A stretch of 64,000 bases of DNA from Hymenobacter siberiensis (GTDB taxonomy: Bacteria > Bacteroidota > Bacteroidia > Cytophagales > Hymenobacteraceae). Both the position numbers and the translations under genes were made by a program. Under the pieces are notes generated by a model. It searched no databases. It worked only from the letters and a program-made list of their open reading frames with translations, and was not told the DNA's origin. Below are positions 1 to 64,000 of the stretch, in pieces; the first letter of the stretch is position 1, and each line of letters opens with the position of its first letter. The stretch covers positions 3,782,001-3,846,000 of the forward strand of contig NZ_JAHLZZ010000001.1 of assembly GCF_018967845.1 (NCBI RefSeq), written 5' to 3'.

Positions 1-176
1 AGCACGATGCTGGGCTTGCCGGCCTCGCGGCCCTTCAGCTTATAAAGCTGCTGCACGGCGGGCAGGGCTTCGGCATCGCAGCCCAGGCCCCACACGGTAT
101 CGGTGGGGTACAGAATAACCTGCTGGAGCAGCAGCGCGTCAACGGCAGCATCGACTTCTTGTTGGAAACGGTTCAT
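1..176 (-). CDS. Sua5/YciO/YrdC/TsaC family protein (L-threonylcarbamoyladenylate synthase), 5' part
   Basis: Only the first 58 or so codons are in the window; the gene runs off the left edge. The protein starts MNRFQQEVDAAVDALL and contains YPTDTVWGLGCDA and a KLKGREAGKPS stretch. These are the N-terminal substrate-binding signatures of the YrdC/Sua5 fold, which makes threonylcarbamoyl-AMP for the t6A37 modification of ANN-decoding tRNAs. The ATG at 174-176 is the only start near the conserved N-terminus. The gene is cytoplasmic by composition, with no signal peptide. An inverted repeat begins directly upstream. I cannot tell TsaC from YciO because the C-terminal part is missing. Confidence 0.85.
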   Translation of the reverse strand, partial: MNRFQQEVDAAVDALLLQQVILYPTDTVWGLGCDAEALPAVQQLYKLKGREAGKPSIV

Positions 177-179
177 ATT

Positions 180-346
180 ACTGATTTACACTGATTAACC
201 GTGATTTCACCGGGTTTTTATTGCCCGCGAAATCATGGCTTTTTGTTTTTATTAATTTCAATCTCCTAATTCAATTAATGACCAAACCGCAAAGATTACC
301 GCCGAAAGAAATCAGCGAAATCACGGCTAATCAGCGGCAATCAGTG
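180..346. repeat. Intergenic inverted repeat built on CTGATTA / CCGTGATTTC words
   Basis: The left arm (about 180-211) reads ACTGATTTACACTGATTAAC and on to GTGATTTCACC. The right arm (about 308-346) is its imperfect reverse complement, with CTGATTAGCCGTGATTTC on the minus strand. The right arm overlaps the end of the epimerase gene and supplies its last residues (about LIAAD) and its stop codon. Confidence 0.6.
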
Positions 347-740
347 ATTGGCAGAGCTCCACCAACACCCCGGCCGCGCTCTTGGGGTGCACGAAGCACA
401 CCAGCTTATTATCGGCCCCGCGCTTGGGTTCCTCATTTAATAATACGAACCCCTCCTCTTTCAGCCGCGCCATCTCGGCGCGGATATCATCAACCTCGAA
501 GGCGACGTGGTGAATGCCCTCGGGCTTTTTAGCCAGGAATTTCGTGATGGCGCTGTCCGGCGAAGTGCCGGCCAGCAACTCAATCTTTGAGCCGCCGACC
601 TGAAAAAAGACGGTATCAACGGCCTCGCTGGCCACGTGCTCCTTCTTATAGGGAGCCGCGCCGAGCAGTTTGGTGTAGAGTTCGGTGGCGGCTTCGAGGT
701 CGTGTACGGCCAGGCCGAGATGTTCGAGGTTGATAAGCAT
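327..740 (-). CDS. mce: Methylmalonyl-CoA epimerase (VOC/glyoxalase superfamily)
   Basis: This 137-residue protein interconverts the (R) and (S) forms of methylmalonyl-CoA in the propionyl-CoA/succinyl-CoA pathway. The start MLINLEHLGLAVHDL at 740 begins directly with the first VOC strand; an upstream ATG at 779 would add 13 residues with no family counterpart. Metal ligands expected for the family are visible: His in EHLGLAV, His in GIHHVAFEV, and Glu in GVLVEL near the end. The length matches the family. The final SLIAAD and the TAG stop fall inside an inverted repeat, so the native C-terminus was probably slightly shorter. The gene is divergent from iscS. Confidence 0.88.
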   Translation of the reverse strand: MLINLEHLGLAVHDLEAATELYTKLLGAAPYKKEHVASEAVDTVFFQVGGSKIELLAGTSPDSAITKFLAKKPEGIHHVAFEVDDIRAEMARLKEEGFVLLNEEPKRGADNKLVCFVHPKSAAGVLVELCQSLIAAD

Positions 741-849
741 GAGGTGAGTGTGGAAGAGATAATGCCGCTTACCGGGCAAAAAAGCGGGTTTTACCGCGCA
801 TTTTGCATCGTTACCGGAAGTCGGCGCATTTCCTTATTTAGATTGTGTC

Positions 850-857
850 TACTTTTG
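850..857 (+). promoter_or_regulatory. Bacteroidetes -7 element (TAnnTTTG) upstream of iscS
   Basis: TACTTTTG fits the TAnnTTTG consensus of the Bacteroidetes housekeeping sigma factor. It lies about 93 nt before the iscS ATG. No clear TTG is found at the expected -33 distance, so this is a moderate call. Confidence 0.4.
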
Positions 858-949
858 TGAGACCAAAGAAAACTGATTGCCCCCGAACCGTGTTCTAAGA
901 GCCGACCAGGCTTTCATTGGTTTATCTTTTTGCTATACCGCTGCGCGCA

Positions 950-2164
950 ATGCTGAAGCTCCCTATTTACCTCGACAACAACTCCACCACCCCACTCGAC
1001 CCGCGTGTGCTGGATACCATGATGCCCTACCTGACCGATGTATTCGGCAACGCCGCTTCGCGCAACCACCCCTTCGGCTGGGCCGCTGAGGAAGGCGTGG
1101 ACTACGCCCGCGAGCAGATTTCGAAGCTCATCAACTGCGACTCAAAGGAAATCATCTTCACCTCGGGGGCTACCGAGTCGGACAACCTGGGTATCAAGGG
1201 CGTGTTCGAAATGTATAGCCAGAAAGGCAACCACGTCATTACCACCACCACCGAACACAAAGCAATACTCGATACCTGCAAGCACATCGAGAAGCTGGGC
1301 GGCAAGGTGACCTACCTGCCCGTTGATGAGCAGGGCCTCATCAGCCTCACCGACCTTGAAGCCGCCATGACGCCCGAGACCATTCTCGTGACCATCATGT
1401 ACGGCAACAACGAGACGGGCACCATCAACCCCATCCGCGAAATCGCCAAAATCGCCCACAATCACGGCGCCCTGTTCATGACGGACGGCACCCAGGCCGT
1501 GGGTAAAATCCCGGTTGATGTGATTGCCGAAGGCATCGACATCATGGCCTTCACGGCCCACAAGATGTACGGCCCGAAAGGCGTGGGTGCCCTCTACGTG
1601 CGCCGCAAGAACCCCCGGGTGAAAGTGACCGCCCAGATGGACGGCGGTGGCCACGAGCGCGGTATGCGCTCGGGTACCCTCAACGTACCCGGCATTGTGG
1701 GACTGGGCAAGGCCTGCGAATTGGCCCGCCTCGAAATGGCCGCCGACGCTGCCCGCCTGAGCGTGATGCGCGACCGCCTCGAAAAAGAACTGATGACGAT
1801 GGAGGAAACCTACGTGAACGGCTCGGTAGAACACCGCCTGCCCCACGTTACCAATATCAGCTTCAAATACGTAGAAGGCGAAGGCCTGATGATGGGCGTG
1901 AAGGACCTGGCCGTATCGTCCGGTTCGGCCTGTACTTCGGCCTCGTTGGAGCCCAGCTATGTACTCAAGGCCCTGGGCCTGAGCGACGACCTGGCCCACA
2001 GCAGCCTGCGCTTCGGCCTGAGCCGCTTCACCACCGACGAGCAAATCGACTACGCCATCGGCCATGTAAAAGAGGCCGTGACCAAGCTCCGCGAAATGTC
2101 GCCCCTGTGGGAGATGTTCCAAGAAGGCATCGACTTGAGCAAAATCGAGTGGGCGGAACACTAA
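950..2164 (+). CDS. iscS: Cysteine desulfurase IscS
   Basis: This PLP enzyme takes sulfur from cysteine and passes the persulfide to IscU for Fe-S cluster building. With the ATG at 950 it has 404 residues, the same as E. coli IscS; the reading frame is open 11 codons further up, but only a TTG is available there. Visible features are YLDNNSTTPLD at the N-terminus, the PLP lysine in TAHKMYGPKG (about residue 206), the active-site cysteine in SSGSACTSASLEP (about 328) and the C-terminal SPLWEMFQEGIDL, which in E. coli contacts IscU. It leads an apparent iscS-iscU-unknown-iscA set. No iscR precedes it. Confidence 0.95.
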   Translation: MLKLPIYLDNNSTTPLDPRVLDTMMPYLTDVFGNAASRNHPFGWAAEEGVDYAREQISKLINCDSKEIIFTSGATESDNLGIKGVFEMYSQKGNHVITTTTEHKAILDTCKHIEKLGGKVTYLPVDEQGLISLTDLEAAMTPETILVTIMYGNNETGTINPIREIAKIAHNHGALFMTDGTQAVGKIPVDVIAEGIDIMAFTAHKMYGPKGVGALYVRRKNPRVKVTAQMDGGGHERGMRSGTLNVPGIVGLGKACELARLEMAADAARLSVMRDRLEKELMTMEETYVNGSVEHRLPHVTNISFKYVEGEGLMMGVKDLAVSSGSACTSASLEPSYVLKALGLSDDLAHSSLRFGLSRFTTDEQIDYAIGHVKEAVTKLREMSPLWEMFQEGIDLSKIEWAEH

Positions 2165-2168
2165 AATA

Positions 2169-2259
2169 GTTATGAGTTAAAAGTTATGAGTTATGAGTTT
2201 TTCATTTGCCCTCATGGCTCTGCTTTTCAACTCCTAACTCATAACTTTTAACTCATAAC
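2169..2259. repeat. Inverted repeat of GTTATGAGTTAAAAGTTATG words between iscS and iscU
   Basis: The 29-nt arms at 2169-2197 and 2231-2259 are reverse complements with one mismatch. The 33-nt spacer reads TTTTTCATTTGCCCTCATGG onward. The arms are themselves made of repeats of TTATGAG. The element fills almost the entire gap and ends 9 nt before the iscU ATG. Confidence 0.85.
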
Positions 2260-2268
2260 TCCAAAATC

Positions 2269-2679
2269 ATGGCTTACTCCGATAAGGTAATCGACCACTA
2301 CAGCAACCCCCGTAACGTGGGCACGCTGGACAAAAGCAAGAAGAACGTAGGCACCGGCCTCGTGGGCGCACCTGAGTGCGGCGACGTAATGCGCCTGCAA
2401 ATTGAGGTGGACGAAGCCACCAACACCATCACCGACGCCAAATTCAAGACGTTCGGCTGCGGCTCGGCCATCGCCTCGTCGTCGCTGGCCACGGAGTGGC
2501 TGAAGGGCAAATCCATCGACGAGGCCCTGGCCATCGACAACATGGAGATTGTGGAAGAGCTGGCCCTGCCGCCCGTGAAAATCCACTGCTCGGTACTGGC
2601 TGAAGATGCCATCAAGTCGGCTATCTCGGACTACCGCGTGAAAAACGGTTTGCCCGCCCTGGAGCTGGCGCACCACTAG
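2269..2679 (+). CDS. iscU: Fe-S cluster assembly scaffold IscU
   Basis: This 136-residue scaffold receives sulfur from IscS and iron, and assembles 2Fe-2S/4Fe-4S clusters. The three cluster cysteines are visible in GAPECGDVM, TFGCGSAIA and KIHCSVLAEDA. The LPPVK sequence just before the third cysteine is the known binding motif for the HscA chaperone, so an hscA is expected elsewhere in the genome; none is in this window. The start MAYSDKVIDHYSNPRNVG is the classic IscU N-terminus. It lies about 104 bp downstream of iscS, separated by an inverted repeat. Confidence 0.95.
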   Translation: MAYSDKVIDHYSNPRNVGTLDKSKKNVGTGLVGAPECGDVMRLQIEVDEATNTITDAKFKTFGCGSAIASSSLATEWLKGKSIDEALAIDNMEIVEELALPPVKIHCSVLAEDAIKSAISDYRVKNGLPALELAHH

Positions 2680-2684
2680 TTTTT

Positions 2685-2772
2685 TTAATGAGGAATGAAG
2701 AATGAGGAATGAAGAATTAGCCTTGCGGCTGGTTCTTCAATTCCTCATTCTTCATTCCTCATTCTTCATTAA
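2685..2772. repeat. Inverted repeat of AATGAGGAATGAAG words downstream of iscU
   Basis: The 34-nt arms at 2685-2718 and 2739-2772 pair at about 30 positions; the four mismatches are all A/G alternations between AATGAGG and AATGAAG units. The loop contains GCCTTGCGGC. The element sits between the iscU stop and the next ATG at 2776. It is a different family from the iscS-iscU repeat. Confidence 0.85.
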
Positions 2773-2775
2773 CAC

Positions 2776-3168
2776 ATGGACGAATTTGACATTGCCCGAC
2801 TGGAGCGCGAGATTCGGCAGTACCTGGGGCTGGAGCCCACGCAGCTACAATTCGAGTTCCGGGAGCTGGAAGGGCTGACCCGACTGGATTTGATTACGGT
2901 GAATCCGCGCCATCAGCAAAGCTTCCTGTTTCGCTACGAAACCGGCCGTGACAAGGTGGAGTGCCTGGAAAAGATGCTGGCCTACGTGCGCAGCTACCGC
3001 GATACCGAAAGCTCCTACACGCTGCAATGGCGCGCCCGGGGCGACCGGGAGCTGCAAACGTCCTACTTCCGGGCACACAACGTATATGAGGCACTGGACA
3101 AGCTTTATTTCGACCGCGATTTGAACACGATTACCGTGTTTAGCGTAGTGTTGAACCCAAGCTCTTAA
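2776..3168 (+). CDS. Unknown 130-residue protein in the isc set
   Basis: I do not recognise this protein. It starts MDEFDIARLEREIRQYLG, has no signal peptide or membrane segment, and has a mixed helix/strand composition with many charged residues (RYETGRDKVECLEKMLAYV in the middle, KLYFDRDLNTITVFSVV near the end). It has one cysteine, so it is unlikely to bind a cluster by itself. It lies between iscU and iscA on the same strand, where other bacteria carry hscB/hscA or iscX. By position it could be an accessory factor of Fe-S assembly, but nothing in the sequence proves this. Confidence 0.7.
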   Translation: MDEFDIARLEREIRQYLGLEPTQLQFEFRELEGLTRLDLITVNPRHQQSFLFRYETGRDKVECLEKMLAYVRSYRDTESSYTLQWRARGDRELQTSYFRAHNVYEALDKLYFDRDLNTITVFSVVLNPSS

Positions 3169-3291
3169 GGGCTTCGATGAATTGTTTAGCGAGCGAGCGA
3201 ACAAAGAAATTCGGCCGCTTGTTTATAATGTGTCTAAATTGCGGGTCCATTCGACTTTCCATCAAGCCTGAACGGCTCCGCTCCTACTGCC

Positions 3292-3618
3292 ATGATTACC
3301 GTATCCGATAAAGCCAAAGAAAAAGTAGCACGCCTGATTGAAGACGCGCATCTTGACGATACCTACCGCCTGCGCGCCTCAGTGGCTGGCGGCGGCTGCT
3401 CGGGCCTGAGCTACAAGCTGGATTTCGATAACGAAGTGCGTCCCATGGACCAGGAATTCGAGGACAAAGGCGTGCGCGTAGTGGTCGACATGAAAAGCTT
3501 CCTCTACCTGGCCGGCACCGAGCTGGACTTTTCCGACGGCCTCAATGGCAAGGGATTCCAGTTCAATAACCCCAACGCCTCGCGCGAGTGCGGCTGCGGG
3601 GAAAGCTTCTCCGTCTGA
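3292..3618 (+). CDS. iscA: Iron-sulfur cluster assembly accessory protein, IscA/HesB (A-type carrier)
   Basis: This 108-residue A-type carrier delivers clusters to target proteins. The three invariant cysteines are present in VAGGGCSGLSY and in the C-terminal SRECGCGESFSV. The start MITVSDKAKEKVARL is typical. A possible promoter is present around 3222-3235 (TATAATGTGTCTAAATTG), so it may be transcribed apart from iscSU. Its TGA stop overlaps the first bases of a CACGGATTAG inverted repeat. A perfect hairpin terminator follows, separating it from the convergent T9SS cargo gene. IscA, ErpA and SufA cannot be told apart from sequence alone. Confidence 0.9.
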   Translation: MITVSDKAKEKVARLIEDAHLDDTYRLRASVAGGGCSGLSYKLDFDNEVRPMDQEFEDKGVRVVVDMKSFLYLAGTELDFSDGLNGKGFQFNNPNASRECGCGESFSV

Positions 3619-3793
3619 CCACGGATTAGCACGGATTAGCACGGATTTTGTGCTGCCGAGGAAACTCCAATCCTCACTCACAGCAAATAAAAAAGGCTTG
3701 CCATCTGGCAAGCCTTTTTTATTTGCTTAAAACAGTTTGACGTACGTCCACGAAATCCGTGGAATCCGCTAAAATCCGTGCTAATCCGTGGTC
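3617..3793. repeat. Inverted repeat of CACGGATTAG words between convergent genes
   Basis: The left arm (3617-3649) starts GACCACGGATTAGCACGG. The right arm (about 3752-3793) is the reverse complement with one extra unit. The left arm abuts the iscA stop. The right arm contains the stop codon and last residues (TTD) of the T9SS cargo gene on the other strand. A separate terminator hairpin lies in the middle. Confidence 0.8.
3683..3726. terminator. Bidirectional intrinsic terminator, perfect 21-bp stem
   Basis: The arms at 3683-3703 and 3706-3726 are perfect reverse complements with a 2-nt spacer (TC). The stem core is GGCTTGCC flanked by six A and six T, so it has a U-tract in both directions. 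It separates convergent iscA and the minus-strand cargo gene. Confidence 0.9.
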
Positions 3794-6700
3794 TTTTCAA
3801 ACTTCTGCAGGGTGCGGCCGGCAGCGGTTTGCAGCTCCAGGAAATAGAGGCCGGTGGGCAGAGCTTCGAGACCGATGCTGGCGGTGCCGGCTTCGGTAGT
3901 GCCGTGCAGCAGGGACTGGCCCAGCTGGTTGAGCACGCGGTAGGGCGTGGCGGCTTCGGCGATGAAGCTGATGCGGCTGTGGGCGGGGTTGGGGTAGAGC
4001 TCCACTTTGGCGATTTCGCCGGAACCGGCTACCGTGACCACCGGCGAAAAGCTGCTGCTGCCGTCCAGGTCGACCTGGCGCAGGCGGTAGTAGAGCTTGG
4101 CGGCCGGGGCGGCCTTGTCGAGGGTGGCGTAGGCTGTGGGGTTCATGCTGTTGCCCTGGGCAGCTACGGTGGCCAGCTTGGCGAATTCGCGGCCATCGAC
4201 GCTGCGCTGCACCTCAAAGCGGGCGCTATTTTTCTCGGTGGCCGTGGCCCATTTCACCGAAACCGTCTTATCGGCCTGGCGCTGGGCGCTGAAAGCGGTG
4301 AGCTCGACGGGCAGCGGGTTGATGGCCGACAGCACGTTGGTGTTGGACAGGTCATTCTGTGCCCCGAGCACGAAGTCGGAGAAATCAGAGAACGAAGCGG
4401 AGGTGAGCGTGCCTGCCACCGAGGGGCCGCCGGCCCCGGAATCGGTACCCGTGTTGCCGGAGCGGCCCAGGTTGGTCCACTGGTTGGCGAATGAGCCGGT
4501 GGCGTCGCGCTTAGCAATCACGAAATCGGTGCTGCTGGGTACGTTCACGTAATCTTCGGCCCCGAAGCTGAGGGTGACAGTGCCGCTGAAGTTGCCCGGG
4601 TCCGTATTCGAGGACGTGACGGTGTAGAAGCGCTTCGACGATACACGGGCCAGAGGCGCGGTGCCCAGCCCATTGCCCGGGGCCAGGGTACGGGTGGGGT
4701 TGCCTTCGAACTGCTCAGCGGTGTAGGTCGAAGCAAGAGCCTGGGCCGTGCTAATGAGCGTGATGGGGCGATAGAATGTGCCCTTGCCCACCGGGAACAC
4801 CGTGGTGGCTGCGCCCACATCCGTTACACGGGCCAGCGGACCATTCACGAAGCTGGTGGCGCTACCACCGGTGGCGTTACTGGACAGGGTGAGCAGGTTG
4901 ATGGCCGCTGTAGTGATGTTGCCGCTGGTAAGCTGCAAAGTACCCGGCACTGTGAGCGGACGCTGGAGCAGTACGCCCTGGGCGTTGTTGATTTGCAGCG
5001 TTACGTTGGAACCCAGGGCCAGGCCGGTCGTGCTGGTATTGGTGCCACCGATGGTTTGCACGGTGGTGCCATTCAGCTGTAGGGGAGCCGTGGGCGTGGA
5101 AGCCGGCAGGAAGGAAAGGATGGCGTTGCCATCAACTTTGATATCGCCTTTGATGGAAATGCTACCAGTGAGGTTGATAGGCAGGCTGCCGGTGAGCACC
5201 CGCAGGTCGTTCCGAATCACCAGTGGATTGCCCCCCGAAGTGGTGGGGGCCGTGGTGAAGCCGGGATTGTAGACAAAGGTGCCGTAGGTGCGGCCCGAGA
5301 ACGAAGGGGCAGTCAGAATCGCGGGGACGAAACGGTAGTAGCTGCCACTCTGGAACGTGACCGAAGCACTAGTGCCGGCCGCGCCAAACGGCGAAGCCCC
5401 CCCCTGCTGGAAGTAGCTCGACCCGGCCTCAAACAGTACCGTGCCAGCAAAGCCAATAGCACTGCCAAACACATTGCCGCCAAAGTTGGCGGTAGCCGTG
5501 ATGGCGCTACCCGTGTGGAACACAATAGCGTTTGGAGTGGCGCTGGTGCCCAGAATCTTGTGCGTGGTGCCGGAACTGAAAGCCGAACCATCGGCGGCAA
5601 TTCCACCGTCGATACTGGCCGTGGCACCCGTAGCGAGCTGGATGGTGAGGCCCATGTTGGCTACGGTGTTATACAGGCGCAGCGAGTCGGCAGTACCTAC
5701 TACGAGGTTGGCCGGGGTAGCCACACCGCTCAGGTTGAGGGTACGGTTGGCATCGGTGCTGAGCGTAGCGATAACGCCGCCCTGCAGCTTGAGGGCCGCA
5801 ATGGTTTCGGGGGTGGTGAAGTCGAGGGTCACATTGGCCGTGGTGGTCACCGTGCCGTCGAATAGCAGGATGTCGCTGGCGGCAGTTACCGCACGCGGCG
5901 GCGTCCAGCTGGTAGCCGCGCTGTAGCTGGTGCCGGTGCCATTCCAGGTGTAGGTAATGGCCGGGGGGGTGAGCGTGGTGAAGGTGGCTGTGCCCGGCGA
6001 GGTGGCCAGGTAGTTTTCGAGGCCGGCCGTGGCGTTGTCGTTGTAAGCATAGGCCTCTACGTTGTAGGCCGTGCCGGAGGCCAGGCCGGTTACGGTGAGG
6101 CTGGTGGTACTGCCATCGGCAATCACCACGAAGTTGCTGGTGCCCGTGGCGGGGTTGGTGCCGGTGGTGGTACCGTAGGTGGTATTGGCGGTGTACATAG
6201 TGCCATCAACGGGAGCCGCAGCGGCCGCAGCGTTGGGCCGCACTACCACGAGGCGCTTGGTGCCATCGCCGCCGCTCAGGCTGAGCAGCACGGTGGTGGT
6301 GGTAGCGCCCGAAGCCGTGACGGTGGGCTGCACCGTGGGCTCGGCAGCGGGCGGGGTGCCGGCCGTGAGCGAGCCAAAGAGGTTTACGTCATCTACGGCG
6401 AAGGTGCCGCTGCCGCTGCTGGAGCCGCCGTAGGCATAAATATGGAAGGTTACCGCGCCCGTCACGGTCGACAGGGCTGCCGTACCGGTCAGGTTCACGG
6501 TGCGGGGCGTGAGGGTGGTGGTGGGGTTAGTTTGAACGGCGCCCACAGTAGCCGTGTAACCATCGAGGCTGGTGCGGACCTCCCACTTGGTGGGGCCGGT
6601 GCCGGAGCTACGGTCCGAAACAATGAGCGTGGTCAGGTTGGCAGTGTTGCCGGCAGCGGCCGTGAAGGTGAACTGGTAATAGCCGGTAACCGAGTTCGCA

Positions 6701-8778
6701 GCCGGCGAAGCCGTGGAAATGGGGAAGCCCGTGGAACGGAAGTCCGGGGTATCCTGCGTGCTCGTCAGGCTCGTGGCCCGCGAAAAGACGCTGCCTGTTA
6801 CGTTAGCGGCCTGGGTGGTGGGCGAAGCGGAGCTGGTGGCTGGGAAGGTGTAACCCAGCAGCGGCGGCGAAAGCACCGTGCCACTCACGGTCACATCCTG
6901 CGAAGCCGCACCCGACACGTTGGTAATGATGGCACTAATCGGACCCACCGGCGTAGCAGCCGCAATGCGCACATACACCGTGCCGCCGGCAGCGGGCACT
7001 GATACGGTGCTACCGAAGCTGGTGCCCGTGGTCAGCGAAACTTCAACCCCCGAAGGAGCCGCGACGGTAATCGGAGCCGAGAGGCCATTGCCGGCGAGGA
7101 CGTAAGTCTGCTCGGCCGAGGCCGTGCCGGAGTAGTTCGAAAAGCCGCTCAGGCTGCCGGGGGTGGCCGTGAGGGTTGGGGCCGTGGTGGTAAATGTCAC
7201 ATCGGTGCCGTAGCCGGTGCCGGCACTGTTGGTGGCGTAAGCGGCCACGTAGTAAGTAGTGCCGCCGCTCAGGCCGGTGAGGCTGCTGGTGAAAGTGCCG
7301 GTACCGGGCGAGGCATTGGCCACCTGCGTCACGCCAGTGCCGCCAATCTGCGGGGTGGGAGTGGTGCTGTATACTACGCCCCGCGCCGTGATGGTGGCAC
7401 CGCCCGAAGCCATCACGTTGCCGCCGCTCGTGGCCGTGCTGGCCGTGATGGCCGAGGCCGCCGTGGTGGCCACGCTGGGCGCGGTGGCCGGAGCCAGGGT
7501 AGTAAAGCTCTGGTCGGTTGCATAGGTGGTGCCCACGCTGTTGGTGGCGTAGGCCGCCACGTAGTACGTGGTGCTGGCCGTGAGGCCCGTCAGGTTGCTC
7601 GTGAAGCTGCCCACGGCGTTAGCCGCATCGGGCACGTTGGTGACACCAGCCCCGCCGAGGCGGGGATTGGCCGTAGTGGAATACAATACGCCGCGAGCCG
7701 TAATGGCCGTGCCACCGTTGGTGGTGATGTTGCCGCCGGTGGTAGCCATAGTACTGGTGATAGCCGTGGCCGCCGTAGTGCTCACACCGGTGGGGACCGT
7801 GGCGGCAGCACTCACGGTGCCGGTTACGGCTACGTTTTGGGTAGTAGCGCCGGTACTAGCGTTGGCAATATTGCCACTATAAGGACTACCAGCAACTGTA
7901 GTAGCAGCCGTGAGACGCACCGATACCGTGGCCGATACCGCGCCGGTAGCGTCGGGGGTGAGGCTCAACGAAGCGACTGGGGCCGTGGCAAAACCATCCG
8001 TCGAAAATTCGTAGCCGGCGAACGGACCTACATTCAGGGCGGCGGTGAGGTTACTACCGGTTAAGGTGTAGGACTTGGCTACTGAGGCGGTGCCTTGGGT
8101 AGTGGTGAAGCTGCCGGCGGGCGTGAGAGTGCCGGTGGTGATGGTAGCGACAGGTGCGCCTGAAGTGCCAGAAAGGATTATATCATCGATGCGAAGCCCC
8201 GTGGCACCTTGTTTACGAAATCGCAGCGTGAGTATACTGGACTGCGCTCCCACTGGAAGGGCTACGCCTGTAATTCCGTACCAACCAATGGCAGCGCCAG
8301 TTGTTGGCAGGCCGCTTACCGTAACAGGGGTGAATGTAGTGCCATCCGTAGAATAGTCTACAATGAACGTATAAGCAGCAGCAGCTTCTTTCCGAAGTCC
8401 GAATGAAAGCGACAAGCCAGTGAATGTGCTGGTATTAATGTTTCCAATTGCAAAGCCGTATTCCCCTGCTGTAGAGGTAAAAAATGTATTCCCGCTACCC
8501 GTGGCACCAGAGTAACCACTTGATACAGAAGTTGCCCGAATGTCAGAAGGATTGGTTGCCGTGCCTTGAGAATAAGTGTAGCCAAGCGCTTTAGTCGAAA
8601 AAGTCGCGGGAGCAGTGCCAGTAGCATAGGCGCTAATGAGTGTAGTCCCACCGGGAGTACCAAATGTCTCGGAAAAAATAGTGCTCTGTCCCCACCCAAG
8701 CAGGGGTAACATAAGTATCAACAGCAGCGCCGCGCTACGACTGAGGCTCGCAGAAAAAACAGTAAACATGTTTCGCAT
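3781..8778 (-). CDS. Giant secreted protein with Fn3-like repeats and T9SS C-terminal sorting domain
   Basis: The 1665-residue protein starts MRNMFTVFSASLSRS, followed by a hydrophobic core and GWGQ, a clear Sec signal peptide. The body is rich in Thr, Ser, Ala and Gly. Two tandem Fn3-like units of about 100 residues (near residues 330-535) each have an ITARGVxYSTT strand and a TTYYVAAYATNS strand. A later region has the form of a passenger repeat protein with long low-complexity strands. It ends with LPVELTAFSAQRQADKTVSV, then a domain with VELYPNPAHSRISF and ALPTGLYFLELQT, the Por secretion tail recognised by type IX secretion. The protein is thus exported and probably surface-attached. The final residues and stop come from an inverted repeat. 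A second ATG at codon 4 is also possible. Confidence 0.85.
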   Translation of the reverse strand: MRNMFTVFSASLSRSAALLLILMLPLLGWGQSTIFSETFGTPGGTTLISAYATGTAPATFSTKALGYTYSQGTATNPSDIRATSVSSGYSGATGSGNTFFTSTAGEYGFAIGNINTSTFTGLSLSFGLRKEAAAAYTFIVDYSTDGTTFTPVTVSGLPTTGAAIGWYGITGVALPVGAQSSILTLRFRKQGATGLRIDDIILSGTSGAPVATITTGTLTPAGSFTTTQGTASVAKSYTLTGSNLTAALNVGPFAGYEFSTDGFATAPVASLSLTPDATGAVSATVSVRLTAATTVAGSPYSGNIANASTGATTQNVAVTGTVSAAATVPTGVSTTAATAITSTMATTGGNITTNGGTAITARGVLYSTTANPRLGGAGVTNVPDAANAVGSFTSNLTGLTASTTYYVAAYATNSVGTTYATDQSFTTLAPATAPSVATTAASAITASTATSGGNVMASGGATITARGVVYSTTPTPQIGGTGVTQVANASPGTGTFTSSLTGLSGGTTYYVAAYATNSAGTGYGTDVTFTTTAPTLTATPGSLSGFSNYSGTASAEQTYVLAGNGLSAPITVAAPSGVEVSLTTGTSFGSTVSVPAAGGTVYVRIAAATPVGPISAIITNVSGAASQDVTVSGTVLSPPLLGYTFPATSSASPTTQAANVTGSVFSRATSLTSTQDTPDFRSTGFPISTASPAANSVTGYYQFTFTAAAGNTANLTTLIVSDRSSGTGPTKWEVRTSLDGYTATVGAVQTNPTTTLTPRTVNLTGTAALSTVTGAVTFHIYAYGGSSSGSGTFAVDDVNLFGSLTAGTPPAAEPTVQPTVTASGATTTTVLLSLSGGDGTKRLVVVRPNAAAAAAPVDGTMYTANTTYGTTTGTNPATGTSNFVVIADGSTTSLTVTGLASGTAYNVEAYAYNDNATAGLENYLATSPGTATFTTLTPPAITYTWNGTGTSYSAATSWTPPRAVTAASDILLFDGTVTTTANVTLDFTTPETIAALKLQGGVIATLSTDANRTLNLSGVATPANLVVGTADSLRLYNTVANMGLTIQLATGATASIDGGIAADGSAFSSGTTHKILGTSATPNAIVFHTGSAITATANFGGNVFGSAIGFAGTVLFEAGSSYFQQGGASPFGAAGTSASVTFQSGSYYRFVPAILTAPSFSGRTYGTFVYNPGFTTAPTTSGGNPLVIRNDLRVLTGSLPINLTGSISIKGDIKVDGNAILSFLPASTPTAPLQLNGTTVQTIGGTNTSTTGLALGSNVTLQINNAQGVLLQRPLTVPGTLQLTSGNITTAAINLLTLSSNATGGSATSFVNGPLARVTDVGAATTVFPVGKGTFYRPITLISTAQALASTYTAEQFEGNPTRTLAPGNGLGTAPLARVSSKRFYTVTSSNTDPGNFSGTVTLSFGAEDYVNVPSSTDFVIAKRDATGSFANQWTNLGRSGNTGTDSGAGGPSVAGTLTSASFSDFSDFVLGAQNDLSNTNVLSAINPLPVELTAFSAQRQADKTVSVKWATATEKNSARFEVQRSVDGREFAKLATVAAQGNSMNPTAYATLDKAAPAAKLYYRLRQVDLDGSSSFSPVVTVAGSGEIAKVELYPNPAHSRISFIAEAATPYRVLNQLGQSLLHGTTEAGTASIGLEALPTGLYFLELQTAAGRTLQKFEKTTD

Positions 8779-9426
8779 AAAAACGGGTGTTTTAGGGGTT
8801 TACCAAATTATCGCGGGGTGGACACGGAACGTGTAAAGGTATAGAGTAGCACAAGTAGTACCCACTCATTCGAATTATTAAATCATTATATCCCCCTTGA
8901 ATGAGCGCCACACAGCATATCAGTCCCAAATCAGGCACTTAGCGCGCACGCCCGGCGCTACCGCGAGGGTTTCACTTCGGCGCGGCCCCTCCCGGCTGAC
9001 TTCAGATTGCTATTGGGAGTACCGCCCGGGGTGCTGCTTAAACACCACAAATGCCCCCGCGGCGGCGGGGGCATTTGTGTAGTGGTGCCTGTCGTTTCGG
9101 GCCGGAGGCTACGTGGGCCGGGGCAGCCAGCAGCGGCAAAACTACTGGGTGGGTGGCCCCGGCCCGGCAGCCGGGCCGGCCACGAAACAACAGGACTTGG
9201 GCCCGGGAAAACGGGCAGTAGCTAACGGGAAAACGGGGAAGCGAAAGCGGCATTGATGGCCGCAGGCGCGGCCGTTTGCCTGGCAGCCTGTACAAGGCGC
9301 GGGCACCGGGCCCAGCCCCCGAATCACGGCTTCGGCGAGGGCGCACTGGCGGCGGTGGGAGTACATCGGTCATGGTTCGACAAGCTCAGCATGACGCGCT
9401 ATTTTGGTTCGCCTACCCCACCCCCA
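8779..9426. other. 648-bp gap without a convincing gene
   Basis: This is the promoter side of the T9SS cargo gene and the 3' side of the LytTR regulator. On the minus strand CTATACCTTTAC (about 8830-8841) is near the TAnnTTTG consensus. The gap holds a strong hairpin at 9046-9079, GC-rich low-complexity sequence, and at about 9370-9400 a single copy of the GGTTCGACAAGCTCAGCATG repeat word. The short open frames here have no recognisable protein and overlap each other on both strands. Confidence 0.5.
9046..9079 (-). terminator. Perfect 15-bp hairpin downstream of the LytTR gene
   Basis: The arms CACAAATGCCCCCGC (9046-9060) and its exact complement (9065-9079) enclose a GGCG loop. It lies about 350 bp past the stop of the minus-strand regulator. 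No U-tract follows, so it may be a terminator or a processed stable 3' end. Confidence 0.5.
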
Positions 9427-10161
9427 TCAGGTCCAGCGGCTGAGGAACTGCAGGAAGGCTTCTTTGTACTGGTCGCCCACGGGGATGGTGATGGCGCCAA
9501 TCTGGACGGTGAGACGGCGCACGGCCTCAATCTTATCGAGCGCCACGATGAACGAGCGGTGGATGCGCATGAAGCGCCGGGCGGGCAGCTTTTCCTCCAT
9601 CGCCTTGAGGCTCATGAGGGAGAGCAGGGCGCGGGGCGAGCTTTTGAGGTGCACTTTCACGTAGTCCTTCAGGCCTTCGATATAGAGAATGTCGCTGAGG
9701 GCCACGCGTACCAGCTGGTACTCGGCTTTCAGGAAGAGGTATTCTTCCTCCTCGGGGCTGGCGGCGGGGGCCGTGGCGTGCTGGCTGGTGAGCTCGGCGT
9801 AGGCGCGGGCCTTGCCGGCGGCGCGCAGAAACTCCTCGTAGTTGAAGGGCTTGACGAGGTAGTCGAGGGCATCGACGCGGTAGCCTTCGAGGGCATACTG
9901 GCTGAAGGCGGTGGTGAAGATGACCCGCGGGCCGGTGGGGCCCAGCACGCGGGCCAGCTCCAGGCCGTTGAGCTCCTGCATCTGAATATCGAGGAAGGCC
10001 AAATCGACGGTGCCGGGGTGCTCGTGCAGGTACTTGAGGGCCTCCACGGCGCTGCCAAACTTGCCCACCAGCTCCAGAAACGGCGTTTTTTGAACGAAGG
10101 ACGCGACCAGGCCCAGGGCCAGGGGCTCATCATCGACGGCAATGGTTTTGAGGGGCGTCAT
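9427..10161 (-). CDS. LytTR-family response regulator
   Basis: The 244-residue cytoplasmic regulator has an N-terminal receiver domain (about 5-118) with the acidic pair in AVDDEP, the phospho-acceptor Asp in LAFLDIQMQ (residue 58) and DYLVKPF. The C-terminal LytTR DNA-binding domain (about 138-242) shows ILYIEGLKDYVKVHL and FMRIHRSFIVALDKI. It is the partner of the LytS-type kinase immediately upstream; the 73-bp gap contains an inverted repeat. Such pairs often regulate envelope or exopolysaccharide genes, and the target here is not known. Confidence 0.93.
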   Translation of the reverse strand: MTPLKTIAVDDEPLALGLVASFVQKTPFLELVGKFGSAVEALKYLHEHPGTVDLAFLDIQMQELNGLELARVLGPTGPRVIFTTAFSQYALEGYRVDALDYLVKPFNYEEFLRAAGKARAYAELTSQHATAPAASPEEEEYLFLKAEYQLVRVALSDILYIEGLKDYVKVHLKSSPRALLSLMSLKAMEEKLPARRFMRIHRSFIVALDKIEAVRRLTVQIGAITIPVGDQYKEAFLQFLSRWT

Positions 10162-10163
10162 AA

Positions 10164-10279
10164 GGAATAAGGAACAGGGGATAAGGAATAAGGACGTGGG
10201 AATTAAGGATAAGGAGCTGAAACGAAAGGAGCGACTACGCCCTCAATTCCTTATCCCCTATACCCTTTTCCTTGTCCCC
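10164..10279. repeat. Inverted repeat of GGAATAAGG words between kinase and regulator
   Basis: The left part (about 10164-10189) has GGAATAAGGAACAGGGGATA; the right part (about 10245-10279) has ATTCCTTATCCCCTATACCC, its imperfect complement. The right part lies inside the lytS-like reading frame and encodes its tail GDKEKGIGDKELRA and stop. Confidence 0.75.
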
Positions 10280-11350
10280 AACATGCAACGTGAGGTGCAC
10301 CCGGAATTCGTTGGCGGGCGTGTGGTCATCCACCAGCAGGTTGAACCGGCCGGGGTACAGCAGGTCGAGGCGGCGGCGGGTGTTGGCAAGGCCGATGCCG
10401 TTGCTGCCGGCCAGGTCGGTGCTGGGCAGCGCGAGCAGGGTGTTGCGCACTTCCAGCTCCAGCACATCGGGCGAGGGCTGGGTGAGGCCGATAAAGATGC
10501 GGCTGCTTTGGGTGGCGGCCACGCCGTGCTTGAAGGCGTTTTCGAGGAAGGGCAGCAGCAGCATGGGGGCCACGGGCACATCGCGCACGGGCTCGGGGCG
10601 GTCGAAGGTGACGGTCACGCGCTCATCGAGCCGCAGCTGCATGAGGGTGATGTAGTCCTGCACGAAGGCAATTTCCTGGCTGAGCAGCGTGAGGCCGCCG
10701 GCGGTGTCGTACAGCACGTAGCGCATCATGCGCGAGAGCCGGTGAATGGCCACGCGGGCCTGCTCGCCGTCGAGCAGCGTGAGGGCGTAGATGTTGTTGA
10801 GGGTATTGAAGAAGAAGTGCGGGTTAATCTGGGCCTTGAGCACCGACAGCTCCGAGCTCACGCGCTGCTGCTCCAGCGTCTGCCGAATCTGGGCATCGTT
10901 CTGCCACTTCTGCACCACCGTAATGCTCGTGCTGATGCCCAGCACAAACATGGTGGTGAGCAGGCCCATGGTGTCGATGCGGAAGCTGCCTCGGTTCAGC
11001 CGGGGCCGACCGGCCGCCGCCTCAAAGGCTTTGTCCATGAGGGCGGGCAGGTCGAGTACCGATTCCAGAAACTTACTGAAGCTGAGCACCACCGCCGTAG
11101 TGGCCACCAGGGCCAGAATAAACCAGCCGTTGCGCCCATGCAGCAGCAGGCGCGGCACCGTAACGTTGGCCGTGAGGTAATAAGTGGCCACCCACGCGGC
11201 AAACATCAGCCCCTGCTTCAGCCAGAACTGCGGCGGCATGGTGAGCCGCCCGGTGAGCGGCTGAAACAGCAAAAACGTGAGCCCGAACAGCCCCCACACC
11301 AGTACATGAATAAGCGGCGTGAGGTAGCGACGGGGCGTGAGGACGGCCAT
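10235..11350 (-). CDS. LytS-type sensor histidine kinase (His_kinase domain)
   Basis: The 371-residue membrane kinase (start MAVLTPRRYLTPLIHVLVW) has about four hydrophobic segments in the first 150 residues, then the short His_kinase box KAQINPHFFFNTLNNIYAL with its phospho-acceptor His, and a C-terminal ATPase domain with LLPFLENAFKHG and GIGLANTRRRL. An ATG at 11377 would add nine residues and cannot be excluded. The catalytic domain ends near HLTLHVG; the following GDKEKGIGDKELRA is encoded by an intergenic repeat and is probably not functional. It is the likely phosphodonor of the adjacent LytTR regulator. Confidence 0.9.
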   Translation of the reverse strand: MAVLTPRRYLTPLIHVLVWGLFGLTFLLFQPLTGRLTMPPQFWLKQGLMFAAWVATYYLTANVTVPRLLLHGRNGWFILALVATTAVVLSFSKFLESVLDLPALMDKAFEAAAGRPRLNRGSFRIDTMGLLTTMFVLGISTSITVVQKWQNDAQIRQTLEQQRVSSELSVLKAQINPHFFFNTLNNIYALTLLDGEQARVAIHRLSRMMRYVLYDTAGGLTLLSQEIAFVQDYITLMQLRLDERVTVTFDRPEPVRDVPVAPMLLLPFLENAFKHGVAATQSSRIFIGLTQPSPDVLELEVRNTLLALPSTDLAGSNGIGLANTRRRLDLLYPGRFNLLVDDHTPANEFRVHLTLHVGDKEKGIGDKELRA

Positions 11351-11486
11351 AGATGAGGGAGAAATCGGAACAAACATAGCCGGTCCCGTATTCCAAAGCC
11401 GGGCCAAACCGACCGCACCCGCAATTCCATCGACGGCGGGCAGCGTTTTACCGTCGGGCAGGTGGGCGGGGTTTGAAGGACGACAC

Positions 11487-11703
11487 TCCCCTCCTTACCA
11501 AGGAGGGGATGTTTCAGCAAAGCTGAAACGGGGGTGGTTGTGGGCGTTGTGGGCATTGAACGGTCGAGACCAGTTCAACACCACCCGGGACCGGTTCAAC
11601 ACCACCCGGGACCAGTTCCGCACCGCCCTGTCACCGTTCAACGCACGCAACCACCCCAGCTGACGCTTTGCGTCAGCATCCCCTCCTTGGTAAGGAGGGG
11701 AGT
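11487..11703. repeat. Long inverted repeat of CTCCCCTCCTTACCAAGGAG words upstream of pullulanase
   Basis: This fills most of the gap between the divergent kinase and pullulanase genes (11351-11747). The outer arms (about 11487-11540 and 11648-11703) both contain CCCCTCCTTACCAAGGAGGG or its complement, plus a GGGGTGGTTG / CAACCACCCC pair and inner hairpins (TTTCAGCAAAGCTGAAA, TGACGCTTTGCGTCA). In the middle, GTTCAACACCACCCGGGACC occurs twice in tandem. A related copy is at 16944-17128. Confidence 0.8.
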
Positions 11704-11747
11704 TTGGGGAGGTTACACTTCCGGCCGGACTCCCGACCTTTGCCCCC

Positions 11748-13739
11748 ATGATTCGCCCGCTTCTACTACTGCTTGTGCTGCTCTCCCCTGCTCCCGCAAT
11801 CTCAGCACCATCCCTTCCCGACTATGCAACTTACCCCACCTACCTCGGCCCCGACCTTGGGCTAACCTGGCGCGGGGGCCAGGCCACGCTGCGCGTGTGG
11901 GCCCCCACCGCCTCGGCCCTGCACATGCGCCTCTACGCCGCCGGCAGCGGCGGCCCGGCCCGTGCCGACTTTGTGATGGCCAAAGCCGAAGGCGGCACCT
12001 GGACCTACACCCTGCCCGCCGGCACCACCGGCTTCTACACAGTACAGGCCACCATCGCCGGCAAAACCCTGGCCGAAGTAGCCGACCCCTACGCCCACGC
12101 CGTGGGCGTGAACGGCCAACGCGGGGCCGTGTTCAACCCCATCATCGCCGAGCCGCCGGGCTGGAAAGACGACCTGCGCCCCGCCCTGAAACAAGCCACC
12201 GACATTGTAATCGGCGAAGTACACGTACGCGACCTCACCATGCACCCGCAGTCGGGTGTGCGGCACAAGGGCAAGTTTCTGGGGGCCGCGCAGGTGGGCA
12301 CCCGGGGCCCGGACGGCGTGAGCACCGGTCTCGACCATTTGGTTGAATTGGGCCTGACCCACGTCCACCTGCTGCCCACCACCGATTTCGCCAGCATCGA
12401 CGAAGCCGCGCCCGCCAGCGCCAACCGCTACAACTGGGGCTATGACCCGCTGAACTACTCCGTGCCCGAAGGCACCTACTCCACCGATGCCACCAACCCG
12501 GCCGCCCGCATCCGCGAGTTCAAGCAGCTGGTGGAAAACCTGCACGGGGCCGGCCTGCGCGTGGTGCTCGATGTGGTGTACAACCACACCGCCGATGCCC
12601 GCCGCAGCAATTTCGAGCAGCTGGTGCCCGGCTACTACTACCGCCACAACCCCGACGGGAGCCTGAGCAACGCCACCGCCTGCGGCAACGAAGTAGCCTC
12701 GGAGCGGCCCATGGTCCGCAAGCTCATCGTGGAATCGGTGGCGTATTGGGCGCAGCAGTACCACGTCGACGGCTTCCGTTTCGACCTCATGGGCGTGCTC
12801 GACATTGAAACCATGCGCGCCGTGCGCGTGACCCTCGACCAGCAGGACCACAGCATTTTCATCTACGGCGAGGGCTGGACCGCCGGCCCCTCACCCCTGC
12901 CCGACGCCAAACGCGCCCTCAAAGGCAATATGATGAAGCTGGACCGCATTGCCGCCTTCGGCGATGAGCTGCGCGATGGCGTGAAGGGCCACTACGCCCA
13001 CCAGACCGAGCCCGGCTTCGCCAGCGGCCAACCCGGCCTGGAGGAAAGCGTGAAATTCGGCATCGTGGCCGCCACCCGGCACCCGCAGCTCGATTATACG
13101 AAGGTTAACTACTCGAAAGCGCCGTGGGCCGGTGCACCGTCGCAGGCCATCAACTACGTGGCCTGCCACGACGACCGGGTACTCTGGGACAAGCTCAAGG
13201 CATCGAATCCCAACACCTCGGAAGACACGCTCATCAAGATGGATTTGCTGAGCAACACCATCGTGTTCACCTCGCAGGGCGTACCGTTTTTGCCGGTCGG
13301 CGATGAGTTCCTGCGCACCAAGGGCGGCTCCTCCAACTCCTACAACCAGCCCGACAGCGTGAACCAGATTGACTGGGGCCGCAAGGCCAAATACGTGGGC
13401 GTGTACGAGTTCTACCGCAAGCTGCTGGCCCTGCGCCGCAACCACCCCGCCTTCCGCCTGCCCACCACCGAGCTCATTCAGCAGCACCTCGAATTCCTGC
13501 CCAACATGGCCCCCGGCATCATCGCCTACCAACTGAAGGACCACGCCGGCGGCGATGCCTGGAACACCATCACCGTCATTTTCAACGGCAACCGGGGGGC
13601 CTGGAGCGTGCCCCTGCCCCGCGAAACCTACAAAGTAGTGCTGCGCGGCAACCAAATCCAGGAAGAAGGCCTCGACGTGCTGGAGGTAACCAGCGGCGTG
13701 CAGGTCCCCGGCAACTCCGCCCTGATTCTGGTGCGGTAG
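11748..13739 (+). CDS. pulA: Type I pullulanase, GH13 (secreted)
   Basis: The 663-residue protein hydrolyses alpha-1,6 branches of pullulan, glycogen or starch dextrins. It has a signal peptide (MIRPLLLLLVLLSPAPAISA), a CBM48-like beta domain (about 40-125, TLRVWAPTASALHMRLY) and a GH13 barrel. YNWGYDPLNYSVPEG (about 228) is the signature of type I pullulanases. Catalytic residues are the nucleophile Asp346 in GFRFDLMG, the acid/base Glu375 in YGEGW, and the stabiliser Asp in YVACHDD. It probably acts in the periplasm or at the surface. The TAG stop is the first part of a TAGAGACGC repeat. No sus-type genes accompany it. Confidence 0.93.
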   Translation: MIRPLLLLLVLLSPAPAISAPSLPDYATYPTYLGPDLGLTWRGGQATLRVWAPTASALHMRLYAAGSGGPARADFVMAKAEGGTWTYTLPAGTTGFYTVQATIAGKTLAEVADPYAHAVGVNGQRGAVFNPIIAEPPGWKDDLRPALKQATDIVIGEVHVRDLTMHPQSGVRHKGKFLGAAQVGTRGPDGVSTGLDHLVELGLTHVHLLPTTDFASIDEAAPASANRYNWGYDPLNYSVPEGTYSTDATNPAARIREFKQLVENLHGAGLRVVLDVVYNHTADARRSNFEQLVPGYYYRHNPDGSLSNATACGNEVASERPMVRKLIVESVAYWAQQYHVDGFRFDLMGVLDIETMRAVRVTLDQQDHSIFIYGEGWTAGPSPLPDAKRALKGNMMKLDRIAAFGDELRDGVKGHYAHQTEPGFASGQPGLEESVKFGIVAATRHPQLDYTKVNYSKAPWAGAPSQAINYVACHDDRVLWDKLKASNPNTSEDTLIKMDLLSNTIVFTSQGVPFLPVGDEFLRTKGGSSNSYNQPDSVNQIDWGRKAKYVGVYEFYRKLLALRRNHPAFRLPTTELIQQHLEFLPNMAPGIIAYQLKDHAGGDAWNTITVIFNGNRGAWSVPLPRETYKVVLRGNQIQEEGLDVLEVTSGVQVPGNSALILVR

Positions 13740-13817
13740 AGACGCATAATTGCGTCTCGTCGTTGAACGGTAATCGTACAGACGATGCGGACGAAGAGAC
13801 GCAATTATGCGTCTCTT
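13735..13817. repeat. GTAG-headed inverted hairpin pair (AGACGCATAATTGCGTCT)
   Basis: The first unit is GTAG followed by the hairpin AGACGCATAATTGCGTCT (13736-13758). The second is the same hairpin in opposite orientation (about 13795-13817), headed GAAG when read on the minus strand. The form, a conserved tetranucleotide plus a palindrome, arranged as an inverted pair, is that of REP/BIME elements. A related pair is at 62366-62448. The pullulanase stop codon is the TAG of the header. Confidence 0.75.
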
Positions 13818-14035
13818 CCCTTGCTGATTTGAAAAAATTCGCTTTCCATTTTGGAAAAATTCATCCCCGTTGGGCCCCGTGCCCGGCGGGGATTTTTTAT
13901 TATTCAATTGGTAATCAACAGGTAGTTCGGCTCGAACCCAGGCATCACCAATCCGGCATTGGTATTGGCATATGGTGGAGGCAACCAATTAACGGCCGCA
14001 CCGGCCACCACCTCCCTCCCCCCAATACCAACGCC

Positions 14036-15025
14036 ATGAACGCACTTCCTTCTTTCGATTCCGCCCCCGGCCTCCCCAAGTGGCAGCAGCCGGAAAAAGT
14101 AGCCGGCCGCGTGGTCCTTATCGGGCTGGTAGGCACGGCGGTGTATTTCTGGGGCAGCATCCTGCCCTTCCTCGTAGATATGGTGTTCGACACCGTGAAG
14201 CTAGGCATCGGGCTGGGCACGCTGTTCGTGCTGTTTCTGCTGGCCACCAACAAGCGGATTCACGCCGGACTGTGGTACGCCGGGCAGCGCGTACTGCGCT
14301 CGATGGCGGGCATCTTCGTCAACACCAACCCCATCGGTATCATGGAAGACTACATCTCGAACACCGAGAAGGAAGCCCGCAAGATGGACGCCGAAGTCAC
14401 CAACATCGAAGGCGCACACGAGCTAGTGAAGCGCAAGCTGGCCGCCAACGCCGCCCAGATAAAGGAGTACCTGGCGCTGGCCGACTCGGCCACCCGCCAG
14501 GGCGAAAAGGACGCCGCCGAGAGCTACGCCATGCGCGCCGCCCAGGTGCAGGACTACAACCAGCGCCTGCAGCCCATGGCCACCACCACGGCCAACGTGA
14601 CGGTAGTAATGCGCCAGATTCTGAAAGCCGCCCTGCGCCAGATTGATGGCAGCAAGTTCAAAGTCAACCTTTTGAAGGATGAATATCAGCTGGTGAAACG
14701 CACCAGCTCGGGCATGCGCGCGGCCATGAACATCCTGCGCGGCGACCCCGACAAGAAGTACTTCTTCGACCTGGCCACGGACCGCGTGGCCGAAGACATG
14801 GCCCAGCAGCTGGGCCAGATTAAGCAGGCCATGCGCTACTCGCAGGAGTTCGTGAAGGAGATGGACATCCAGAACGGGGTGATGAGCGAGAAGGGCCAGC
14901 GCCTGCTCGACCAATACCAGAAAGGCGAATTCAACGCCGTGCTCAACGAAAAACCGCAAGCTCCCCAGAACATTCTCACCACTAAAAAAGCCTCCGATGA
15001 TGCCTACTCTAGCCTGCTTGATTAG
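14036..15025 (+). CDS. Membrane-anchored coiled-coil protein (PspA-like in form), unknown function
   Basis: I do not recognise a named family. The 329-residue protein starts MNALPSFDSAPGLPKWQQ. Two hydrophobic segments follow (about 24-45, VVLIGLVGTAVYFWGSILPF; and about 53-70, LGIGLGTLFVLFLLA), and then mostly long charged helices (about 105-310) with heptad character. The overall form resembles PspA/YjfJ-type stress proteins, but with real membrane segments at the N-terminus. It is the first gene upstream of an OmpA-fused substrate-binding protein, an ABC permease and an ABC ATPase, so it may be a structural or regulatory part of that system. The upstream in-frame start at 13763 lies in a repeat and was rejected. 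Confidence 0.75.
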   Translation: MNALPSFDSAPGLPKWQQPEKVAGRVVLIGLVGTAVYFWGSILPFLVDMVFDTVKLGIGLGTLFVLFLLATNKRIHAGLWYAGQRVLRSMAGIFVNTNPIGIMEDYISNTEKEARKMDAEVTNIEGAHELVKRKLAANAAQIKEYLALADSATRQGEKDAAESYAMRAAQVQDYNQRLQPMATTTANVTVVMRQILKAALRQIDGSKFKVNLLKDEYQLVKRTSSGMRAAMNILRGDPDKKYFFDLATDRVAEDMAQQLGQIKQAMRYSQEFVKEMDIQNGVMSEKGQRLLDQYQKGEFNAVLNEKPQAPQNILTTKKASDDAYSSLLD

Positions 15026-15065
15026 CTTTTTGCTGGCCTGGGCCTGCTTGAGCAGCGCAGACTTT

Positions 15066-15155
15066 GTAGCGCGGACTTTTAGTCCGCGAGTCACCCAGCC
15101 AGCCCACTCTATTTCCATTCAACCACCCCATTCGCGGACTAAAAGTCCACGCTAC
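15066..15155. repeat. REP pair (BIME) of the RAYT-linked family, solo copy
   Basis: Two REP units face each other: GTAG at 15066-15069 followed by CGCGGACTTTTAGTCCGCG, and on the minus strand GTAG followed by CGTGGACTTTTAGTCCGCG (15132-15155). The same units flank the transposase gene at 18004-18600. This copy lies between the coiled-coil gene and the OmpA-fusion gene, 7 nt before the latter's ATG. Confidence 0.88.
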
Positions 15156-15162
15156 TACTCCG

Positions 15163-16941
15163 ATGACAACACGCGGTAAATTCATTATTGGCCTCCTTCT
15201 TTTTGGCCTCCTGTACTTCGGCATCAACAAGCTGGTTACCAGCGGTGCCGTATTTAAAAAGGCCGACACGCAGTCGGTGCTTTTGAACTCGATTGAGCTG
15301 CCCACGACCACCGGCGGCAACCACGCCAACATCGTGGTGCCGCTGGCCCCCATGCCCGGCACCGCCCCGGCCGACAAAGGCACGCCCCTCACCTGGGAAG
15401 TGATGGCCTGGAACAGCCAGATGGCCGGCATGCTGGCCAACGGCGGCCCACGCTCCACGATGGGCTCGGCGGCCGCCGCCAACGGGCTCGACATGCAGAT
15501 TGTGCGTCAGGACGACGTGAGCAAGATGCAGGCCGACCTGGTGAAAAACGCCCTCGACCTGCAAAGCAACCCGGCCACTCCCGGCCTGATTGTGAGCATC
15601 ATGGGCGACGGCCTGCCGGCTTTCTCGGCGGTGCAGAACGAGCTAAAAAAAACCGGTACGCAGCTGCAAATCATCCCCTACTCAGTGGGCAAATCCTTCG
15701 GCGAAGACAAGCTGATGGGCCCCAAGGAGTGGCTGGATAACCCCAAGCTGGCCCTGGGCAAAACCGTGGCCTGCTATCTGCGCGACGGCGACCAGAACAT
15801 TGCCCTAAAATGGTGCGCCGACAACGGCCTGAAGGTGAACCCCGACGAAACCACCTACGACCCCGAAGCCGTGAACTTCATGGCCGCCAGCGACTTCCTG
15901 GTGGCCGCCGAGAAATACATCCTCGGCAAGCCCGAAGCCCGCACCAAGGTAGTGAACGGCAAGAACACGGGCGTGAAGGTGGACGTGGTAGCCGATGCCG
16001 TGGCCACCTGGACGCCCGGCGACGTGAACATCGCCAAGCAGCGCGGCGGCCTCGTGAACATCGTGAGCACCAAGGACTACTCCAACCAGATGCCCAACAT
16101 CATGGTAACGACCAAGCGCTGGTACGACGCCCACCCCAAAGAGGTACTGGGCCTGATGACGGCCTTCGCCGTGGCCGGCGACCAGGTGAAAAGCCACCCC
16201 GAAGCCCTGACCCGCGCCGCCGATATTTCGGCCACCGTGTACGGCGACCAGGATAAGCCCGGGGCCTACTGGCTGAAGTATTACAAAGGCGTGAGCGAAG
16301 CCGACCGCAACGGCGAAGTAGTGGAGCTGGGCGGCAGCAAAGCCTTCAATTTCAGCGACAACTTGACCCTGTTCGGCCTTGATGAAGGCGGCACCAACAT
16401 CTACGCCTCGGTGTACAAAACCTTCGGCGACGTGCAGAAGAAGCTCTATCCGAAGGAGCTGCCCATCTACGTGCCACTCACCGAAATGCTGGACCTCGCG
16501 CCCCTGCAAAAGCTGCAGGCTCAGTACAAAGGCAAAGCCGTAGCCCCGGCCGAAACCCAGCAGTTTGCCGCCGGCGACGAAATCCGCCAGAGTGTGAGCA
16601 AGCGCGCCTGGAACATCGAGTTCAACAGCGGCCAGAGCAGCTTCACCCCCCAGACCACCCGCGAGCTAACCCAGCTTTTCGATGACCTGGTAGTAGCCGG
16701 CCGCCTCAAAGTAGCCGTGCACGGCCACACCGACAACGCCGGCGACCCCGGCAAAAACCAGCAGCTCTCGGAAGACCGCGCCATGGCCGTGCAGCACTGG
16801 CTCGAAACCAAGAGCCACAGCGCCTTCCCCGATGGCCGCATCCAGGTGTACGCCCACGGCGCCACCGAGCCGGTAGCCAGCAACACCACGCCCGATGGCA
16901 AAGCGAAGAACCGCCGGGTCGAGGTGGTGCTGGGCAACTAG
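15163..16941 (+). CDS. ABC substrate-binding protein fused to a C-terminal OmpA domain
   Basis: The 592-residue protein starts MTTRGKFIIGLLLFGLLYFG, an uncleaved-looking N-terminal membrane segment or signal. The central part (about 75-440) is a periplasmic binding-protein fold of the NMT1/SsuA/phosphate-like type, with LTWEVMAWNSQMA, ACYLRDGDQNIALKWCADNG, and an NIVSTKDYSNQMPNIM strand. The C-terminus (about 480-592) is an OmpA-like peptidoglycan-binding domain with VHGHTDNAGDPGKNQQLSED and NRRVEVVL. So the binding protein is probably tied to the cell wall. It is followed by a permease and an ATPase gene that complete the importer. The ligand cannot be read from the sequence. Confidence 0.85.
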   Translation: MTTRGKFIIGLLLFGLLYFGINKLVTSGAVFKKADTQSVLLNSIELPTTTGGNHANIVVPLAPMPGTAPADKGTPLTWEVMAWNSQMAGMLANGGPRSTMGSAAAANGLDMQIVRQDDVSKMQADLVKNALDLQSNPATPGLIVSIMGDGLPAFSAVQNELKKTGTQLQIIPYSVGKSFGEDKLMGPKEWLDNPKLALGKTVACYLRDGDQNIALKWCADNGLKVNPDETTYDPEAVNFMAASDFLVAAEKYILGKPEARTKVVNGKNTGVKVDVVADAVATWTPGDVNIAKQRGGLVNIVSTKDYSNQMPNIMVTTKRWYDAHPKEVLGLMTAFAVAGDQVKSHPEALTRAADISATVYGDQDKPGAYWLKYYKGVSEADRNGEVVELGGSKAFNFSDNLTLFGLDEGGTNIYASVYKTFGDVQKKLYPKELPIYVPLTEMLDLAPLQKLQAQYKGKAVAPAETQQFAAGDEIRQSVSKRAWNIEFNSGQSSFTPQTTRELTQLFDDLVVAGRLKVAVHGHTDNAGDPGKNQQLSEDRAMAVQHWLETKSHSAFPDGRIQVYAHGATEPVASNTTPDGKAKNRRVEVVLGN

Positions 16942-16943
16942 AA

Positions 16944-17128
16944 CGACACTCCCCTCCTCAGCTGAGGAGGGGATGTGAGCGCCGAAGAGGCGCGAATGGG
17001 GGTGGTTGGCCTCGTTGAACGACACCCGAACGAAACCCTTACAGAACCTCACGCGAGTCGTTCAACGATTCAACCACCCCAGTTGAGCCTGCGGCTCAAC
17101 GTTCCCTACTTGGTAAGGAGGGGAGTTT
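16944..17128. repeat. Inverted repeat, CTCCCCTCCT...AGGAGGGG family, second copy
   Basis: The arms start just after the OmpA-fusion stop (CACTCCCCTCCTCAGCTGAG) and end with TGGTAAGGAGGGGAG before the permease gene. The inner parts contain GGGGGTGGTT and AACCACCCC, and TTGAGCCTGCGGCTCAA. It is the same family as 11487-11703. Confidence 0.75.
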
Positions 17129-17152
17129 GACCGCCATTTCCGTTCTCCCACC

Positions 17153-17935
17153 ATGAAAACCCTCTTCTCCCCCAACGCCCAGCCGCGCCCGCTCATCTTC
17201 ACCACCATGGTGGTGGCCCAGGTGGCCCTGTTGCTGCTGCTGTGGCTCTTTTACCCCATGCAGCTCTTCCCCAGCCTGGGCGAAGTCATCCGCTCCCTCG
17301 GCGACCTCATCACCACGCAGGGCCTCATCCCGGAGCTGTGGGCCAGCATGACCACCGCCATCGAGGCACTGGCCGTGGCCACGGTGCTGGCGCTGGGCAT
17401 TTCCTACCTCACGGCGCTACCCTTTTTCCGGCCCATCGCCTACGCGGCCTCCAAGATGCGCTACCTCACCCTCACCGGCCTCACGTTTTTCATGGCCCTC
17501 ATGGTCAGCTCCGGCCATCAGGTGAAGTTATCGGTGCTCATTTTCGGGGCCACCGTATACCTGGTCACGGGCATGACGAGCGTAATTCTGACCACCACGC
17601 AGGAGGAAATGGACCACGCCCGCACCCTGGGCATGAGCGAATGGCGCAGCTTCTACGAAGTGGTAGTGCTGGGGAAATTGGATGAGATGCTCGAAGTAGT
17701 GCGCCAGAATTTCGCCATCATCTGGACGATGATTACGCTGGTGGAAACGCTCTACCAATCCGAAGGCGGCATCGGGCTGCTGCTGTATAAGCAGAACCGG
17801 TACCTGCACCTCGATGGGGTGCTGGCCATTCAGCTGGTGATTCTGGCCACGGGCGCGGCGCAGGACTACGTGTTTGTACTGCTGCGGAGGGTGTTTTTTC
17901 CTTACTCGGCGCTGGGCAGTAGCGCGGACTTTTAG
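17153..17935 (+). CDS. ABC transporter permease (BPD_transp_1, SsuC/TauC type)
   Basis: The 260-residue protein has about six membrane segments. The EAA-type loop is visible in QEEMDHARTLGMSEWRSFYEVV, where the expected Ala-Gly motif is altered to HARTLGMSEW. It completes an importer with the OmpA-fused binding protein upstream and the ATPase at 18703. The protein naturally ends near VFFPYSALG: the last residues (SADF) and the TAG stop are encoded by a REP unit, which shows that the element invaded the end of the gene. The RAYT and two REP pairs now separate it by about 770 bp from the ATPase gene. Confidence 0.88.
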   Translation: MKTLFSPNAQPRPLIFTTMVVAQVALLLLLWLFYPMQLFPSLGEVIRSLGDLITTQGLIPELWASMTTAIEALAVATVLALGISYLTALPFFRPIAYAASKMRYLTLTGLTFFMALMVSSGHQVKLSVLIFGATVYLVTGMTSVILTTTQEEMDHARTLGMSEWRSFYEVVVLGKLDEMLEVVRQNFAIIWTMITLVETLYQSEGGIGLLLYKQNRYLHLDGVLAIQLVILATGAAQDYVFVLLRRVFFPYSALGSSADF

Positions 17936-18006
17936 TCCGCGAGCGAACGGTACGCCTGAACGTTTCCACCCAATTGCTTCAACTCGCGGACTAAAAGTCC
18001 GCGTTA
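17919..18006. repeat. REP pair between permease and RAYT genes
   Basis: Unit 1 has GTAG (17919-17922) followed by CGCGGACTTTTAGTCCGCG on the plus strand. Unit 2 is inverted (17984-18006), headed GTAA in place of GTAG. Unit 1 supplies the permease stop codon; the TAA of unit 2's header is the stop codon of the RAYT gene on the minus strand. Confidence 0.9.
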
Positions 18007-18600
18007 CTGCGCCAGGAAGCTATACGGCCACTTTTCCCAGTCATCGACCAGCCCGGCTTTCACCGGATTGTCCAACACGTAGCGGATAATCCGGTCCAGC
18101 TCTCCTGGCCGCACCACGTGGTCGTAGCTCTCGGCCTGCCAGAAACTGCCGCTCCGACCCAGCAACTGATTCGCCTGCTTGCTGGAATAGCCTTTGAGCG
18201 ATTGTAGTGTTTTTACCAGCGACGGCGCTCCTTCGGGCAGTTCTACTACCAGATGAGCGTGGTTGGGCATGATGCAGTAACATCGCAGGTGGTAGCCTTT
18301 TCCATCGGGATAATGCAGGGCCTGTGCCACGATGGCCGCAACGTCGGGCTGCCGCAGCCAAGTGGGACCGTAGCTGCTACCCGCCAGCAAATCATCGAAA
18401 CGCCCGAAGTATTTCTTCCGCTCGGCATACTGCGCGGCGGGGTCTGGCCCGCAGCTTTCCTGCAGCAATCGCGCTTCGGTCTGCAGCCGCTCCAGCACCT
18501 CCTGCGGCAGGCTGCCCGCCAGCCGAAATGTAATGAAAATGAGCTCGCCCGGTGGCAGCCGGTGCGGCAGGTTGCGCTCATAATAAATCAGGTCGGACAC
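18004..18600 (-). CDS. REP-associated tyrosine transposase (RAYT, TnpA_REP, IS200-like Y1 family)
   Basis: The 198-residue protein has the HUH metal-binding motif in CYCIMPNHAHLVVEL and the catalytic tyrosine region AESYDHVVRP, followed by the family signature YVLDNPVKAGLV. RAYTs are single-copy, domesticated relatives of IS200/IS605 transposases that nick and spread REP elements. The start is a GTG at 18600, only 9 nt from a REP unit; no ATG is nearby. REP pairs lie directly on both sides, and a third pair is at 15066-15155. The gene is on the minus strand inside a plus-strand ABC operon, so it was inserted there. Confidence 0.93.
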   Translation of the reverse strand: MSDLIYYERNLPHRLPPGELIFITFRLAGSLPQEVLERLQTEARLLQESCGPDPAAQYAERKKYFGRFDDLLAGSSYGPTWLRQPDVAAIVAQALHYPDGKGYHLRCYCIMPNHAHLVVELPEGAPSLVKTLQSLKGYSSKQANQLLGRSGSFWQAESYDHVVRPGELDRIIRYVLDNPVKAGLVDDWEKWPYSFLAQ

Positions 18601-18608
18601 CCTGCAAT

Positions 18609-18697
18609 GTAGCGCGGACTTTTAGTCCGCGACCCACAAAGTCCCTCAAAACATCCTTTTCCACCGCTCTCACTCGCGGACTAAAAGTCCGCGCTAC
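18609..18697. repeat. REP pair between RAYT and ABC ATPase genes
   Basis: Unit 1 has GTAG at 18609-18612 then CGCGGACTTTTAGTCCGCG. Unit 2 is inverted (18674-18697), with GTAG on the minus strand. The pair ends 5 nt before the ATPase ATG, so any original leader of that gene has been replaced. Confidence 0.9.
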
Positions 18698-18702
18698 TTC
18701 CC

Positions 18703-19533
18703 ATGACCATCCACACCCACGCCTACCGCGACCCCATCCTGACGCTCAACAACGTCTCCATCGCCTTCCACGGCGAATCCATCCTGCGCGACATCAACGC
18801 CCAGGTCCTCGACGTGACGCGGCCCAACATGCGCCAGGGCCAGGTCGTGGGCTTCTACGGCCGCTCGGGCATCGGCAAGTCGGTGCTGTGCCGCATCATG
18901 GCGGGCCTCATGGCGCCCGGCACCGGCACCGTGGAAGTGGGCCTCGCCCAGCAGGCCGTGACGCCCGGCATGGTGGGCTTCGTGCAGCAGCGCTACCCCC
19001 TCTTCGAGCACCGCACCCTGCACGACAACCTGCTGGTGGCCGCCCAGCGCAAGCACGCCCCCGCCGACGCCCGCCAGCACGTCGAGGCCTACCTCGAACG
19101 CTTCGGCCTGGCCCCGCACCGGCGCAAGTACCCGGCCCTGCTCTCGGGCGGACAGCGCCAGCGGGCGGCCATCGCCCAGCAGCTGCTCTGCTCCGACCAC
19201 CTCATCCTGCTCGATGAGCCCTTCTCCGGCCTCGACGTGGCCATGATTGACGAAGTGAAGAAAATCATCGTCGAAGTCACCACCATGGACGAGCTGAACA
19301 CCGTCATCATCGTCTCGCACGACATCGTGACCACCACCGCCCTGGCCGACCGCCTCTGGCTGCTCGGCTACGAGCACGACGCGGCCGGGGCCCTCGTGCC
19401 GGGCGCCACCATCAGCCCCCAGCACCAATACAACCTGGCCGAAATGGGCCTCGCCTGGCACGAAAACGTCGAAGCCGAACCAGAATTCGCCCAGTTTGTC
19501 GAGCACATCAAGAATGAGATTCGGGGGAGTTAA
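18703..19533 (+). CDS. ABC transporter ATP-binding protein (nitrate/sulfonate-type importer family)
   Basis: The 276-residue cytoplasmic ATPase powers the importer with the permease at 17153 and the binding protein at 15163. Walker A is GRSGIGKS, the signature is LSGGQRQR, Walker B is LILLDEPFSGLD, and the H-loop is VSHDIV. The Q-loop is in GFVQQRYPLFEH. The C-terminal 40 residues after the ABC fold are an extension with no known role. It is 768 bp from the permease because of the RAYT/REP insertion, so its transcription may now be altered. Confidence 0.93.
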   Translation: MTIHTHAYRDPILTLNNVSIAFHGESILRDINAQVLDVTRPNMRQGQVVGFYGRSGIGKSVLCRIMAGLMAPGTGTVEVGLAQQAVTPGMVGFVQQRYPLFEHRTLHDNLLVAAQRKHAPADARQHVEAYLERFGLAPHRRKYPALLSGGQRQRAAIAQQLLCSDHLILLDEPFSGLDVAMIDEVKKIIVEVTTMDELNTVIIVSHDIVTTTALADRLWLLGYEHDAAGALVPGATISPQHQYNLAEMGLAWHENVEAEPEFAQFVEHIKNEIRGS

Positions 19534-19548
19534 AACTATATTTAGTTG

Positions 19549-19924
19549 TCAGACAGTGGACGCTAACTTATTTATAGTTTCTATGGTCTTAGAGATATCT
19601 CTCCTTACACTCCTTTTCATATAATAGTGTAAAAATCTTCCAACAGTGGTATTAACCAAAGTAGAAATTTCCGCTCTCTTAAGCAAGAATAGCTCATCGC
19701 TCATATTTCTATGTACACTCAAGTTTCTCTGAGTATAAAGCTCAGTCAATAGGTACTCTACCCAATAATCAACCCTCGAATATAACCCACTTTTATTTGA
19801 GTAATAATCCTCAATCCGTGTAATAATATCAGACATAAATGGGGTTGGGATTTTTGAAGATATTAGACTAAGAGTGGACCTTGTTTTATCAAAACCTTTT
19901 TTTGTAAAGTCAGCCGTAAGATTA
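19549..19924 (-). pseudogene. C-terminal part of an insertion-split HEPN (Apea-like) gene
   Basis: This is the 3' segment of the gene whose 5' part is at 20906-22356. When the 979-bp insertion sequence and one TA copy are removed, the two parts join in the same frame into 609 codons with no stop. An independent start at 19836 (MSDIITRIEDYYSNK) could give a 95-residue fragment. The segment carries QRNLSVHRNMSD, an R-N-x3-H motif matching the R-x4-6-H active site of HEPN ribonucleases. The DNA is AT-rich compared with all neighbours. Its stop is 16 bp from the convergent ABC ATPase stop. Confidence 0.8.
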
Positions 19925-20903
19925 GACTTGTTGCGAAGTGAGTGAAGTGCGGAATTTTCGACAAACTGTACTTAAATTTAGAACATGAACTTTTCCGTAA
20001 AAAACCTCACTACTTCGCGTAAATGGCGTGCTGCCACGGGACTCACGGCGGAGCGTTTTGCGCAGCTTTTGGCGCATTTTAAGCAGGCGTATTTTCGGTT
20101 AAATGGAACAGATATGATTGAACGTGGGGCTTTTGCGCCGTATGAAGTAGCCCTTAAAACAGAAGAAGAATTACTGCTTTTCACCCTATTCAGCTTCAAA
20201 GCAAACTTGACGTATGATTTGTTGGGATTGGTCAGTGGGATGGACGGTTCCAACGCGAAACGCAACCAGGAATTAGGCATTACGGTGCTCCAAGAAGCGC
20301 TGGAGCAAACCGGGCATGCGCCAAAGCGGGAATTTGCGACAGTGGCCGAATTTGAAGCCTATTTTCAGGAACACGAGACGTTATTGGTCGATGGAACAGA
20401 GCAACGCAAGCAACGACCAGGAAATAAAGAGATGCAAAAAGACTACTATAGCGGTAAAAAAAAATACACGCCGTAAAAGAGATAGTTATTTCAACGACCA
20501 TTCGCTGGATTGGTTTTATCAGCCGTTGTTACGGCGGAAGACACCACGACTACAGTGTGCTAAAAAGCATTTTACCAGTTGATAAAGAGTGGTTTAAAAA
20601 GTTCAAGGTGCGGTTGGACCTGGGGTTTTTGGGCTTCGCGAAAGACTACGTTTGCCGGAAAGTTTTTATTCCTATCAAAAAGCCGAAAGGGAAAGAACTC
20701 ACCGATGAACAACGAGAAATAAATACAAAACAAGCAAGTGAACGAATTACCGTAGAGCATAGCATTGGCGGATTGAAACGTTATCGAATTTTGGAAGACC
20801 GATTACGTTTGCATAATTTGAACCTGTACAATGACGTGCTGGGAGTGTGTGCGGGCTTGTGGAATTTCAGCTTAAATCTGTGATTAATAGCTCGCAACAA
20901 GTC
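19925..20903 (+). mobile_element. IS5-family-like insertion sequence, 979 bp
   Basis: The ends are perfect 12-bp inverted repeats, GACTTGTTGCGA at 19925-19936 and its complement at 20892-20903. TA occurs on both sides (19923-19924 and 20904-20905), consistent with a 2-bp target duplication as in the IS427 group of IS5. It encodes one transposase in two frames. It interrupts a HEPN-type gene. Confidence 0.88.
19985..20883 (+). CDS. DDE transposase (DDE_Tnp_4 type), two frames joined by -1 frameshift
   Basis: The first frame (19985-20476, 163 residues) starts MNFSVKNLTTSRKWRAATGL and contains LLVDGTEQ, the first catalytic Asp region, and ends at YYSGKKK. Here the DNA has nine A in a row (20455-20463). 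A -1 shift on this run gives KKKIHAVKEIVI, then HHDYSVLKS and the C-terminal ERITVEHSIGGLKRYRILEDR with the catalytic Glu. The second frame ends at 20883. The slippery run and the intact second part suggest programmed frameshifting or transcriptional slippage, not decay. Confidence 0.85.
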
Positions 20904-20905
20904 TA

Positions 20906-22356
20906 TTATACGCAACAACTTCACTTTGGGACAATGAATAATTGTCTTCATTAGAGGCAAATGGCTTATTATCATTCAAGGTATTAATTAGAAACACCTT
21001 CCATTCATACATAAAATTATGTTTTAAGTATAGCTTTAAAAGACTTTTAGTCAATTCTTTAATTGCATCTTCACTGCCAAAGGCAGCTTCTAATGCCATC
21101 CACAGCTTTTCAGGAGCGTAGGAACTCTTGCTTGCAGAAGCAGTAACAACTGACAGCAGATTTATAATTTTCTTATCTTGCTGGTCATTGGGGTTTAAAT
21201 TATTAATAAATTTTATATTTTCAATTTGGTAGTCCTCTAAACTATCGACGCGTACAACTCCCCTATGAAGGGCATCCGATGAACCCCACAGTATATCCAA
21301 GTTTGCATTGGATATAAAGCAATTACGTATATATATTTCGCCATTCGCATCAATCTCCTTGTTAAGAATAGCTAGGGAGTGCCGAGCCTGGTAAAACCCT
21401 TTGAGAGACACCTGTTCTTCTTGAGTACCTACTACCTTAACAATAGCGTTGCATTGCGAAGGATTTTCATCTTTTTCTACATCAAACACAAATGTCTCTT
21501 CAAAAAAATGCGTATCTAATTTATGCAATATTTTCGGGTGAGTCTTCGGATTATAAAATTCAACGCCTAAAATTATTTTAGGCTCCATAGCCCAATTAAT
21601 ATTATACACTTTAAACAATACATTGAACGTCCTTTGCGGCCTATTAAGCAGATTAATTATTCCCTCAATTTGGTTTTTAAGAGTTAGGTTCAAGAATATA
21701 TCTTTTTTGTAAGTATCGTATTCATTGTCAGAGTCAAATTCGCCACGCATTCTTTCATATGGAAAATTTCTATAATCGTGCAAGGCATCTGGTATGTTTT
21801 TAATATAATTAACACCAAAACCTTTATGAAGCAGCTCAACTATTAAACAGTTAGCCATTTGCTTTAGAGAAGCAATTACATCATTATCAACTGGTTCATC
21901 TTTCTCCAACACAGCAATGACTTCCCTCACCAAGAGTGTAGAGTACTCCGTATCAAGCCAACTATCGATAGTTTTTATCGTTCGAACAATTTTCTCAGGC
22001 GAGGAAGCCGTCCAGCCGGAATTACTTAATCTACAATAAGCCCTTAGCTTTCCAATCGCCCTTTTAACATTACGTTGTTGAATATTCTTTACAATAAAAT
22101 TTTTCTTATTAAAAAGCGAATCATTTTGAAAGAAAAAGACAAATCTCGGTTTAGCATATCGAAAATTCCCCTCTATCTGCAAAAGCAATTTTTCGATTAT
22201 TGTACGATGTGATTTTAGAAAAAAAATGTCAAAATTCGCCCTTTGATTTGTTAATGCAAATTTCCAGTAATGAAAGAAGAATTCTACCCTTGCGGTAATA
22301 TTGGGCTGATGCTGGCTGGTTACATCATCTTTGTAAGATAGTTTTATCAAGTCCAT
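20906..22356 (-). pseudogene. N-terminal part of an insertion-split HEPN (Apea-like) gene
   Basis: The segment gives about 483 native residues from MDLIKLSYKDDVTSQHQ; the reading frame then runs into the insertion sequence and stops at 20884 after RLVASY. I do not recognise the N-terminal 350 residues. Near residues 400-440 the sequence SSYAPEKLWMALEAAFGSED has the W-x-ALE form that starts Apea-type HEPN domains. The catalytic R-x4-H motif is on the other fragment, so the present product lacks it. The original protein would have 608 residues. AT-rich codon use and a position between two GC-rich genes point to horizontal gain. HEPN proteins of this type are often linked with phage defence or RNA cleavage; that role is inferred. 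Confidence 0.8.
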
Positions 22357-22465
22357 CTCTGTGATTTGTTGGTAGGCATCAAAGGTATTATTCTTATTGA
22401 CTAAGAAAAAACAACTTGGAGTTCACCTACATTCCTAGTTCTAAAAATCTCACTTCTTATAGTCT

Positions 22466-23827
22466 ATGCCCACCGGTACCCTGCTCATCATCGACGACGA
22501 AGCGCGCTTGCGCCAGCTGCTGGCCCAGGTGCTGGAGCTGGAAGGCTACACCGTGCTGCAAGCCCCCGACGCCCACCGCGGCCTGGAGCTGCTCCAGCAA
22601 CACGCCGCCGACATCCTGCTCGTGCTCTCCGACGTGAAGCTGCCCGATGCCAACGGCGTCGACCTGCTGCCCCGCTTCAAAGCCGCCGCCCCCGATGCCG
22701 AAGTGGTGCTGCTCACCGCCTTCGGCACCATCCCCGATGGTGTGAAGGCCATGAAGCTCGGCGCGTTCGACTACCTCACCAAGGGCGATTTTGAGCAGCA
22801 GCTGGTGGTGGTGGTCGACCGCGCCGCCGAAAAAGCCCGCCTCCGCCAGCGCGTCACCGAGCTGGAGCGCCGCGTGGGCCAGCAGTACCGCTTCGAGTCA
22901 ATGATTGGCGACTCACCCGAGCTGCGGCGCGTGCAGCAGCTGGCCCGCCAGGTAGCGCCCACCGACAGCACCGTGCTGCTCGAAGGCCCCACCGGCAGCG
23001 GCAAGGAGCTTTTTGCCCAGGCCATTCACCAGGCCAGCGGGCGGCAGGGCAAGGCCTTCGTGGCCGTCAATTGCAGCGCCTTCCCCAAGGATTTGCTCGA
23101 ATCCGAGTTGTTTGGCTACAAGAAAGGGGCCTTCACTGGCGCGCTCTCCGACAAGAAGGGCCTGCTGGAAGAAGCCAACGGCGGCACCCTATTTCTGGAC
23201 GAAATCGGCGAGCTGGAGCTCAACGTGCAGGCCAAGTTCCTGCGCGTACTCGAAAGCCAGAGCTTCACCAAGCTCGGCGACACCAAGCCCACCAAGGTGA
23301 ACGTGCGCCTGGTGGCCGCCACCAACCGCAACCTCAGGCAGGAAGCCGCCGAAGGCCGCTTCCGCCCCGACCTGTACTACCGCCTCTCGGTGTTCGTCAT
23401 CAACGTGCCTTCCCTCAAGGAGCGCCCCACCGACGTGCCGCCGCTGGCCAACTACTTCCTCCAGCACTTCGCCGCCCGCCTCGCCAAGCGCCTACCCGGC
23501 CTTTCGGACGAGGCGTTGGCCCTGCTGCAGCGCTACCCCTGGCCCGGTAATGTGCGCGAGCTGAAAAATGTGCTCGAGCGCGCCGCTATTCTGGCCCCGC
23601 CGGGCGAGCTGTTATCGGCTGATTTTCTGCCCGATGAGTTCCACGCCCTGGGTCGCCCTGCGAAGCCCGGTGCCGACGCGGCCGACGACAGCATGCGGGC
23701 CGTGGAAGCCCGCCACATCAGCAAGCTGATGGGCGAGCTGGACGGCAACAAGCCGGACGTAGCTAAGCGCCTGGGAATTGGCCTCACCACGCTGTACCGG
23801 AAGCTGGAGGAATACGGATTGGGGTAG
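22466..23827 (+). CDS. Sigma-54-dependent response regulator (NtrC family)
   Basis: The 453-residue activator has a receiver domain (about 5-120; phospho-acceptor Asp56 in LVLSDVKLP), an AAA+ domain (about 145-370) with Walker A GPTGSGKE, the sigma-54 contact loop GAFTGA at 221-226, and FLDEIGEL as Walker B, then a Fis-type helix-turn-helix (VAKRLGIGLTTLYRKLEEYGL). The receiver has LTKGDFE where most have LTKP, a variant of the switch region. A likely partner is the KinB-like kinase at 27910, which lies beyond the divergent hybrid kinase. Target promoters would carry GG-N10-GC sigma-54 sites; I did not find one nearby. Confidence 0.92.
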   Translation: MPTGTLLIIDDEARLRQLLAQVLELEGYTVLQAPDAHRGLELLQQHAADILLVLSDVKLPDANGVDLLPRFKAAAPDAEVVLLTAFGTIPDGVKAMKLGAFDYLTKGDFEQQLVVVVDRAAEKARLRQRVTELERRVGQQYRFESMIGDSPELRRVQQLARQVAPTDSTVLLEGPTGSGKELFAQAIHQASGRQGKAFVAVNCSAFPKDLLESELFGYKKGAFTGALSDKKGLLEEANGGTLFLDEIGELELNVQAKFLRVLESQSFTKLGDTKPTKVNVRLVAATNRNLRQEAAEGRFRPDLYYRLSVFVINVPSLKERPTDVPPLANYFLQHFAARLAKRLPGLSDEALALLQRYPWPGNVRELKNVLERAAILAPPGELLSADFLPDEFHALGRPAKPGADAADDSMRAVEARHISKLMGELDGNKPDVAKRLGIGLTTLYRKLEEYGLG

Positions 23828-23839
23828 GGTGCGTTAACT

Positions 23840-24094
23840 GGCGCGAGTTTAGCGCAGCGTAACTCGTGCCGAAAATGACGGGGAGGCTGCGCCTCCCCTG
23901 CTGCGCCAGCGGCAATGTAGTACCGCGCCCACTGCGCCGTTCTGCTGCGAGGCACAGCCTCACCCGAACGGCAGGCACGAGTTACGGCTGCGCCTAAACT
24001 CGCGCCAGTACTGCCTATTGCGCCGTTCTATTGCGAGGCACAGCCTCGCCCGAATGGCGGGCACGAGTTACGGCTGCGCCTAAACTCGCGCCAG
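23840..24094. repeat. Inverted repeat of GGCGCGAGTTTAGC...GTAACTCGTGCC, three arms
   Basis: One forward arm (23840-23870, GGCGCGAGTTTAGCGCAGCG) and two reverse arms (about 23971-24004 and 24061-24094, ending TAAACTCGCGCC) are present, with GAGGCTGCGCCTC-type inner hairpins. The unit around 23970-24094 is a tandem near-copy. The same family is at 35945-36115. It fills the whole gap between the convergent regulator and hybrid kinase. Confidence 0.8.
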
Positions 24095-24096
24095 GG

Positions 24097-27000
24097 CTAC
24101 GGTCGCTTTGAGCTAGTCAAATCCAGCAGCAGCTGGCAGAGAGCGGTTTCTTCGTAGGGCTTGGTGAGGCAGGCATTCATGCCAGCGGCCAGGTAGGTGG
24201 CGCGGTCGGCGGCGAAGGCATTGGCGGTGAGGGCGATGATGGGCAGGGTGGCGCGGGCCGGGTCGGGGTGCCGGCGGATGGCCTGGGTCACCTCCACCCC
24301 ACTCAGGCCCGGCATGCGGATATCGAGCAGGGCCACATCGAAGGCGTGCGCCTGCAGCTCGGCCAGGGCATCGAGGCCATTGCCCACGGCCCGCACCTGC
24401 ACGCCCCAGTATTCGAGCACGACCACGACAATGCGCTGGTTTACCAGGTTGTCTTCGGCCAGCAGCACGCGCAGGCCGCGCAGGGCTTCGTAAGAATCAT
24501 CGGACGGGGCGGGGGCCAGCGGGACGGCCGGCTCCGGGGCGCGGGGCAGCACCAGCTGAAACGAGAACGTGGTACCCACGCCGGGCGCGCTGCACAGGCG
24601 CAGGGTACCACCCATCTGCTCCACCAGCTGCTGGCTGATGGCCAGGCCCAGGCCCGTGCCGCCGAAGCGCATGCTAGTTTCGGCACTGGCCTGGCTGAAG
24701 GCGTCGAAGATGTGGGCTTGCTCCCCAGGAGCGATGCCGATGCCGGTATCCGCCACCCAAAAGCGCAGCACGAGCTCCTGCGGCGTATCGTGGCGCACTT
24801 CGGCCCCCAGCCGAATATGGCCCTGCTCGGTGAACTTAATGGCGTTCGACAACAAGTTGAGCAGCACCTGGTGCAGGCGGTAAGCATCGCCCACCACCCG
24901 GAGCTCGGCCGAATGCGGCGGCTCAACGTGCAGAGTCAGCCCTTTTTGGGCGGCCAGAGTGGCCACCATCTGGCCGGCCCCCTGCATGGCCACGGCCACA
25001 TCGAAAGGCTCGTGGTTGAGCTCCAGGTGGCGGGTGGTAATTTTGGCCATGTCCAGCACGTCGTTCACGAGGGCCAGCAGGTGCTGGCCGGCTTCCTGCA
25101 TGGTGCCCAGGTAATCGAGCTGCGGCGCGGTGAGGGCCGTTTTGCGCAGGAGGGCGGCCATGCCCAGCATGCCGTTGAGGGGCGTCCGGATTTCGTGGCT
25201 CATGCGGGCCAGAAAGGCTTCCTTGCCGCGGGCATTTTCTTCGGCTTCCTGCTTGGCATGCTGCAGGGCGCGCTGGGCCAGCACGCCGAGCGTCACGTCG
25301 TAGCCAGAGGCCACCACGTAGGGCGAGTAGCCTTCCTCGGTCACCTTATAGGTGTAGTAGTTGAGGTAGCGCAACTCGCCGGCCTTGTTGCGGATGCTGA
25401 CGACGCGGGGCTGCGGCAGGACCGACTCGTAGCCGTCGAGATAGGCTTGCAGGGTGGCATGGTGTTCCGGGGTCAGGGCTTCGCGCAGGTGAAGGCCCAC
25501 CAGCTGCACCGCCGGCATGCCCATGAGCCGCTCAATGGCCGGGTTCACGGAAAGGATTATGCCCTGCTGGTTGTGGGTACAAATCAGGGCCTGCGAGTAG
25601 TACACCAGGTCGTGGTACTGTTTTTCGCGGCGCTCCAGCTCCTGGCGGGCCTGCTTCATGGCCGTGATGTCGGTGCCGATGGTGAGGATATTGACCTGGC
25701 CATCGGCCCGGAGCATGGGCCGCTTGTGCATGTGAAAATGGAGTATTTCGCCCGAAAGCTGGGTGAAGGGCAGCTCTACCGTCAGGGATTGGTGCGTGTT
25801 CTGCACCTGCTGGTTCAGGGCGCGCACCAGGTCCCGCTCCTGCTGCACCACGGGGCTCGTGATTTCGGCATGCTGATGCTGGGCGCGTTGCACGGCTTCA
25901 TCGTAGGCCTTGTTAAAAAACGATATCCGCCCTTCGGCATTCATCAGACAAATAACATTGGGCAGGGAGTCCACAATCTGCCGGATAAAATCCTGCTGCT
26001 CCTGCAACATGGCCTGCACCTCGTGCTGCAGCTTTTCAGCCTGGTAGCGCGCCGTAATGTCGATACCCGAACCCACTACCAGGCGCAGGGCCCCATCGGC
26101 CCCAAACACGGGCCGCAAGTGGCGCATTATCAGCTGGGGGCGCTGGTGGCGGCTGGTACGCATTTCCTCCCAGGTCACGTCCTCGCCGGTACGCACGGCC
26201 AGGTCGAAGTACTGGTTTCGCTGTTGGTGCAGGCCGGCGGGGTGCTGCTGGTGGTGAAGGGCAAAATATTCGTCGCTGGTGAGGCCGATGATTTGCCGAC
26301 GCACCACCGGGTCGGCCACCGACGACGGATTGACGAACAGAAAGCGGTGGTTGGCATCGAACACGGCCACGTCCACGGGCAGCAAGTCCAGGATGGACTC
26401 GTAGAACTCCTGCTGCCGGGCTATTTCCTGCTCGGCCTGCTTGCTGGCCGTGATGTCGCTGCCCGAGCCAATGACCAGCAGCATGCCATTGTGCCCCCGC
26501 ACGGACCGGTAGCTCCGCTGCAAATACCGCGGTCCCGGGTAAGTTTCCTCCCAAGTTACCTCGGCCCCGGTGCGCAGGGCTTTGGTGAAGGCAGCCGCTC
26601 GCTGCTCGATGACGGCGGCCGGCAGCCCGCGCTGCACACCGGCCACCGTGCTGGTCTGGCCCAGCATCCAGGCGCGAACGGCAGGGTCGGGCTCCACCAC
26701 CGGGTTGAGAAACAAGTAGCGGTGCTGGGCGTCGAACACGGCCATGGCCGTAGGTGTCTGCTCCAGAATGCTCTCGTAAAAGGTACGCTGCGCGGCCAGC
26801 TGCTGCTCGGCCAGGTGCCGGGCCGTGATGTCAGTGAGGTAGAGGGTAACCGTATCCTGGCCCGGCCCGGCCACGGCCCGGCACAGGTAGTGCTGCCCGG
26901 CCACTTCCAGGGCCTGCTGCTGCTGCGTGGGGGTGCGCAGCGCAGCCTGCACCAGCGCGTGCAGCTGCTGCTGGAAATCACCCTGCGTGCCGGCCGCCAG

Positions 27001-27651
27001 GGCTTGCAGCAGGGGTTGGGCAGCAGGGTTGGCATAAATCACCTCGCCGGTGGCCGTTAGGCGCAGGGTGGCGTTGGGGTTTTGCTGGGCAATGAAGGAA
27101 AGCGTCCGAATCTCGGCATCGCGCTGATGCCGCTTGGTCACGTCGCGGTAGCAAATCAGGCGGCCGGCGCACACGGTATCCAGCACCAGGTAGTCAAGCT
27201 CAACCACCCGCCCATCGGCCAGCCGGAACTCCTCCCGCAGCACGGTTTGCCCCGCCGCATGCAGGGCACGGGCCCGCGCCGCAAAGGCCGCGGCGTCGGC
27301 AAACGCATTACCGATAGCAACGGCCTCGTGCGGAATCGGCGGCTTGCCCTCCAGGGGACCGGCCACCGGCGGCAAGCCAAACATCTCCCAAAATGCCTGA
27401 TTAACAAACTGAATCTGATTGGAGTGGTCCACCAGCACCAGGGCAGCCGGCAGGTGCTGCACCAGGGTCGTGAGCTGGGTGTGATAGTGCTGGGCGCTGA
27501 CGGCCACGGCGGCCAGCTGTCTTTCCAGGGTAGCGGCCTGGGCCTGGGCGGTAGCCAGGGCAGTTTCGGCCTGCTCGCGGCGGGCACGCTCGGTAGCAAC
27601 GAGTGCGGCCCAATCAATATCGGAGTGGGGAGCAGCGGGGAACATGGCCAT
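24097..27651 (-). CDS. Soluble hybrid histidine kinase with six PAS domains and a receiver
   Basis: The protein has 1184 residues from MAMFPAAPHSDIDWAALV; an upstream ATG at 27765 would add a Pro/Leu/Ala-rich stretch and was not preferred. No membrane segment is visible. A short coiled coil is followed by six PAS-like units, seen from repeats such as LVLVDHSNQIQFVNQAFWEM, MAVFDAQHRYLFLNP, VAVFDANHRFLFVNP and ICLMNAEGRISFFNKAYDE. HisKA follows (FLARMSHEIRTPLNGML, phospho-His), then an ATPase domain (LLNLLSNAIKFTEQGH, GTGLGLAIS), then a receiver (VALLDIRMPGLSG, phospho-Asp; CLTKPYEE). No HPt domain is present, so a separate HPt or output regulator is expected. Confidence 0.9.
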   Translation of the reverse strand: MAMFPAAPHSDIDWAALVATERARREQAETALATAQAQAATLERQLAAVAVSAQHYHTQLTTLVQHLPAALVLVDHSNQIQFVNQAFWEMFGLPPVAGPLEGKPPIPHEAVAIGNAFADAAAFAARARALHAAGQTVLREEFRLADGRVVELDYLVLDTVCAGRLICYRDVTKRHQRDAEIRTLSFIAQQNPNATLRLTATGEVIYANPAAQPLLQALAAGTQGDFQQQLHALVQAALRTPTQQQQALEVAGQHYLCRAVAGPGQDTVTLYLTDITARHLAEQQLAAQRTFYESILEQTPTAMAVFDAQHRYLFLNPVVEPDPAVRAWMLGQTSTVAGVQRGLPAAVIEQRAAAFTKALRTGAEVTWEETYPGPRYLQRSYRSVRGHNGMLLVIGSGSDITASKQAEQEIARQQEFYESILDLLPVDVAVFDANHRFLFVNPSSVADPVVRRQIIGLTSDEYFALHHQQHPAGLHQQRNQYFDLAVRTGEDVTWEEMRTSRHQRPQLIMRHLRPVFGADGALRLVVGSGIDITARYQAEKLQHEVQAMLQEQQDFIRQIVDSLPNVICLMNAEGRISFFNKAYDEAVQRAQHQHAEITSPVVQQERDLVRALNQQVQNTHQSLTVELPFTQLSGEILHFHMHKRPMLRADGQVNILTIGTDITAMKQARQELERREKQYHDLVYYSQALICTHNQQGIILSVNPAIERLMGMPAVQLVGLHLREALTPEHHATLQAYLDGYESVLPQPRVVSIRNKAGELRYLNYYTYKVTEEGYSPYVVASGYDVTLGVLAQRALQHAKQEAEENARGKEAFLARMSHEIRTPLNGMLGMAALLRKTALTAPQLDYLGTMQEAGQHLLALVNDVLDMAKITTRHLELNHEPFDVAVAMQGAGQMVATLAAQKGLTLHVEPPHSAELRVVGDAYRLHQVLLNLLSNAIKFTEQGHIRLGAEVRHDTPQELVLRFWVADTGIGIAPGEQAHIFDAFSQASAETSMRFGGTGLGLAISQQLVEQMGGTLRLCSAPGVGTTFSFQLVLPRAPEPAVPLAPAPSDDSYEALRGLRVLLAEDNLVNQRIVVVVLEYWGVQVRAVGNGLDALAELQAHAFDVALLDIRMPGLSGVEVTQAIRRHPDPARATLPIIALTANAFAADRATYLAAGMNACLTKPYEETALCQLLLDLTSSKRP

Positions 27652-27909
27652 GGAAAGGAAAAGGTGGCATAAGGCCAGAGCCGCTGGTGGTAGCAGTGGC
27701 CCGGGCGGCGGCCCAAGATACGGCGATACGGCCGGGCGGGTGGCAAACAAGGCCCGCCGCTTCATTACGGACCTGCCAGAGCCGCCGTCTGGGACCGACG
27801 TTATAGCTTTAACCGATTTACGGGCTCATCCGCCCTTTATTCTCAATTTATTTGGGTGCCGAAACCGGCCGGCCGCCTGGTCGGGGGCCGGGGCGGCATT
27901 CGTTGCGTC

Positions 27910-29358
27910 ATGTCCCTCAAACTAAAAATCCGCCTCAGCGTCTTTCTGCTACTGCTGCTGCTGCTGGGGCTGGGCGGCTACGCCTTCCTCACCATCCGCT
28001 TTCTCGAAAATGGCGCGCACGGCATCGAGCAGGCTGATTTCAACACGGCCCGCTTTGCGGTGCTGGCATTTCTGGCGGCCGGCACGGCGGTGGGCATCAC
28101 CATGATGGTGCGGCTGCCGCGCATCGTGGTGCGCCCCCTGCACCGCCTCACCGCCGACATGGAGCGGGTGGCTGGCCCCGGCCCCGCCACCCGCGTGGCC
28201 GTGGGCAAGCGCGACGAGGTGGGCACCGTGGCCGCCGCCGTGAACCGGGTGCTGAGCCAGGCCCAGGACGAGCGCCGCGCCACCCTGGCCGAGCTCTTCA
28301 CCGAGCGCAACCGCATGGAAAGCCTCGTGCGCAGCCTCGATGAGGGCCTGCTCCTCCTCGATGAGCGCGGCACCATTGTGCTGGCCAACCCCGTGGCCTG
28401 CGACCTGCTGGGCCTGCCGCAGTCGGAGCTGCTGGACCTGCCCGCCACCGCCGTGGCCGCCACCAACGAGCTGCTGCGCGACCTGCTGGTGCCCCTGGCC
28501 GAAGCCAACATGGCCGGCGATGAGACGCCCGACCCCGTGTTCATGTTTCCGCACAAGGGCGACGCGCCGCACTACCAGCTCAAAATAAGCCCCATTGAAA
28601 CCGTGGACCAGGCCAGCCGACGCACCGCCGCCGGCCACATCCTGTGCCTGCGCAACGTGTCCGACTTTAAGAAGCTGGACGAGCTGAAATCCACCTTTTT
28701 GGCCACGATTTCGCACGAGCTGAAAACACCGCTGGCCAGCATCAAACTCAGCCTGATGCTGTTGCAGAACCCGCGCACCACCGATGCCGAGCGCCAGGTG
28801 CTGGCCACCGGCATCGGCGAGGAAACCCAGCGCCTGCTGAACATGGTGGGCCAGCTCATCGAAGTATCGCGCCTCGACGCGGGCGCGGGCATCAAGCTCA
28901 ACGTGCAGCCCATGCACCTGGCCGACGTTATCCGCTACGCCACCCAAACGGTGCACCCGCAGCTGCACGACAAGCAGATTCGGCTCGACCTGCAGCTGCC
29001 CGAGGCCCTGCCCGAAGTGCACGGCGACGTGGAAAAAACCACCTGGGTGCTCATCAACCTGCTTTCCAACGCCATCCGCTACTCGCCCACGGCGGCCCCG
29101 CTCATCATCCGAGCCATGCAGTGGGGCGAGATGGTGCGCGTGAGCGTGGAGGACCAGGGCCCCGGCATTGCGGCCGAGCACCACAAGCGCATCTTCCAGC
29201 GCTTTGCGGGCGTGCCGGGCCAGGGCGGGCACGGCAGCTCGGGGCTGGGCCTCAGCATTTCACGCGAGTTTATTGGGGCGCAGGGCGGGCAGCTGTGGGT
29301 GGAAAGCCAGCCGGCAGCGGGCAGCCGGTTTCTGTTTACGCTGCCGGTGGTGGGCTAA
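27910..29358 (+). CDS. Sensor histidine kinase, KinB-like (TM-HAMP-PAS-HisKA-HATPase)
   Basis: The 482-residue kinase starts MSLKLKIRLSVFLLLLLLLG. It has two membrane segments (about 8-28 and 53-75) with a very short periplasmic loop, so it probably senses within the membrane or cytoplasm. A HAMP region, a PAS unit (LLLDERGTIVLANPVACDLL), HisKA (FLATISHELKTPLASIKL) and an ATPase domain (LINLLSNAIRYSP, DQGPGIA, SSGLGLSIS) follow. It is a good candidate partner for the NtrC-type regulator at 22466. The in-frame extension to 27856 lacks an ATG. Confidence 0.9.
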   Translation: MSLKLKIRLSVFLLLLLLLGLGGYAFLTIRFLENGAHGIEQADFNTARFAVLAFLAAGTAVGITMMVRLPRIVVRPLHRLTADMERVAGPGPATRVAVGKRDEVGTVAAAVNRVLSQAQDERRATLAELFTERNRMESLVRSLDEGLLLLDERGTIVLANPVACDLLGLPQSELLDLPATAVAATNELLRDLLVPLAEANMAGDETPDPVFMFPHKGDAPHYQLKISPIETVDQASRRTAAGHILCLRNVSDFKKLDELKSTFLATISHELKTPLASIKLSLMLLQNPRTTDAERQVLATGIGEETQRLLNMVGQLIEVSRLDAGAGIKLNVQPMHLADVIRYATQTVHPQLHDKQIRLDLQLPEALPEVHGDVEKTTWVLINLLSNAIRYSPTAAPLIIRAMQWGEMVRVSVEDQGPGIAAEHHKRIFQRFAGVPGQGGHGSSGLGLSISREFIGAQGGQLWVESQPAAGSRFLFTLPVVG

Positions 29359-29390
29359 GGGGTTAAGGCTGGGTTGAGAGGCTAAACAGG

Positions 29391-29501
29391 GACGTCATGC
29401 CTCGGCTGCGCTCGGCATGACGCGTGCAGTAGTATTCCAATCGCTAGGAAAAGGAATAGTGGCAGCACGCGTTATGCCTGTGCTGCGCTCGGCATAACGT
29501 C
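29391..29501. repeat. GACGTCATGC...GCATGACG repeats, two degenerate hairpins
   Basis: Two short hairpins, TCATGCCTCGGCTGCGCTCG-type (29395-29421) and GTTATGCCTGTGCTGCGCTC-type (29471-29501), are related to the TCATGCTGAGCGCAGTCGAA family seen at 44938, 54690 and 56669. Confidence 0.55.
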
Positions 29502-29590
29502 TCTATGGTACCATTTCCGGCCGTTTGCCGCCGGCATGCGTAAACCCAACCGTACCGGCGGCCCCGCGCCGCCTTTCCCTTTTTTAATAT

Positions 29591-30301
29591 ATGCTGACCC
29601 CCGCCCCCAAATTCACCGTTGAGCGCCTCACCTTCGCCACCCTCACCGAGCTGCCCAATACCTGGCAGAATTCAGATTACAAAGCCTTGTTGGTGAAGAT
29701 GAACTACGACAATCCGGACGCCATCAGCGAGGCCGAATTGAAGGAAATGTGCCTCATGTCCTTCACCGATTTGGAGCCCCGCGAGGCGGCCGAAGTGGTG
29801 CTGGGCTACTTGTATCCGGAAGAGCTGAATGCCGGCCAGATTGAAAACCTGAGCCACCAGATGCTCACCGAGAAGCTCTGGGAAGAAAACCCCGAATTGC
29901 CGCTGCACAAGGGCTTTTACCAGGCCACGCAGCTGCTGCACGATGCCTACAACGGCACCTTCCCGGCCACCAAGGCCGTGGAGTTCCAGGTGAAATGCAC
30001 CGCCGAAAACCCCGCCGACCTGGCCCTATTTGCTGATGAGCCGGCCGCGCCGCTGGTGCGCCTGCTCGCGCCCGGCCTGCCAGCCAATGCGCTGATTAAC
30101 CGCCTGTTCTCGTCGCAGGTGGAAGGCGACAAGTTCGAGGAAGCGAAATCGATGCTCTGGCAATTGAGCACGAAGGAAAAAACGGATAACTCCATCACCT
30201 TCGACGTAGTGAGCTCGGCCTACTGGCTGGAAGATTTTAAGTACGCCGACACCTACGAGGCCACCACCCACGCCGACGCCGCCGTACCGGCCGAAGAATA
30301 G
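29591..30301 (+). CDS. Unknown 236-residue cytoplasmic protein
   Basis: I do not recognise a family. The protein starts MLTPAPKFTVERLTFATLTE, has no signal peptide or membrane segment, and is acidic and mostly helical by composition (LSHQMLTEKLWEENPELPLH, FYQATQLLHDAYNG). Two cysteines are widely spaced. The ATG at 29591 follows an AT-rich stretch TTTTTTAATATAT. It stands alone between the KinB-like kinase and an AsmA-like gene, with a stable hairpin after its stop, so it is probably a single-gene transcript. Confidence 0.75.
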   Translation: MLTPAPKFTVERLTFATLTELPNTWQNSDYKALLVKMNYDNPDAISEAELKEMCLMSFTDLEPREAAEVVLGYLYPEELNAGQIENLSHQMLTEKLWEENPELPLHKGFYQATQLLHDAYNGTFPATKAVEFQVKCTAENPADLALFADEPAAPLVRLLAPGLPANALINRLFSSQVEGDKFEEAKSMLWQLSTKEKTDNSITFDVVSSAYWLEDFKYADTYEATTHADAAVPAEE

Positions 30302-30318
30302 CCAGAACTTGCGTAGGC

Positions 30319-30382
30319 GAACAGCCGCAAAGCGGCGGCACATATTGCCGGAACAGGATGCCGCCGCTTTGCGGCTCTGTTC
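30319..30382 (+). terminator. Stable GAACAGCCGCAAAGCGGCGG hairpin after the unknown gene
   Basis: The arms at 30319-30340 and 30359-30382 pair over 22 nt with a 2-nt bulge. No U-tract follows. It may terminate or stabilise the transcript; it also looks like a repeat element, since TCGCCGCTTCGCGGC occurs again at about 30409. Confidence 0.45.
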
Positions 30383-30539
30383 GGTTCTGCAATTCTTTAC
30401 GACCAACGTGTCGCCGCTTCGCGGCTGGAAAAAATCGTCAACTGCGTAAGTCCTAACCCAGCAACCAGAAACTTTCGCATAAGCTGCCCTACATTGGCTC
30501 CTTTAGCTCGTGGCAGCCCCGCCGCGCACCCGGTATTTT

Positions 30540-33500
30540 ATGAGATTCTTCACCCTACGACGAGTATTGGCACTGGTGCTGCTGCTGGCCGTGCTGGGCG
30601 CGGGACTGGCCGTGTGGCTGCGGGGCAGTGAATATGCCCGCCGCCTGGTGACCCAAAAAGTGCGGCAGGGCCTCACGCAAAATTCGGAGCTGGTGCTGGC
30701 TCCATTTCGGGTCGAGCTATCGCCCTGGCGCGATTTTCCGCACCTCACAGCCTCCATCCAGCACCTCGCCCTCACGGATACTTCGTTTCAAAAATCGGTG
30801 CCGGTGCTCAGCATCGGGCGCGCCGATTTGCGGGTGGAGCTGCTCAGCCTGCTGCGCGGCCGGGTCGATGTGGCGCGGGTCGAAATCAGCGACATTGATT
30901 TTCAGGAGCGGGTCGATTCGCTGGGCCGTGCCTGGGGCCTGCGCGGCAAGCGCCGCAAGGGCACCGGCGCCACGCCCACCCTCAACCTGAAGCTGGACGA
31001 GCTGTTGGTGAACAACTTCCGCTTCAGCTCGCACAACGGGTATTCGCGGGGGGCCTTTGGGGTGCAGGTGCGGCAGGCCAAACTAAAGGCGCGGCTGCGC
31101 GACGGAGTGCTGCGCGTGGGCGGCACCCTCGACGGCGAGCTGAGCTACCTGCGCACCCGTGCCGGCACCCTGTTTGAGCGCGAGCCCGTGATGGCCTGGG
31201 TGAACTACAAATACACCTTTGCCAACCGCCAGGGCCTCATTTACCACACCCGCGCCACCCTCAACGGCGACACCATTACAGTGAGCGGCACCCACACTGT
31301 GGCCGCCGACCAGCCCACCGGCACCACGATGGCGCTGCGCTTCGTGGGCAATCAGCCCCTCGTGGACGTGCTGCACGCCGCCCTGCCGCCCCGCCTCGAG
31401 CCCTACCTCACCGGCACCACCAGCCCCAGCAAGGCCCACATTCACTACACCATCACGGGCCTGAGCGGGCCGAAGGTGACGCCGCGCAACGTACTCACCT
31501 TCAGCCTGCGCGGGGCCAGCCTGCAATGGCCCGAGCCCGCCCGCCACATCCGACGCTGGGATTTGATGGGCACCTACGATAATGGCCCGCAGCACAATAT
31601 CCGCTCCACGGTGCTCACGCTGCGGCGCTGCCGGGTGTATTCGGCCGCCGGCCAGCTCGACGTAGCCCTCACCCTGCGCAACTTCCGCCGCCCCTTCCTG
31701 GACGGCCGCTTCCGGGGTCGCACCGAGCTCACCGAGCTGGCCGCCCTGCTGGCCTCCGACCGCTGGCAGGCCCGGGGCGGCACCGCCGATGTAGACGTGC
31801 GCCTGCGCGGCCTGCTTCCGCCCCGCGCCGACCGCCCCGCCCCTGCTGTGCCGCAGCGGCCGCTGTCGCTGCGCGGCACGGTTGCGCTGCACCAGGCCTC
31901 GCTGGTGCTGCCGGCGCGCGGGGCTGACATCTCGGGCCTGGATGTGCAGGTGGGCCTGCGCGACAGCCTCTGGCACCTGACCAATGCCTCCGGCGTGCTC
32001 AACGACATACGGTTTCAGGCTTCGGCCACCACGGTCAACCTGCTGGGCTACCTCAATGGCAAGCTGCCCACGGCCAGCATCAGCGGCCGGTTTGCCGTGG
32101 ATGAGCTGCGGGTGCCCCAGCTGCGGGCCCTCATGCAGCCCGTGCCCCGCGCTGGCAGCGAGGACTTTGCGCCCACCAGCCTGCCCAAGCCCAGCCGCCG
32201 GCCGCGCGACAAGGCGCAGCTGGCCGCCACCCTGGGCAGCGCCCTTATTCCGCCGGGCCTGCTGCTCGATGTGAGCCTGCGCTGCCAGCGCCTGCTGCTG
32301 GCCACCGATACCCTGAGCAACCTGGCCGTGACCATCCGGCACGATGGCCAGCGGGTGCAGCTTCAGCACCTGGCGGGCCGCATGTGGGGCGGCGACGTGC
32401 GCGGCGACGTGCAGTGGCCCACCGACCCCGACAACCGTGTGGCCCCCGTGCAGTACCATGTGGGCGTGCACTTCGCGGCCATCAACTACTTGCAGTTTCT
32501 CACCCGCCTGAACCGCCCCACGCCCCGGCCGGCCCCCGACCGCGCCAGCCGCCGCAAGCCCGGCGGGGCCAGCCCGGCCCTGCGCGACCTGCTGCTGTCG
32601 GCCAACGGCCAGCTCACCCTCGAAATTGACCGGGTAGACCTGCCCGAGGATGAAAGCATGCGCCAGGTGAGCCTGCAGCTCGAAAAAAGCGGCCCCACGC
32701 TGCGCATGCCCTACCTGCGCTTCCTCACGCCCGAGGGCGGTCACGGCGAGGCTTCGGGCACGGCCCAGGTGGAGGGCCTGCACCTCACCGCCGCCGATAC
32801 CGACCTGACCCTGCGCTACACCACCCTCGACGTGCAGCGCCTGCTGGGCCTCATTGCCAGCCTCACCGCGCATACCGATACGGTGCCCACCGCCCGCACC
32901 CTGGCCCGGGCCGAGCGCCGGGCCGAGCGCCGCGCCCAGCGGCAGCGCCTGCCCGGCAACCCCTCCCTGTTTTCCAACGGCGTGCTGAGCGCCGTGCTGC
33001 GCGTGGAGGCTGATAACGTGCACTATGGGGTGCTGAGCGGCGGCCGGTTCCGGCTGGTATCGCACCTGCTCGATGGCGAGGCCCGGCTCGACAACTGCTC
33101 CTTCGATGGCTTGCAGGGCCACCTCAGCCTGAGCGGCTACATGCGCAGCACCGCCAACCGGGCCCACCACCCCACCCAGCTACAGGTGCGCCTGGAAGAC
33201 ATTCAGCTGCCGGCCCTGTTTGCCACCGCTACCAGCATGGGCCTGAGCGTGTTGGGCGGCAGCAATATCCAGGGCAGCCTGCGGGGCATGGCCGACATCC
33301 ACACCGACCTCGGCCCCACCTTTCTGCCCGCCCTGGCCCAAACCGCCGGCTACCTCAAAACCGACATCCGCGACCTGGAGCTCATCAACGTGGAAGCCCT
33401 GATGGAGGCCCTGAAATTCATGAAATCCGAGCGCACCGGCCACTTGTATTTCGAGCCCGTGCGGGCCGAGTTCGTGCTGGCGCAGGGCCAGGTCATCATC

Positions 33501-33839
33501 CCCGGCCTGCACCTGAACAGCAACCTGAGCAACCTCGAAGTGAGCGGGCACTACGGCCTGGAGGGGGCCACCAGCCTTTTCATCGGCCTCAAGCCCCTGC
33601 AAGCCCTGTTCGGCAACAACGGCAAGCGCGTGGAGCGTATCCAAAACGGGTCCAGGGTGAGCAAATCAACCGGCAAGCTCACCTACGTGAGCCTGCGCCG
33701 CACGGCCCCCGGTGAGAAGTACAAGGTGCGCCTGTTTCAGCGCGACGAGCACCGCAACGCCATGACCCGCCTGCAGGAGCAGTACCGCAGCTTCCTGCGC
33801 ACCCAGCGCCTCGACACCACGGTGCAGATGCTGCGCTGA
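30540..33839 (+). CDS. AsmA-family inner-membrane protein
   Basis: The 1099-residue protein starts MRFFTLRRVLALVLLLAVLG, one N-terminal membrane anchor, and the rest is a long series of beta-strand segments with LSDLRVELLSLLRGRVDVAR-like features (RADLRVELLSLLRGRVDV at about 95). The C-terminal 250 residues (FKPVRAEFVLAQG-like: FEPVRAEFVLAQGQVIIPG) match the AsmA C-terminal form. AsmA/TamB-type proteins form bridge-like grooves that move phospholipids between inner and outer membranes. Length is large for AsmA (about 600) and closer to YhdP-like members. It is monocistronic here. Confidence 0.8.
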   Translation: MRFFTLRRVLALVLLLAVLGAGLAVWLRGSEYARRLVTQKVRQGLTQNSELVLAPFRVELSPWRDFPHLTASIQHLALTDTSFQKSVPVLSIGRADLRVELLSLLRGRVDVARVEISDIDFQERVDSLGRAWGLRGKRRKGTGATPTLNLKLDELLVNNFRFSSHNGYSRGAFGVQVRQAKLKARLRDGVLRVGGTLDGELSYLRTRAGTLFEREPVMAWVNYKYTFANRQGLIYHTRATLNGDTITVSGTHTVAADQPTGTTMALRFVGNQPLVDVLHAALPPRLEPYLTGTTSPSKAHIHYTITGLSGPKVTPRNVLTFSLRGASLQWPEPARHIRRWDLMGTYDNGPQHNIRSTVLTLRRCRVYSAAGQLDVALTLRNFRRPFLDGRFRGRTELTELAALLASDRWQARGGTADVDVRLRGLLPPRADRPAPAVPQRPLSLRGTVALHQASLVLPARGADISGLDVQVGLRDSLWHLTNASGVLNDIRFQASATTVNLLGYLNGKLPTASISGRFAVDELRVPQLRALMQPVPRAGSEDFAPTSLPKPSRRPRDKAQLAATLGSALIPPGLLLDVSLRCQRLLLATDTLSNLAVTIRHDGQRVQLQHLAGRMWGGDVRGDVQWPTDPDNRVAPVQYHVGVHFAAINYLQFLTRLNRPTPRPAPDRASRRKPGGASPALRDLLLSANGQLTLEIDRVDLPEDESMRQVSLQLEKSGPTLRMPYLRFLTPEGGHGEASGTAQVEGLHLTAADTDLTLRYTTLDVQRLLGLIASLTAHTDTVPTARTLARAERRAERRAQRQRLPGNPSLFSNGVLSAVLRVEADNVHYGVLSGGRFRLVSHLLDGEARLDNCSFDGLQGHLSLSGYMRSTANRAHHPTQLQVRLEDIQLPALFATATSMGLSVLGGSNIQGSLRGMADIHTDLGPTFLPALAQTAGYLKTDIRDLELINVEALMEALKFMKSERTGHLYFEPVRAEFVLAQGQVIIPGLHLNSNLSNLEVSGHYGLEGATSLFIGLKPLQALFGNNGKRVERIQNGSRVSKSTGKLTYVSLRRTAPGEKYKVRLFQRDEHRNAMTRLQEQYRSFLRTQRLDTTVQMLR

Positions 33840-34012
33840 GGGGGCACCCGGTCTGACCGTCCTAAGCGGTATGACCGGTTGTCGTTGTTTACCGGAACGA
33901 GTTGGCTTCAGGTTACCCATAACGTGCCGACTTCGGCCGGGCAGACCGGTATTCTGCGCTCCGCCGTACCGTTCTTTGTTCCGTGCTCAACTTCTCATAC
34001 AGCTCCCCCCTT

Positions 34013-35911
34013 ATGTCTCGCCTGCTTCTCGCCTTTCTGCTGCTGGCCGCCGCTCCTGCCGCCCGGGCCCAAACCGCACCCCGCGCCCAGGATTCTGCTT
34101 TCGTCAGAGACAACTACACCAAGCTCGACCGCCAGCTTACCATGCGCGACGGCGTGAAGCTCTACACCATCATCTACGTGCCGAAAGATGCTTCCACGGC
34201 CACGCCTTACCCGTTTCTGATGACGCGCACGCCCTACTCGGCCGGGCCGTATGGGGAGCAGAAGTACCGCCCGCGCGGTCCTGGCCCCAGCCGGGAACTG
34301 TCGGCCGAGAAGTACATTTTTGTGTATCAGGATGTGCGCGGGCGGTACATGAGCGAGGGCAAGTTTGAGGAAATGACCCCGGCTATACCGGCGGGCACCA
34401 CTGCGCGCGGCAACACCGTGCGGCACGACGAAAGCACCGACACCTTCGACACCATCGAGTGGCTGCTGAAGAACGTGCCCAACAACAACGGCCGCGTGGG
34501 CATGATGGGCATCAGCTACCCCGGTTTCTACGCCTCGGCGGCGCTGCCCAACGCCCACCCGGCCCTGAAAGCCGTGTCGCCCCAGGCCCCGGTCACGGAT
34601 GAGTTTATCGGCGATGATGCCCGGCACAAAGGCGCGTTTTTCCTGCTCGACAACTTCGAATTCACGAATTATTTCGACGTGCCGCGCCCCCAGCCGGTGG
34701 CGGAGTATAAGCCGCTATTCAAGTTTGAGACGAAAGACGCCTATAGGTTTTTTCTCGACCTCGGACCCATCAAAAACGCCAACGGCCCGAAGTATTTCAA
34801 CAACCGCGCCCGCATCTGGAACGAGTACCAGCAGCACGAAACCTACGACGCCTACTGGCAAGCTCGCAACATTCGCACCGCCCTCACGGGCGTGAAACCG
34901 GCTGTGCTGGTGGTAGGCGGCTGGTTCGATGCCGAGGACTTATACGGCGCGCTGAACACCTACAAGGCCATCAAAAAGCAGAACCCCGGCGCTACCAACC
35001 GCCTCGTGATGGGCCCCTGGACCCACGGTGCCTGGGCCCGGCCCGACTGGAGCAAGTTCGGCCCGCTCAGCTTCGGCTCCAACACCGCCGATACCTTCCG
35101 CAAAACGCTGGAAACGCCATTTTTCAACTTCTACCTGAAAGACAAAGGCAGCTTTAATCCGGCTGAAGCCACAGTGTTCAACACCGGCACCAACGAGTGG
35201 AAAACCTACCCGGCCTGGCCGCCAGCGGCTACGGAGGGGAAGCTATATTTCAAGAAGGCTGGAGGGTTGGCTTTTGCTACCGAAACGGACCTTAAGAGCC
35301 AAGCTGAAGCCCGCCGCTTGAAGGACATGAAAATAACTCCTGCCTCAGAGTACACCCAATACCTTAGCGACCCGGCCAACCCCGTGCCCTACACCGACGG
35401 CATCCACGGCGAGCGCAACACCGAGTACATGATTGAGGACCAGCGCTTCGCTGCCAAGCGCCCCGACGTGCTCACCTTCCGAACCGAAACCCTGCCCGAT
35501 GCCCTCACCCTGGCCGGCCCCCTCACCGCCGACCTGTGGGTGAGCACCTCCGGCACCGATGCCGACTTCGTCGTGAAAGTAATTGACGAGCAGCCCGATG
35601 GCACCCAGCGCCTGGTGCGCGCCGAGGTGATGCGCGGCCGCTTCCGCAACAGCTTCTCCCGGCCCGAAGCCTTCAAACCCAACCAGCCCACCAAGGTGAA
35701 ATACGAGCTGCCCGACGTGCTCCACACCTTCGCCAAAGGCCACCGCATGATGGTGCAGGTGCAAAGCACCTGGTTCCCGCTCGTCGACCGCAACCCGCAA
35801 ACCTTCGTGCCCATTGCCACGGCCGATGCGAAGGATTTTCAGAAAGCCACCATCCGGCTGTACCACGACGCGGGGCACCCCTCGGCCGTGCAGGTTTCGG
35901 TGCTGCCGTAG
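34013..35911 (+). CDS. CocE/NonD family hydrolase (X-Pro dipeptidyl-peptidase S15 type), secreted
   Basis: The 632-residue protein has a signal peptide (MSRLLLAFLLLAAAPAARA). The alpha/beta-hydrolase domain has the nucleophile Ser168 in GMMGISYPGFYAS, and the C-terminal jelly-roll domain (about 400-630, LPDALTLAGPLTADLWVSTS) is typical of the X-Pro dipeptidyl-peptidase/cocaine esterase family. It cleaves esters, acyl amides (glutaryl-7-ACA acylase-like) or X-Pro peptides; the substrate cannot be set from sequence. The frame extends upstream to a GTG at 33983, but the ATG at 34013 gives the clean signal peptide. Confidence 0.9.
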   Translation: MSRLLLAFLLLAAAPAARAQTAPRAQDSAFVRDNYTKLDRQLTMRDGVKLYTIIYVPKDASTATPYPFLMTRTPYSAGPYGEQKYRPRGPGPSRELSAEKYIFVYQDVRGRYMSEGKFEEMTPAIPAGTTARGNTVRHDESTDTFDTIEWLLKNVPNNNGRVGMMGISYPGFYASAALPNAHPALKAVSPQAPVTDEFIGDDARHKGAFFLLDNFEFTNYFDVPRPQPVAEYKPLFKFETKDAYRFFLDLGPIKNANGPKYFNNRARIWNEYQQHETYDAYWQARNIRTALTGVKPAVLVVGGWFDAEDLYGALNTYKAIKKQNPGATNRLVMGPWTHGAWARPDWSKFGPLSFGSNTADTFRKTLETPFFNFYLKDKGSFNPAEATVFNTGTNEWKTYPAWPPAATEGKLYFKKAGGLAFATETDLKSQAEARRLKDMKITPASEYTQYLSDPANPVPYTDGIHGERNTEYMIEDQRFAAKRPDVLTFRTETLPDALTLAGPLTADLWVSTSGTDADFVVKVIDEQPDGTQRLVRAEVMRGRFRNSFSRPEAFKPNQPTKVKYELPDVLHTFAKGHRMMVQVQSTWFPLVDRNPQTFVPIATADAKDFQKATIRLYHDAGHPSAVQVSVLP

Positions 35912-35944
35912 CTGTACCGTGGAGGCTGCGAGTCCGCGCGTCAC

Positions 35945-36115
35945 TGGCGCGAGTTTAGCGTAGCGTAACTCGTGCCCGCCATGACGGGGAGGCTGGGCCT
36001 CCCCTGCCGCGCCAGCGGCAAGCCGGCCGCCCCGTTCCAGCGGGCCGTTCTATGGGAGACCCAGCCTCCCCCGAATAATAAGTCACGAGTTACGCTGCGC
36101 TAAACTCGCGCCAGC
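35945..36115. repeat. Inverted repeat, GGCGCGAGTTTAGC family, second copy
   Basis: The arms GGCGCGAGTTTAGCGTAGCG (35946 onward) and TGCGCTAAACTCGCGCC (ending about 36113) enclose a GGGGAGGCTGGGCCTCCCC hairpin. It is the same family as 23840-24094. It fills the gap between two convergent genes. Confidence 0.8.
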
Positions 36116-36146
36116 ACACTGCCAGCCCCAACCTATCCAGCACTGC

Positions 36147-36800
36147 CTACGCCACCAGCCCGCGCATGAAGGCATCGGTATAGTCCGGAGCACAGTGCCG
36201 CACGTTGGGCAGGTGCGCGAACTCGGCTTCGGAGTGGGTAGTGGTGAGCACCACGGCCTGCATCCCGGCATTGTGGGCGGCTTCGGCCCCTTTGGGCACG
36301 TCTTCGAACACGATACAACTGGCGGGCGGCACGCCGAGCAGCTCGGCGCAGCGCAGGAAAACTTCGGGATTGGGCTTGCTCACTGTCACGTCATCGGCAC
36401 TCACGATGGCTTGGAAGTAGTGCCGGATTTGGAGGTTATCGAGCACAAAATCAATATTGAACGGGATGGCAGCCGAGCCGATGGCCATGGGAATGCCCTG
36501 CTGATGGGCCTGCTCCAGCAGCTCCATCAGACCCGGCAGCAGCGCCAGGTGCGGCAGAAACTCACGCTGGTAGCGCCGCTCTTTTTCGAGCGAAACCCGG
36601 TCCATCTCCTCGCCCGTGAAGCGGTCGGGGCCGAACATGCGCACCAGCACTTCGCGGTTTTTGCCGTACATCTGGGGCTTCACCTCGTCCCAGCTGAAAC
36701 GGCCGCCCAGGTCTTCGTTGAAGAGCTGCTGCCAGGCGCGGGTGTGGTACTCCATGTCGTGCACCATGGTGCCGTTGAGGTCGAAGATAAAGGCTTTCAT
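36147..36800 (-). CDS. HAD-superfamily hydrolase, beta-phosphoglucomutase-like
   Basis: The 217-residue protein starts MKAFIFDLNGTMVHDMEYH (ATG at 36798-36800; the longer frame to 36875 has no family support). HAD motif I is DLNGT: the nucleophile Asp is kept, but the usual second Asp (DxDGT), the acid/base residue, is Asn. Motif II is AIGSAA, motif III VSKPNPEVFLRC, and motif IV VFEDVPKGAEAA. The cap after motif I is of the helical C1 type. The Asn change may alter the balance between phosphatase and mutase activity. It is monocistronic. Confidence 0.85.
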   Translation of the reverse strand: MKAFIFDLNGTMVHDMEYHTRAWQQLFNEDLGGRFSWDEVKPQMYGKNREVLVRMFGPDRFTGEEMDRVSLEKERRYQREFLPHLALLPGLMELLEQAHQQGIPMAIGSAAIPFNIDFVLDNLQIRHYFQAIVSADDVTVSKPNPEVFLRCAELLGVPPASCIVFEDVPKGAEAAHNAGMQAVVLTTTHSEAEFAHLPNVRHCAPDYTDAFMRGLVA

Positions 36801-36920
36801 AGGAGAATTCGGGGTCTTTGATAGGCGCAAAGAACGGCACGCAATGCTATAAAAGCCGTCATACAGCGGGCACAATGACAGTCATGCAGCGCAGCATGAC
36901 GGGCTGGAAGTTCCTTCTTC

Positions 36921-37120
36921 CTACAGATACACCCGAAACGAGGTGCCCTCGCCCACTTCGCTCTCTACTTCGATGCGCCCGCCGTTGCCCTGCGTAATGC
37001 AGTTGATGAGGTAGAGGCCCACGCCCGTACCCTCGGTGTGGGTGTGGAAGCGACGGAAGAGCTGAAACAGTTCATCCTGATGCCAATGCATATTGAATCC
37101 CAAGCCATTATCCTCTACTA
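36921..37120 (-). pseudogene. C-terminal remnant of a sensor histidine kinase cut by IS630
   Basis: The readable part is VEDNGLGFNMHWHQDELFQL, then RRFHTHTEGTGVGLYLINC and the C-terminal GGRIEVESEVGEGTSFRVYL. These are the G-boxes of a HATPase_c domain, as found in PAS-rich Bacteroidetes kinases. The HisKA and sensor parts are missing: the IS630 element starts right at the V of VEDNG. On the far side of the element the frame stays open for about 40 codons but does not look like a kinase, so upstream DNA was probably lost or rearranged. Confidence 0.8.
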
Positions 37121-38320
37121 GTGTTCTGCCAACTTAATTGCGATGCCAATTGTTAGTTATTTTTCATTTTACGCTCCCCTGATGGCTCGCCTCGCAAAAC
37201 CGGTTTGTTTACCTGCCTCTGACGTATCTCGACTGCGGGCTATCGTCAAAAAAGGCACTCACAAGAGCCGCAAAATCACCCGGGCGCGGGCGCTGCTGTT
37301 GATGGGGGAGGGACAAAGTGCGGCGCAGGTGCAAGCCAGCGCGGGCATTTCCGACAGCCAGTATCACCGTATCAAGCGGCGTTACCTGGCCGAAGGACTG
37401 GACAGGGCGCTGGAAGAGCGCCCCCGCAGCGGGCAGCCCCGAAAGGTGACGGCCACCCTGGAGGCCCGTATTACAAGCTTGTCTTGCAGTGAGTTACCGA
37501 CTGGCGCGGCCCGTTGGACCTTGTCCCTACTTAACGAAAAGCTGATTTCGCTCGACTGCATTGACAAGATTTCGAATGAATCGATTCGACAAGTTTTAAA
37601 AAAAGGAAACTCAAACCCTGGCTGAAACAAATGTGGTGCATTGGCACCATCACGGGCGAATACCTAGCCAACATGGAGGACGTGCCCGACGTGTACCAGC
37701 AACCGGCCGAAGCGGGCGTGGTGCGCCTGTGCTTCGATGAGCGCCCCTGCCAACTGCTCGACCAGGTGCTAACCCCGATACCATCCAAACCCAACGCCAA
37801 AGAACACCAGGAATACCTGCGCAAAGGCGTTTACAACGTCCTGTTGGCCTACAACATCGACACGGGCCAACGCTATTTGCAGGTCACGACGACCAAAACC
37901 AAGGCCGATTACGCGCAATTTATGGACTGGCTCGTGCAAACCCACTACCCCGACGCCCCCAAAATCAAGCTCATCCAGGACAACTACGCGACCCATTCCT
38001 ACGGGGCTTTCTACGAACACCTGCCCTTGGATACGGCCCGCGACCTGCGCCACCGGCTCGAATTCCACTTCACCCCCAAGCACGGGTCTTGGCTCAACAT
38101 GGCCAAAATCGAGTTTTCGGCCTTATCCCGCCAGTGCCTCGACCGCCGCATCGGCACCCAGCAACGCCTCGAAGAGGAAGCCCTCTGTTGGGAGGCTAAA
38201 CGCAATGCGGCCGCCGTCAAAGTCAATTGGTCTTTCACGACCGAAAAAGCCCGGGATAAATTGAAAAACAGGTACGCAGAATTAACGAAAATAACCAGCA
38301 AAACTAAGTCGGTAGAACAC
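37121..38320 (+). mobile_element. IS630-family insertion sequence, 1200 bp
   Basis: The ends are imperfect inverted repeats, GTGTTCTGCCAACTTAA at the left and GTGTTCTACCGACTTAG (minus strand) at the right. TA lies on both sides (37119-37120 and 38321-38322), the standard IS630 target duplication. It encodes one transposase in two frames. Confidence 0.9.
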
Positions 38321-38560
38321 TATTTCATTATCTACCAACGTATCGCCGCGTTGCGGCTCGATGCATTTGTTGTACCCGTCACGCAACAGGGCTTGCCCCG
38401 CACCATACTGCGTTTTGCAAACCACTTCGTGATGAGTATAACGGCGTCAGTCTTAAAGGAAATCCCAACGGGAAAATACTGCGGCCATTTCAGCTGCGCT
38501 GAGCACGTCCCCTTGCATATCAGGACGTTAGGATTTTTCGTTGGTCGTTGCCACATTTAA
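37143..38560 (+). CDS. IS630-family DDE transposase, -1 frameshift, reads out of the element
   Basis: The first frame (37143-37625) is a helix-turn-helix part with ITRARALLLMGEGQSAAQV and RPRSGQPRKVT. At TTAAAAAAAGG (about 37596-37606) a canonical A-AAA-AAG slippery site allows a -1 shift into KRKLKPWLKQMWCIG. The second part has the DDE residues in LCFDERPCQLL, KLIQDNYATHSYG and NMAKIEFSALSRQ. No stop codon occurs before the right end: the frame crosses the inverted repeat (SVEHYF) and continues 79 codons into flanking DNA to 38560. After the final CAC codon a TA target followed by A or G would give a stop; here the next base is T. Confidence 0.85.
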
Positions 38561-38580
38561 CTCCCGACCCTTTCCACGCC

Positions 38581-38771
38581 ATGAAAAACTGCCTGCATCT
38601 CGCCTGAGTACGCCCCCGGCTCCGGCCAGCGGCACCCTCACCATCACCTCCGTCTTCAGCACGCCCCCATACCCCCGCTATGCTTCCGGCACTTTCAGCT
38701 TCACGGGCAGAGCCGCCATCTCTTCGGACAGCAAAACCATCACCGGCACATTCAGCGACGTGAGTTACTGA
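38581..38771 (+). pseudogene. Remnant of a small secreted/lipoprotein gene
   Basis: ATG at 38581 gives only MKNCLHLA before a stop. In another frame, from about 38630 to 38771, GTLTITSVFSTPPYPRYASG and FSFTGRAAISSDSKTITGTF are followed by SDVSY and a stop. This looks like the beta-strand C-terminus of the small Bacteroidetes lipoproteins that end in GTF-x-V-x-Y. The beginning and end seem to be joined by a deletion. The family guess is weak. Confidence 0.4.
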
Positions 38772-38917
38772 CTGCTGCTTCGCAGCAGACTGTAGTCGTG
38801 CAGGAGTAAGCGTACGGAATCGAGAACGTCATGCTGAGCGCAGTCGAAGCATGACCACCTTTTTTGGCTACGGTTACTTTTGCGTGACTACTTACTAGCG
38901 GGTTCTCGGTAGCGCTC

Positions 38918-38963
38918 CACGAAAAAGCCCCCGTTGCGATTCCGCAGCGGGGGCTTTTTCGTG
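38918..38963. terminator. Strong bidirectional terminator hairpin
   Basis: The arms CACGAAAAAGCCCCCGTTGC-G (38918-38938) and its complement (38943-38963) pair over 21 bp with one G-T pair and an ATTC loop. There are A- and T-tracts on both sides. It lies just past the stop of the minus-strand S41 protease. Confidence 0.88.
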
Positions 38964-38979
38964 AGATTTACTTTTCAGC

Positions 38980-41112
38980 CTACTTCAGCTCGTCGCCAAT
39001 CACGGCCACGGCTTCGGCCAGGGCGGGGTCTTTGCGCAGGGGCTTGAGGAAGCGGGCGAGGCGCTTGGCGGCCGTGGAGTCGGATGCCGGGCGGGCATCG
39101 GCGGGCAGAGCGGCCACGTCGAGCACGGCTAGGGCATTCTGGGCGGCCGTTTGCTGCTTGTTGATGGCCCGAGCCTCCACCTGCTGGGTGCGGTAAGCGG
39201 CCAGGTTCAGCGACAGCATGGTTTGCTTCTGGCGGGCGGTGGCGCGCTGGGCGGCCTCGGTAATGAGCTTGAAGCCGGGGCTGGCGGCCACGCGGGCGGC
39301 GCTGTTGGCCTTCAGCGTGGCCAGGGCCGGCAGGGTATTGGTAGGCTGAAACGCGGCGGGCGCAATCTCATCCCAGGGCAGCGGGTATTCCGATTCCTGC
39401 TCGCCCTTGGCGAAGGAAGCCAGGGCATCGGGCACCGTAATGTCGGGCGTCACGCCCTTAAACTGGGTCGAGCCGCCATTCACGCGGTAGAATTTCTGGA
39501 TGGTGAGCTTGAGCGAGCCCAGGGGCTTGAGGCCGCTGGCCTGCGCGTTCACGGCATTGTCCAGGTCAAATACCTGCTGCACCGTGCCTTTGCCATAGGT
39601 AGTGCTGCCCAAGATGATGGCGCGTTGGTAGTCCTGCATGGCGGCCGCCAGAATCTCGGAAGCCGAGGCGCTGTACTTGTTCACCAGCACCACCAGTGGG
39701 CCGGCATACTGCACGGCGGGGTCGGTATCGGCCACGGGCTGGGCCGGGCCACGGCTGGTTTTCACCTGCACCATGGGGCCGGTGGGCACAAACAGGCCGC
39801 CCATGTCCACGGCGTCGCGCAGCGAGCCGCCGCCGTTGTAGCGCAGGTCGAGCACCACGCCGGCCACGTTTTCCTTGCTGAGCTTGGCCAGCTCAGCCTT
39901 CACGTCGGCGGCGCTGCTGCGGCCGCCCTTGCCGCTGAAATCGGCGTAGAAACCGGGCAGGTTGAGGTAGCCATACGTGCGGCCGCCCTGCTTGATGAGG
40001 GCCGACTGGGCGTAGGTTTCCTCAATTACCACCACATCCCGGATGATAGGGATGACCTGGGTAGCCCCGTCGGGCTTGCGCACCGTGAGGCGCACCTCCG
40101 TGCCCTTCGGCCCGCGAATGAGCTTCACGGCCTTATCGAAGCGCATGCCTTCCACGCTCACGGGCTCGGCGGCCCCCTGCGCCACGCGTAGGATGAGGTC
40201 GCCCACTTTCAGCTCGCCCTGCCGCGACGAAGCCGAGCCGGCCACGATGTCGACCACTTTCAGCTTGCCGCCGTCTTCCTGCAACTGCGCGCCCGTGCCC
40301 TCCAGACGGCCGCTCATAGTGATGTCGAAGTTTTCGCGGGCAATGGGTGCGAAATAGTCCGTGTGCGGGTCGTAGCTATTGGCAATGGCCTCGGCGAAGA
40401 CGGCCAGGCGGTCGTTAGCATCGGTTTGCAGCTGGTCGATAAATACGTCGTCGTAGTATTTCAGCACGCGCTTGCGGGCCTCGGCCTCCATCTCGGCGGG
40501 CGTGCGGGTTTTGTCGGTGGTGGTGGCTGGCGAGGCACCAACTTTGTTGGCAGCCAGTGGTTTGTCCTTCTTCTTGGCCTCCTCGTCCATCATTTCCGAG
40601 AGGCGGGCCAGGGTCTGGTACTTCAGCATCTTGCGCCACTGCTCGCGCTGCTCGGCGGCATTGGCGGCGTAGGTGGCCTTGGTGGGGTCGGTTTCCCAGC
40701 TTTCCTGCACCGAAAAATCGAAGGGCTGGGCCAGCAGCTGGCGGTAAAGCACCTGAATCTCGGGCATGCGCTTGGCCAGCAGCTGGCTCGTAGCATCCAG
40801 AAACTCGTGGCTGCCGCCGCGTATCTCATCGTCAATTTTGGTTTTGAACTGGCTGAGCTGGGCCACTTCCGGCACCAGCAGCAGCTGCTTGTTCACATCT
40901 ATGCGCTTGATATACAAGTCGTACACACGTTGCGAAAACTGGTCGTCAATCTTTTCGGGCTGGTAATGAAGCTGGTTCAGGCCCTGCATCATCACGCCGA
41001 GCACTACCTGGTCACGCGTCGGTGTGCCCTGGTACACGGAATAGGAAGCCAGCCCCAGCAGGGCCAGCACGGAGGTGGAATATAATCCCAGTTTGAAGCG
41101 GGGGAATTGCAT
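38980..41112 (-). CDS. Carboxy-terminal processing peptidase (S41A, Prc/Tsp-like)
   Basis: The 710-residue protease starts MQFPRFKLGLYSTSVLALLG, an N-terminal membrane anchor or signal; the longer frame to 41253 was rejected. The order is an N-terminal helical domain (to about 220), a PDZ domain (about 245-340, KVVDIVAGSASSRQGELKVG), and the S41 catalytic domain with YSASASEILAAAMQDYQRA and STTYGKGTVQ, which hold the Ser-Lys dyad in the same arrangement as E. coli Prc. It acts in the periplasm on unstructured C-termini of envelope proteins and peptidoglycan enzymes. Confidence 0.92.
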   Translation of the reverse strand: MQFPRFKLGLYSTSVLALLGLASYSVYQGTPTRDQVVLGVMMQGLNQLHYQPEKIDDQFSQRVYDLYIKRIDVNKQLLLVPEVAQLSQFKTKIDDEIRGGSHEFLDATSQLLAKRMPEIQVLYRQLLAQPFDFSVQESWETDPTKATYAANAAEQREQWRKMLKYQTLARLSEMMDEEAKKKDKPLAANKVGASPATTTDKTRTPAEMEAEARKRVLKYYDDVFIDQLQTDANDRLAVFAEAIANSYDPHTDYFAPIARENFDITMSGRLEGTGAQLQEDGGKLKVVDIVAGSASSRQGELKVGDLILRVAQGAAEPVSVEGMRFDKAVKLIRGPKGTEVRLTVRKPDGATQVIPIIRDVVVIEETYAQSALIKQGGRTYGYLNLPGFYADFSGKGGRSSAADVKAELAKLSKENVAGVVLDLRYNGGGSLRDAVDMGGLFVPTGPMVQVKTSRGPAQPVADTDPAVQYAGPLVVLVNKYSASASEILAAAMQDYQRAIILGSTTYGKGTVQQVFDLDNAVNAQASGLKPLGSLKLTIQKFYRVNGGSTQFKGVTPDITVPDALASFAKGEQESEYPLPWDEIAPAAFQPTNTLPALATLKANSAARVAASPGFKLITEAAQRATARQKQTMLSLNLAAYRTQQVEARAINKQQTAAQNALAVLDVAALPADARPASDSTAAKRLARFLKPLRKDPALAEAVAVIGDELK

Positions 41113-41340
41113 GCGAAAAGGGCTGATGAAGAAAGGAAAGTGGGTTTGGCCGGGGCCGATACCTGCGCCCTGACGGGCCAAAGGGTAAAGATGCTGCTTC
41201 CCTAACCAGAATCGCACCAATAATTGCTCCCAAAGTCGAAAAAGAACCGACAAAGGTTGCGAAATGCGGACGCGGAACGGATTGCTGGACGGATTGCTGG
41301 CGCGCGTCTGCGACGCATGCCGGCAGCAGTGCGGAAGCCC

Positions 41341-42420
41341 TCAGAAGCTCAGCGTGAGCTGCCGGCCGGCCCCCTCCTGCGCATTGCTCAGGTTGGAGAG
41401 CGTGACGCCCAGCAGCCGCACGCCCTTTTCCAGCGGAAACAGCCCTTCCACCAGCTCGCGGCAAATGCGGGCCAGCACCTCCGGCCCTGGCACCAGGCCC
41501 ACGCCGCTGCGGCTGCGCGTGATTTGCTGGAAGTCGCCGAATTTCACCTTCAGCGTCACCGTCCGGCCCCGGATGCCGCTGCGCTGGCAATACTCCCACA
41601 CGTCTTCCAACAGCGGCTGCAGAGCCTCCAGCAGGTCGGCAAATTCGTGCAAATCCTGCCCAAAAGTAGTTTCCGAGCCCATAGATTTGCGCAGGCGGTC
41701 GGCCACCACGGGCCGCTCGTCCTCGCCCCGCGCAATGGCAAAGTAGTAGCGCCCCACCTTGCCAAAGTACTGATGCAGAAAGGCCACCGTCTGCGCCCGC
41801 AAGTCGGCCCCGGTGAAGATGCCCAGCTCGTTCATGCGGGCCGCCGTCACGGGGCCCACGCCGTGGAACTGGCCCACCGCCAGCCCTGCCACAAAGGCCA
41901 ACCCCTGCGCGGGCCGCACCACAAACTGCCCATTGGGCTTGCGGTAGTCGGAGGCCAGCTTGGCCAGAAATTTATTATACGAAATACCCGCCGAGGCCGT
42001 GAGCCCGGTTTCGGCCAGAATTTTGGCCCGGATTTCCCGCGCAATCTGGGTAGCCGAATCCATCTGCTTTAGGTTGAGCGTCACATCGAGGTAGGCCTCG
42101 TCGAGCGACACGGGCTCAATCAATGGCGTGTACTCGGCGAAGATGGCCCGAATCTGCCGCGACACTTCCTTATACGCCGCGAAGCGCGGCGGCACGAACA
42201 CCAGTTCCGGGCATTTGCGCAGCGCCGTGGCGCTCGGCATGGCCGAGCGCACCCCAAATTGCCGGGCCTCATAGCTGGCCGCCGCTACCACGCCCCGCTC
42301 CCGCGCACCGCCCACCGCCACGGGCCGGCCGCGCAGCTCGGGGTGGTCGCGCTGCTCCACCGAAGCATAAAATGCATCCATATCCAAATGAATAATTTTG
42401 CGAATAGAGCTGGCAGTCAC
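41341..42420 (-). CDS. dinB: DNA polymerase IV (Y-family translesion polymerase)
   Basis: The 359-residue polymerase begins with GTG at 42420 (TASSIRKIIHLDMDAFYASV); no ATG is available before the conserved N-terminus. The catalytic carboxylates are in HLDMDAFYASVEQ and SLDEAYLDVT. The thumb/little-finger part ends with SNAQEGAGRQLTLSF, and a consensus beta-clamp peptide (QLTLSF, close to QLxLF) closes the protein. It copies past DNA damage and slips on templates. I saw no LexA-like box upstream, and the 200-bp leader is AT-rich. Confidence 0.94.
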   Translation of the reverse strand: MTASSIRKIIHLDMDAFYASVEQRDHPELRGRPVAVGGARERGVVAAASYEARQFGVRSAMPSATALRKCPELVFVPPRFAAYKEVSRQIRAIFAEYTPLIEPVSLDEAYLDVTLNLKQMDSATQIAREIRAKILAETGLTASAGISYNKFLAKLASDYRKPNGQFVVRPAQGLAFVAGLAVGQFHGVGPVTAARMNELGIFTGADLRAQTVAFLHQYFGKVGRYYFAIARGEDERPVVADRLRKSMGSETTFGQDLHEFADLLEALQPLLEDVWEYCQRSGIRGRTVTLKVKFGDFQQITRSRSGVGLVPGPEVLARICRELVEGLFPLEKGVRLLGVTLSNLSNAQEGAGRQLTLSF

Positions 42421-42629
42421 TATTTTTACTGTTTATTCCAACAAAAAATAAAAGGGCGGCCGCGGAAGGCGGAATCTTTGTTTCCAGCGAGTATGTCGGG
42501 TTTCCAATTGGGGAAATATTATTCCCTTAAAAGATATTTGCCTGATTATCAAAATTTAACAATAAAATAATCTTAAAAATTTATATTTTTATTAATAATT
42601 ATTTTACCTACTTTTGAATTACTGAACCT
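42421..42629. other. AT-rich 209-bp spacer between dinB and the tRNA-like gene
   Basis: The spacer has low GC compared with the surroundings and no coding frame. On the minus strand it is the dinB leader; on the plus strand it is the promoter region of the tRNA-like gene. TACTTTTG (42610-42617) fits the TAnnTTTG -7 element and lies about 13 nt before the tRNA-like 5' end. Confidence 0.45.
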
Positions 42630-42705
42630 TGTGGGGTGGCGGAACTGGCAGACGCGCTAGCCTATCTCGCTAGTAAAATTAGAGGTTCGAGTCCTCTCTC
42701 TACAG
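42630..42705 (+). tRNA. tRNA-like gene with anticodon position AUC (unusual; possibly degenerate tRNA-Leu or tRNA-Undet)
   Basis: The acceptor arms TGTGGGG (42630-42636) and CTCTACA (42698-42704) pair with two G-U. A D-arm of the Leu type (GCGGAACTGGCAGACGC), an anticodon arm CTAGC-CTATCTC-GCTAG (42657-42673) and a T-arm AGAGG-TTCGAGT-CCTCT (42681-42697) are all complete. The anticodon loop gives A-T-C at positions 34-36 and T at 37, which is normally a purine. The variable loop is 7 nt, not the long arm of bacterial tRNA-Leu. A promoter -7 element precedes it and an intrinsic terminator follows, so it is probably transcribed. Confidence 0.7.
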
Positions 42706-42709
42706 CAAC

Positions 42710-42741
42710 AATCCCGGTCGCAGCAACGGCCGGGATTTTTT
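42710..42741 (+). terminator. Intrinsic terminator after the tRNA-like gene
   Basis: The stem AATCCCGG / CCGGGATT (42710-42717, 42730-42737) is followed by a run of T to 42741. It begins 5 nt after the tRNA-like 3' end. Confidence 0.85.
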
Positions 42742-42933
42742 GCGTCTGGGGGTTTTTCTCATGATGCCCAACCGCAGGCGTACCCCGCCGTGGCCAGCCA
42801 AAAGATGCAGCCCGGCCACAACGCCGCAGCCTGCGCCACCCAACCGTCTGCCGGCCCCGCAACCGCCAACACAATTGCTTCGTGCGACTCATCGGCACAT
42901 CCGAAAGTGCCTTCTTGTACGCCTTGCGCTTAC

Positions 42934-43090
42934 CCTAGGCGGTCTGACCGGTTGAAGTGAGCACGATTCTGCCCGGACGACTACCGGTCGGACCGGCGCA
43001 ACCTCCCCAGGCGGTCTGACTGGTTGACGTGAGCACGATTCCGCCCGGACGACTACCGGTCTGACCGCCTAGGGCGGTCAGACCGGCGCA
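42934..43090. repeat. 72-bp tandem repeat with GGTCTGACCGG palindromes
   Basis: AGGCGGTCTGAC starts at 42937 and again at 43009, giving a period of 72 bp; each unit contains GAGCACGATTC, GCCCGGACGACTACCGGTC. The end has the inverted piece GACCGCCTAGGGCGGTCAG. The same words occur at 33848-33890 and 63204-63341. Confidence 0.75.
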
Positions 43091-43314
43091 ATGACTCCGG
43101 ATTTGGGTATGGACAAGTTCTGGTAGGCCTGGCCGCTACTTTTTTCGCTTGTTTTTTAAGCGCATGGCGGCCGGGCTGATTAGGGACCAGCGCGGCACCT
43201 GCCAGCCCAGCCCTCGGGTCTCGACGTGTGCTGTAGGTGTATCAGCAATTACTGAAAATGCTTTACAAGCCAGCCAGTCGCTTTTTTCACCCCAACAGCT
43301 TCGGTACAGGCGGC

Positions 43315-43322
43315 TACATTTG
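43315..43322 (+). promoter_or_regulatory. -7 element TACATTTG upstream of the GH30 gene
   Basis: It fits TAnnTTTG exactly and lies about 104 nt before the GH30 ATG. No good -33 TTG is seen. Confidence 0.4.
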
Positions 43323-43425
43323 CCTGGGCGGCCGGGCGGCCAGGCAATGCAAAAGCCCTTGGGCTGTCGCTTACGCACACGGCTGCATTCCCGGCCCTGC
43401 CACCCTCATCCTTAGCCCTTCCACC

Positions 43426-44910
43426 ATGCTTGCCAAACTCCCACCCCTGCTGCTGCTTTCCGTGCTTGGCCTCAATGCCAACGCTCAGCAAATCAAGACA
43501 AAACCAGTCGCTACCCGGCCCGCACCGGCCACCTACTCGGCGGCTGGCAAGACGGCCCACGTATTTGCTACCGTGCAGGGTACCAGCCAGCGCCTGGCGG
43601 CCGGCGGCAACCTCAGCTTTGCGCCCGCCGCCCAGCCCCTGGAAACCCAGGTCTGCGTGTTTGTCGACCCCGGCCACTCGTTCCAAACCATGCTCGGCAT
43701 CGGCGGGGCGCTCACCGATGCCTCAGCCGAAACCTTCGCCAAGCTGCCCAAACCCCAGCAGCAGGAGTTTCTCAACGCGTATTACAGCCCCACGAGTGGC
43801 ATCGGTTACACGCTGGGGCGCACCAGCATTCACAGCTCCGACTTTTCGAGCGGCAGCTACACCTACGTGGCCGACAAGGACGAGGCGCTGAAAACCTTTA
43901 GCGTGCAGCATGATGAGCAGTTTCGCATCCCCTTCATCAAGCAGGTGATGGCGGCGGCCGGCGGTAAACTGACCTTATTTGTGAGTCCCTGGAGCCCGCC
44001 CGGCTGGATGAAAACCAACGGCGAAATGCTGCACGGCGGCAAGCTCCTGCCCCAATACCGCCAGGCCTGGGCCGATTACTACGTGAAGTTCATCAAGACC
44101 TACGAGCAGCTGGGCATCCCCATCTGGGGCCTCACGGTGCAGAACGAGCCCATGGCCACCCAGAAGTGGGAGTCGTGCATTTTTACCGGCGAGGACGAGC
44201 GGGATTTCATCAAGGGCTACCTCGGCCCCACGCTGGCCAAAGGCGGACTGGGTTCGAAAAAGCTCATTGCCTGGGACCACAACCGCGACCTGCTGTTTCA
44301 GCGCGCCAGCACCGTGCTCAACGACCCCGAGGCCGCCAAATACGTGTGGGGCATCGGCTACCACTGGTACGAAACCTGGACCGGCAGCAGCATGCTGTTT
44401 GAGAACGAGCGGCGCGTGAAAGAGGCTTTCCCCAACACCAACCTGATTTTCACGGAAGGCTGCCAGGAGAAATTCGACCTGGCCAAAGTCGATGACTGGG
44501 CGCTGGGCGAGAAGTATGGCCACTCGCTGATTGGCGACTTCAACGCCGGCACCGTGGGCTGGACCGACTGGAACGTGCTGCTGGACGAAACCGGCGGGCC
44601 GAACCACGTCGGCAACTTCTGCTTTGCCCCGGTCATTGCCGACACCAGAACCGGCAAGCTCATCTACACCAACGCCTACTACTATATCGGCCACTTCTCG
44701 AAGTTCATCCGCCCCGGCGCGAAGCGCATCAGCGCATCGTCTAACCGCGACACCCTGCAAACCACCGCCTACCGCAACCCCGATGGCAGCGTAGCCGTGG
44801 TGGTGATGAACCAGACCGACAAGCCCGAGGCATTCCAGCTCTGGATGCACGGCCAAGGCACCAATACCACGGCCGCCGCGCACTCCATTATGACGCTGGT
44901 GGTTAATTAG
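43426..44910 (+). CDS. Glycoside hydrolase family 30 (glucosylceramidase-like), secreted
   Basis: The 494-residue protein has a signal peptide (MLAKLPPLLLLSVLGLNANAQ). GH30 features are the early FQTMLGIGGALTDASAET, the acid/base Glu241 in LTVQNEPMA and the nucleophile Glu344 in LIFTEGCQE. The (beta/alpha)8 barrel with its side beta domain (C-terminal VAVVVMNQTDKPEAFQL) fits subfamilies acting on beta-1,6- or beta-1,3-glucans or glucosylceramide. The frame is open to 43237, but the extension has no signal or homology. It is followed by a long hairpin and an SGNH hydrolase gene, and may act with it on plant or fungal glycans. Confidence 0.9.
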   Translation: MLAKLPPLLLLSVLGLNANAQQIKTKPVATRPAPATYSAAGKTAHVFATVQGTSQRLAAGGNLSFAPAAQPLETQVCVFVDPGHSFQTMLGIGGALTDASAETFAKLPKPQQQEFLNAYYSPTSGIGYTLGRTSIHSSDFSSGSYTYVADKDEALKTFSVQHDEQFRIPFIKQVMAAAGGKLTLFVSPWSPPGWMKTNGEMLHGGKLLPQYRQAWADYYVKFIKTYEQLGIPIWGLTVQNEPMATQKWESCIFTGEDERDFIKGYLGPTLAKGGLGSKKLIAWDHNRDLLFQRASTVLNDPEAAKYVWGIGYHWYETWTGSSMLFENERRVKEAFPNTNLIFTEGCQEKFDLAKVDDWALGEKYGHSLIGDFNAGTVGWTDWNVLLDETGGPNHVGNFCFAPVIADTRTGKLIYTNAYYYIGHFSKFIRPGAKRISASSNRDTLQTTAYRNPDGSVAVVVMNQTDKPEAFQLWMHGQGTNTTAAAHSIMTLVVN

Positions 44911-44937
44911 AACGGTGCTGCTTGCTTAAAGCCCTGG

Positions 44938-45029
44938 CGGTCATGCTGAGCGCAGTCGAAGCATCTCTACCGTAATAGTAAATGATTACTACTGCGGTAG
45001 AGATGCTTCGACTGCGCTCAGCATGACCG
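44938..45029. repeat. Perfect 35-bp inverted repeat, CGGTCATGCTGAGCGCAG family
   Basis: The arms at 44938-44972 and 44995-45029 are exact reverse complements. The loop is TAATAGTAAATGATTACTAC-TG. Homologous elements are at 56669-56762 and, more degraded, 54690-54793. Confidence 0.92.
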
Positions 45030-45047
45030 TTTTATTTATCATTCAAT

Positions 45048-45827
45048 ATGCCTTTCCCCAAACGCCTCCCCGTAGCCCTCCTGCTTGCTGCCGCACTAGC
45101 CGCCGCGCCCGCCCGCGCCCAGCAGCCCGCCGACGCGGCCACCACTAAAAAAGCCGACGACGAAGCCTACCATCAGCGGCAGGAATACCTGCTGCATAAC
45201 GACTGGCCCAACCTCCAGCGCTATGCGGCGGCCAACCAGCGCCTGCCCGCGCCCACGCCCGGCCGGCCCCGCGTGGTCATCATCGGCAATTCCATCACCG
45301 AGGGTTGGGTGAAGCAGGATTCGGCCTTTTTCAAGGGTAAAACGTACGACTACGTGGGCCGGGGCATCAGCGGCCAGGCCACGGGCCAGACAGTGGTGCG
45401 CTTCCGGGCCGATGTGATTGACCTGCACCCGGCCGTGGTCGTCATCCTGGTGGGCACCAACGATGTGGCCGAAAATAACGGCCCCTACAACCCGCAAACC
45501 ACGATGAACAACATCATGACGATGACCGAGCTGGCCCAGGCCCACGGCCTACGGGTGGTGCTGGGCGCGGTGGCGCCGGCTTCGGACTTCTGGTGGCGCA
45601 AGGGCCTGGAGCCGGCCCCCAAAATCCTGGCCCTTAACCAGCAAATCAAAGCCTACGCCGGCCAGCGCTACCTCCTGTACTACGACCTTCACACCGCCCT
45701 GAAAGACGACCTGAACGGCCTGAAAAAAGCCTACGGCGAAGACGGGGTGCACCCCAACCTGGCCGGCTACCGCGTGATGGAGCCCCTGCTCGACCAAGCC
45801 GTAGCCGCTGCCCTGAAGCAGAAATAA
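45048..45827 (+). CDS. SGNH/GDSL-family hydrolase, secreted
   Basis: The 259-residue protein has a signal peptide (MPFPKRLPVALLLAAALAAA, then ARAQ). SGNH blocks are block I VIIGNSITEGW with Ser82, block II GRGISGQAT, block III VGTNDVAENN and block V DGVHPNLAGY with Asp232 and His235. This is the esterase/acetylhydrolase fold found in carbohydrate-active loci. The gene lies downstream of GH30, separated by a hairpin repeat, and could remove acetyl groups from the same glycan. The exact substrate is unknown. Confidence 0.9.
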   Translation: MPFPKRLPVALLLAAALAAAPARAQQPADAATTKKADDEAYHQRQEYLLHNDWPNLQRYAAANQRLPAPTPGRPRVVIIGNSITEGWVKQDSAFFKGKTYDYVGRGISGQATGQTVVRFRADVIDLHPAVVVILVGTNDVAENNGPYNPQTTMNNIMTMTELAQAHGLRVVLGAVAPASDFWWRKGLEPAPKILALNQQIKAYAGQRYLLYYDLHTALKDDLNGLKKAYGEDGVHPNLAGYRVMEPLLDQAVAAALKQK

Positions 45828-45866
45828 CCGCTTGGCCGCCCCTGCGCCCGTGCCGCCCGGCCGCTC

Positions 45867-46517
45867 TCAGCGGCTAGGCGGCACGGGCTTTTTGCGCCCG
45901 GCCGGCTTCTTCTTTTTGGCTTTGGGTCGGGCTTTTTTGCGGCGGGGTGGCAGGCGCTCGCGCTCGGCCTTGCGCTCAGCCCGCATGAGCAGGCGTTCGG
46001 GCAGGCGGGCAATGAGGCGCTCGCGCACGAACTGCGCCAGGCTGGAAAGCGGCACCAGCTGCGTGGTGCGCAGAAAATTGCTCACTTCGCGGCTCCGCAG
46101 CGTACTCACGCCCGTGAGGCCCCGCGCTAGCAAAAACTGCTTCACTTCTTCCAATAGCAGGAGCTTGGCCAGCGGCGCACGCTCCACGGTGGCGTTGTAG
46201 CCGGCGGCGCGGTGCGGATGCAGCCCCTCGGCCGAAGCTACCAACACGCCCACCCACGCGGGCAGCAGCGGCAGCAGCTTGGGCAGGTGCTTTGCGGTCA
46301 CAATGAAGGTGACAAAGTCGTAGACCTCGCCGTAGCAGCGCAGCTGGTTGGCCACCCGTTGCAGGGTGTCGCCGTCGCCCTTCACCTCGTAGCCGTGCAT
46401 GAAGTGCTCGGTGATGTGCACCACATCGGCGCGGGTGGTGCCGGTGGGCAGCTCATCGATGCGTACGCCGCCCACCAGCAGCGGGTAGAGCAGGACGCGA
46501 ATTTCTGGGTCGTTCAT
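45867..46517 (-). CDS. sce7726/MmcB-like PD-(D/E)XK-type protein
   Basis: The 216-residue protein starts MNDPEIRVLLYPLLVGG. The core has TRADVVHITEHFMHGYEVKG, where Asp and E-V-K fit the PD-(D/E)XK nuclease pattern, and GDTLQRVANQLRCYGEVYDF, typical of the sce7726/MmcB family. MmcB is linked to DNA repair in Caulobacter. The C-terminal 45 residues are very basic (ERLPPRRKKARPKAKKKKPA), suited to nucleic-acid binding. It is convergent with the SGNH gene and monocistronic. The family call rests on motif form. Confidence 0.75.
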   Translation of the reverse strand: MNDPEIRVLLYPLLVGGVRIDELPTGTTRADVVHITEHFMHGYEVKGDGDTLQRVANQLRCYGEVYDFVTFIVTAKHLPKLLPLLPAWVGVLVASAEGLHPHRAAGYNATVERAPLAKLLLLEEVKQFLLARGLTGVSTLRSREVSNFLRTTQLVPLSSLAQFVRERLIARLPERLLMRAERKAERERLPPRRKKARPKAKKKKPAGRKKPVPPSR

Positions 46518-46613
46518 GGCAACCCCAAAAGTAGCTTCCCGGCGGAGAGCAGCTTCGAATTAAATGTATTATTATAATTAATATTTATAATGTTTATTAT
46601 GAATAAATTTTGT

Positions 46614-46621
46614 TATTTTTG
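46614..46621 (+). promoter_or_regulatory. -7 element TATTTTTG in an AT-rich leader
   Basis: The element fits TAnnTTTG and lies in a very AT-rich stretch (46560-46630), about 135 nt before the DUF937-OmpA gene. Confidence 0.4.
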
Positions 46622-46755
46622 TTTAGCCATGAAATAGTTGCATAAGATTGACAATCAGCATACTCCAGCAGCCGCGTGCGCGGGCAAGGCAGGGTGTTGC
46701 GTGGCAGCTGGGCCACGTGCGATTCTAAAAAGTATTTCCGAACAATTGTCACATT

Positions 46756-48243
46756 ATGAAAAATACTGTAAACGAATCAGTTAGCTACTGCTTCACCCGC
46801 GAAACCATTGCCCGCCTCGGTACCCGGCTCGATGAAGCCGCGCCCAGCGTTGAGTATGCGTTACGCCAGGCGTTGCACCTGGTGCTGAACGAGTTGTCGG
46901 ACCGGGTGGGGCACGGACTCACGCCCGAGGGCCTGCTGGAGCTGGTCCGCGAAGCCGACTCGGCCCAGGTGCTCCAGCCGCTGGCCGACCTACACCCGGC
47001 CGCCCGCTACGAGCGGGGCGTGAACCTGCTCCTCGACCTGCTGGACGGTGCCTACCGCAGCACCGTGAGCCGCATTGCCGCCGGGGCAGCCATCCGGCCA
47101 TCGGCCAGCGACACGCTCCTGCAAATAGCCGCCACGGCCGTGCTGGGCGTGCTGGGCCACGCCGCCACCGAGAAAAGCCTGTCGCCCACCGACTTCGTTT
47201 ATTGGCTGCACACCGAGAAAGCGGCCATTGCCACGGCCATGCTGCCGGCTTCGGAACCTGGCCTCGTACCGCCCCTGCCCCCTGAGCTGAGCCTGCGCTA
47301 CCAGCCCGTACAACCTGTGCAGCTGGCCCCCACCCCCGCCGCCTGGGCAGAGCCAAACCCGGAAACCGCAGACGGCTGGGCTATTTCGCCGTATTGGCAG
47401 TGGGGCGGGCTGCTGCTGCTGGCCGTGTGCCTGGGCTACTTCTTTGGTCATAGCACCCCGCGCCAGGACCAGCCACTGGTGGCAACCAACCTGGTGGCAG
47501 AAACAAACCCGCAATCTCCACCCGCCGCATCTACGGCAGCCGATATTCCCCTCTCCGAAACGGCCCCGGCCGAGGCCCCCGGCCCGACCCCCGAAGCCGC
47601 AGCCATGGCAGTCTCGCCCGCGCCCGCCCTGGGGAGCCGGCTCGTGGAGCCCCTGCCCAGCCGTGCCCCGGCCAGTGGGGCCTACCGGCTGGCCACGGCC
47701 CGCCCGGCGGCCGGCGGCAACGAGCCCAACGGCCGCTACGACCAGGACCGGGACACCTACATCTACGACACCGGCCGGCCCATTGTGCTGACGCTGGCCG
47801 ACGGCACCACCCAGAAAGTGGGGGCCAACTCGACCGAAAACCGGCTTTACACCTTCCTTTCGTCGCCCGCCTTCCAGGTCGATTCGGTGAACCGGACCAA
47901 GGGCTGGATTAATCTCGACCGCATCAACTTCGAAACCGGCAAGGCCCAGCTCACGCCCGAGTCGGCGCTGCAGCTGGGCAACATTGCCAGCATTCTCACC
48001 ACGTTTCCGCAGTCTGTGGTGAAAATAGGTGGCTATACCGACAGCACCGGCGAGGCCCTGGTGAACTACCAGCTCAGCGAAGACCGCGCCCGCGCGGCCA
48101 TGCTCACGCTGGCCAGCATGGGCGTGAGCGCCGACCGCCTGCAAGCCAAGGGCTACGGCCCCAAATACTTCGTGCGGCCCAACAACACCCCCGCCAACCG
48201 CGCCCTGAACCGGCGCGTCAGTATTCGGGTGCTGCGCAAGTAG
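46756..48243 (+). CDS. DUF937 - transmembrane - OmpA fusion protein
   Basis: The 495-residue protein starts MKNTVNESVSYCFTRETIAR. The N-terminal 160 residues are helical and match the DUF937/YidB-like form (LGTRLDEAAPSVEYALRQAL). A single membrane segment follows (about 214-233, YWQWGGLLLLAVCLGYFFG), then a Pro/Ala-rich linker (about 240-330) and a C-terminal OmpA domain (about 390-495) with INFETGKAQLTPES, GGYTDSTGEALVNYQLSED and NRALNRRVSIRVL. So the DUF937 part is cytoplasmic and the OmpA part binds peptidoglycan, joining cytoplasm, inner membrane and wall. Related proteins are known in Bacteroidetes, but their role is not established. Confidence 0.85.
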   Translation: MKNTVNESVSYCFTRETIARLGTRLDEAAPSVEYALRQALHLVLNELSDRVGHGLTPEGLLELVREADSAQVLQPLADLHPAARYERGVNLLLDLLDGAYRSTVSRIAAGAAIRPSASDTLLQIAATAVLGVLGHAATEKSLSPTDFVYWLHTEKAAIATAMLPASEPGLVPPLPPELSLRYQPVQPVQLAPTPAAWAEPNPETADGWAISPYWQWGGLLLLAVCLGYFFGHSTPRQDQPLVATNLVAETNPQSPPAASTAADIPLSETAPAEAPGPTPEAAAMAVSPAPALGSRLVEPLPSRAPASGAYRLATARPAAGGNEPNGRYDQDRDTYIYDTGRPIVLTLADGTTQKVGANSTENRLYTFLSSPAFQVDSVNRTKGWINLDRINFETGKAQLTPESALQLGNIASILTTFPQSVVKIGGYTDSTGEALVNYQLSEDRARAAMLTLASMGVSADRLQAKGYGPKYFVRPNNTPANRALNRRVSIRVLRK

Positions 48244-48270
48244 GCCCCCTTGGGCCCTGCCGGAGGGGGC

Positions 48271-48591
48271 TTACACCCGGGCGTGCCGCTCCTGCTGGCA
48301 GGCGCGCAGCCAGGCTTCGGCCTGGGCCACGTCCTGAAAAAGCTCCAGCGGGCCGCCCGCCCCGTGGTCGAAATGCACGGTGAGAATATCGGACAGCGAG
48401 TCGGCCTGCACTACATGGGCTACGTAGCGCAGGCACATGGCGGTGGCTTGCGGCATCCACACGCGCTCCAGCCACTCAATGGAGTCAAACCACGGCCCCA
48501 TCAGCGCCACGTTGTAGTTGAGCAGGCAGGGGTTGCGAAGCCCTTGCAGGATGTGCAGGTAGTTGTCGGCCCTGCGCAGGGCTTCCTGCAT
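48271..48591 (-). CDS. Small unknown protein (SpoIIAA/STAS-like in form)
   Basis: From the ATG at 48591 it has 106 residues, MQEALRRADNYLHILQGLRN onward, with alternating strands and helices such as WFDSIEWLERVWMPQATAMC and SDILTVHFDHGAGGPLELFQ. The coding signal clearly extends upstream: the frame is open with good codon use to about 48687 (ILSFLPDADGSRCALSQEPG, then WLRATWRGFVD), but only ATT, CTG or similar starts are available there. The true start is therefore probably non-ATG near 48687, or an upstream frameshift exists. Such proteins occur in many copies in Hymenobacter-like genomes; their role is unknown. Confidence 0.6.
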   Translation of the reverse strand: MQEALRRADNYLHILQGLRNPCLLNYNVALMGPWFDSIEWLERVWMPQATAMCLRYVAHVVQADSLSDILTVHFDHGAGGPLELFQDVAQAEAWLRACQQERHARV

Positions 48592-48687
48592 GTCGACGAA
48601 GCCGCGCCAGGTAGCCCGCAGCCAGCCGCCGGGCTCTTGCGAGAGGGCGCACCGACTGCCATCGGCATCGGGAAGAAAGCTCAGAAT

Positions 48688-49092
48688 TATGGCAGAAGTA
48701 AGTAGTTAGTGGCTAAGCTATTCAGGGAATAAAAGCCCTTAAATGTAGCGTCGTTTTAGCTACTTACGGCGCTTTTGGATTCTTAATGCAGTTGATATGC
48801 AGGAGTCTTTCGGCACGGCCCCGGTTAAGGTCAACCATTGAAAAACTGTTGGAATTGATTTAGTTGAAGCTGCGTACGCGGTACCCTTACGGCGGCCGGG
48901 CCGGGCGTTTTCGGCCGGTGCCGGCCGTGGTGAAATGCGCCAGGGCCAACCGTCGCCATCTGGCACCGGCTGCAGTAGCGCAAACGATGGGCGGGGGTGG
49001 TATTTCGCCCCTCATACAGTACCTTGGCAGTATGCCGGCCCTGCCGTGGGGCAGCCCGCCGGCAGTTCGGTTGCCTCAATTTTTCGTCCTGC
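48688..49092. other. 405-bp gap without a recognised gene
   Basis: The plus strand contains the leader of the glycan-locus transferase. Small frames on both strands overlap and have no recognised protein. A possible hairpin occurs at 48742-48770 (TGTAGCGTCGTTTTAGCTAC region). I see nothing else. Confidence 0.5.
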
Positions 49093-50169
49093 ATGTCCCG
49101 AAAAAAGGTTCTTTTTCTCATCGGCTCGCCCAACCAGACCACGCAGATGCACCAGATTGCGCAGCTGCTGGCCAACGAGTTTGAGCCCTACTTCAGCCAG
49201 CTCTACTACGATGGCTGGCAGCGGCCCTTCTACAAATTCCTACTCTGGAGCGGCGGGCTAGACAAAACCATCGTCACCGGAAAAATAAAAGCCAAGGCCG
49301 ATAAGTACTTGGCTGAGCATGACTTGCGAAATGACTTCGAGGCCCGGGTATACGGCAACAGCTACGACCTCATCGTGTGCTGTTCCGACGTGGTGGTGCC
49401 CTGGCCGCTGATGCGCCGCACCAAAACCATTTTCGTGCAGGAAGGAATGACCGACCCGCTCAACTATTGGGCGCGGCTGGTGAAGCGCTTCACCCGCTAC
49501 CCCATACTGGCCATTGGCACGGCCCTGAATGGCATGAATAATTGCTGCGACATCTACTGCGTGGCGTCGGCAGGCTATCAGCAGCACTTTGAGCGTGTGG
49601 GCGTGGATGCTGACAAGCTCATCGTGACGGGCATTCCCAATTTCGACCACATCGAGCAGGTGCGGCACAACAACTTCCCGCACCACGGCTACGTGCTGGT
49701 GGCCACCTCCGACCTGCGCGAAACCTTCACGCCCGAAAACCGCCCCAAGTTCATCCGCGAGTGCGTTCGCATTGCGGCCGGCCGGCCGTTGGCCTTCAAG
49801 CTGCACCCCAACGAGGAGTTGCCCCGCGCCGTGGACGAAATCAACGCCAATGCCCCGGCCGGCACCATGATTTTCACCGAAGGCAATACCGACCATATGA
49901 TTGCCAACTGCGTGGAGCTCATCACCCAGTACTCGACTGTCGTGTACGTGGGCCTGGCCCTGGGCAAGCCCGTACACTCCTACTTCGACGTGGACGACCT
50001 GCGCCGCAAGCTGCCCTGGCAGAACGACGGTACCTCGGCCCAGCGCATCGCGACCATTTGCCGAGTTTTTAGCCACTTCGAGGGCAGCGGGCCGGCCTTT
50101 CTGCGGCAGCTCGATGCCGGGGCCTTTGCCGCACCACCGGCCGCCAATGGTTCATTGGCCGTTCATTAA
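49093..50169 (+). CDS. Putative GT-B-fold glycosyltransferase of a surface-glycan locus
   Basis: The 358-residue cytoplasmic protein starts MSRKKVLFLIGSPNQTTQMH. The two-domain layout with LIVCCSDVVVPWPLMRRTKT, FVQEGMTDPLNYW and LAFKLHPNEELPRA, followed by IANCVELITQYSTVVYVGLA, is like GT-B enzymes of the capsule/sialyltransferase and UDP-GlcNAc 2-epimerase type. The gene precedes SpsF-, transketolase- and NeuB-type genes on the same strand, so it probably adds or processes the sugar made by them. The exact donor is unknown. The upstream frame to 48997 is open but has no ATG. Confidence 0.65.
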   Translation: MSRKKVLFLIGSPNQTTQMHQIAQLLANEFEPYFSQLYYDGWQRPFYKFLLWSGGLDKTIVTGKIKAKADKYLAEHDLRNDFEARVYGNSYDLIVCCSDVVVPWPLMRRTKTIFVQEGMTDPLNYWARLVKRFTRYPILAIGTALNGMNNCCDIYCVASAGYQQHFERVGVDADKLIVTGIPNFDHIEQVRHNNFPHHGYVLVATSDLRETFTPENRPKFIRECVRIAAGRPLAFKLHPNEELPRAVDEINANAPAGTMIFTEGNTDHMIANCVELITQYSTVVYVGLALGKPVHSYFDVDDLRRKLPWQNDGTSAQRIATICRVFSHFEGSGPAFLRQLDAGAFAAPPAANGSLAVH

Positions 50170-50286
50170 TCCATTTTTTTATTTATTTAAGCCTCAGGCT
50201 GCTACCTGATTTTTGGCTGATTTCACCTGACTTTTTAGAGTATTCACGTTGAAGGGGCGACTACCCGTTAGCTGACTTTGCTGCCT

Positions 50287-51093
50287 ATGTCCGTTCCCAA
50301 GATTCTGACCGTTATGCAGGCCCGCATGGGCTCATCGCGCCTGCCGGGCAAGGTGCTGCTGCCGCTGGCCGGCCAGCCCCTGCTGGTGCGCATGGTGGAG
50401 CGGGTGCAACGCGCCCACCTGGCCGGCACCGTGGTAGTAGCCACCACCACGGAGGCCGCCGACGACGCCATTGCCGCGCTGTGCGCCACCCACGGCCTCG
50501 AATATTTCCGGGGTGATGCCCTCGATTTGCTCGACCGCCACTACCAGGCCGCCCGCCACTACCAGGCCGATGTGGTGCTGAAAATCCCGTCCGACTGCCC
50601 GCTCATCGACCCGGCCGTGATTGACGAAGTAGTGGGTTTCTACCTGCACTTTGCCGACCGCTACGACTTTGTGAGCAACCTGCACCCCGCTACTTTCCCC
50701 GATGGCAATGATGTAGAAGTGATGCCCATCGCCGCGCTGGAAACCGCCTGGCGCGAGGCCCAACGGCCCTTGGAGCGCGAGCACACCACGCCCTTTTTCT
50801 GGGAAAACACCGACCGGTTCCGGCTGGCCAATGTGAAGTGGGATACGGGTCAGGACTTCTCAATGAGCCACCGCTGGACCATCGACTACCCGGAAGACTA
50901 CAATTTCATAAAGGCCGTTTATGACGCGCTGTACCCGACCAACCCAACCTTTGGCCTTGATGATATTCTGCAGTTGCTGAATAAGCGCCCGGATATTGCT
51001 CAACTCAACGCTCACCTGGCCGGCGTGAATTGGTACCGCAACCATTTGGCTGACTTGAAAACCGTGGACTCCTCGCAAACAAGAACGGTGTAG
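50287..51093 (+). CDS. SpsF-family cytidylyltransferase-like protein
   Basis: The 268-residue protein starts MSVPKILTVMQARMGSSRLP. MQARMGSSRLPGKVLLPLAG is the nucleotide-binding signature of SpsF/KdsB/NeuA-type nucleotidyltransferases, and the following segments (YFRGDALDLLDRHY, LKIPSDCPLIDPAVIDEVV) fit SpsF. Such proteins activate or transfer acidic sugars as CMP derivatives in spore-coat and surface glycans. With the NeuB-type synthase at 55735 it suggests a CMP-activated nonulosonic-like sugar. It follows the GT-B gene by 117 bp. Confidence 0.85.
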   Translation: MSVPKILTVMQARMGSSRLPGKVLLPLAGQPLLVRMVERVQRAHLAGTVVVATTTEAADDAIAALCATHGLEYFRGDALDLLDRHYQAARHYQADVVLKIPSDCPLIDPAVIDEVVGFYLHFADRYDFVSNLHPATFPDGNDVEVMPIAALETAWREAQRPLEREHTTPFFWENTDRFRLANVKWDTGQDFSMSHRWTIDYPEDYNFIKAVYDALYPTNPTFGLDDILQLLNKRPDIAQLNAHLAGVNWYRNHLADLKTVDSSQTRTV

Positions 51094-51211
51094 GGGCGGG
51101 GGTCAGCCCCCACCCGAACGCCTGCCCGATTTGCTTTTGCACATTATTGCCCTCCTTCGTTCAACGACGGGCGGGAACAAGCCCTGCCGGGTTGGACCCC
51201 GCACCCTACTT

Positions 51212-52069
51212 ATGACGTCTGAAAAACAACAGAAACTAGAAGCCCTGGCCCTGCGTGTGCGCGAGCACATCGTGCGCCTGAGCACCGATGGCGGCTGCTT
51301 CACCGGCGCGTCGCTGAGCTGCGCCGACCTGCTGGTGTACCTCTACGCCGACTGCCTGAACGTGCGGCCCGACAACCTCACCGACCCTACCCGCGACTAC
51401 CTGTTCCTGAGCAAGGGCCACGATGTGCCCGCCCTCTATGGCACTTTCGTAGAGCTCGGCTTCATCGACAAAGCCCGCCTCGACCAGCACCTGAGCACCG
51501 ACGACCACATTTACTGGCACCCCAACCGCAATGTGCCGGGCGTGGAATTCCACTCGGGCTCGCTGGGCCACCTGCCCAGCGTAGCCCTGGGCGTGGCGAT
51601 GGACTGCCGCATGCGCGGCCAGGACAACAAAGTCATCGTCATCACCGGCGATGGCGAGCTGAACGAGGGCACCGTCTGGGAAAGCCTGCTGGTGGCCAGC
51701 GCCCACAAAGTCAATAACCTGACCCTGGTGGTCGACCGCAACCACTTCCAAGCCAACGTGGCCACCGAAGACCTGATTCCGCTGGAGCCGCTGGCCCCCA
51801 AGTTCGAAGCCTTCGGCTGCGAAGTGCGGCGCATCGACGGGCACGATTTCGCGCAGCTGGAAGAAGCGTTTGCTGCCCTCCCCTTCTCCGATACCAAGCC
51901 CTCAGTCATCATCTGCGACACGGTGCGCGGGCGCGGCCTGCCCAGCATTGAGGCCCGGGCCGACCGCTGGTTCTGCAACTTCTCTTCGGAGGAAGTGACA
52001 GAGCTGCTGAAGGAGCTGCACACCCAAGAAGCCACCCGCCTGACCAGCGAAACGTTAACTGTGCGGTAA
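51212..52069 (+). CDS. Transketolase-like protein, N-terminal (ThDP pyrophosphate-binding) subunit
   Basis: The 285-residue protein starts MTSEKQQKLEALALRVREHI. The ThDP motif is GDGELNEGTVWESLLVASAH, with the Mg-binding Asn in VVDRNHFQA. The early FLSKGHDVPALYG and FHSGSLGHLPSVALG match transketolase N-terminal domains. It works with the C-terminal subunit encoded next to transfer two-carbon ketol units. Split transketolases are common in secondary-metabolism and glycan loci. The last codons GTG CGG TAA lie inside an inverted repeat that fills the gap to the next gene. An upstream frame to 51131 was rejected. Confidence 0.9.
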   Translation: MTSEKQQKLEALALRVREHIVRLSTDGGCFTGASLSCADLLVYLYADCLNVRPDNLTDPTRDYLFLSKGHDVPALYGTFVELGFIDKARLDQHLSTDDHIYWHPNRNVPGVEFHSGSLGHLPSVALGVAMDCRMRGQDNKVIVITGDGELNEGTVWESLLVASAHKVNNLTLVVDRNHFQANVATEDLIPLEPLAPKFEAFGCEVRRIDGHDFAQLEEAFAALPFSDTKPSVIICDTVRGRGLPSIEARADRWFCNFSSEEVTELLKELHTQEATRLTSETLTVR

Positions 52070-52138
52070 GCTTTAGCTTGCCGTCTTTTCGCCTTCCATC
52101 GAACCAACCCATTTACGGCAAGCTAAAACTTGCCGCAC
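52061..52138. repeat. Inverted repeat of GTGCGG(T/C)AAG...CTTGCCG between transketolase subunits
   Basis: The arms at 52061-52084 and 52115-52138 pair at 22 of 24 positions. The left arm supplies the stop codon of the N-terminal subunit, and the right arm ends one base before the next ATG at 52140. The hairpin on each arm has the GGCAAG-TTTTAG-CTTGCC form, similar in layout to the REP hairpin GGAC-TTTTA-GTCC but with another stem. Confidence 0.85.
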
Positions 52139-52139
52139 G

Positions 52140-53099
52140 ATGACCATGACCTACGAAGAGCTAATTAAAGAAACCGCCCTCGCCGATGAGCGCATCGTGG
52201 TGATGACCGCCGAAAACCGCGCCCTCATCCGCAACCTCCCGGCCGTGCTCGGCCCGCGCTTCATCGATACGGGCATCACCGAGCAAACCCTTATTGGCGC
52301 GGCCGCCGGCCTGGCCCTGCGCGGCCGCGTGCCGATTCTGCACGCGCTGGCCACCTTCCTCACGCTACGGGCCTTTGAGTTCATCCGCACCGATGTGGGC
52401 ATCGGCCAGCTGCCGGTGAAACTAAGCGGCTTCGTGCCCGGCTTCCTTTCCGACGGCAACGGCCCCACCCACCAGGCCATTGAGGACGTGAGTTTGATGC
52501 GCGGCATCCCCGGCATGACGGTTTTTGCCCCCGCCGACGAGGCCGACATGCTGGCCATGCTGCCCGCCATCTGGGCCTCGCCCGCGCCGGCCTACGTGCG
52601 CATCAACACCCGCCCCGCCACCTATGAGCACACCCCTTTCGAGATGGGCAAGGCCGAAATCGTGGCCGAGGGCACCGACATCACCATCCTCACCTACGGC
52701 ATGCTCTTCGAACAAACGCTGGTGGCACGCGAGCTGCTGATGCAGCAGAGTAAGTCGGTGGGCCTGATTAACCTGCGCAGCCTCAAGCCCATCGATGAGG
52801 AAGCGCTGCTGGCCGTGGCACGGCGCGGCGGCCTCCTGGTAACGGTGGAGGACCATTTTGTAACCGGCGGCCTCTTTTCCATTCTGGCCGAAGTGCTGCT
52901 GCGCCACCAGCTCACGGCCCGCGTACTGCCGCTGGCGCTGGAGGAGCGCTGGTACCGCCCCGGCCGCCTGAGCGCGGTGCTGGAGTACGAAGGCTTCACC
53001 GGCCACCACATTGCCCGGCGTATTACGGAGCATCTGGGCGAGTCGGGCGCGAGTATTGCCGCCGGCCCGGCCGTGCTGGAAAACCAGTTTGCCGAGTAG
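52140..53099 (+). CDS. Transketolase-like protein, C-terminal (pyrimidine-binding) subunit
   Basis: The 319-residue protein starts MTMTYEELIKETALADERIV. It has the transketolase pyrimidine domain with RFIDTGITEQTLIGAAAGLA, which carries the catalytic Glu of the TEQ motif, and DGNGPTHQAIEDVSLMRGIP, then the C-terminal domain (GKAEIVAEGTDITILTYG; VTVEDHFVTGGLFS). It pairs with the N-terminal subunit 70 bp upstream. Together they probably supply a ketose or a branched/elongated carbon skeleton for the sugar made in this locus; this is inferred from context. Confidence 0.9.
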   Translation: MTMTYEELIKETALADERIVVMTAENRALIRNLPAVLGPRFIDTGITEQTLIGAAAGLALRGRVPILHALATFLTLRAFEFIRTDVGIGQLPVKLSGFVPGFLSDGNGPTHQAIEDVSLMRGIPGMTVFAPADEADMLAMLPAIWASPAPAYVRINTRPATYEHTPFEMGKAEIVAEGTDITILTYGMLFEQTLVARELLMQQSKSVGLINLRSLKPIDEEALLAVARRGGLLVTVEDHFVTGGLFSILAEVLLRHQLTARVLPLALEERWYRPGRLSAVLEYEGFTGHHIARRITEHLGESGASIAAGPAVLENQFAE

Positions 53100-53104
53100 C
53101 TTCA

Positions 53105-53294
53105 GCTGCTCCGCCCAGGCGTCAACCTCACCCCCTGCCCCCCTCTCCAAAAAAGAGGGGGCACCGGATTTGCCTTTATAAAGCGTATTAATCGCAGATG
53201 CTAAACCCAGCACATGAATCGTCCTCACGAGCCGGTGCTCCCTCTTTTTTGGAGAGGGGGGCAGGGGGTGAGGTTGACGCCTGGGCGGAGCGGC
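53105..53294. repeat. Long inverted repeat with about 62-nt arms (CCTCACCCCCTGCCCCCCTC family)
   Basis: The left arm (53105-53166) contains GTCAACCTCACCCCCTGCCC, CCCTCTCCAAAAAAGAGGGG and GCACCGG; the right arm (53232-53294) is the near-perfect complement. The spacer is about 65 nt. It fills the gap between the transketolase and the aminotransferase. Confidence 0.88.
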
Positions 53295-53334
53295 TGGAGT
53301 ACTTCGCTAACCCCACTTAACAACAACCCACCCC

Positions 53335-54669
53335 ATGCCAAACACCGTTTCCTCCAACGAAAACTACCCCGACATCACCAAATCGGATGAGCTGTACGCC
53401 CGGGCGCAGAAAATCATGACGCCGGTGACGCAGACCCTCGCCAAAGGCCCCGGCCAGTACACCAAAGGCGTGAGCCCCAAGTACGTGAAGCGCGCCAAAG
53501 GCTCCCATATCTGGGATGTGGACGGCAACGAGTACCTTGATTTTCAGATGGGTATCGGCCCCATTTCGCTGGGCTATGCTTACGAGCGGGTTGATAATGC
53601 CATCCGGGCCCAACTCGAAGACGGCATCACCTTCTCGATGATGCACGAGCTGGAAGTGGAGCTCTCGGAGCTGATTCATGAGATTATCCCGAACGCCGAG
53701 AGCATCCGCATCAGCAAGACCGGCGCGGATGTGTGCTCGGCGGCGGTACGCGTGGCCCGGGCCTTCACCGGCCGCGACAAGGTGCTGTGCTGTGGCTACC
53801 ACGGCTGGCACGACTGGTACATCGGCACCACCAGCCGCGACAAGGGCATCCCGCAGGAAACCAAGGACCTGACCGCTGCTTTTGAGTACAACAACATCGA
53901 CTCACTCAAAGCCTTGCTCGATGAAAACGTGGCCTGCGTGATTCTGGAGCCGTTTATTTTCGATGCGCCCAAGGACAACTTCCTCCACGAAGTGGAACGA
54001 CTCTGCAAGGAAAACGGCACCCTGCTCATCTTCGATGAGATGTGGACCGGCTTCCGGGTGGCCGTGGGCGGCGCGCAGGAGTATTTCGGCATCACGCCCG
54101 ATTTGGCGGTGTATTCCAAGGCATTTGCCAACGGCATGCCCATTGCCCTGCTCACCGGCCGGCGCGATGTGATGGAGCTATTTGAGCAGGATGTCTTCTT
54201 CTTCACCACCTTTGGCGGCGAGGCGCTGAGCATGGCCGCCGCCGTGGCGACCATCGCCGAGATGCGCGAAAAGAACGTGCCCGCCCGCCTCGCCGAGCAG
54301 GGCAAAAAACTCAAGGATGGCTACAACGAAATCGCCGCAGAGCTGGGCCTGACCAGCTACACGAAATGCTACGGCTACGACTGCCGCAGCATCGTGACCT
54401 TCGACCCCTCGGCTGGCAACGGCATGGAGCTGAAGGCCTTCATGCAGCAGGAGCTATTCAAGCGCGGCATCATGTGGGGCGGCTTCCACAACATGTGCTT
54501 CTCGCACTCGGATGAGGACGTGGCCTATACACTGGCCACCTACCGCGAGGTGCTGCCGCTGCTGAAGGAAGCCATCGAAGCCGGCGACGTAGCCGCGCGC
54601 CTGCTGGGCGAGCCGGTGGAAGCTGTGTTCCGCAAAGTGACCAATGCTGCGCCGGCGAAGGCGAAGTAA
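53335..54669 (+). CDS. Class III aminotransferase, glutamate-1-semialdehyde 2,1-aminomutase-like
   Basis: The 444-residue PLP enzyme starts MPNTVSSNENYPDITKSDEL. It shows LYARAQKIMTPVTQTLAKGP, WDVDGNEYLDFQMGIGPISL, KTGADVCSAAVRVARAFTGR, the cofactor Asp in LLIFDEMWTGFR and the PLP lysine Lys262 in YSKAFANGMPI. The protein is close in form to GSA aminotransferases but lies in a glycan locus, so it probably aminates a keto-sugar or keto-acid intermediate. It may be the amination step after the transketolase pair. Housekeeping hemL is not expected in such a setting. Confidence 0.88.
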   Translation: MPNTVSSNENYPDITKSDELYARAQKIMTPVTQTLAKGPGQYTKGVSPKYVKRAKGSHIWDVDGNEYLDFQMGIGPISLGYAYERVDNAIRAQLEDGITFSMMHELEVELSELIHEIIPNAESIRISKTGADVCSAAVRVARAFTGRDKVLCCGYHGWHDWYIGTTSRDKGIPQETKDLTAAFEYNNIDSLKALLDENVACVILEPFIFDAPKDNFLHEVERLCKENGTLLIFDEMWTGFRVAVGGAQEYFGITPDLAVYSKAFANGMPIALLTGRRDVMELFEQDVFFFTTFGGEALSMAAAVATIAEMREKNVPARLAEQGKKLKDGYNEIAAELGLTSYTKCYGYDCRSIVTFDPSAGNGMELKAFMQQELFKRGIMWGGFHNMCFSHSDEDVAYTLATYREVLPLLKEAIEAGDVAARLLGEPVEAVFRKVTNAAPAKAK

Positions 54670-54689
54670 GACAGAACGTTGTAAAAAGT

Positions 54690-54793
54690 ACGTCATGCTG
54701 AGCGCAACCAAAGCCTCTCGCGTGTGGTAGCAACTCAGATTGCACGGATTAGTTGTGGCACGCGAGTCGATTCGGCTGCGCTCAGCATGACGT
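54690..54793. repeat. Degraded CGTCATGCTGAGCGCA inverted repeat
   Basis: The outer arms pair (CGTCATGCTGAGCGCAACCA at 54691 onward and TGCGCTCAGCATGACG ending 54792), and an inner CTCTCGCGTG / CACGCGAG pair is visible. The middle contains a CACGGATTAG word of another family. It is related to 44938-45029. Confidence 0.75.
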
Positions 54794-54821
54794 TCAATAT
54801 TTTACCCTACTTCTCCCCCCT

Positions 54822-55628
54822 TTGAACCTCTTCTCACTCACCAGTAAAACTGCCATCGTCACCGGGGCCTGCGGGCTCATCGGCCAGAAGCACTGCGCCG
54901 CATTGGCCGAGGCCGGGGCCAATGTGGTAGTAGCCGACCTGAATGCCGAAGCCGCTACCGCTGTGGCCTTCGGGTTGGGCGGCGGCCCGCACCTGGCCCT
55001 GGCCGTTGACGTGACCAGCCCGGAGTCGTTGGCTGCCGCGCGCGACCAGATTCTGGCGCGCTTCGGCCACATTGATGTGCTGGTGAACAATGCCGCCATC
55101 AACGACATGTTTGAGAACCCCGCGCTGGCGGCCGATTTGAGCAAGTTTGAAAACTTCCCGCTGGCCACTTTCCAGAAAGTGCTGGAGGTGAACGTGACGG
55201 GCGTGTTTCTGGCGGCGCAGGTGTTCGGCACCCCCATGGCGCAGCAGGGCCACGGCTCCATCATCAACGTGGCCAGCACTTATGGCATGGTTGGCCCCGA
55301 CCAGAGCATCTACCGCAACGAGGCCGGCGAACAGACGTTTTACAAGTCGCCCTCCTACCCCATGACCAAGGGCGCGGTGGTGAATTTCACCCGCTACCTG
55401 GCGGCCTACTGGGGCGCAGCCGGCGTGCGCGTGAACACGCTTTCGCCCGGCGGCGTGGAAAATAGCCAGGACGAGTTTTTCATCAAACAATACAGTGCCA
55501 AAACCCCGCTGGGCCGCATGGCCACGCCCACCGACTACCAGGGCGCGGTCGTATTTCTGGCTTCGGATGCCTCGGCCTATATGACCGGGGCCAACCTGGT
55601 CGTGGATGGCGGCTGGACGGCCATCTAA
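54822..55628 (+). CDS. Short-chain dehydrogenase/reductase (SDR)
   Basis: The 268-residue NAD(P)-dependent oxidoreductase begins at a TTG (54822), giving NLFSLTSKTAIVTGACGLIG; no ATG is available and the frame further up is repeat sequence. It has the cofactor motif TGACGLIG, VLVNNAAIND, and the catalytic Ser-Tyr-Lys in NVASTYG and SPSYPMTKGAVV. It ends LASDASAYMTGANLVVDGGW. It probably oxidises or reduces a sugar intermediate in the locus. The motif before the Tyr contains an insertion (QSIYRNEAGEQTFYK) that may shape the substrate pocket. Confidence 0.9.
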   Translation: MNLFSLTSKTAIVTGACGLIGQKHCAALAEAGANVVVADLNAEAATAVAFGLGGGPHLALAVDVTSPESLAAARDQILARFGHIDVLVNNAAINDMFENPALAADLSKFENFPLATFQKVLEVNVTGVFLAAQVFGTPMAQQGHGSIINVASTYGMVGPDQSIYRNEAGEQTFYKSPSYPMTKGAVVNFTRYLAAYWGAAGVRVNTLSPGGVENSQDEFFIKQYSAKTPLGRMATPTDYQGAVVFLASDASAYMTGANLVVDGGWTAI

Positions 55629-55630
55629 GC

Positions 55631-55688
55631 AGTTAAAAGTTAAAATACGGTAGGTTCCCTTTTACCTTTTAACTCTCAACTTTTAACT
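55631..55688. repeat. AGTTAAAAGTTAAAA inverted repeat
   Basis: The arms AGTTAAAAGTTAAAA (55631-55645) and TTTTAACTCTCAACTTTTAA (about 55667-55688) pair imperfectly. It belongs to the same word family as 2169-2259 but lacks the TTATGAG part. Confidence 0.65.
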
Positions 55689-55734
55689 ATTTCCCTCCTA
55701 CCCTCAGACCCTTGTACCCTCATACCCTAGACCT

Positions 55735-56625
55735 ATGCAAGCTATTGAAATCCGTAAAAACCGGTTTATCGGCGCGGGCCACCCGGCCTACATCATTGCC
55801 GAAATCGGCATCAACCACAACGGCTCCCTCGACCTGGCCAAGCAACTGATTTCGGAAGCCGCCAAGGCCGGTTGCGATGCCGTAAAATTTCAGAAGCGTA
55901 CGCCCGAGCTGTGCGTGCCCAAAGACCAGTGGGAAAAGCAGCGCGACACCCCCTGGGGCCGGATGAGCTACATCGACTACAAGCGCAAAACCGAGTTCAG
56001 CCAGGCCGAATACACCGCCATCGACGACTATTGCCGCGCCCTGGGCATCGACTGGTTTGCCTCGTGCTGGGATGAGCCGTCGGTGGATTTCATGGAGCAG
56101 TTTGCGCCCGTGCTCTATAAAATGGCCTCCGCCTCCCTCACCGACAAGCCCCTGCTCGACCGCGTGCGCGCCACCGGCCGCCCGCTGATGCTGAGCACCG
56201 GCATGAGCACCATGGACGAAATCCACCAGGCCGTGAAATGGGTGGGGCTGGATAAGCTGATGATTGCGCACTCCACCTCCTCCTACCCCTGCCCGCCCGC
56301 CGAGCTGAACTTACGCATGGTGCCCGTACTGCAAGGCATGTTCCCGGCCACGCCCATCGGCTACTCGGGCCACGAAACCGGCCTGGCTACCACCGTAGCC
56401 GCTGTTGCGCTGGGAGCCGCCTTCGTGGAGCGCCACTTCACCCTCGACCGCGCCATGTGGGGCTCCGACCACGCCGCCTCGGTGGAGCCGGGCGGCATGG
56501 CCAAGCTCGTGCGCGACATCCGCGACGTGGAGGAAGGCCTCGGCGATGGCGTGAAGCGCGTGTACGACTCCGAGCTGGAGCCCCGCGCCCGCCTGCGCCG
56601 CGAGCTAACGCCGAACCAGGAGTAG
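55735..56625 (+). CDS. NeuB-family (N-acetylneuraminate/nonulosonate synthase-like) protein without SAF domain
   Basis: The 296-residue protein starts MQAIEIRKNRFIGAGHPAYI. The NeuB barrel signatures IIAEIGINHNGSLDLAKQLI, CDAVKFQKRTPELCVPKDQW and TGMSTMDEIHQAV are present, along with HSTSSYPCPPAELNLRMVP and FVERHFTLDRAMWGSDHAAS. NeuB enzymes condense phosphoenolpyruvate with a sugar to form a 9-carbon acid. The usual C-terminal SAF/antifreeze-like domain (about 60 residues) is absent, so this is a short form. It is the most telling marker that the locus makes a nonulosonic-like sugar. Confidence 0.88.
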   Translation: MQAIEIRKNRFIGAGHPAYIIAEIGINHNGSLDLAKQLISEAAKAGCDAVKFQKRTPELCVPKDQWEKQRDTPWGRMSYIDYKRKTEFSQAEYTAIDDYCRALGIDWFASCWDEPSVDFMEQFAPVLYKMASASLTDKPLLDRVRATGRPLMLSTGMSTMDEIHQAVKWVGLDKLMIAHSTSSYPCPPAELNLRMVPVLQGMFPATPIGYSGHETGLATTVAAVALGAAFVERHFTLDRAMWGSDHAASVEPGGMAKLVRDIRDVEEGLGDGVKRVYDSELEPRARLRRELTPNQE

Positions 56626-56668
56626 GGCGTTTCGGTTGAACTGCTGAACTGCTGAACGAAAATAGCAG

Positions 56669-56762
56669 AACGTCATGCAGAGCGCAGCGAAGCATCTTTA
56701 CCGCAATAGTAATTTAGCTTACTGCTGCGGTAAAGATGCTTCGCTGCGCTCTGCATGACGTT
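56669..56762. repeat. Perfect 36-bp inverted repeat, AACGTCATGCAGAGCGCAGC family
   Basis: The arms at 56669-56704 and 56727-56762 are exact reverse complements. The loop AATAGTAATTTAGCTTACTG resembles the loop at 44973-44994. Relative to that copy both arms changed together, so pairing is kept. Confidence 0.92.
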
Positions 56763-56805
56763 GGATGGTATGACGTTCTTTTAATAACCCAGAATCCTCC
56801 ACACC

Positions 56806-57801
56806 ATGCATCACGTCGAACTCATCACCACGGCCATTCTGCTCGTTTGGGTGGCCATCGTGATTACACTGGAGCGTATCATCCCGTACCGCAAGGGCCT
56901 GCCGTTTTTCCGCGAGGGCTTCTGGACCGACCTCGTGCTCTACACCTTCGTGCAGAGCTTCGCGCTGAAAATCATCATTTTCGACTACATCATTCTGCCG
57001 CTCGACCAGCATTTTGGGTTCTCGAAGCTGCATTTTGTGACGGGCTGGCCCATCTGGGCGCAGGTGCTGTTTTTCGTGGTTACCCACGATTTCTACATCT
57101 ACTGGTTTCATCGGTTTCAGCACAGCAGCCCGCTGTTCTGGCGCACCCACGAGGCGCACCACTCCGGCAAGCAGGTCGACTGGCTGGCCGGTTCCCGCTC
57201 GCACGCCCTGGAAATTATTATCAACCAGACCATTGAGTTTGCCCCCATTATTCTGCTGGGAGCCGACCCCATGGTGGTGCCCATCAAGGCCTGCATCGAT
57301 GCCGTGTGGGGCATCTGGATTCACTGCAACATTGATGTGCGCTCGGGCCGCCTGCAATACGTCATCAACGGCCCCGAGATGCACCTCTGGCACCACGCCG
57401 ACCACGAGGAAGTATTCTACGCCAACTTTTCGACCAAATTTGCTTTCTGGGACTGGATTTTTGGCACTGCCTACCGCCCCGACCACAAGCCCCTGAAATG
57501 GGGCCTGCCCTACGCTTTCCCGAAGGATTATTTCAGCCAGCACGTCTTTTCCGTGGCCCGCTTCGATGAAGACGAGTTAGCCCAGCGCTCGCCGTTGTTT
57601 CGCGCCTACCACGGCGTGCGGCTGCGGGTGTTAAAGCGCCTGACCGACCGCGTGCCGGCCCTGCGCCCGCTGCACGGCTGGCCCGTGCCCGAGGCTTATT
57701 CCGAAACCATTCCCGCGCAGCGGCCAGGCGGTAATTTCGGCCAAAATCCGGCCCCGGCCGCTTCATCTCATCCGCCCACCACGGCCGCCTCGTCTCGTTG
57801 A
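56806..57801 (+). CDS. Fatty acid hydroxylase / sterol desaturase family protein
   Basis: The 331-residue membrane protein starts MHHVELITTAILLVWVAIVI and has about four membrane segments. The di-iron histidine boxes are HDFYIYWFHRFQH, HEAHHSGKQ and HLWHHADHEE. The family hydroxylates or desaturates lipids (sterols, fatty acids, ceramides). The C-terminal 35 residues are Pro/Ala/Ser-rich. Its TGA overlaps the TTG start of the SMR gene, so the two are probably translated together. A lipid-modifying role linked to the glycan locus upstream is possible but not shown. Confidence 0.9.
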   Translation: MHHVELITTAILLVWVAIVITLERIIPYRKGLPFFREGFWTDLVLYTFVQSFALKIIIFDYIILPLDQHFGFSKLHFVTGWPIWAQVLFFVVTHDFYIYWFHRFQHSSPLFWRTHEAHHSGKQVDWLAGSRSHALEIIINQTIEFAPIILLGADPMVVPIKACIDAVWGIWIHCNIDVRSGRLQYVINGPEMHLWHHADHEEVFYANFSTKFAFWDWIFGTAYRPDHKPLKWGLPYAFPKDYFSQHVFSVARFDEDELAQRSPLFRAYHGVRLRVLKRLTDRVPALRPLHGWPVPEAYSETIPAQRPGGNFGQNPAPAASSHPPTTAASSR

Positions 57802-58169
57802 TTAATCCCTGGTTTTCCCTGTTTCTGGCTTCCTTCATGGAAGTTTGCTGGACGTATAGCCTCAAGGCACTGAGCATGCAGCGCATCAAGGAGATAGCCT
57901 GGGCGCACAGCCTGGGCCAGCCGGCGCTGCTGCTACCGGTGCTGCCGCTGCTGGCCTACGTAGGCTTTGGGCTGGCCAACGTCATTTTCCTCTCGCAGGC
58001 CATGCGCAGCATTCCCACGGCCACCGCCTACTCGGCCTGGATGGCGCTGGCCGTGGTCGGCATCAAACTGGTGGATTTGTTCTACCTCAAACAGCCGTTT
58101 TCCTGGCTGAGCGTTTTTTACACCAGCCTCATTATCATTGGCGTACTGGGCCTGCGGCGAATAGAATAG
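57798..58169 (+). CDS. SMR-family (small multidrug resistance/SugE-like) membrane protein
   Basis: The 123-residue protein has four membrane segments. The essential membrane Glu (Glu15) is in LFLASFMEVCWTYSLKA, as in EmrE/SugE, and the fourth helix ends YTSLIIIGVLGLRRIE. The start is a TTG at 57798 that overlaps the TGA of the fatty acid hydroxylase by 3 nt (TTGA), a coupling arrangement. The next in-frame ATG (57837) would remove the first helix up to Met14 and is unlikely. Function may be export of cations such as guanidinium or movement of lipid-linked substrates. The 12 residues between helices 1 and 2 are longer than in EmrE. Confidence 0.85.
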   Translation: MINPWFSLFLASFMEVCWTYSLKALSMQRIKEIAWAHSLGQPALLLPVLPLLAYVGFGLANVIFLSQAMRSIPTATAYSAWMALAVVGIKLVDLFYLKQPFSWLSVFYTSLIIIGVLGLRRIE

Positions 58170-58223
58170 CCTTCTGCCACCAGCCCCGCCAAAGGACGAT
58201 TTGCGCCCGCAGTGCCGTGGCTT

Positions 58224-58991
58224 TTACATGCCTTTGGCGCTCATGCCGCCATCTACCAGCAGGCACTGCCCGGTGATGTAGGCCGCACCGGGCAGGCACA
58301 GGAAGGCCACGGCGGCGGCAATTTCGTCGGGCTCGCCCACGCGGCCCATGGGCGTGCGGGCCTCCACCTTGGCCATGAAGTCGGGCCGGGCCATAAGCCC
58401 CGCCGTGAGCGGCGTGCGGATGAACCACGGCGATACCGTATTCACCCGGATGCCGTCGGGGGCCCACTCCACGGCCAGGTTGCGGCCGAGCTGCTCTTCG
58501 GCGGCTTTGGTCATGCTGTAGTAGGCACCGGTGCCCACGTCGAAGCGGCCTGCCACCGAGCCCACATTCACGATAGCCGCGTGCCCGGAGGCTTTCAGGA
58601 GCGGGTGGACGGCCCGGCACATCTCAATGATGCTGAACAGGTTCACCTGAAACAGCCGCTCGTATTCGGCGGTAGTATAGTCGTTGAAGCCCTTGCGGAT
58701 GTTGGTACCCACGTTGTTGATGAGCAGGTCGAGCCCCTGCCATTGGGCCTGGATTTGGGCCATGATGGCGGCCCGGCCGGCCTCGGTGCTCACGTCGGCG
58801 GCCAGGCCGGTGGCGGGGAGGCTGCGGGCAGTCCAGTCGGCCACGGCAGCGGCTACTTCGGTTTCGTTGCGGGCTACTATCAGCACTTCGGCGCCCAGGG
58901 CCAGGAGCTCTTCGGCAATGGCCAGGCCAATGCCCTTGGTGCCCCCTGTCACGAGGGCGCGGCGGCCGTTTAGATTCCAGCGATTGGTCAT
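58224..58991 (-). CDS. SDR oxidoreductase (tropinone reductase-like)
   Basis: The 255-residue protein starts MTNRWNLNGRRALVTGGTKG at 58991; a frame open to 59138 has no support. Cofactor motif TGGTKGIGLAIA, then LLINNVGTNIRKG, and the catalytic set in VNVGSVAGRFDVGTGAYYSM (Ser, Tyr) plus TKAAEEQL (Lys). It ends ITGQCLLVDGGMSAKG. The VGTN in place of NNAG and the form LDLLINN are typical of the plant tropinone-reductase-like branch of SDRs. Substrate unknown. It is convergent with the SMR gene and probably separate from the glycan locus. Confidence 0.9.
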   Translation of the reverse strand: MTNRWNLNGRRALVTGGTKGIGLAIAEELLALGAEVLIVARNETEVAAAVADWTARSLPATGLAADVSTEAGRAAIMAQIQAQWQGLDLLINNVGTNIRKGFNDYTTAEYERLFQVNLFSIIEMCRAVHPLLKASGHAAIVNVGSVAGRFDVGTGAYYSMTKAAEEQLGRNLAVEWAPDGIRVNTVSPWFIRTPLTAGLMARPDFMAKVEARTPMGRVGEPDEIAAAVAFLCLPGAAYITGQCLLVDGGMSAKGM

Positions 58992-59215
58992 TTTCACGTT
59001 GGTTGATGAATGGGTATAACCACACCAAACGTAAAAGCGCCCGAACCGGCCGGGCGAAATCTGGATAAAGCCCGGCATGCGGAACGTATCGAACCAGTTT
59101 TGCCGCAGCAGGGCTTCCGCCCCCAACCGGCTCAGCAACTGAGCCTGTGGCTATTAGGCGCTGTATTTTTGGTGGCCCGAATTGCCCGCTAAGTCTCGTA
59201 CCACTACTGCTGCGG

Positions 59216-59635
59216 CTATGCCAGCTGCGCCAGCCAGGTTGCAGCCTCGGCTTCCTCCCCAAACAGGCGGTAAGTCATGGCCCGGGCAGTAGCTTCGCCG
59301 GTGGCCTGGTCGATGGAAAGGCCCGCCAGCACATCGGCGGGCAACAGGATAGCCCCGTAGAAATCGGGCATGCGCGTGCTGGGCATACTCAGCCAGTAAT
59401 CGGTGACCCAGGCAGATTCTTCGGGAGTGAAGGGCACCATGCAGCTATGGTCGGCAATAACCTTGTGCCAGCGACGGAGCGCCAGTACCTGCTTGGCGTA
59501 GCCGAGCAGGGTTTGCAGGTCGGCCAGCTGGCGCGGGCCGGGGCTGTATCGGATAATAATGTATTCGCCGACAGGCTGCTCCAGCAGCTGGCCGGCAGGA
59601 TTGCGAAAGTGGATGCGTTGTTTACCAGAAGCCAT
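59216..59635 (-). CDS. Unknown 139-residue protein
   Basis: I do not recognise a family. From the ATG at 59635 it starts MASGKQRIHFRNPAGQLLEQ. A central part (RYSPGPRQLADLQTLLGYAK, ALRRWHKVIADHSCMVPFTP) and an end (GEATARAMTYRLFGEEAEAA) are soluble and helical in composition. Such small proteins with a predicted STAS/response-regulator-like fold are common in Hymenobacter-like genomes. No link to its neighbours is apparent. Confidence 0.65.
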   Translation of the reverse strand: MASGKQRIHFRNPAGQLLEQPVGEYIIIRYSPGPRQLADLQTLLGYAKQVLALRRWHKVIADHSCMVPFTPEESAWVTDYWLSMPSTRMPDFYGAILLPADVLAGLSIDQATGEATARAMTYRLFGEEAEAATWLAQLA

Positions 59636-59860
59636 AAGGACCACAAAGGTACTCCCAAGATGGAAAACGCGCCCAAAAACCCTAATTCAAGGCTTATTTA
59701 CTCTTTTTTACACCCGCTATGCAGCCAGGCGGGTGGAGCCACCGGGCAGCGGCAGCCCGGAACCGGCTTAGCTCCCGTATCGGCCCCGATATGAAAAGCG
59801 CCCGCGAAATTGCACCAAAGCCAAGCCCCGTTGGTTGAGCTTTTTCTATACCTTTATTTT

Positions 59861-60127
59861 ATGGAAATAGCTAACCACACTTTTGCCGAAGCCACTTCGG
59901 CGGCTCCGTTTCTGGATTATGCCATTTGTGTAGATGCCGACAACCGGCCCGCCAACCACGTAGGCGATTGGCCCGTGCAGGGCCAAGCCTACGCCGTGCG
60001 CGTGGTAGAAAGCCGCACCGAAGGCCTGGACCTGGTTCACGTACTAGGCTTCGAGGGCGAGGCGCCGTACTTCAACGCTTTCGCCCCGCACCGCTTCGAG
60101 TTCATTGAGCGCATGTGGCTCAACTAG
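59861..60127 (+). CDS. Small unknown protein, 88 residues
   Basis: The ATG at 59861 follows an AT-rich stretch (CTTTATTTT). The protein starts MEIANHTFAEATSAAPFLDY and is acidic and soluble: CVDADNRPANHVGDWPVQGQ and ERMWLN at the end. I do not recognise it. The frame is open upstream to 59810, but the codon use before 59861 is poor. It may be a small beta-rich protein (YAVRVVESRTEGLDLVHVLG). It is likely monocistronic. Confidence 0.6.
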   Translation: MEIANHTFAEATSAAPFLDYAICVDADNRPANHVGDWPVQGQAYAVRVVESRTEGLDLVHVLGFEGEAPYFNAFAPHRFEFIERMWLN

Positions 60128-60218
60128 CGGCTTTCGGGGTGCTGCACAAGCTGGCGATAAGTCGCATAGCCTTTATCGACCGCGCATCGGCGGCACCCGT
60201 TTTTCGCATATCATCAAC

Positions 60219-60254
60219 AAAAAAGCCTCTCACAATATCGTGAGAGGCTTTTTT
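60219..60254. terminator. Perfect 15-bp bidirectional terminator
   Basis: The arms AAAAAAGCCTCTCAC (60219-60233) and its complement (60240-60254) enclose AATATC. It directly follows the minus-strand tRNA and also faces the upstream plus-strand gene. Confidence 0.9.
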
Positions 60255-60255
60255 G

Positions 60256-60329
60256 TGGGCCCACTCGGAATCGAACCGAGGACCTACTGATTATGAGTCA
60301 GTTGCTCTAACCGATTGAGCTATGGGCCC
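60256..60329 (-). tRNA. tRNA with CAU anticodon (tRNA-Met, or tRNA-Ile2)
   Basis: The acceptor arms GGGCCCA and TGGGCCC close the molecule. The anticodon loop is CTCATAA with anticodon CAT. D-arm (GCTCAATCGGTTAGAGC) and T-arm (CCTCGGTTCGATTCCGAGT) are complete. CCA is not encoded. An elongator Met and a lysidine-modified Ile2 both have this loop; the sequence alone does not settle it. A perfect terminator follows. Confidence 0.92.
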
Positions 60330-60427
60330 GGTGCCGGAGGCAGTCATCTTTCACCTCAACCCTGCCGTTGCCAGCCCTCCAACGCTGCAAAAGTACGACC
60401 TTCGTGGATGGAAAAACAAGCCAGCCC

Positions 60428-61087
60428 ATGCTTCCCCACTTATTGTTCGATTTCGGCGGTGTCATCATTGACATTGATTACGATGCCACCCCCACCGCCA
60501 TGCGCCGGCTGAGCCGCGCGGGCAGCACCATAGCCTTTTCGCAGGCTAGCCAGGCCGAGTTGTTCGACCGCTTCGAAACCGGCCACCTCACGCCCGCCGA
60601 ATTCCGGGCCGGCCTGCGCGCCGCCTACGCCCTCGATGCCACCGATGCCGAGCTGGATGCCGCCTGGCACGCCATGTTGCTCGACGTGCCCGCCGAGCGT
60701 CTCGCCCTCATTGGCGAGCTGCGCCGGCAGGGCCACCAAACGGCGCTGCTCTCCAACACCAACAAGCTGCACATTACCGAAATAAACCAGCGCCTGGCCG
60801 GCCAATACGGCTTCCAAAACGGCATTGCCGACGTACTCGACCGCGTGTTCTACTCCCAGGAGATGGGCCTGCGCAAGCCGGGCGAGGAAATATTCCGGCA
60901 CGCGCTGCGCGAAATGAACTGGCAGCCCAAAGACGTGTTGTTTATCGAAGACAGCCCGCAGCACATTGCCACCGCCCGCCGCCTGGGGCTGCAGGTGCTG
61001 CACCTGGCCCCGCCGCTCACCCTCCTCACCGCCCTGCCCGAAGCCCTCCGTGCCTTTCCCCGAGAATACGCCCCTGCCCAGTCCTGA
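60428..61087 (+). CDS. HAD-superfamily hydrolase, YihX-like
   Basis: The 219-residue protein starts MLPHLLFDFGGVIIDIDYDA. Motif I is DFGGV, as in the YihX/epoxide-hydrolase N-terminal branch, in which the second Asp is replaced by Gly. Other motifs are TALLSNTN, GLRKPGEEIFRHAL and LFIEDSPQHIATA. YihX dephosphorylates alpha-glucose-1-phosphate; the substrate here is inferred only. Its 3' end overlaps the next gene by 38 nt. The frame extends to 60368 but lacks support. Confidence 0.87.
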   Translation: MLPHLLFDFGGVIIDIDYDATPTAMRRLSRAGSTIAFSQASQAELFDRFETGHLTPAEFRAGLRAAYALDATDAELDAAWHAMLLDVPAERLALIGELRRQGHQTALLSNTNKLHITEINQRLAGQYGFQNGIADVLDRVFYSQEMGLRKPGEEIFRHALREMNWQPKDVLFIEDSPQHIATARRLGLQVLHLAPPLTLLTALPEALRAFPREYAPAQS

Positions 61088-62333
61088 ACCTGATTTTACG
61101 GGCTTCCCTGCCGGGCACGGTCCGGCCGATGTGGCCGCCCCGTTGGCCACCGATGCGCCCGGCCGCCTGGCCCGGGCGCGGGGGCTATTCCGGCGCTTCG
61201 AGCGGCCGGAGCCGTCGGCTGGGCGCACGGCGGCGCTGCACATCGGGCTATTCCTGGTCACGCTGGTTACCACTACGCTGGCCGGCATTCAGCTCACGCG
61301 CGGTGCGGTCGATTTCCTGCCGCTCGATGTGTTTCAGCTGCGTGGGGCGGCCCTGTGGGTGGAGCTGCGGCGCGGGCTGTGGTTTGCGCTGCCGTTTCTG
61401 GGGGTACTCACGGTGCACGAGTTCGGGCATTATTTCACGGCGCGCTACAACCGGGTGCGCGCTTCGCTGCCCTATTACATTCCGTTTCCGATGGGGCTGG
61501 GCACGTTTGGGGCCATCATCCGGATTCGGGAGCGGATTTTTTCGCGGCGCGAGTTTTTCGATATCGGGCTGGCCGGGCCGCTGGCGGGCTTTCTGGTGGC
61601 GGTGCCGCTGCTGATTTACGGCTTCACGCACCTGCCGCCGCTGGCGTATCTGTACGCCATCCACCCAGACTACGCCCAATATGGGGCCGACTATGCGCGG
61701 CATGTGTATGGAGCCAAGGAGCTGGCCAACGGCCTCACCCTGGCCCGTCCGCTGCTCTATCAATGGTTGGAAAGCGCCTTTGCCGACCACGCCCGCCTGC
61801 CCCACCCGCTGGAGCTGCTGCACTACCCCGTGCTGCTGGCCGGCTCGCTCAGCCTGTTTTTCACGGCCCTCAACCTGCTGCCCATGGGCCAGCTCGACGG
61901 CGGCCACATTCTGTACGGGCTGCTGGGGCCGGGGCGCTTTAATCGAATGGTGCCGGTGCTGTTCACAGGTTTTATTTTCTATGCCGGGCTGGGGCTGTTT
62001 TCGCTGCACGACGACTGGCAGACCTGGCTGTATGGCGGGCCGGTGTACGCGGGGTATCTGGCGCTGATATTCTGGCGGGTATTTCCCCGGCCGCGCCAGG
62101 GGCTGCTGCTGGCGGCGGGCATCTGGGCGGGGCAGGTGGCGGGGGCCGCGCTGCTGCCGGGCATCGTGGGCAACCCCGGCTGGCTGGTATTCGGGCTGCT
62201 GCTGGGGCGCTTCACGGGCATCTATCACCCGCCCGCACCCGATGAGCGCCCCCTGAGCCCGGGCCGGCAGCTGCTGGGCTGGCTGATGGTGGCTATTTTT
62301 GTACTCTGCTTCACCCCCAGCCCATTTGCTTAG
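61050..62333 (+). CDS. Site-2 protease family (M50) membrane metalloprotease
   Basis: The protein is taken from a GTG at 61050, giving 427 residues; this start lies within the HAD gene and would allow coupled translation. No ATG occurs before the conserved part. It has about seven membrane segments, the zinc motif HEFGH (123-127) in the first catalytic helix, and LPMGQLDGGHIL, the third ligand. Such proteases cut membrane anchors (for example anti-sigma factors) or, in the NPDG-lacking plant EGY-like branch, other membrane proteins. The first 70 residues before the first segment are disordered (Pro/Ala-rich). Confidence 0.85.
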   Translation: MPFPENTPLPSPEPDFTGFPAGHGPADVAAPLATDAPGRLARARGLFRRFERPEPSAGRTAALHIGLFLVTLVTTTLAGIQLTRGAVDFLPLDVFQLRGAALWVELRRGLWFALPFLGVLTVHEFGHYFTARYNRVRASLPYYIPFPMGLGTFGAIIRIRERIFSRREFFDIGLAGPLAGFLVAVPLLIYGFTHLPPLAYLYAIHPDYAQYGADYARHVYGAKELANGLTLARPLLYQWLESAFADHARLPHPLELLHYPVLLAGSLSLFFTALNLLPMGQLDGGHILYGLLGPGRFNRMVPVLFTGFIFYAGLGLFSLHDDWQTWLYGGPVYAGYLALIFWRVFPRPRQGLLLAAGIWAGQVAGAALLPGIVGNPGWLVFGLLLGRFTGIYHPPAPDERPLSPGRQLLGWLMVAIFVLCFTPSPFA

Positions 62334-62365
62334 CGGCTGGCTAGTTGAGTTAGCCGGTGAACGGT

Positions 62366-62448
62366 GTAGAGACGCATCTTTGCGTCTCGGCGTCCGCGCC
62401 GCGTGGCTGAAATTGGTTCATAGCCAAGACGCAAAGATGCGTCTCTAC
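62366..62448. repeat. GTAG-headed inverted hairpin pair (AGACGCATCTTTGCGTCT)
   Basis: Unit 1 (62366-62387) and unit 2 (62427-62448, opposite orientation) are perfect 22-bp complements, each GTAG plus the hairpin AGACGCATCTTTGCGTCT. Same family as 13735-13817 with a different loop (ATCTTT against ATAATT). Confidence 0.85.
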
Positions 62449-62544
62449 ATCGTTCCGGAATTCTCGTAACTCAACCCAACCAGCCACTTCATAACACCAC
62501 CCTCCGCTCCCCCTCATTCTACCCACTCCCCACCCCTCCCCTGA

Positions 62545-63183
62545 ATGATTTTTAGCCAAAAACAGCTTTTTCTGGGTACCACGCACATCGAGCTGCGGGC
62601 CGAAAGCCTGTACGTGTGCAAGCGCAACCCCCAGGGCGTGCCCACGCTCGAAACCGAGGTGCCTTACGAAGAAATTCTGCCCATCAAGTCCGGCGAGCAC
62701 CGCCACATCCCCACCAACCAGCTGCTGCTCACGGGGCTGCTGCTTGTGTTTCTGGGCTACGGCCCGTGGCGCGAGTGGCTGGCCACGGGGCATACCGGGG
62801 TGGCACTGTACTCGTGGTGGCTCATTTTTGGGGTAAACGTGCTGGCCAGCTGGCTGCGCTTCGAGCAGCAGTGGTGCACGTTCCGGTTGCGCACGGCGCA
62901 TCTGGCCATCACGCTGGCCGGCCGGCCCTGGCAGCGCAAGCAGTTCCGCACTTTAGTGGCGGAGCTGGAGCGCCGCACCAAAACCTACCTGCGCGACGAG
63001 TACGGCCAGGTAAACCCCCTCGGCTTCATCGAGCCGCAGCTGCGCCGCGTGGCCTGGCTGCACGAGCTGGACGTACTCAGCGCCCGCGAAGCCCAGGCCC
63101 TGAGCACGCGCCTCACCGGCCGGCGCGGCACCGATACACTCCGCAGCATGGGCCAGGAGCTGGAGTCGCCCTATCTCAACTAA
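62545..63183 (+). CDS. Unknown membrane protein, 212 residues
   Basis: I do not recognise a family. It starts MIFSQKQLFLGTTHIELRAE. Two membrane segments (about 57-74, LLLTGLLLVFLGYGPW; 88-105, ALYSWWLIFGVNVLASWL) separate an N-terminal beta-like part (YEEILPIKSGEHRHIPTNQ) from a basic helical C-terminal part (RKQFRTLVAELERRTKTYLR). This layout is like membrane-associated bPH-domain proteins, but I cannot confirm it. It is on its own between repeat arrays. Confidence 0.65.
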   Translation: MIFSQKQLFLGTTHIELRAESLYVCKRNPQGVPTLETEVPYEEILPIKSGEHRHIPTNQLLLTGLLLVFLGYGPWREWLATGHTGVALYSWWLIFGVNVLASWLRFEQQWCTFRLRTAHLAITLAGRPWQRKQFRTLVAELERRTKTYLRDEYGQVNPLGFIEPQLRRVAWLHELDVLSAREAQALSTRLTGRRGTDTLRSMGQELESPYLN

Positions 63184-63203
63184 CCCAGCAGTAATCGTAT
63201 ACT

Positions 63204-63341
63204 CCGGTCCGACCGCCCTAGGCGGTCGGACCGGTTGAAGCACCCCCAATTTCGTTCTCACGACAACCAGTCAGACCGGTTGAAGCTCCCCGATTTCGTT
63301 CTCACGATAACCGGTCGGACCGCCTAGAGCGGTCGGACCGG
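63204..63341. repeat. GGTCGGACCG / CGGTCTGACC palindrome array
   Basis: CCGGTCCGACCGCCCTAGGC at the left and GCGGTCGGACCGG at the right are arms of a long inverted repeat. In the middle, TTCGTTCTCACGA occurs twice and AGACCGGTTGAAGC once. It is related to 42934-43090 and 33848-33890. Confidence 0.75.
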
Positions 63342-63432
63342 AGCAACGATACTTAGCGCCTATCCGAACAGGCGCTAAAAACCGCGTCGTGCGGCGCGTG
63401 ACGCGCGACTATCTCGGAACAATTCTGACAAG

Positions 63433-63461
63433 TTGAATCCTAAGCTACCGACTTACCTTTG
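63433..63461 (+). promoter_or_regulatory. Bacteroidetes promoter: -33 TTG and -7 TACCTTTG
   Basis: TTG at 63433-63435 and TACCTTTG at 63454-63461 are separated by 18 nt, the usual spacing. The -7 element ends 20 nt before the ATG at 63482, so the leader is very short. This is the best promoter match in the window. Confidence 0.6.
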
Positions 63462-63481
63462 CCCGGACAGCTTCCCGCTTT

Positions 63482-63859
63482 ATGCACCGCATTCCGGCTT
63501 TTTTCCTCGTCACGCTCGTGCTGCTCCAGACCTTGGGGCAAGAGGTGCTGGTCGTGGACTATCAGCTGAATAAGGCCCGCATCACGGAACTGTACTGCGT
63601 GAACAAGGCCAGGCCGCAGCTGCACTGCAACGGCAAGTGCCACCTGGCCCAGCAGCTGCGCAAAGCCGAGGGCGGCGACAAAAAAGCCCCCGAAATGCTG
63701 GCCAGGATGAAGTACGAAGTGCTGCCCATGGCCGCCCTGCTGCTACCCCGGCCCCGGCGCTGGCCGGTGGCCGCCCGGCCCTATGCCCGCCGACCTGTGC
63801 CGCACTGTGCGGCAGTGCCCAGCCGGGGCGTGTTTCGCCCGCCCCTGTTATCAGCCTGA
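63482..63859 (+). CDS. Small secreted Cys-containing protein, unknown function
   Basis: The 125-residue protein starts MHRIPAFFLVTLVLLQTLGQ, a signal peptide or N-terminal anchor. ELYCVNKARPQLHCNGKCHL holds three cysteines and a histidine, a form seen in small Bacteroidetes proteins encoded next to TonB-dependent receptors and metal (copper) genes. The C-terminal half is Arg/Pro-rich (LLLPRPRRWPVAARPYARRP) and may be disordered. It may open an operon: an ATG at 63993 starts another frame at the window edge. Metal binding is inferred from the Cys/His cluster. Confidence 0.7.
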   Translation: MHRIPAFFLVTLVLLQTLGQEVLVVDYQLNKARITELYCVNKARPQLHCNGKCHLAQQLRKAEGGDKKAPEMLARMKYEVLPMAALLLPRPRRWPVAARPYARRPVPHCAAVPSRGVFRPPLLSA

Positions 63860-63992
63860 TTGTGGCTTTGGCTTTCTGCGCGGCAGAAGGCCGGCCAACT
63901 TGGTGACTCCGTCGGGTTTCCCGGCGGACCGGATGCGCGCATACGCGCTGCTTTTCAATCAGTTGTTGATTTCCCCCTCCCCCGCTTTTCCG

Positions 63993-64000
63993 ATGAAACG
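63993..64000 (+). other. Possible start of the next gene, cut by the window end
   Basis: ATGAAACG at the very edge could be the start of a signal-peptide protein (M-K-R/K...). Only two codons are visible, so nothing more can be said. Confidence 0.25.

Follow-up and report, generated by a model that had tools for sequence, protein, structure and literature searches.

The window analysed here, 64 kb of the Hymenobacter genome G000, harbours what its sequence features identify as a REPtron: a gene encoding a TnpAREP/RAYT (REP-associated tyrosine transposase) with a REPIN composed of its own REP on either side. RAYTs have often been viewed as domesticated transposases whose history is that of the host. 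Our comparison across the genus suggests, with a probability of about 0.7, that the REPIN-RAYT-REPIN cassette behaves as an allele that has been exchanged between species at a fixed site on more than one occasion, and whose RAYT spread its own REP type. We favour this reading because the REP type follows the RAYT, the RAYT tree is in conflict with other gene trees in AU tests and one genome, G068, carries a mosaic locus.

Searching the window with up to 3 mismatches to GTARCGCGGACTTTTAGTCCGCG returned exactly six matches, compared to 0.00 in shuffled sequences (n = 100). Each unit comprises a GTAG or GTAA tag and a 19-nt palindrome, and the six units, all of the T1 type, form three inverted pairs. 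This agrees with the preliminary description, which had also placed two of the pairs directly on either side of an HUH/Tyr transposase gene; that arrangement was confirmed, with the right end of the second pair moved from 18006 to 18007. REPIN A (15066..15155; units 15066-15088 on the plus strand and 15133-15155 on the minus strand, the latter with one mismatch, CGTGG in place of CGCGG) lies between a PspA-like gene and a gene for a substrate-binding-like protein with a C-terminal OmpA domain (15163..16941, plus strand). The latter gene shares an operon with an ABC permease (17153..17935, plus strand; a weak TauC/SsuC-like match) and an ABC ATPase (18703..19533, plus strand). REPIN-L (17919..18007; 17919-17941 plus, 17985-18007 minus) contains the last codons of the permease ORF, the loop TAG being its stop codon, and the GTAA tag of its second unit ends the RAYT ORF. 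REPIN-R (18609..18697; 18609-18631 plus, 18675-18697 minus) separates the RAYT start, a GTG 8 nt away, from the ATPase start, 5 nt beyond its other end. Folding of the DNA gave z values of -9.5 for REPIN A, -7.9 for REPIN-L and -11.2 for REPIN-R, so that long hairpins are possible.

The RAYT gene (18004..18600, minus strand) encodes 198 aa and contains no REP unit. Its product matched Pfam Y1_Tnp (25.7 bits, cut-off 23) and scored 79.4 bits against the NCBIfam RAYT model NF047646, just below the cut-off of 80; residues 101-195 matched the E. coli TnpAREP structure (PDB 4er8, E 5e-6). The HUH motif corresponds to H114-A-H116 and the catalytic tyrosine is expected at Y174. In a 34-row RAYT alignment, H116 and Y174 were invariant and H114 was altered in G068 only; the positions aligned to the guide-contact residues of 4er8 (W154, Q155, D160, H161 and R164) were also invariant, gaps and stops being ignored. 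An AlphaFold model built with 4 input sequences was too poor for fold comparison (mean pLDDT 47). The earlier proposal of a RAYT with its own REP pairs was right. G000 contains a single copy of this RAYT, the four other matches being 57, 33, 31 and 33% identical, and multiple copies with the same ends, as expected for an insertion sequence moving as a unit, were not found in this genome.

The unit belongs to a genome-wide family, as the preliminary description had anticipated. Whole-genome searches for the palindrome with up to 2 mismatches identified 95 copies in the 4.95 Mb of G000 (49 on the plus and 46 on the minus strand; backward control, 0), and 100 units were found in the regions retrieved from it when up to 4 mismatches were allowed. 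Pairing a plus unit with a following minus unit within 200 nt yielded 43 inverted pairs whose tags face outwards, with 14 units left over, so inverted doublets predominate, as in REPINs. Among the leftovers, two are halves of one pair that an IS has separated, two lie next to each other in equal orientation, one belongs to a triple as its surplus unit, and one, with 4 mismatches, is probably a chance match. The tag was GTAG in 80 of the 86 paired units, and a codon model placed gene ends beside 49 of the 86 REPIN sides, with the REP supplying the stop codon at 15 (in the tag) plus 3 (in the loop) of these 49. A count based on raw ORFs (25/86 stops at the tag) was set aside because spurious long ORFs abound at this G+C content. 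These repeats thus have the properties of the GTAG superfamily of REPs: a palindrome with a 5' GT[AG]G tag at its base, a high copy number and a frequent position at gene ends. We also considered the spacers as copied element DNA and rejected this idea, since the best spacer-spacer scores in G000 equalled those of shuffled spacers; beyond an AGT edge, no shared sequence was detectable within the genome.

REP abundance was linked to the presence of a matching RAYT. Five genomes with a matching RAYT contained more copies than 24 others (one-sided Mann-Whitney p 0.003) and a larger share of exact copies (p 0.002), the T1b genomes G028 and G101 and genomes with fewer than 10 copies being left out; G068 and G007 were exceptions. 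Relatives without a close RAYT had 38 (G007), 45 (G020), 48 (G082) and 48 (G045) copies with up to 2 mismatches. The preliminary description had proposed, as grounds for refutation, that relatives lacking a RAYT carry the repeats at the same density, and the answer is divided: relatives with no close RAYT do carry the unit, but copies are more numerous in the genomes with a matching RAYT, apart from the exceptions named. Intact T1 populations persist without a T1 RAYT in G007 and G068, and G000 itself holds 31 T2-type units with no T2 RAYT at its junction, which fits what leftovers would look like. Lists of REP sites from G000 and the same-species genome G072, compared by eye, looked almost entirely shared and equally spaced, so that apart from one 41-nt tandem gain there is little sign of current REP mobility.

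Ordinary REPIN sites stay in place although the REP type they contain may change. The same gaps, with alignable flanks, contained either T1 or T2, depending on the species. At site 1960428, spacers were related within a type (0/500 shuffles reached the observed value) and unrelated between types. T2-type REPINs also occupied the REPIN A gap in G033 and G009, at an identical 7-nt right distance to the ATG. Such turnover might reflect selection for a hairpin in these gaps, for mRNA stability or termination between operon genes, the slot being filled by any available repeat family. At site 1959688, an inverted repeat of one of at least four kinds (by eye) was present in all nine species read (G000 included, G072 not counted), and the position of REPs at gene ends, where they often supply the stop codon, points the same way. 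Gaps that appeared empty by eye in G046, G099 and G103 (site 3408939) and in G089 (site 2514742) argue against such a requirement, and small intergenic gaps could simply be the only harmless place for insertion. We consider this explanation unlikely but worth keeping in mind, and it is compatible with replacement of cassettes.

A second proposal concerns the tags themselves. Because REP types share the tag, the RAYT could in principle swap a REPIN or a full cassette between the outer tags of an occupied site. Several observations fit this possibility. T1 and T2 occupants shared a boundary at the tag on the left at 4/6 and on the right at 4/6 comparable sites (the distance table omits G043 at 3408939, which was read by eye), and two pairs, in G033 and G020, were half T1 and half T2. 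In the second clade, an identical left end was found in the T1b cassette of G028 and in the T2/T2b cassettes of G058, G010 and G107, and G101 also has GTAG at that left end, followed by a rearranged REP. A GTAGCGC stub at the T1 position ahead of the T2 cassette of G043 is weak evidence of the same kind. Apparent fossil T1 ends before the T2 cassettes of G067 and G045 were dropped, as native codons explain them equally well. If tags were exchange points, REPIN sites would be docking slots and the missing mechanism of the orthoswitch would be provided, but we regard this as a doubtful, speculative reading.

Inheritance of the cassette was analysed at the permease-ATPase junction. Among 31 junctions read, 20 contained a RAYT and 11 did not; G065, where the permease was not found beside the ATPase, was left out. 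The 20 natural versions of the locus comprise three tags and no fewer than six REP types. The REP type follows the RAYT and not the species: over 19 syntenic loci, the rank correlation was 0.60 between RAYT and REP (0/2000 permutations), 0.06 between rpoB and REP (332/2000) and 0.165 between RAYT and rpoB (82/2000). These Mantel tests used 32 rows, 19 of them syntenic, with REP types entered by hand; G042, whose gene is broken and whose REPs are mixed, was left out, as were the two more distant copies in G000. AU tests indicated conflict in each direction: rpoB rejected RAYT clades (six groups, p 3.8e-60 to 8.6e-5), RAYT rejected rpoB groups (five groups, p 4.6e-9 to 3.5e-4) and the flanking permease and ATPase rejected RAYT clades (six groups, p 1.4e-9 to 0.042). 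The species tree was that of rpoB alone and has 29 rows, no rpoB match having been obtained for G099; G052 and G065 are absent from it.

The G068 locus is a mosaic. Outside the cassette, G068 was 87-99% like its rpoB sister G089; inside, the two were 57-73% alike in 10 of 11 windows and 86% in one, and the G068 cassette was 77-97% like that of G067 (Fisher test of flank versus RAYT affinity, 1.7e-16). The switch falls near the cassette ends, with the last permease window and 3/11 ATPase windows favouring G067. G068 contains 37 T1 REPs (29 exact) and 6 T2 REPs, 4 of which surround its T2 RAYT; loss of the first HUH histidine in this RAYT could also account for the few T2 copies. The Fisher test gave values below 0.05 in 11 of 12 trios, which share genomes among them, the exception being G028 (0.26). 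In no genomes but G068, G086 and G089 did both flanking genes side with the rpoB neighbour, and in G101, G010 and G039 this held for the ATPase alone; both flanks sided with the RAYT neighbour in G106, G107 and G028, as did the ATPase in G033 and G103. Much of the exchange may therefore have carried flanking genes along, or the chosen neighbours may be wrong.

These results bear on the explanation of Nunvar 2013, in which the RAYT is inherited vertically, the flanking REPs mutate to a new class and the RAYT adapts. The locus is the same throughout, REP types have most of the stem in common and T1 differs from T1b by one base, as mutation in place would predict; the conflict of the RAYT tree with rpoB and flanking genes, the G068 mosaic and the replacement of spacers along with the arms at 1960428 make it improbable here. 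Slightly more improbable still is an ancestral tandem of RAYTs from which the lineages lost different members. Some junctions do contain extra REPs (G086, G107, G101 and G010), but adjacent RAYTs were seen in none of the 31, the losses would have to be numerous and parallel, and this scenario leaves unexplained the turnover at REPIN sites that lack a RAYT. The claim that a recent RAYT-REP insertion split the permease and ATPase genes can be dismissed: although G009 has no RAYT at the junction despite its proximity to G000 by rpoB and flanks (96-97% protein identity), both genes are unbroken and merely spaced apart by the cassette, and the position is old, since at least 20 of the 120 Hymenobacter genomes searched have an antisense RAYT orthologue at this junction, and both deep rpoB clades are represented among them.

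We therefore return to cassette replacement, which could proceed as follows. The RAYT would cut single-stranded REPs, in their folded form, at the tag and join them again, and this activity would have spread the 95 copies, most of which form inverted pairs located at gene ends. The cassette itself has one home, the permease-ATPase junction, in at least 20 Hymenobacter genomes. There, whole cassettes, RAYT and matching REPs, would be swapped between species; the simplest route would be for DNA from outside to recombine within the flanking genes or close to them. The RAYT that has newly arrived would then spread REPs of its own type, while those of the previous type would decay. Ordinary REPIN sites likewise show new content at an unchanged position.

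The window locus resembles the E. coli REPtron (Quentin 2018, Corneloup 2021) in its HUH/Tyr enzyme, its GTAG tag, the inverted hairpin pairs on both sides and the retained W/Q/(E or D)/H/R guide-contact positions. Unlike the E. coli REPs described there, its stem is perfect without a bulge, the loop is TTT and spacers are variable, and sister lineages have GTTG or GTAC tags rather than GT[AG]G. TnpAREP subclass 2.4, from Bacteroidetes and Cyanobacteria (Quentin 2018, PMC6006769), is similar in length (about 194 aa), in motifs compared by eye (NH-hydrophobic-H, WQ and Y[IV]xxNP) and in its canonical REPs, which are long and have GC pairs at the base of the stem. The window copy differs in having NHAH and YVLDNP and in that its RAYT gene is free of REP units. 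As in the P. fluorescens SBW25 REPINs (Bertels & Rainey 2011), inverted doublets dominate and singles are a minority; the unrelated spacers set G000 apart from SBW25, and variable spacers between tail-to-tail REPs were already known (PMC3733652), as were REP-supplied stop codons (Di Nocera 2013). Horizontal transfer has been considered for isolated RAYTs (PMC3686654, PMC2817692). No paper naming both Hymenobacter and 'repetitive extragenic palindromic' was found in a search that lacked most subscription journals and all bioRxiv preprints. A further parallel is the orthoswitch, syntenic RAYTs with different REP classes in Pseudomonas and Stenotrophomonas orthogroups, where old classes are also left in the genome (Nunvar 2013). 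That study ascribed the switch to mutation of flanking REPs and left the mechanism open; in Hymenobacter, tree conflict and the mosaic point to cassette replacement, which is what our analysis adds to the known occurrence of syntenic RAYTs with different REPs. One locus in one genus, with its natural versions, mosaic and left-behind REP populations, opens to test a switch whose mechanism its authors could only guess, and the matched RAYT/REP pairs (GTAG, GTTG and GTAC tags; TTT, TTC, CTGCG and TTGT loops) make it possible to ask which residues read the tag and the loop.

A search of the 64,000-nt window found exactly six GTAG-headed units, at 15066-15155, 17919-18006 and 18609-18697 as the preliminary description had placed them, with zero expected by chance. 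Each REP unit is made of GTAG (one GTAA), an 8-bp stem and a TTT loop, with a single mismatch in 1/6, and each of the three pairs (REPINs) forms one long hairpin as single-stranded DNA (fold z -7.9 to -11.2). The whole-genome search that had been proposed returned 95 copies of the palindrome (≤2 mismatches) in the 4.95-Mb Hymenobacter siberiensis genome (G000), and 0 copies of the palindrome read backwards. The G000 stretches fetched contained 43 inverted pairs with the tag outwards versus 14 leftover units. GTAG was the tag in 80/86 arms, AGT the inward continuation in 35/86, and a G directly preceded the tag in 1/86. REPIN spacers were 16 to 99 nt long and resembled one another no more than shuffled spacers. 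A 24-mer scan of the species collection gave at least 103 stretches; among the matches listed, 79/80 were named Hymenobacter and 1/80 Hymenobacteraceae.

RAYT matches were found in 91/120 genus genomes (E 0.001), many being distant RAYT kinds. Reading 31 junctions between the ABC permease and ATPase genes (17153-17935 and 18703-19533 in the window) identified an antisense RAYT with REPs on both sides in 20; these REPs are pairs, except that a single arm was visible on the left of G042 and on the right of G107. The RAYT position is old; being common to 20/31 junctions read, it argues against the recent insertion initially suggested. The suggested comparison with relatives lacking the RAYT was possible at the other 11 junctions. 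Inspected by eye, their gaps contained inverted repeats of other kinds (G009, G007, G020, G099, G008, G057, G091 and G046), one REPIN without RAYT (G025 and G045) or no element seen (G052). Thirteen more genus RAYTs, at other places, were flanked on each side by REP-like arms whose types were unseen at this junction.

REP type goes with the RAYT and not with the species. Junction REPs were T1 (loop TTT) in G000, G072, G033, G089 and G103; T1b (loop TTC) in G028 and G101; T2 (GTAGCGTGGACTCTGCGAGTCCGCG) in G113, G039, G043, G067, G068, G058 and G010, with G042 mixed; T2b in G107; T3 (loop TTGT) in G115; T3 with a GTTG tag in G106 and G086; and a GTAC-tagged type in G071. Across 19 loci, RAYT distances co-varied with REP distances (rho 0.60, 0/2000 permutations); rpoB distances did not track REP distances at these loci (rho 0.06, 332/2000) and were weakly related to RAYT distances (rho 0.165, 82/2000). 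The RAYT tree united T1 and T1b (98/94); rpoB and flanking genes grouped G028 and G101 with the other deep clade (100/100). This tree conflict was seen in AU tests, each side's groups being rejected on the other side's data. The weakest rejections came from the flanking genes, for G106+G086 (p 0.042) and for G028+G101 (p 0.022).

The junction of G068, sister of G089 by rpoB (92/99), is a mosaic. In 75-column windows comparing its similarity to G089 versus G067, G068 was nearer G089 in 8/10 permease windows and in 6/11 ATPase windows (the first three included, 2 ties), and nearer G067 in 11/11 cassette windows (REPIN-RAYT-REPIN, columns 750 to 1574). Since the last permease window is already on the G067 side, the left breakpoint may fall within the permease gene. 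Site counts were 56 for G089 versus 23 for G067 in the permease, 41 versus 20 in the ATPase, and 82 for G067 versus 16 for G089 in the RAYT. G068 retained 37 T1 REPs (29 exact) and had 6 T2, 4 of them flanking the RAYT. Its HUH motif is NPVH in the alignment, so this RAYT may be dead. Other trios were more mixed: G086 and G089 had both flanking genes on the side of the rpoB neighbour, G101, G010 and G039 the ATPase alone, and G106, G107 and G028 neither gene. Old REPs roughly decay: the exact share of T1 copies was 52 to 72% in five T1-RAYT genomes versus 0 to 78% in 24 others (one-sided Mann-Whitney 0.0018; 0.0032 without G072), G068 (78%) and G007 (63%) being opposite to the trend.

Ordinary REPIN sites act like the junction cassette site. 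Eight G000 pair sites lacking a RAYT, plus one single, were examined in relatives, with 2 to 12 other genomes per site. A T2-type arm occupied the same gap in relatives at 7/8 pair sites (exception 3412702); elsewhere they had repeats of other families or showed no element. Flanking sequence could be aligned, at 3797070 only that on the right. Spacers at 1960428 fell into two sets unrelated to one another, T1 (G000, G103, G033 and G007) and T2 (G020 and G039), and within either set they were related. T1 and T2 occupants, at least one of each, had a common left distance at 4/6 sites and a common right distance at 4/6; some shared distances could stem from stop codons and small gaps being preferred. 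Half-T1, half-T2 pairs were found in G033 (2514742) and G020 (2509789). Around 2689-2742 of stretch L048, all 9 species read (counting G000 but not G072, which is of the same species) have an inverted repeat, of at least 4 kinds, as if this gap were bound to hold a hairpin. At G000:C1:4349363-4349469 (L043), G000 has a tandem repeat of a REP with about 18 nt, against one copy in G072, which amounts to gain or loss of a REP inside one species. An IS encoding a DDE_Tnp_1 transposase (G000:C1:1961253-1962517, L048 4254-5518) interrupts a T1 REPIN and has a target duplication of 10 bp, GTCCGTGAGT; this REPIN is undamaged in G072, which has about 30 copies of the IS.

The 198-aa RAYT (18004-18600, minus strand) matched Pfam Y1_Tnp and a single PDB structure, 4er8 (E. 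coli TnpAREP), and scored just under the cut-off of the NCBIfam RAYT model. W154, Q155, D160, H161, R164 and Y174 were invariant across 34 aligned genus RAYTs, changed-tag ones included (gaps and stops ignored). Tags outside the GT[AG]G rule occur in stretches L119, L116 (GTTG) and L077 (GTAC) and at several G009 places, with RAYT guide-contact residues unchanged. The cassette is tightly packed: the GTG start lies 8 nt from REPIN-R, the tag of REPIN-L (17919-18007) supplies the RAYT stop codon, and the permease frame on the opposite side has its stop, TAG, in that REPIN's loop. Genome-wide in G000, 49/86 REPIN sides had a codon-model-supported gene running towards the REPIN and ending ≤150 nt from it; 15 of these genes had their stop precisely within the tag, 3 within the loop and 21 ≤30 nt before the tag (10 of the 21 leaving one base between). 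Di Nocera 2013 (PMC3733652) already describes TAG stops often supplied by GTAG REPs.

Other elements were seen nearby and in the genus. A second RAYT of G000 (G000:C1:1328006-1328527, L032) is broken by TAG and surrounded by its own REP-like arms GTAGTGCGAAGCGNCGCTTCGCA. A second genus RAYT lineage (L083-L095) has a different ABC ATPase gene no more than about 1.5 kb away at 10/13 loci, perhaps a second home locus; this ATPase has 25-31% identity to that of the window. Transposase gene remains in two frames lie downstream of the window ATPase gene (19985-20883), the second piece matching DDE_Tnp_4, and the gap separating a substrate-binding-like gene from the permease (16950-17068) contains two more inverted repeats, with arms of 12 bp and 17 bp.

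The window system is of the REPtron kind, a RAYT with flanking REPs, and by motifs its RAYT is near TnpAREP subclass 2.4. Judging from TnpAREP work (PMC8266576), it would act on window-type REPs. Cassettes would be replaced by recombination of incoming DNA, the direction of the replacements being likewise putative. According to PMC6006769, REPtrons do not move as units; replacement at one fixed position is compatible with that. The orthoswitch, syntenic RAYTs having different REPs, is known: Nunvar 2013 (PMC3686654) inferred mutation of the flanking REPs, left the mechanism open and suggested horizontal transfer for isolated cases. What is new here is evidence, within this genus, for the orthoswitch as cassette replacement.
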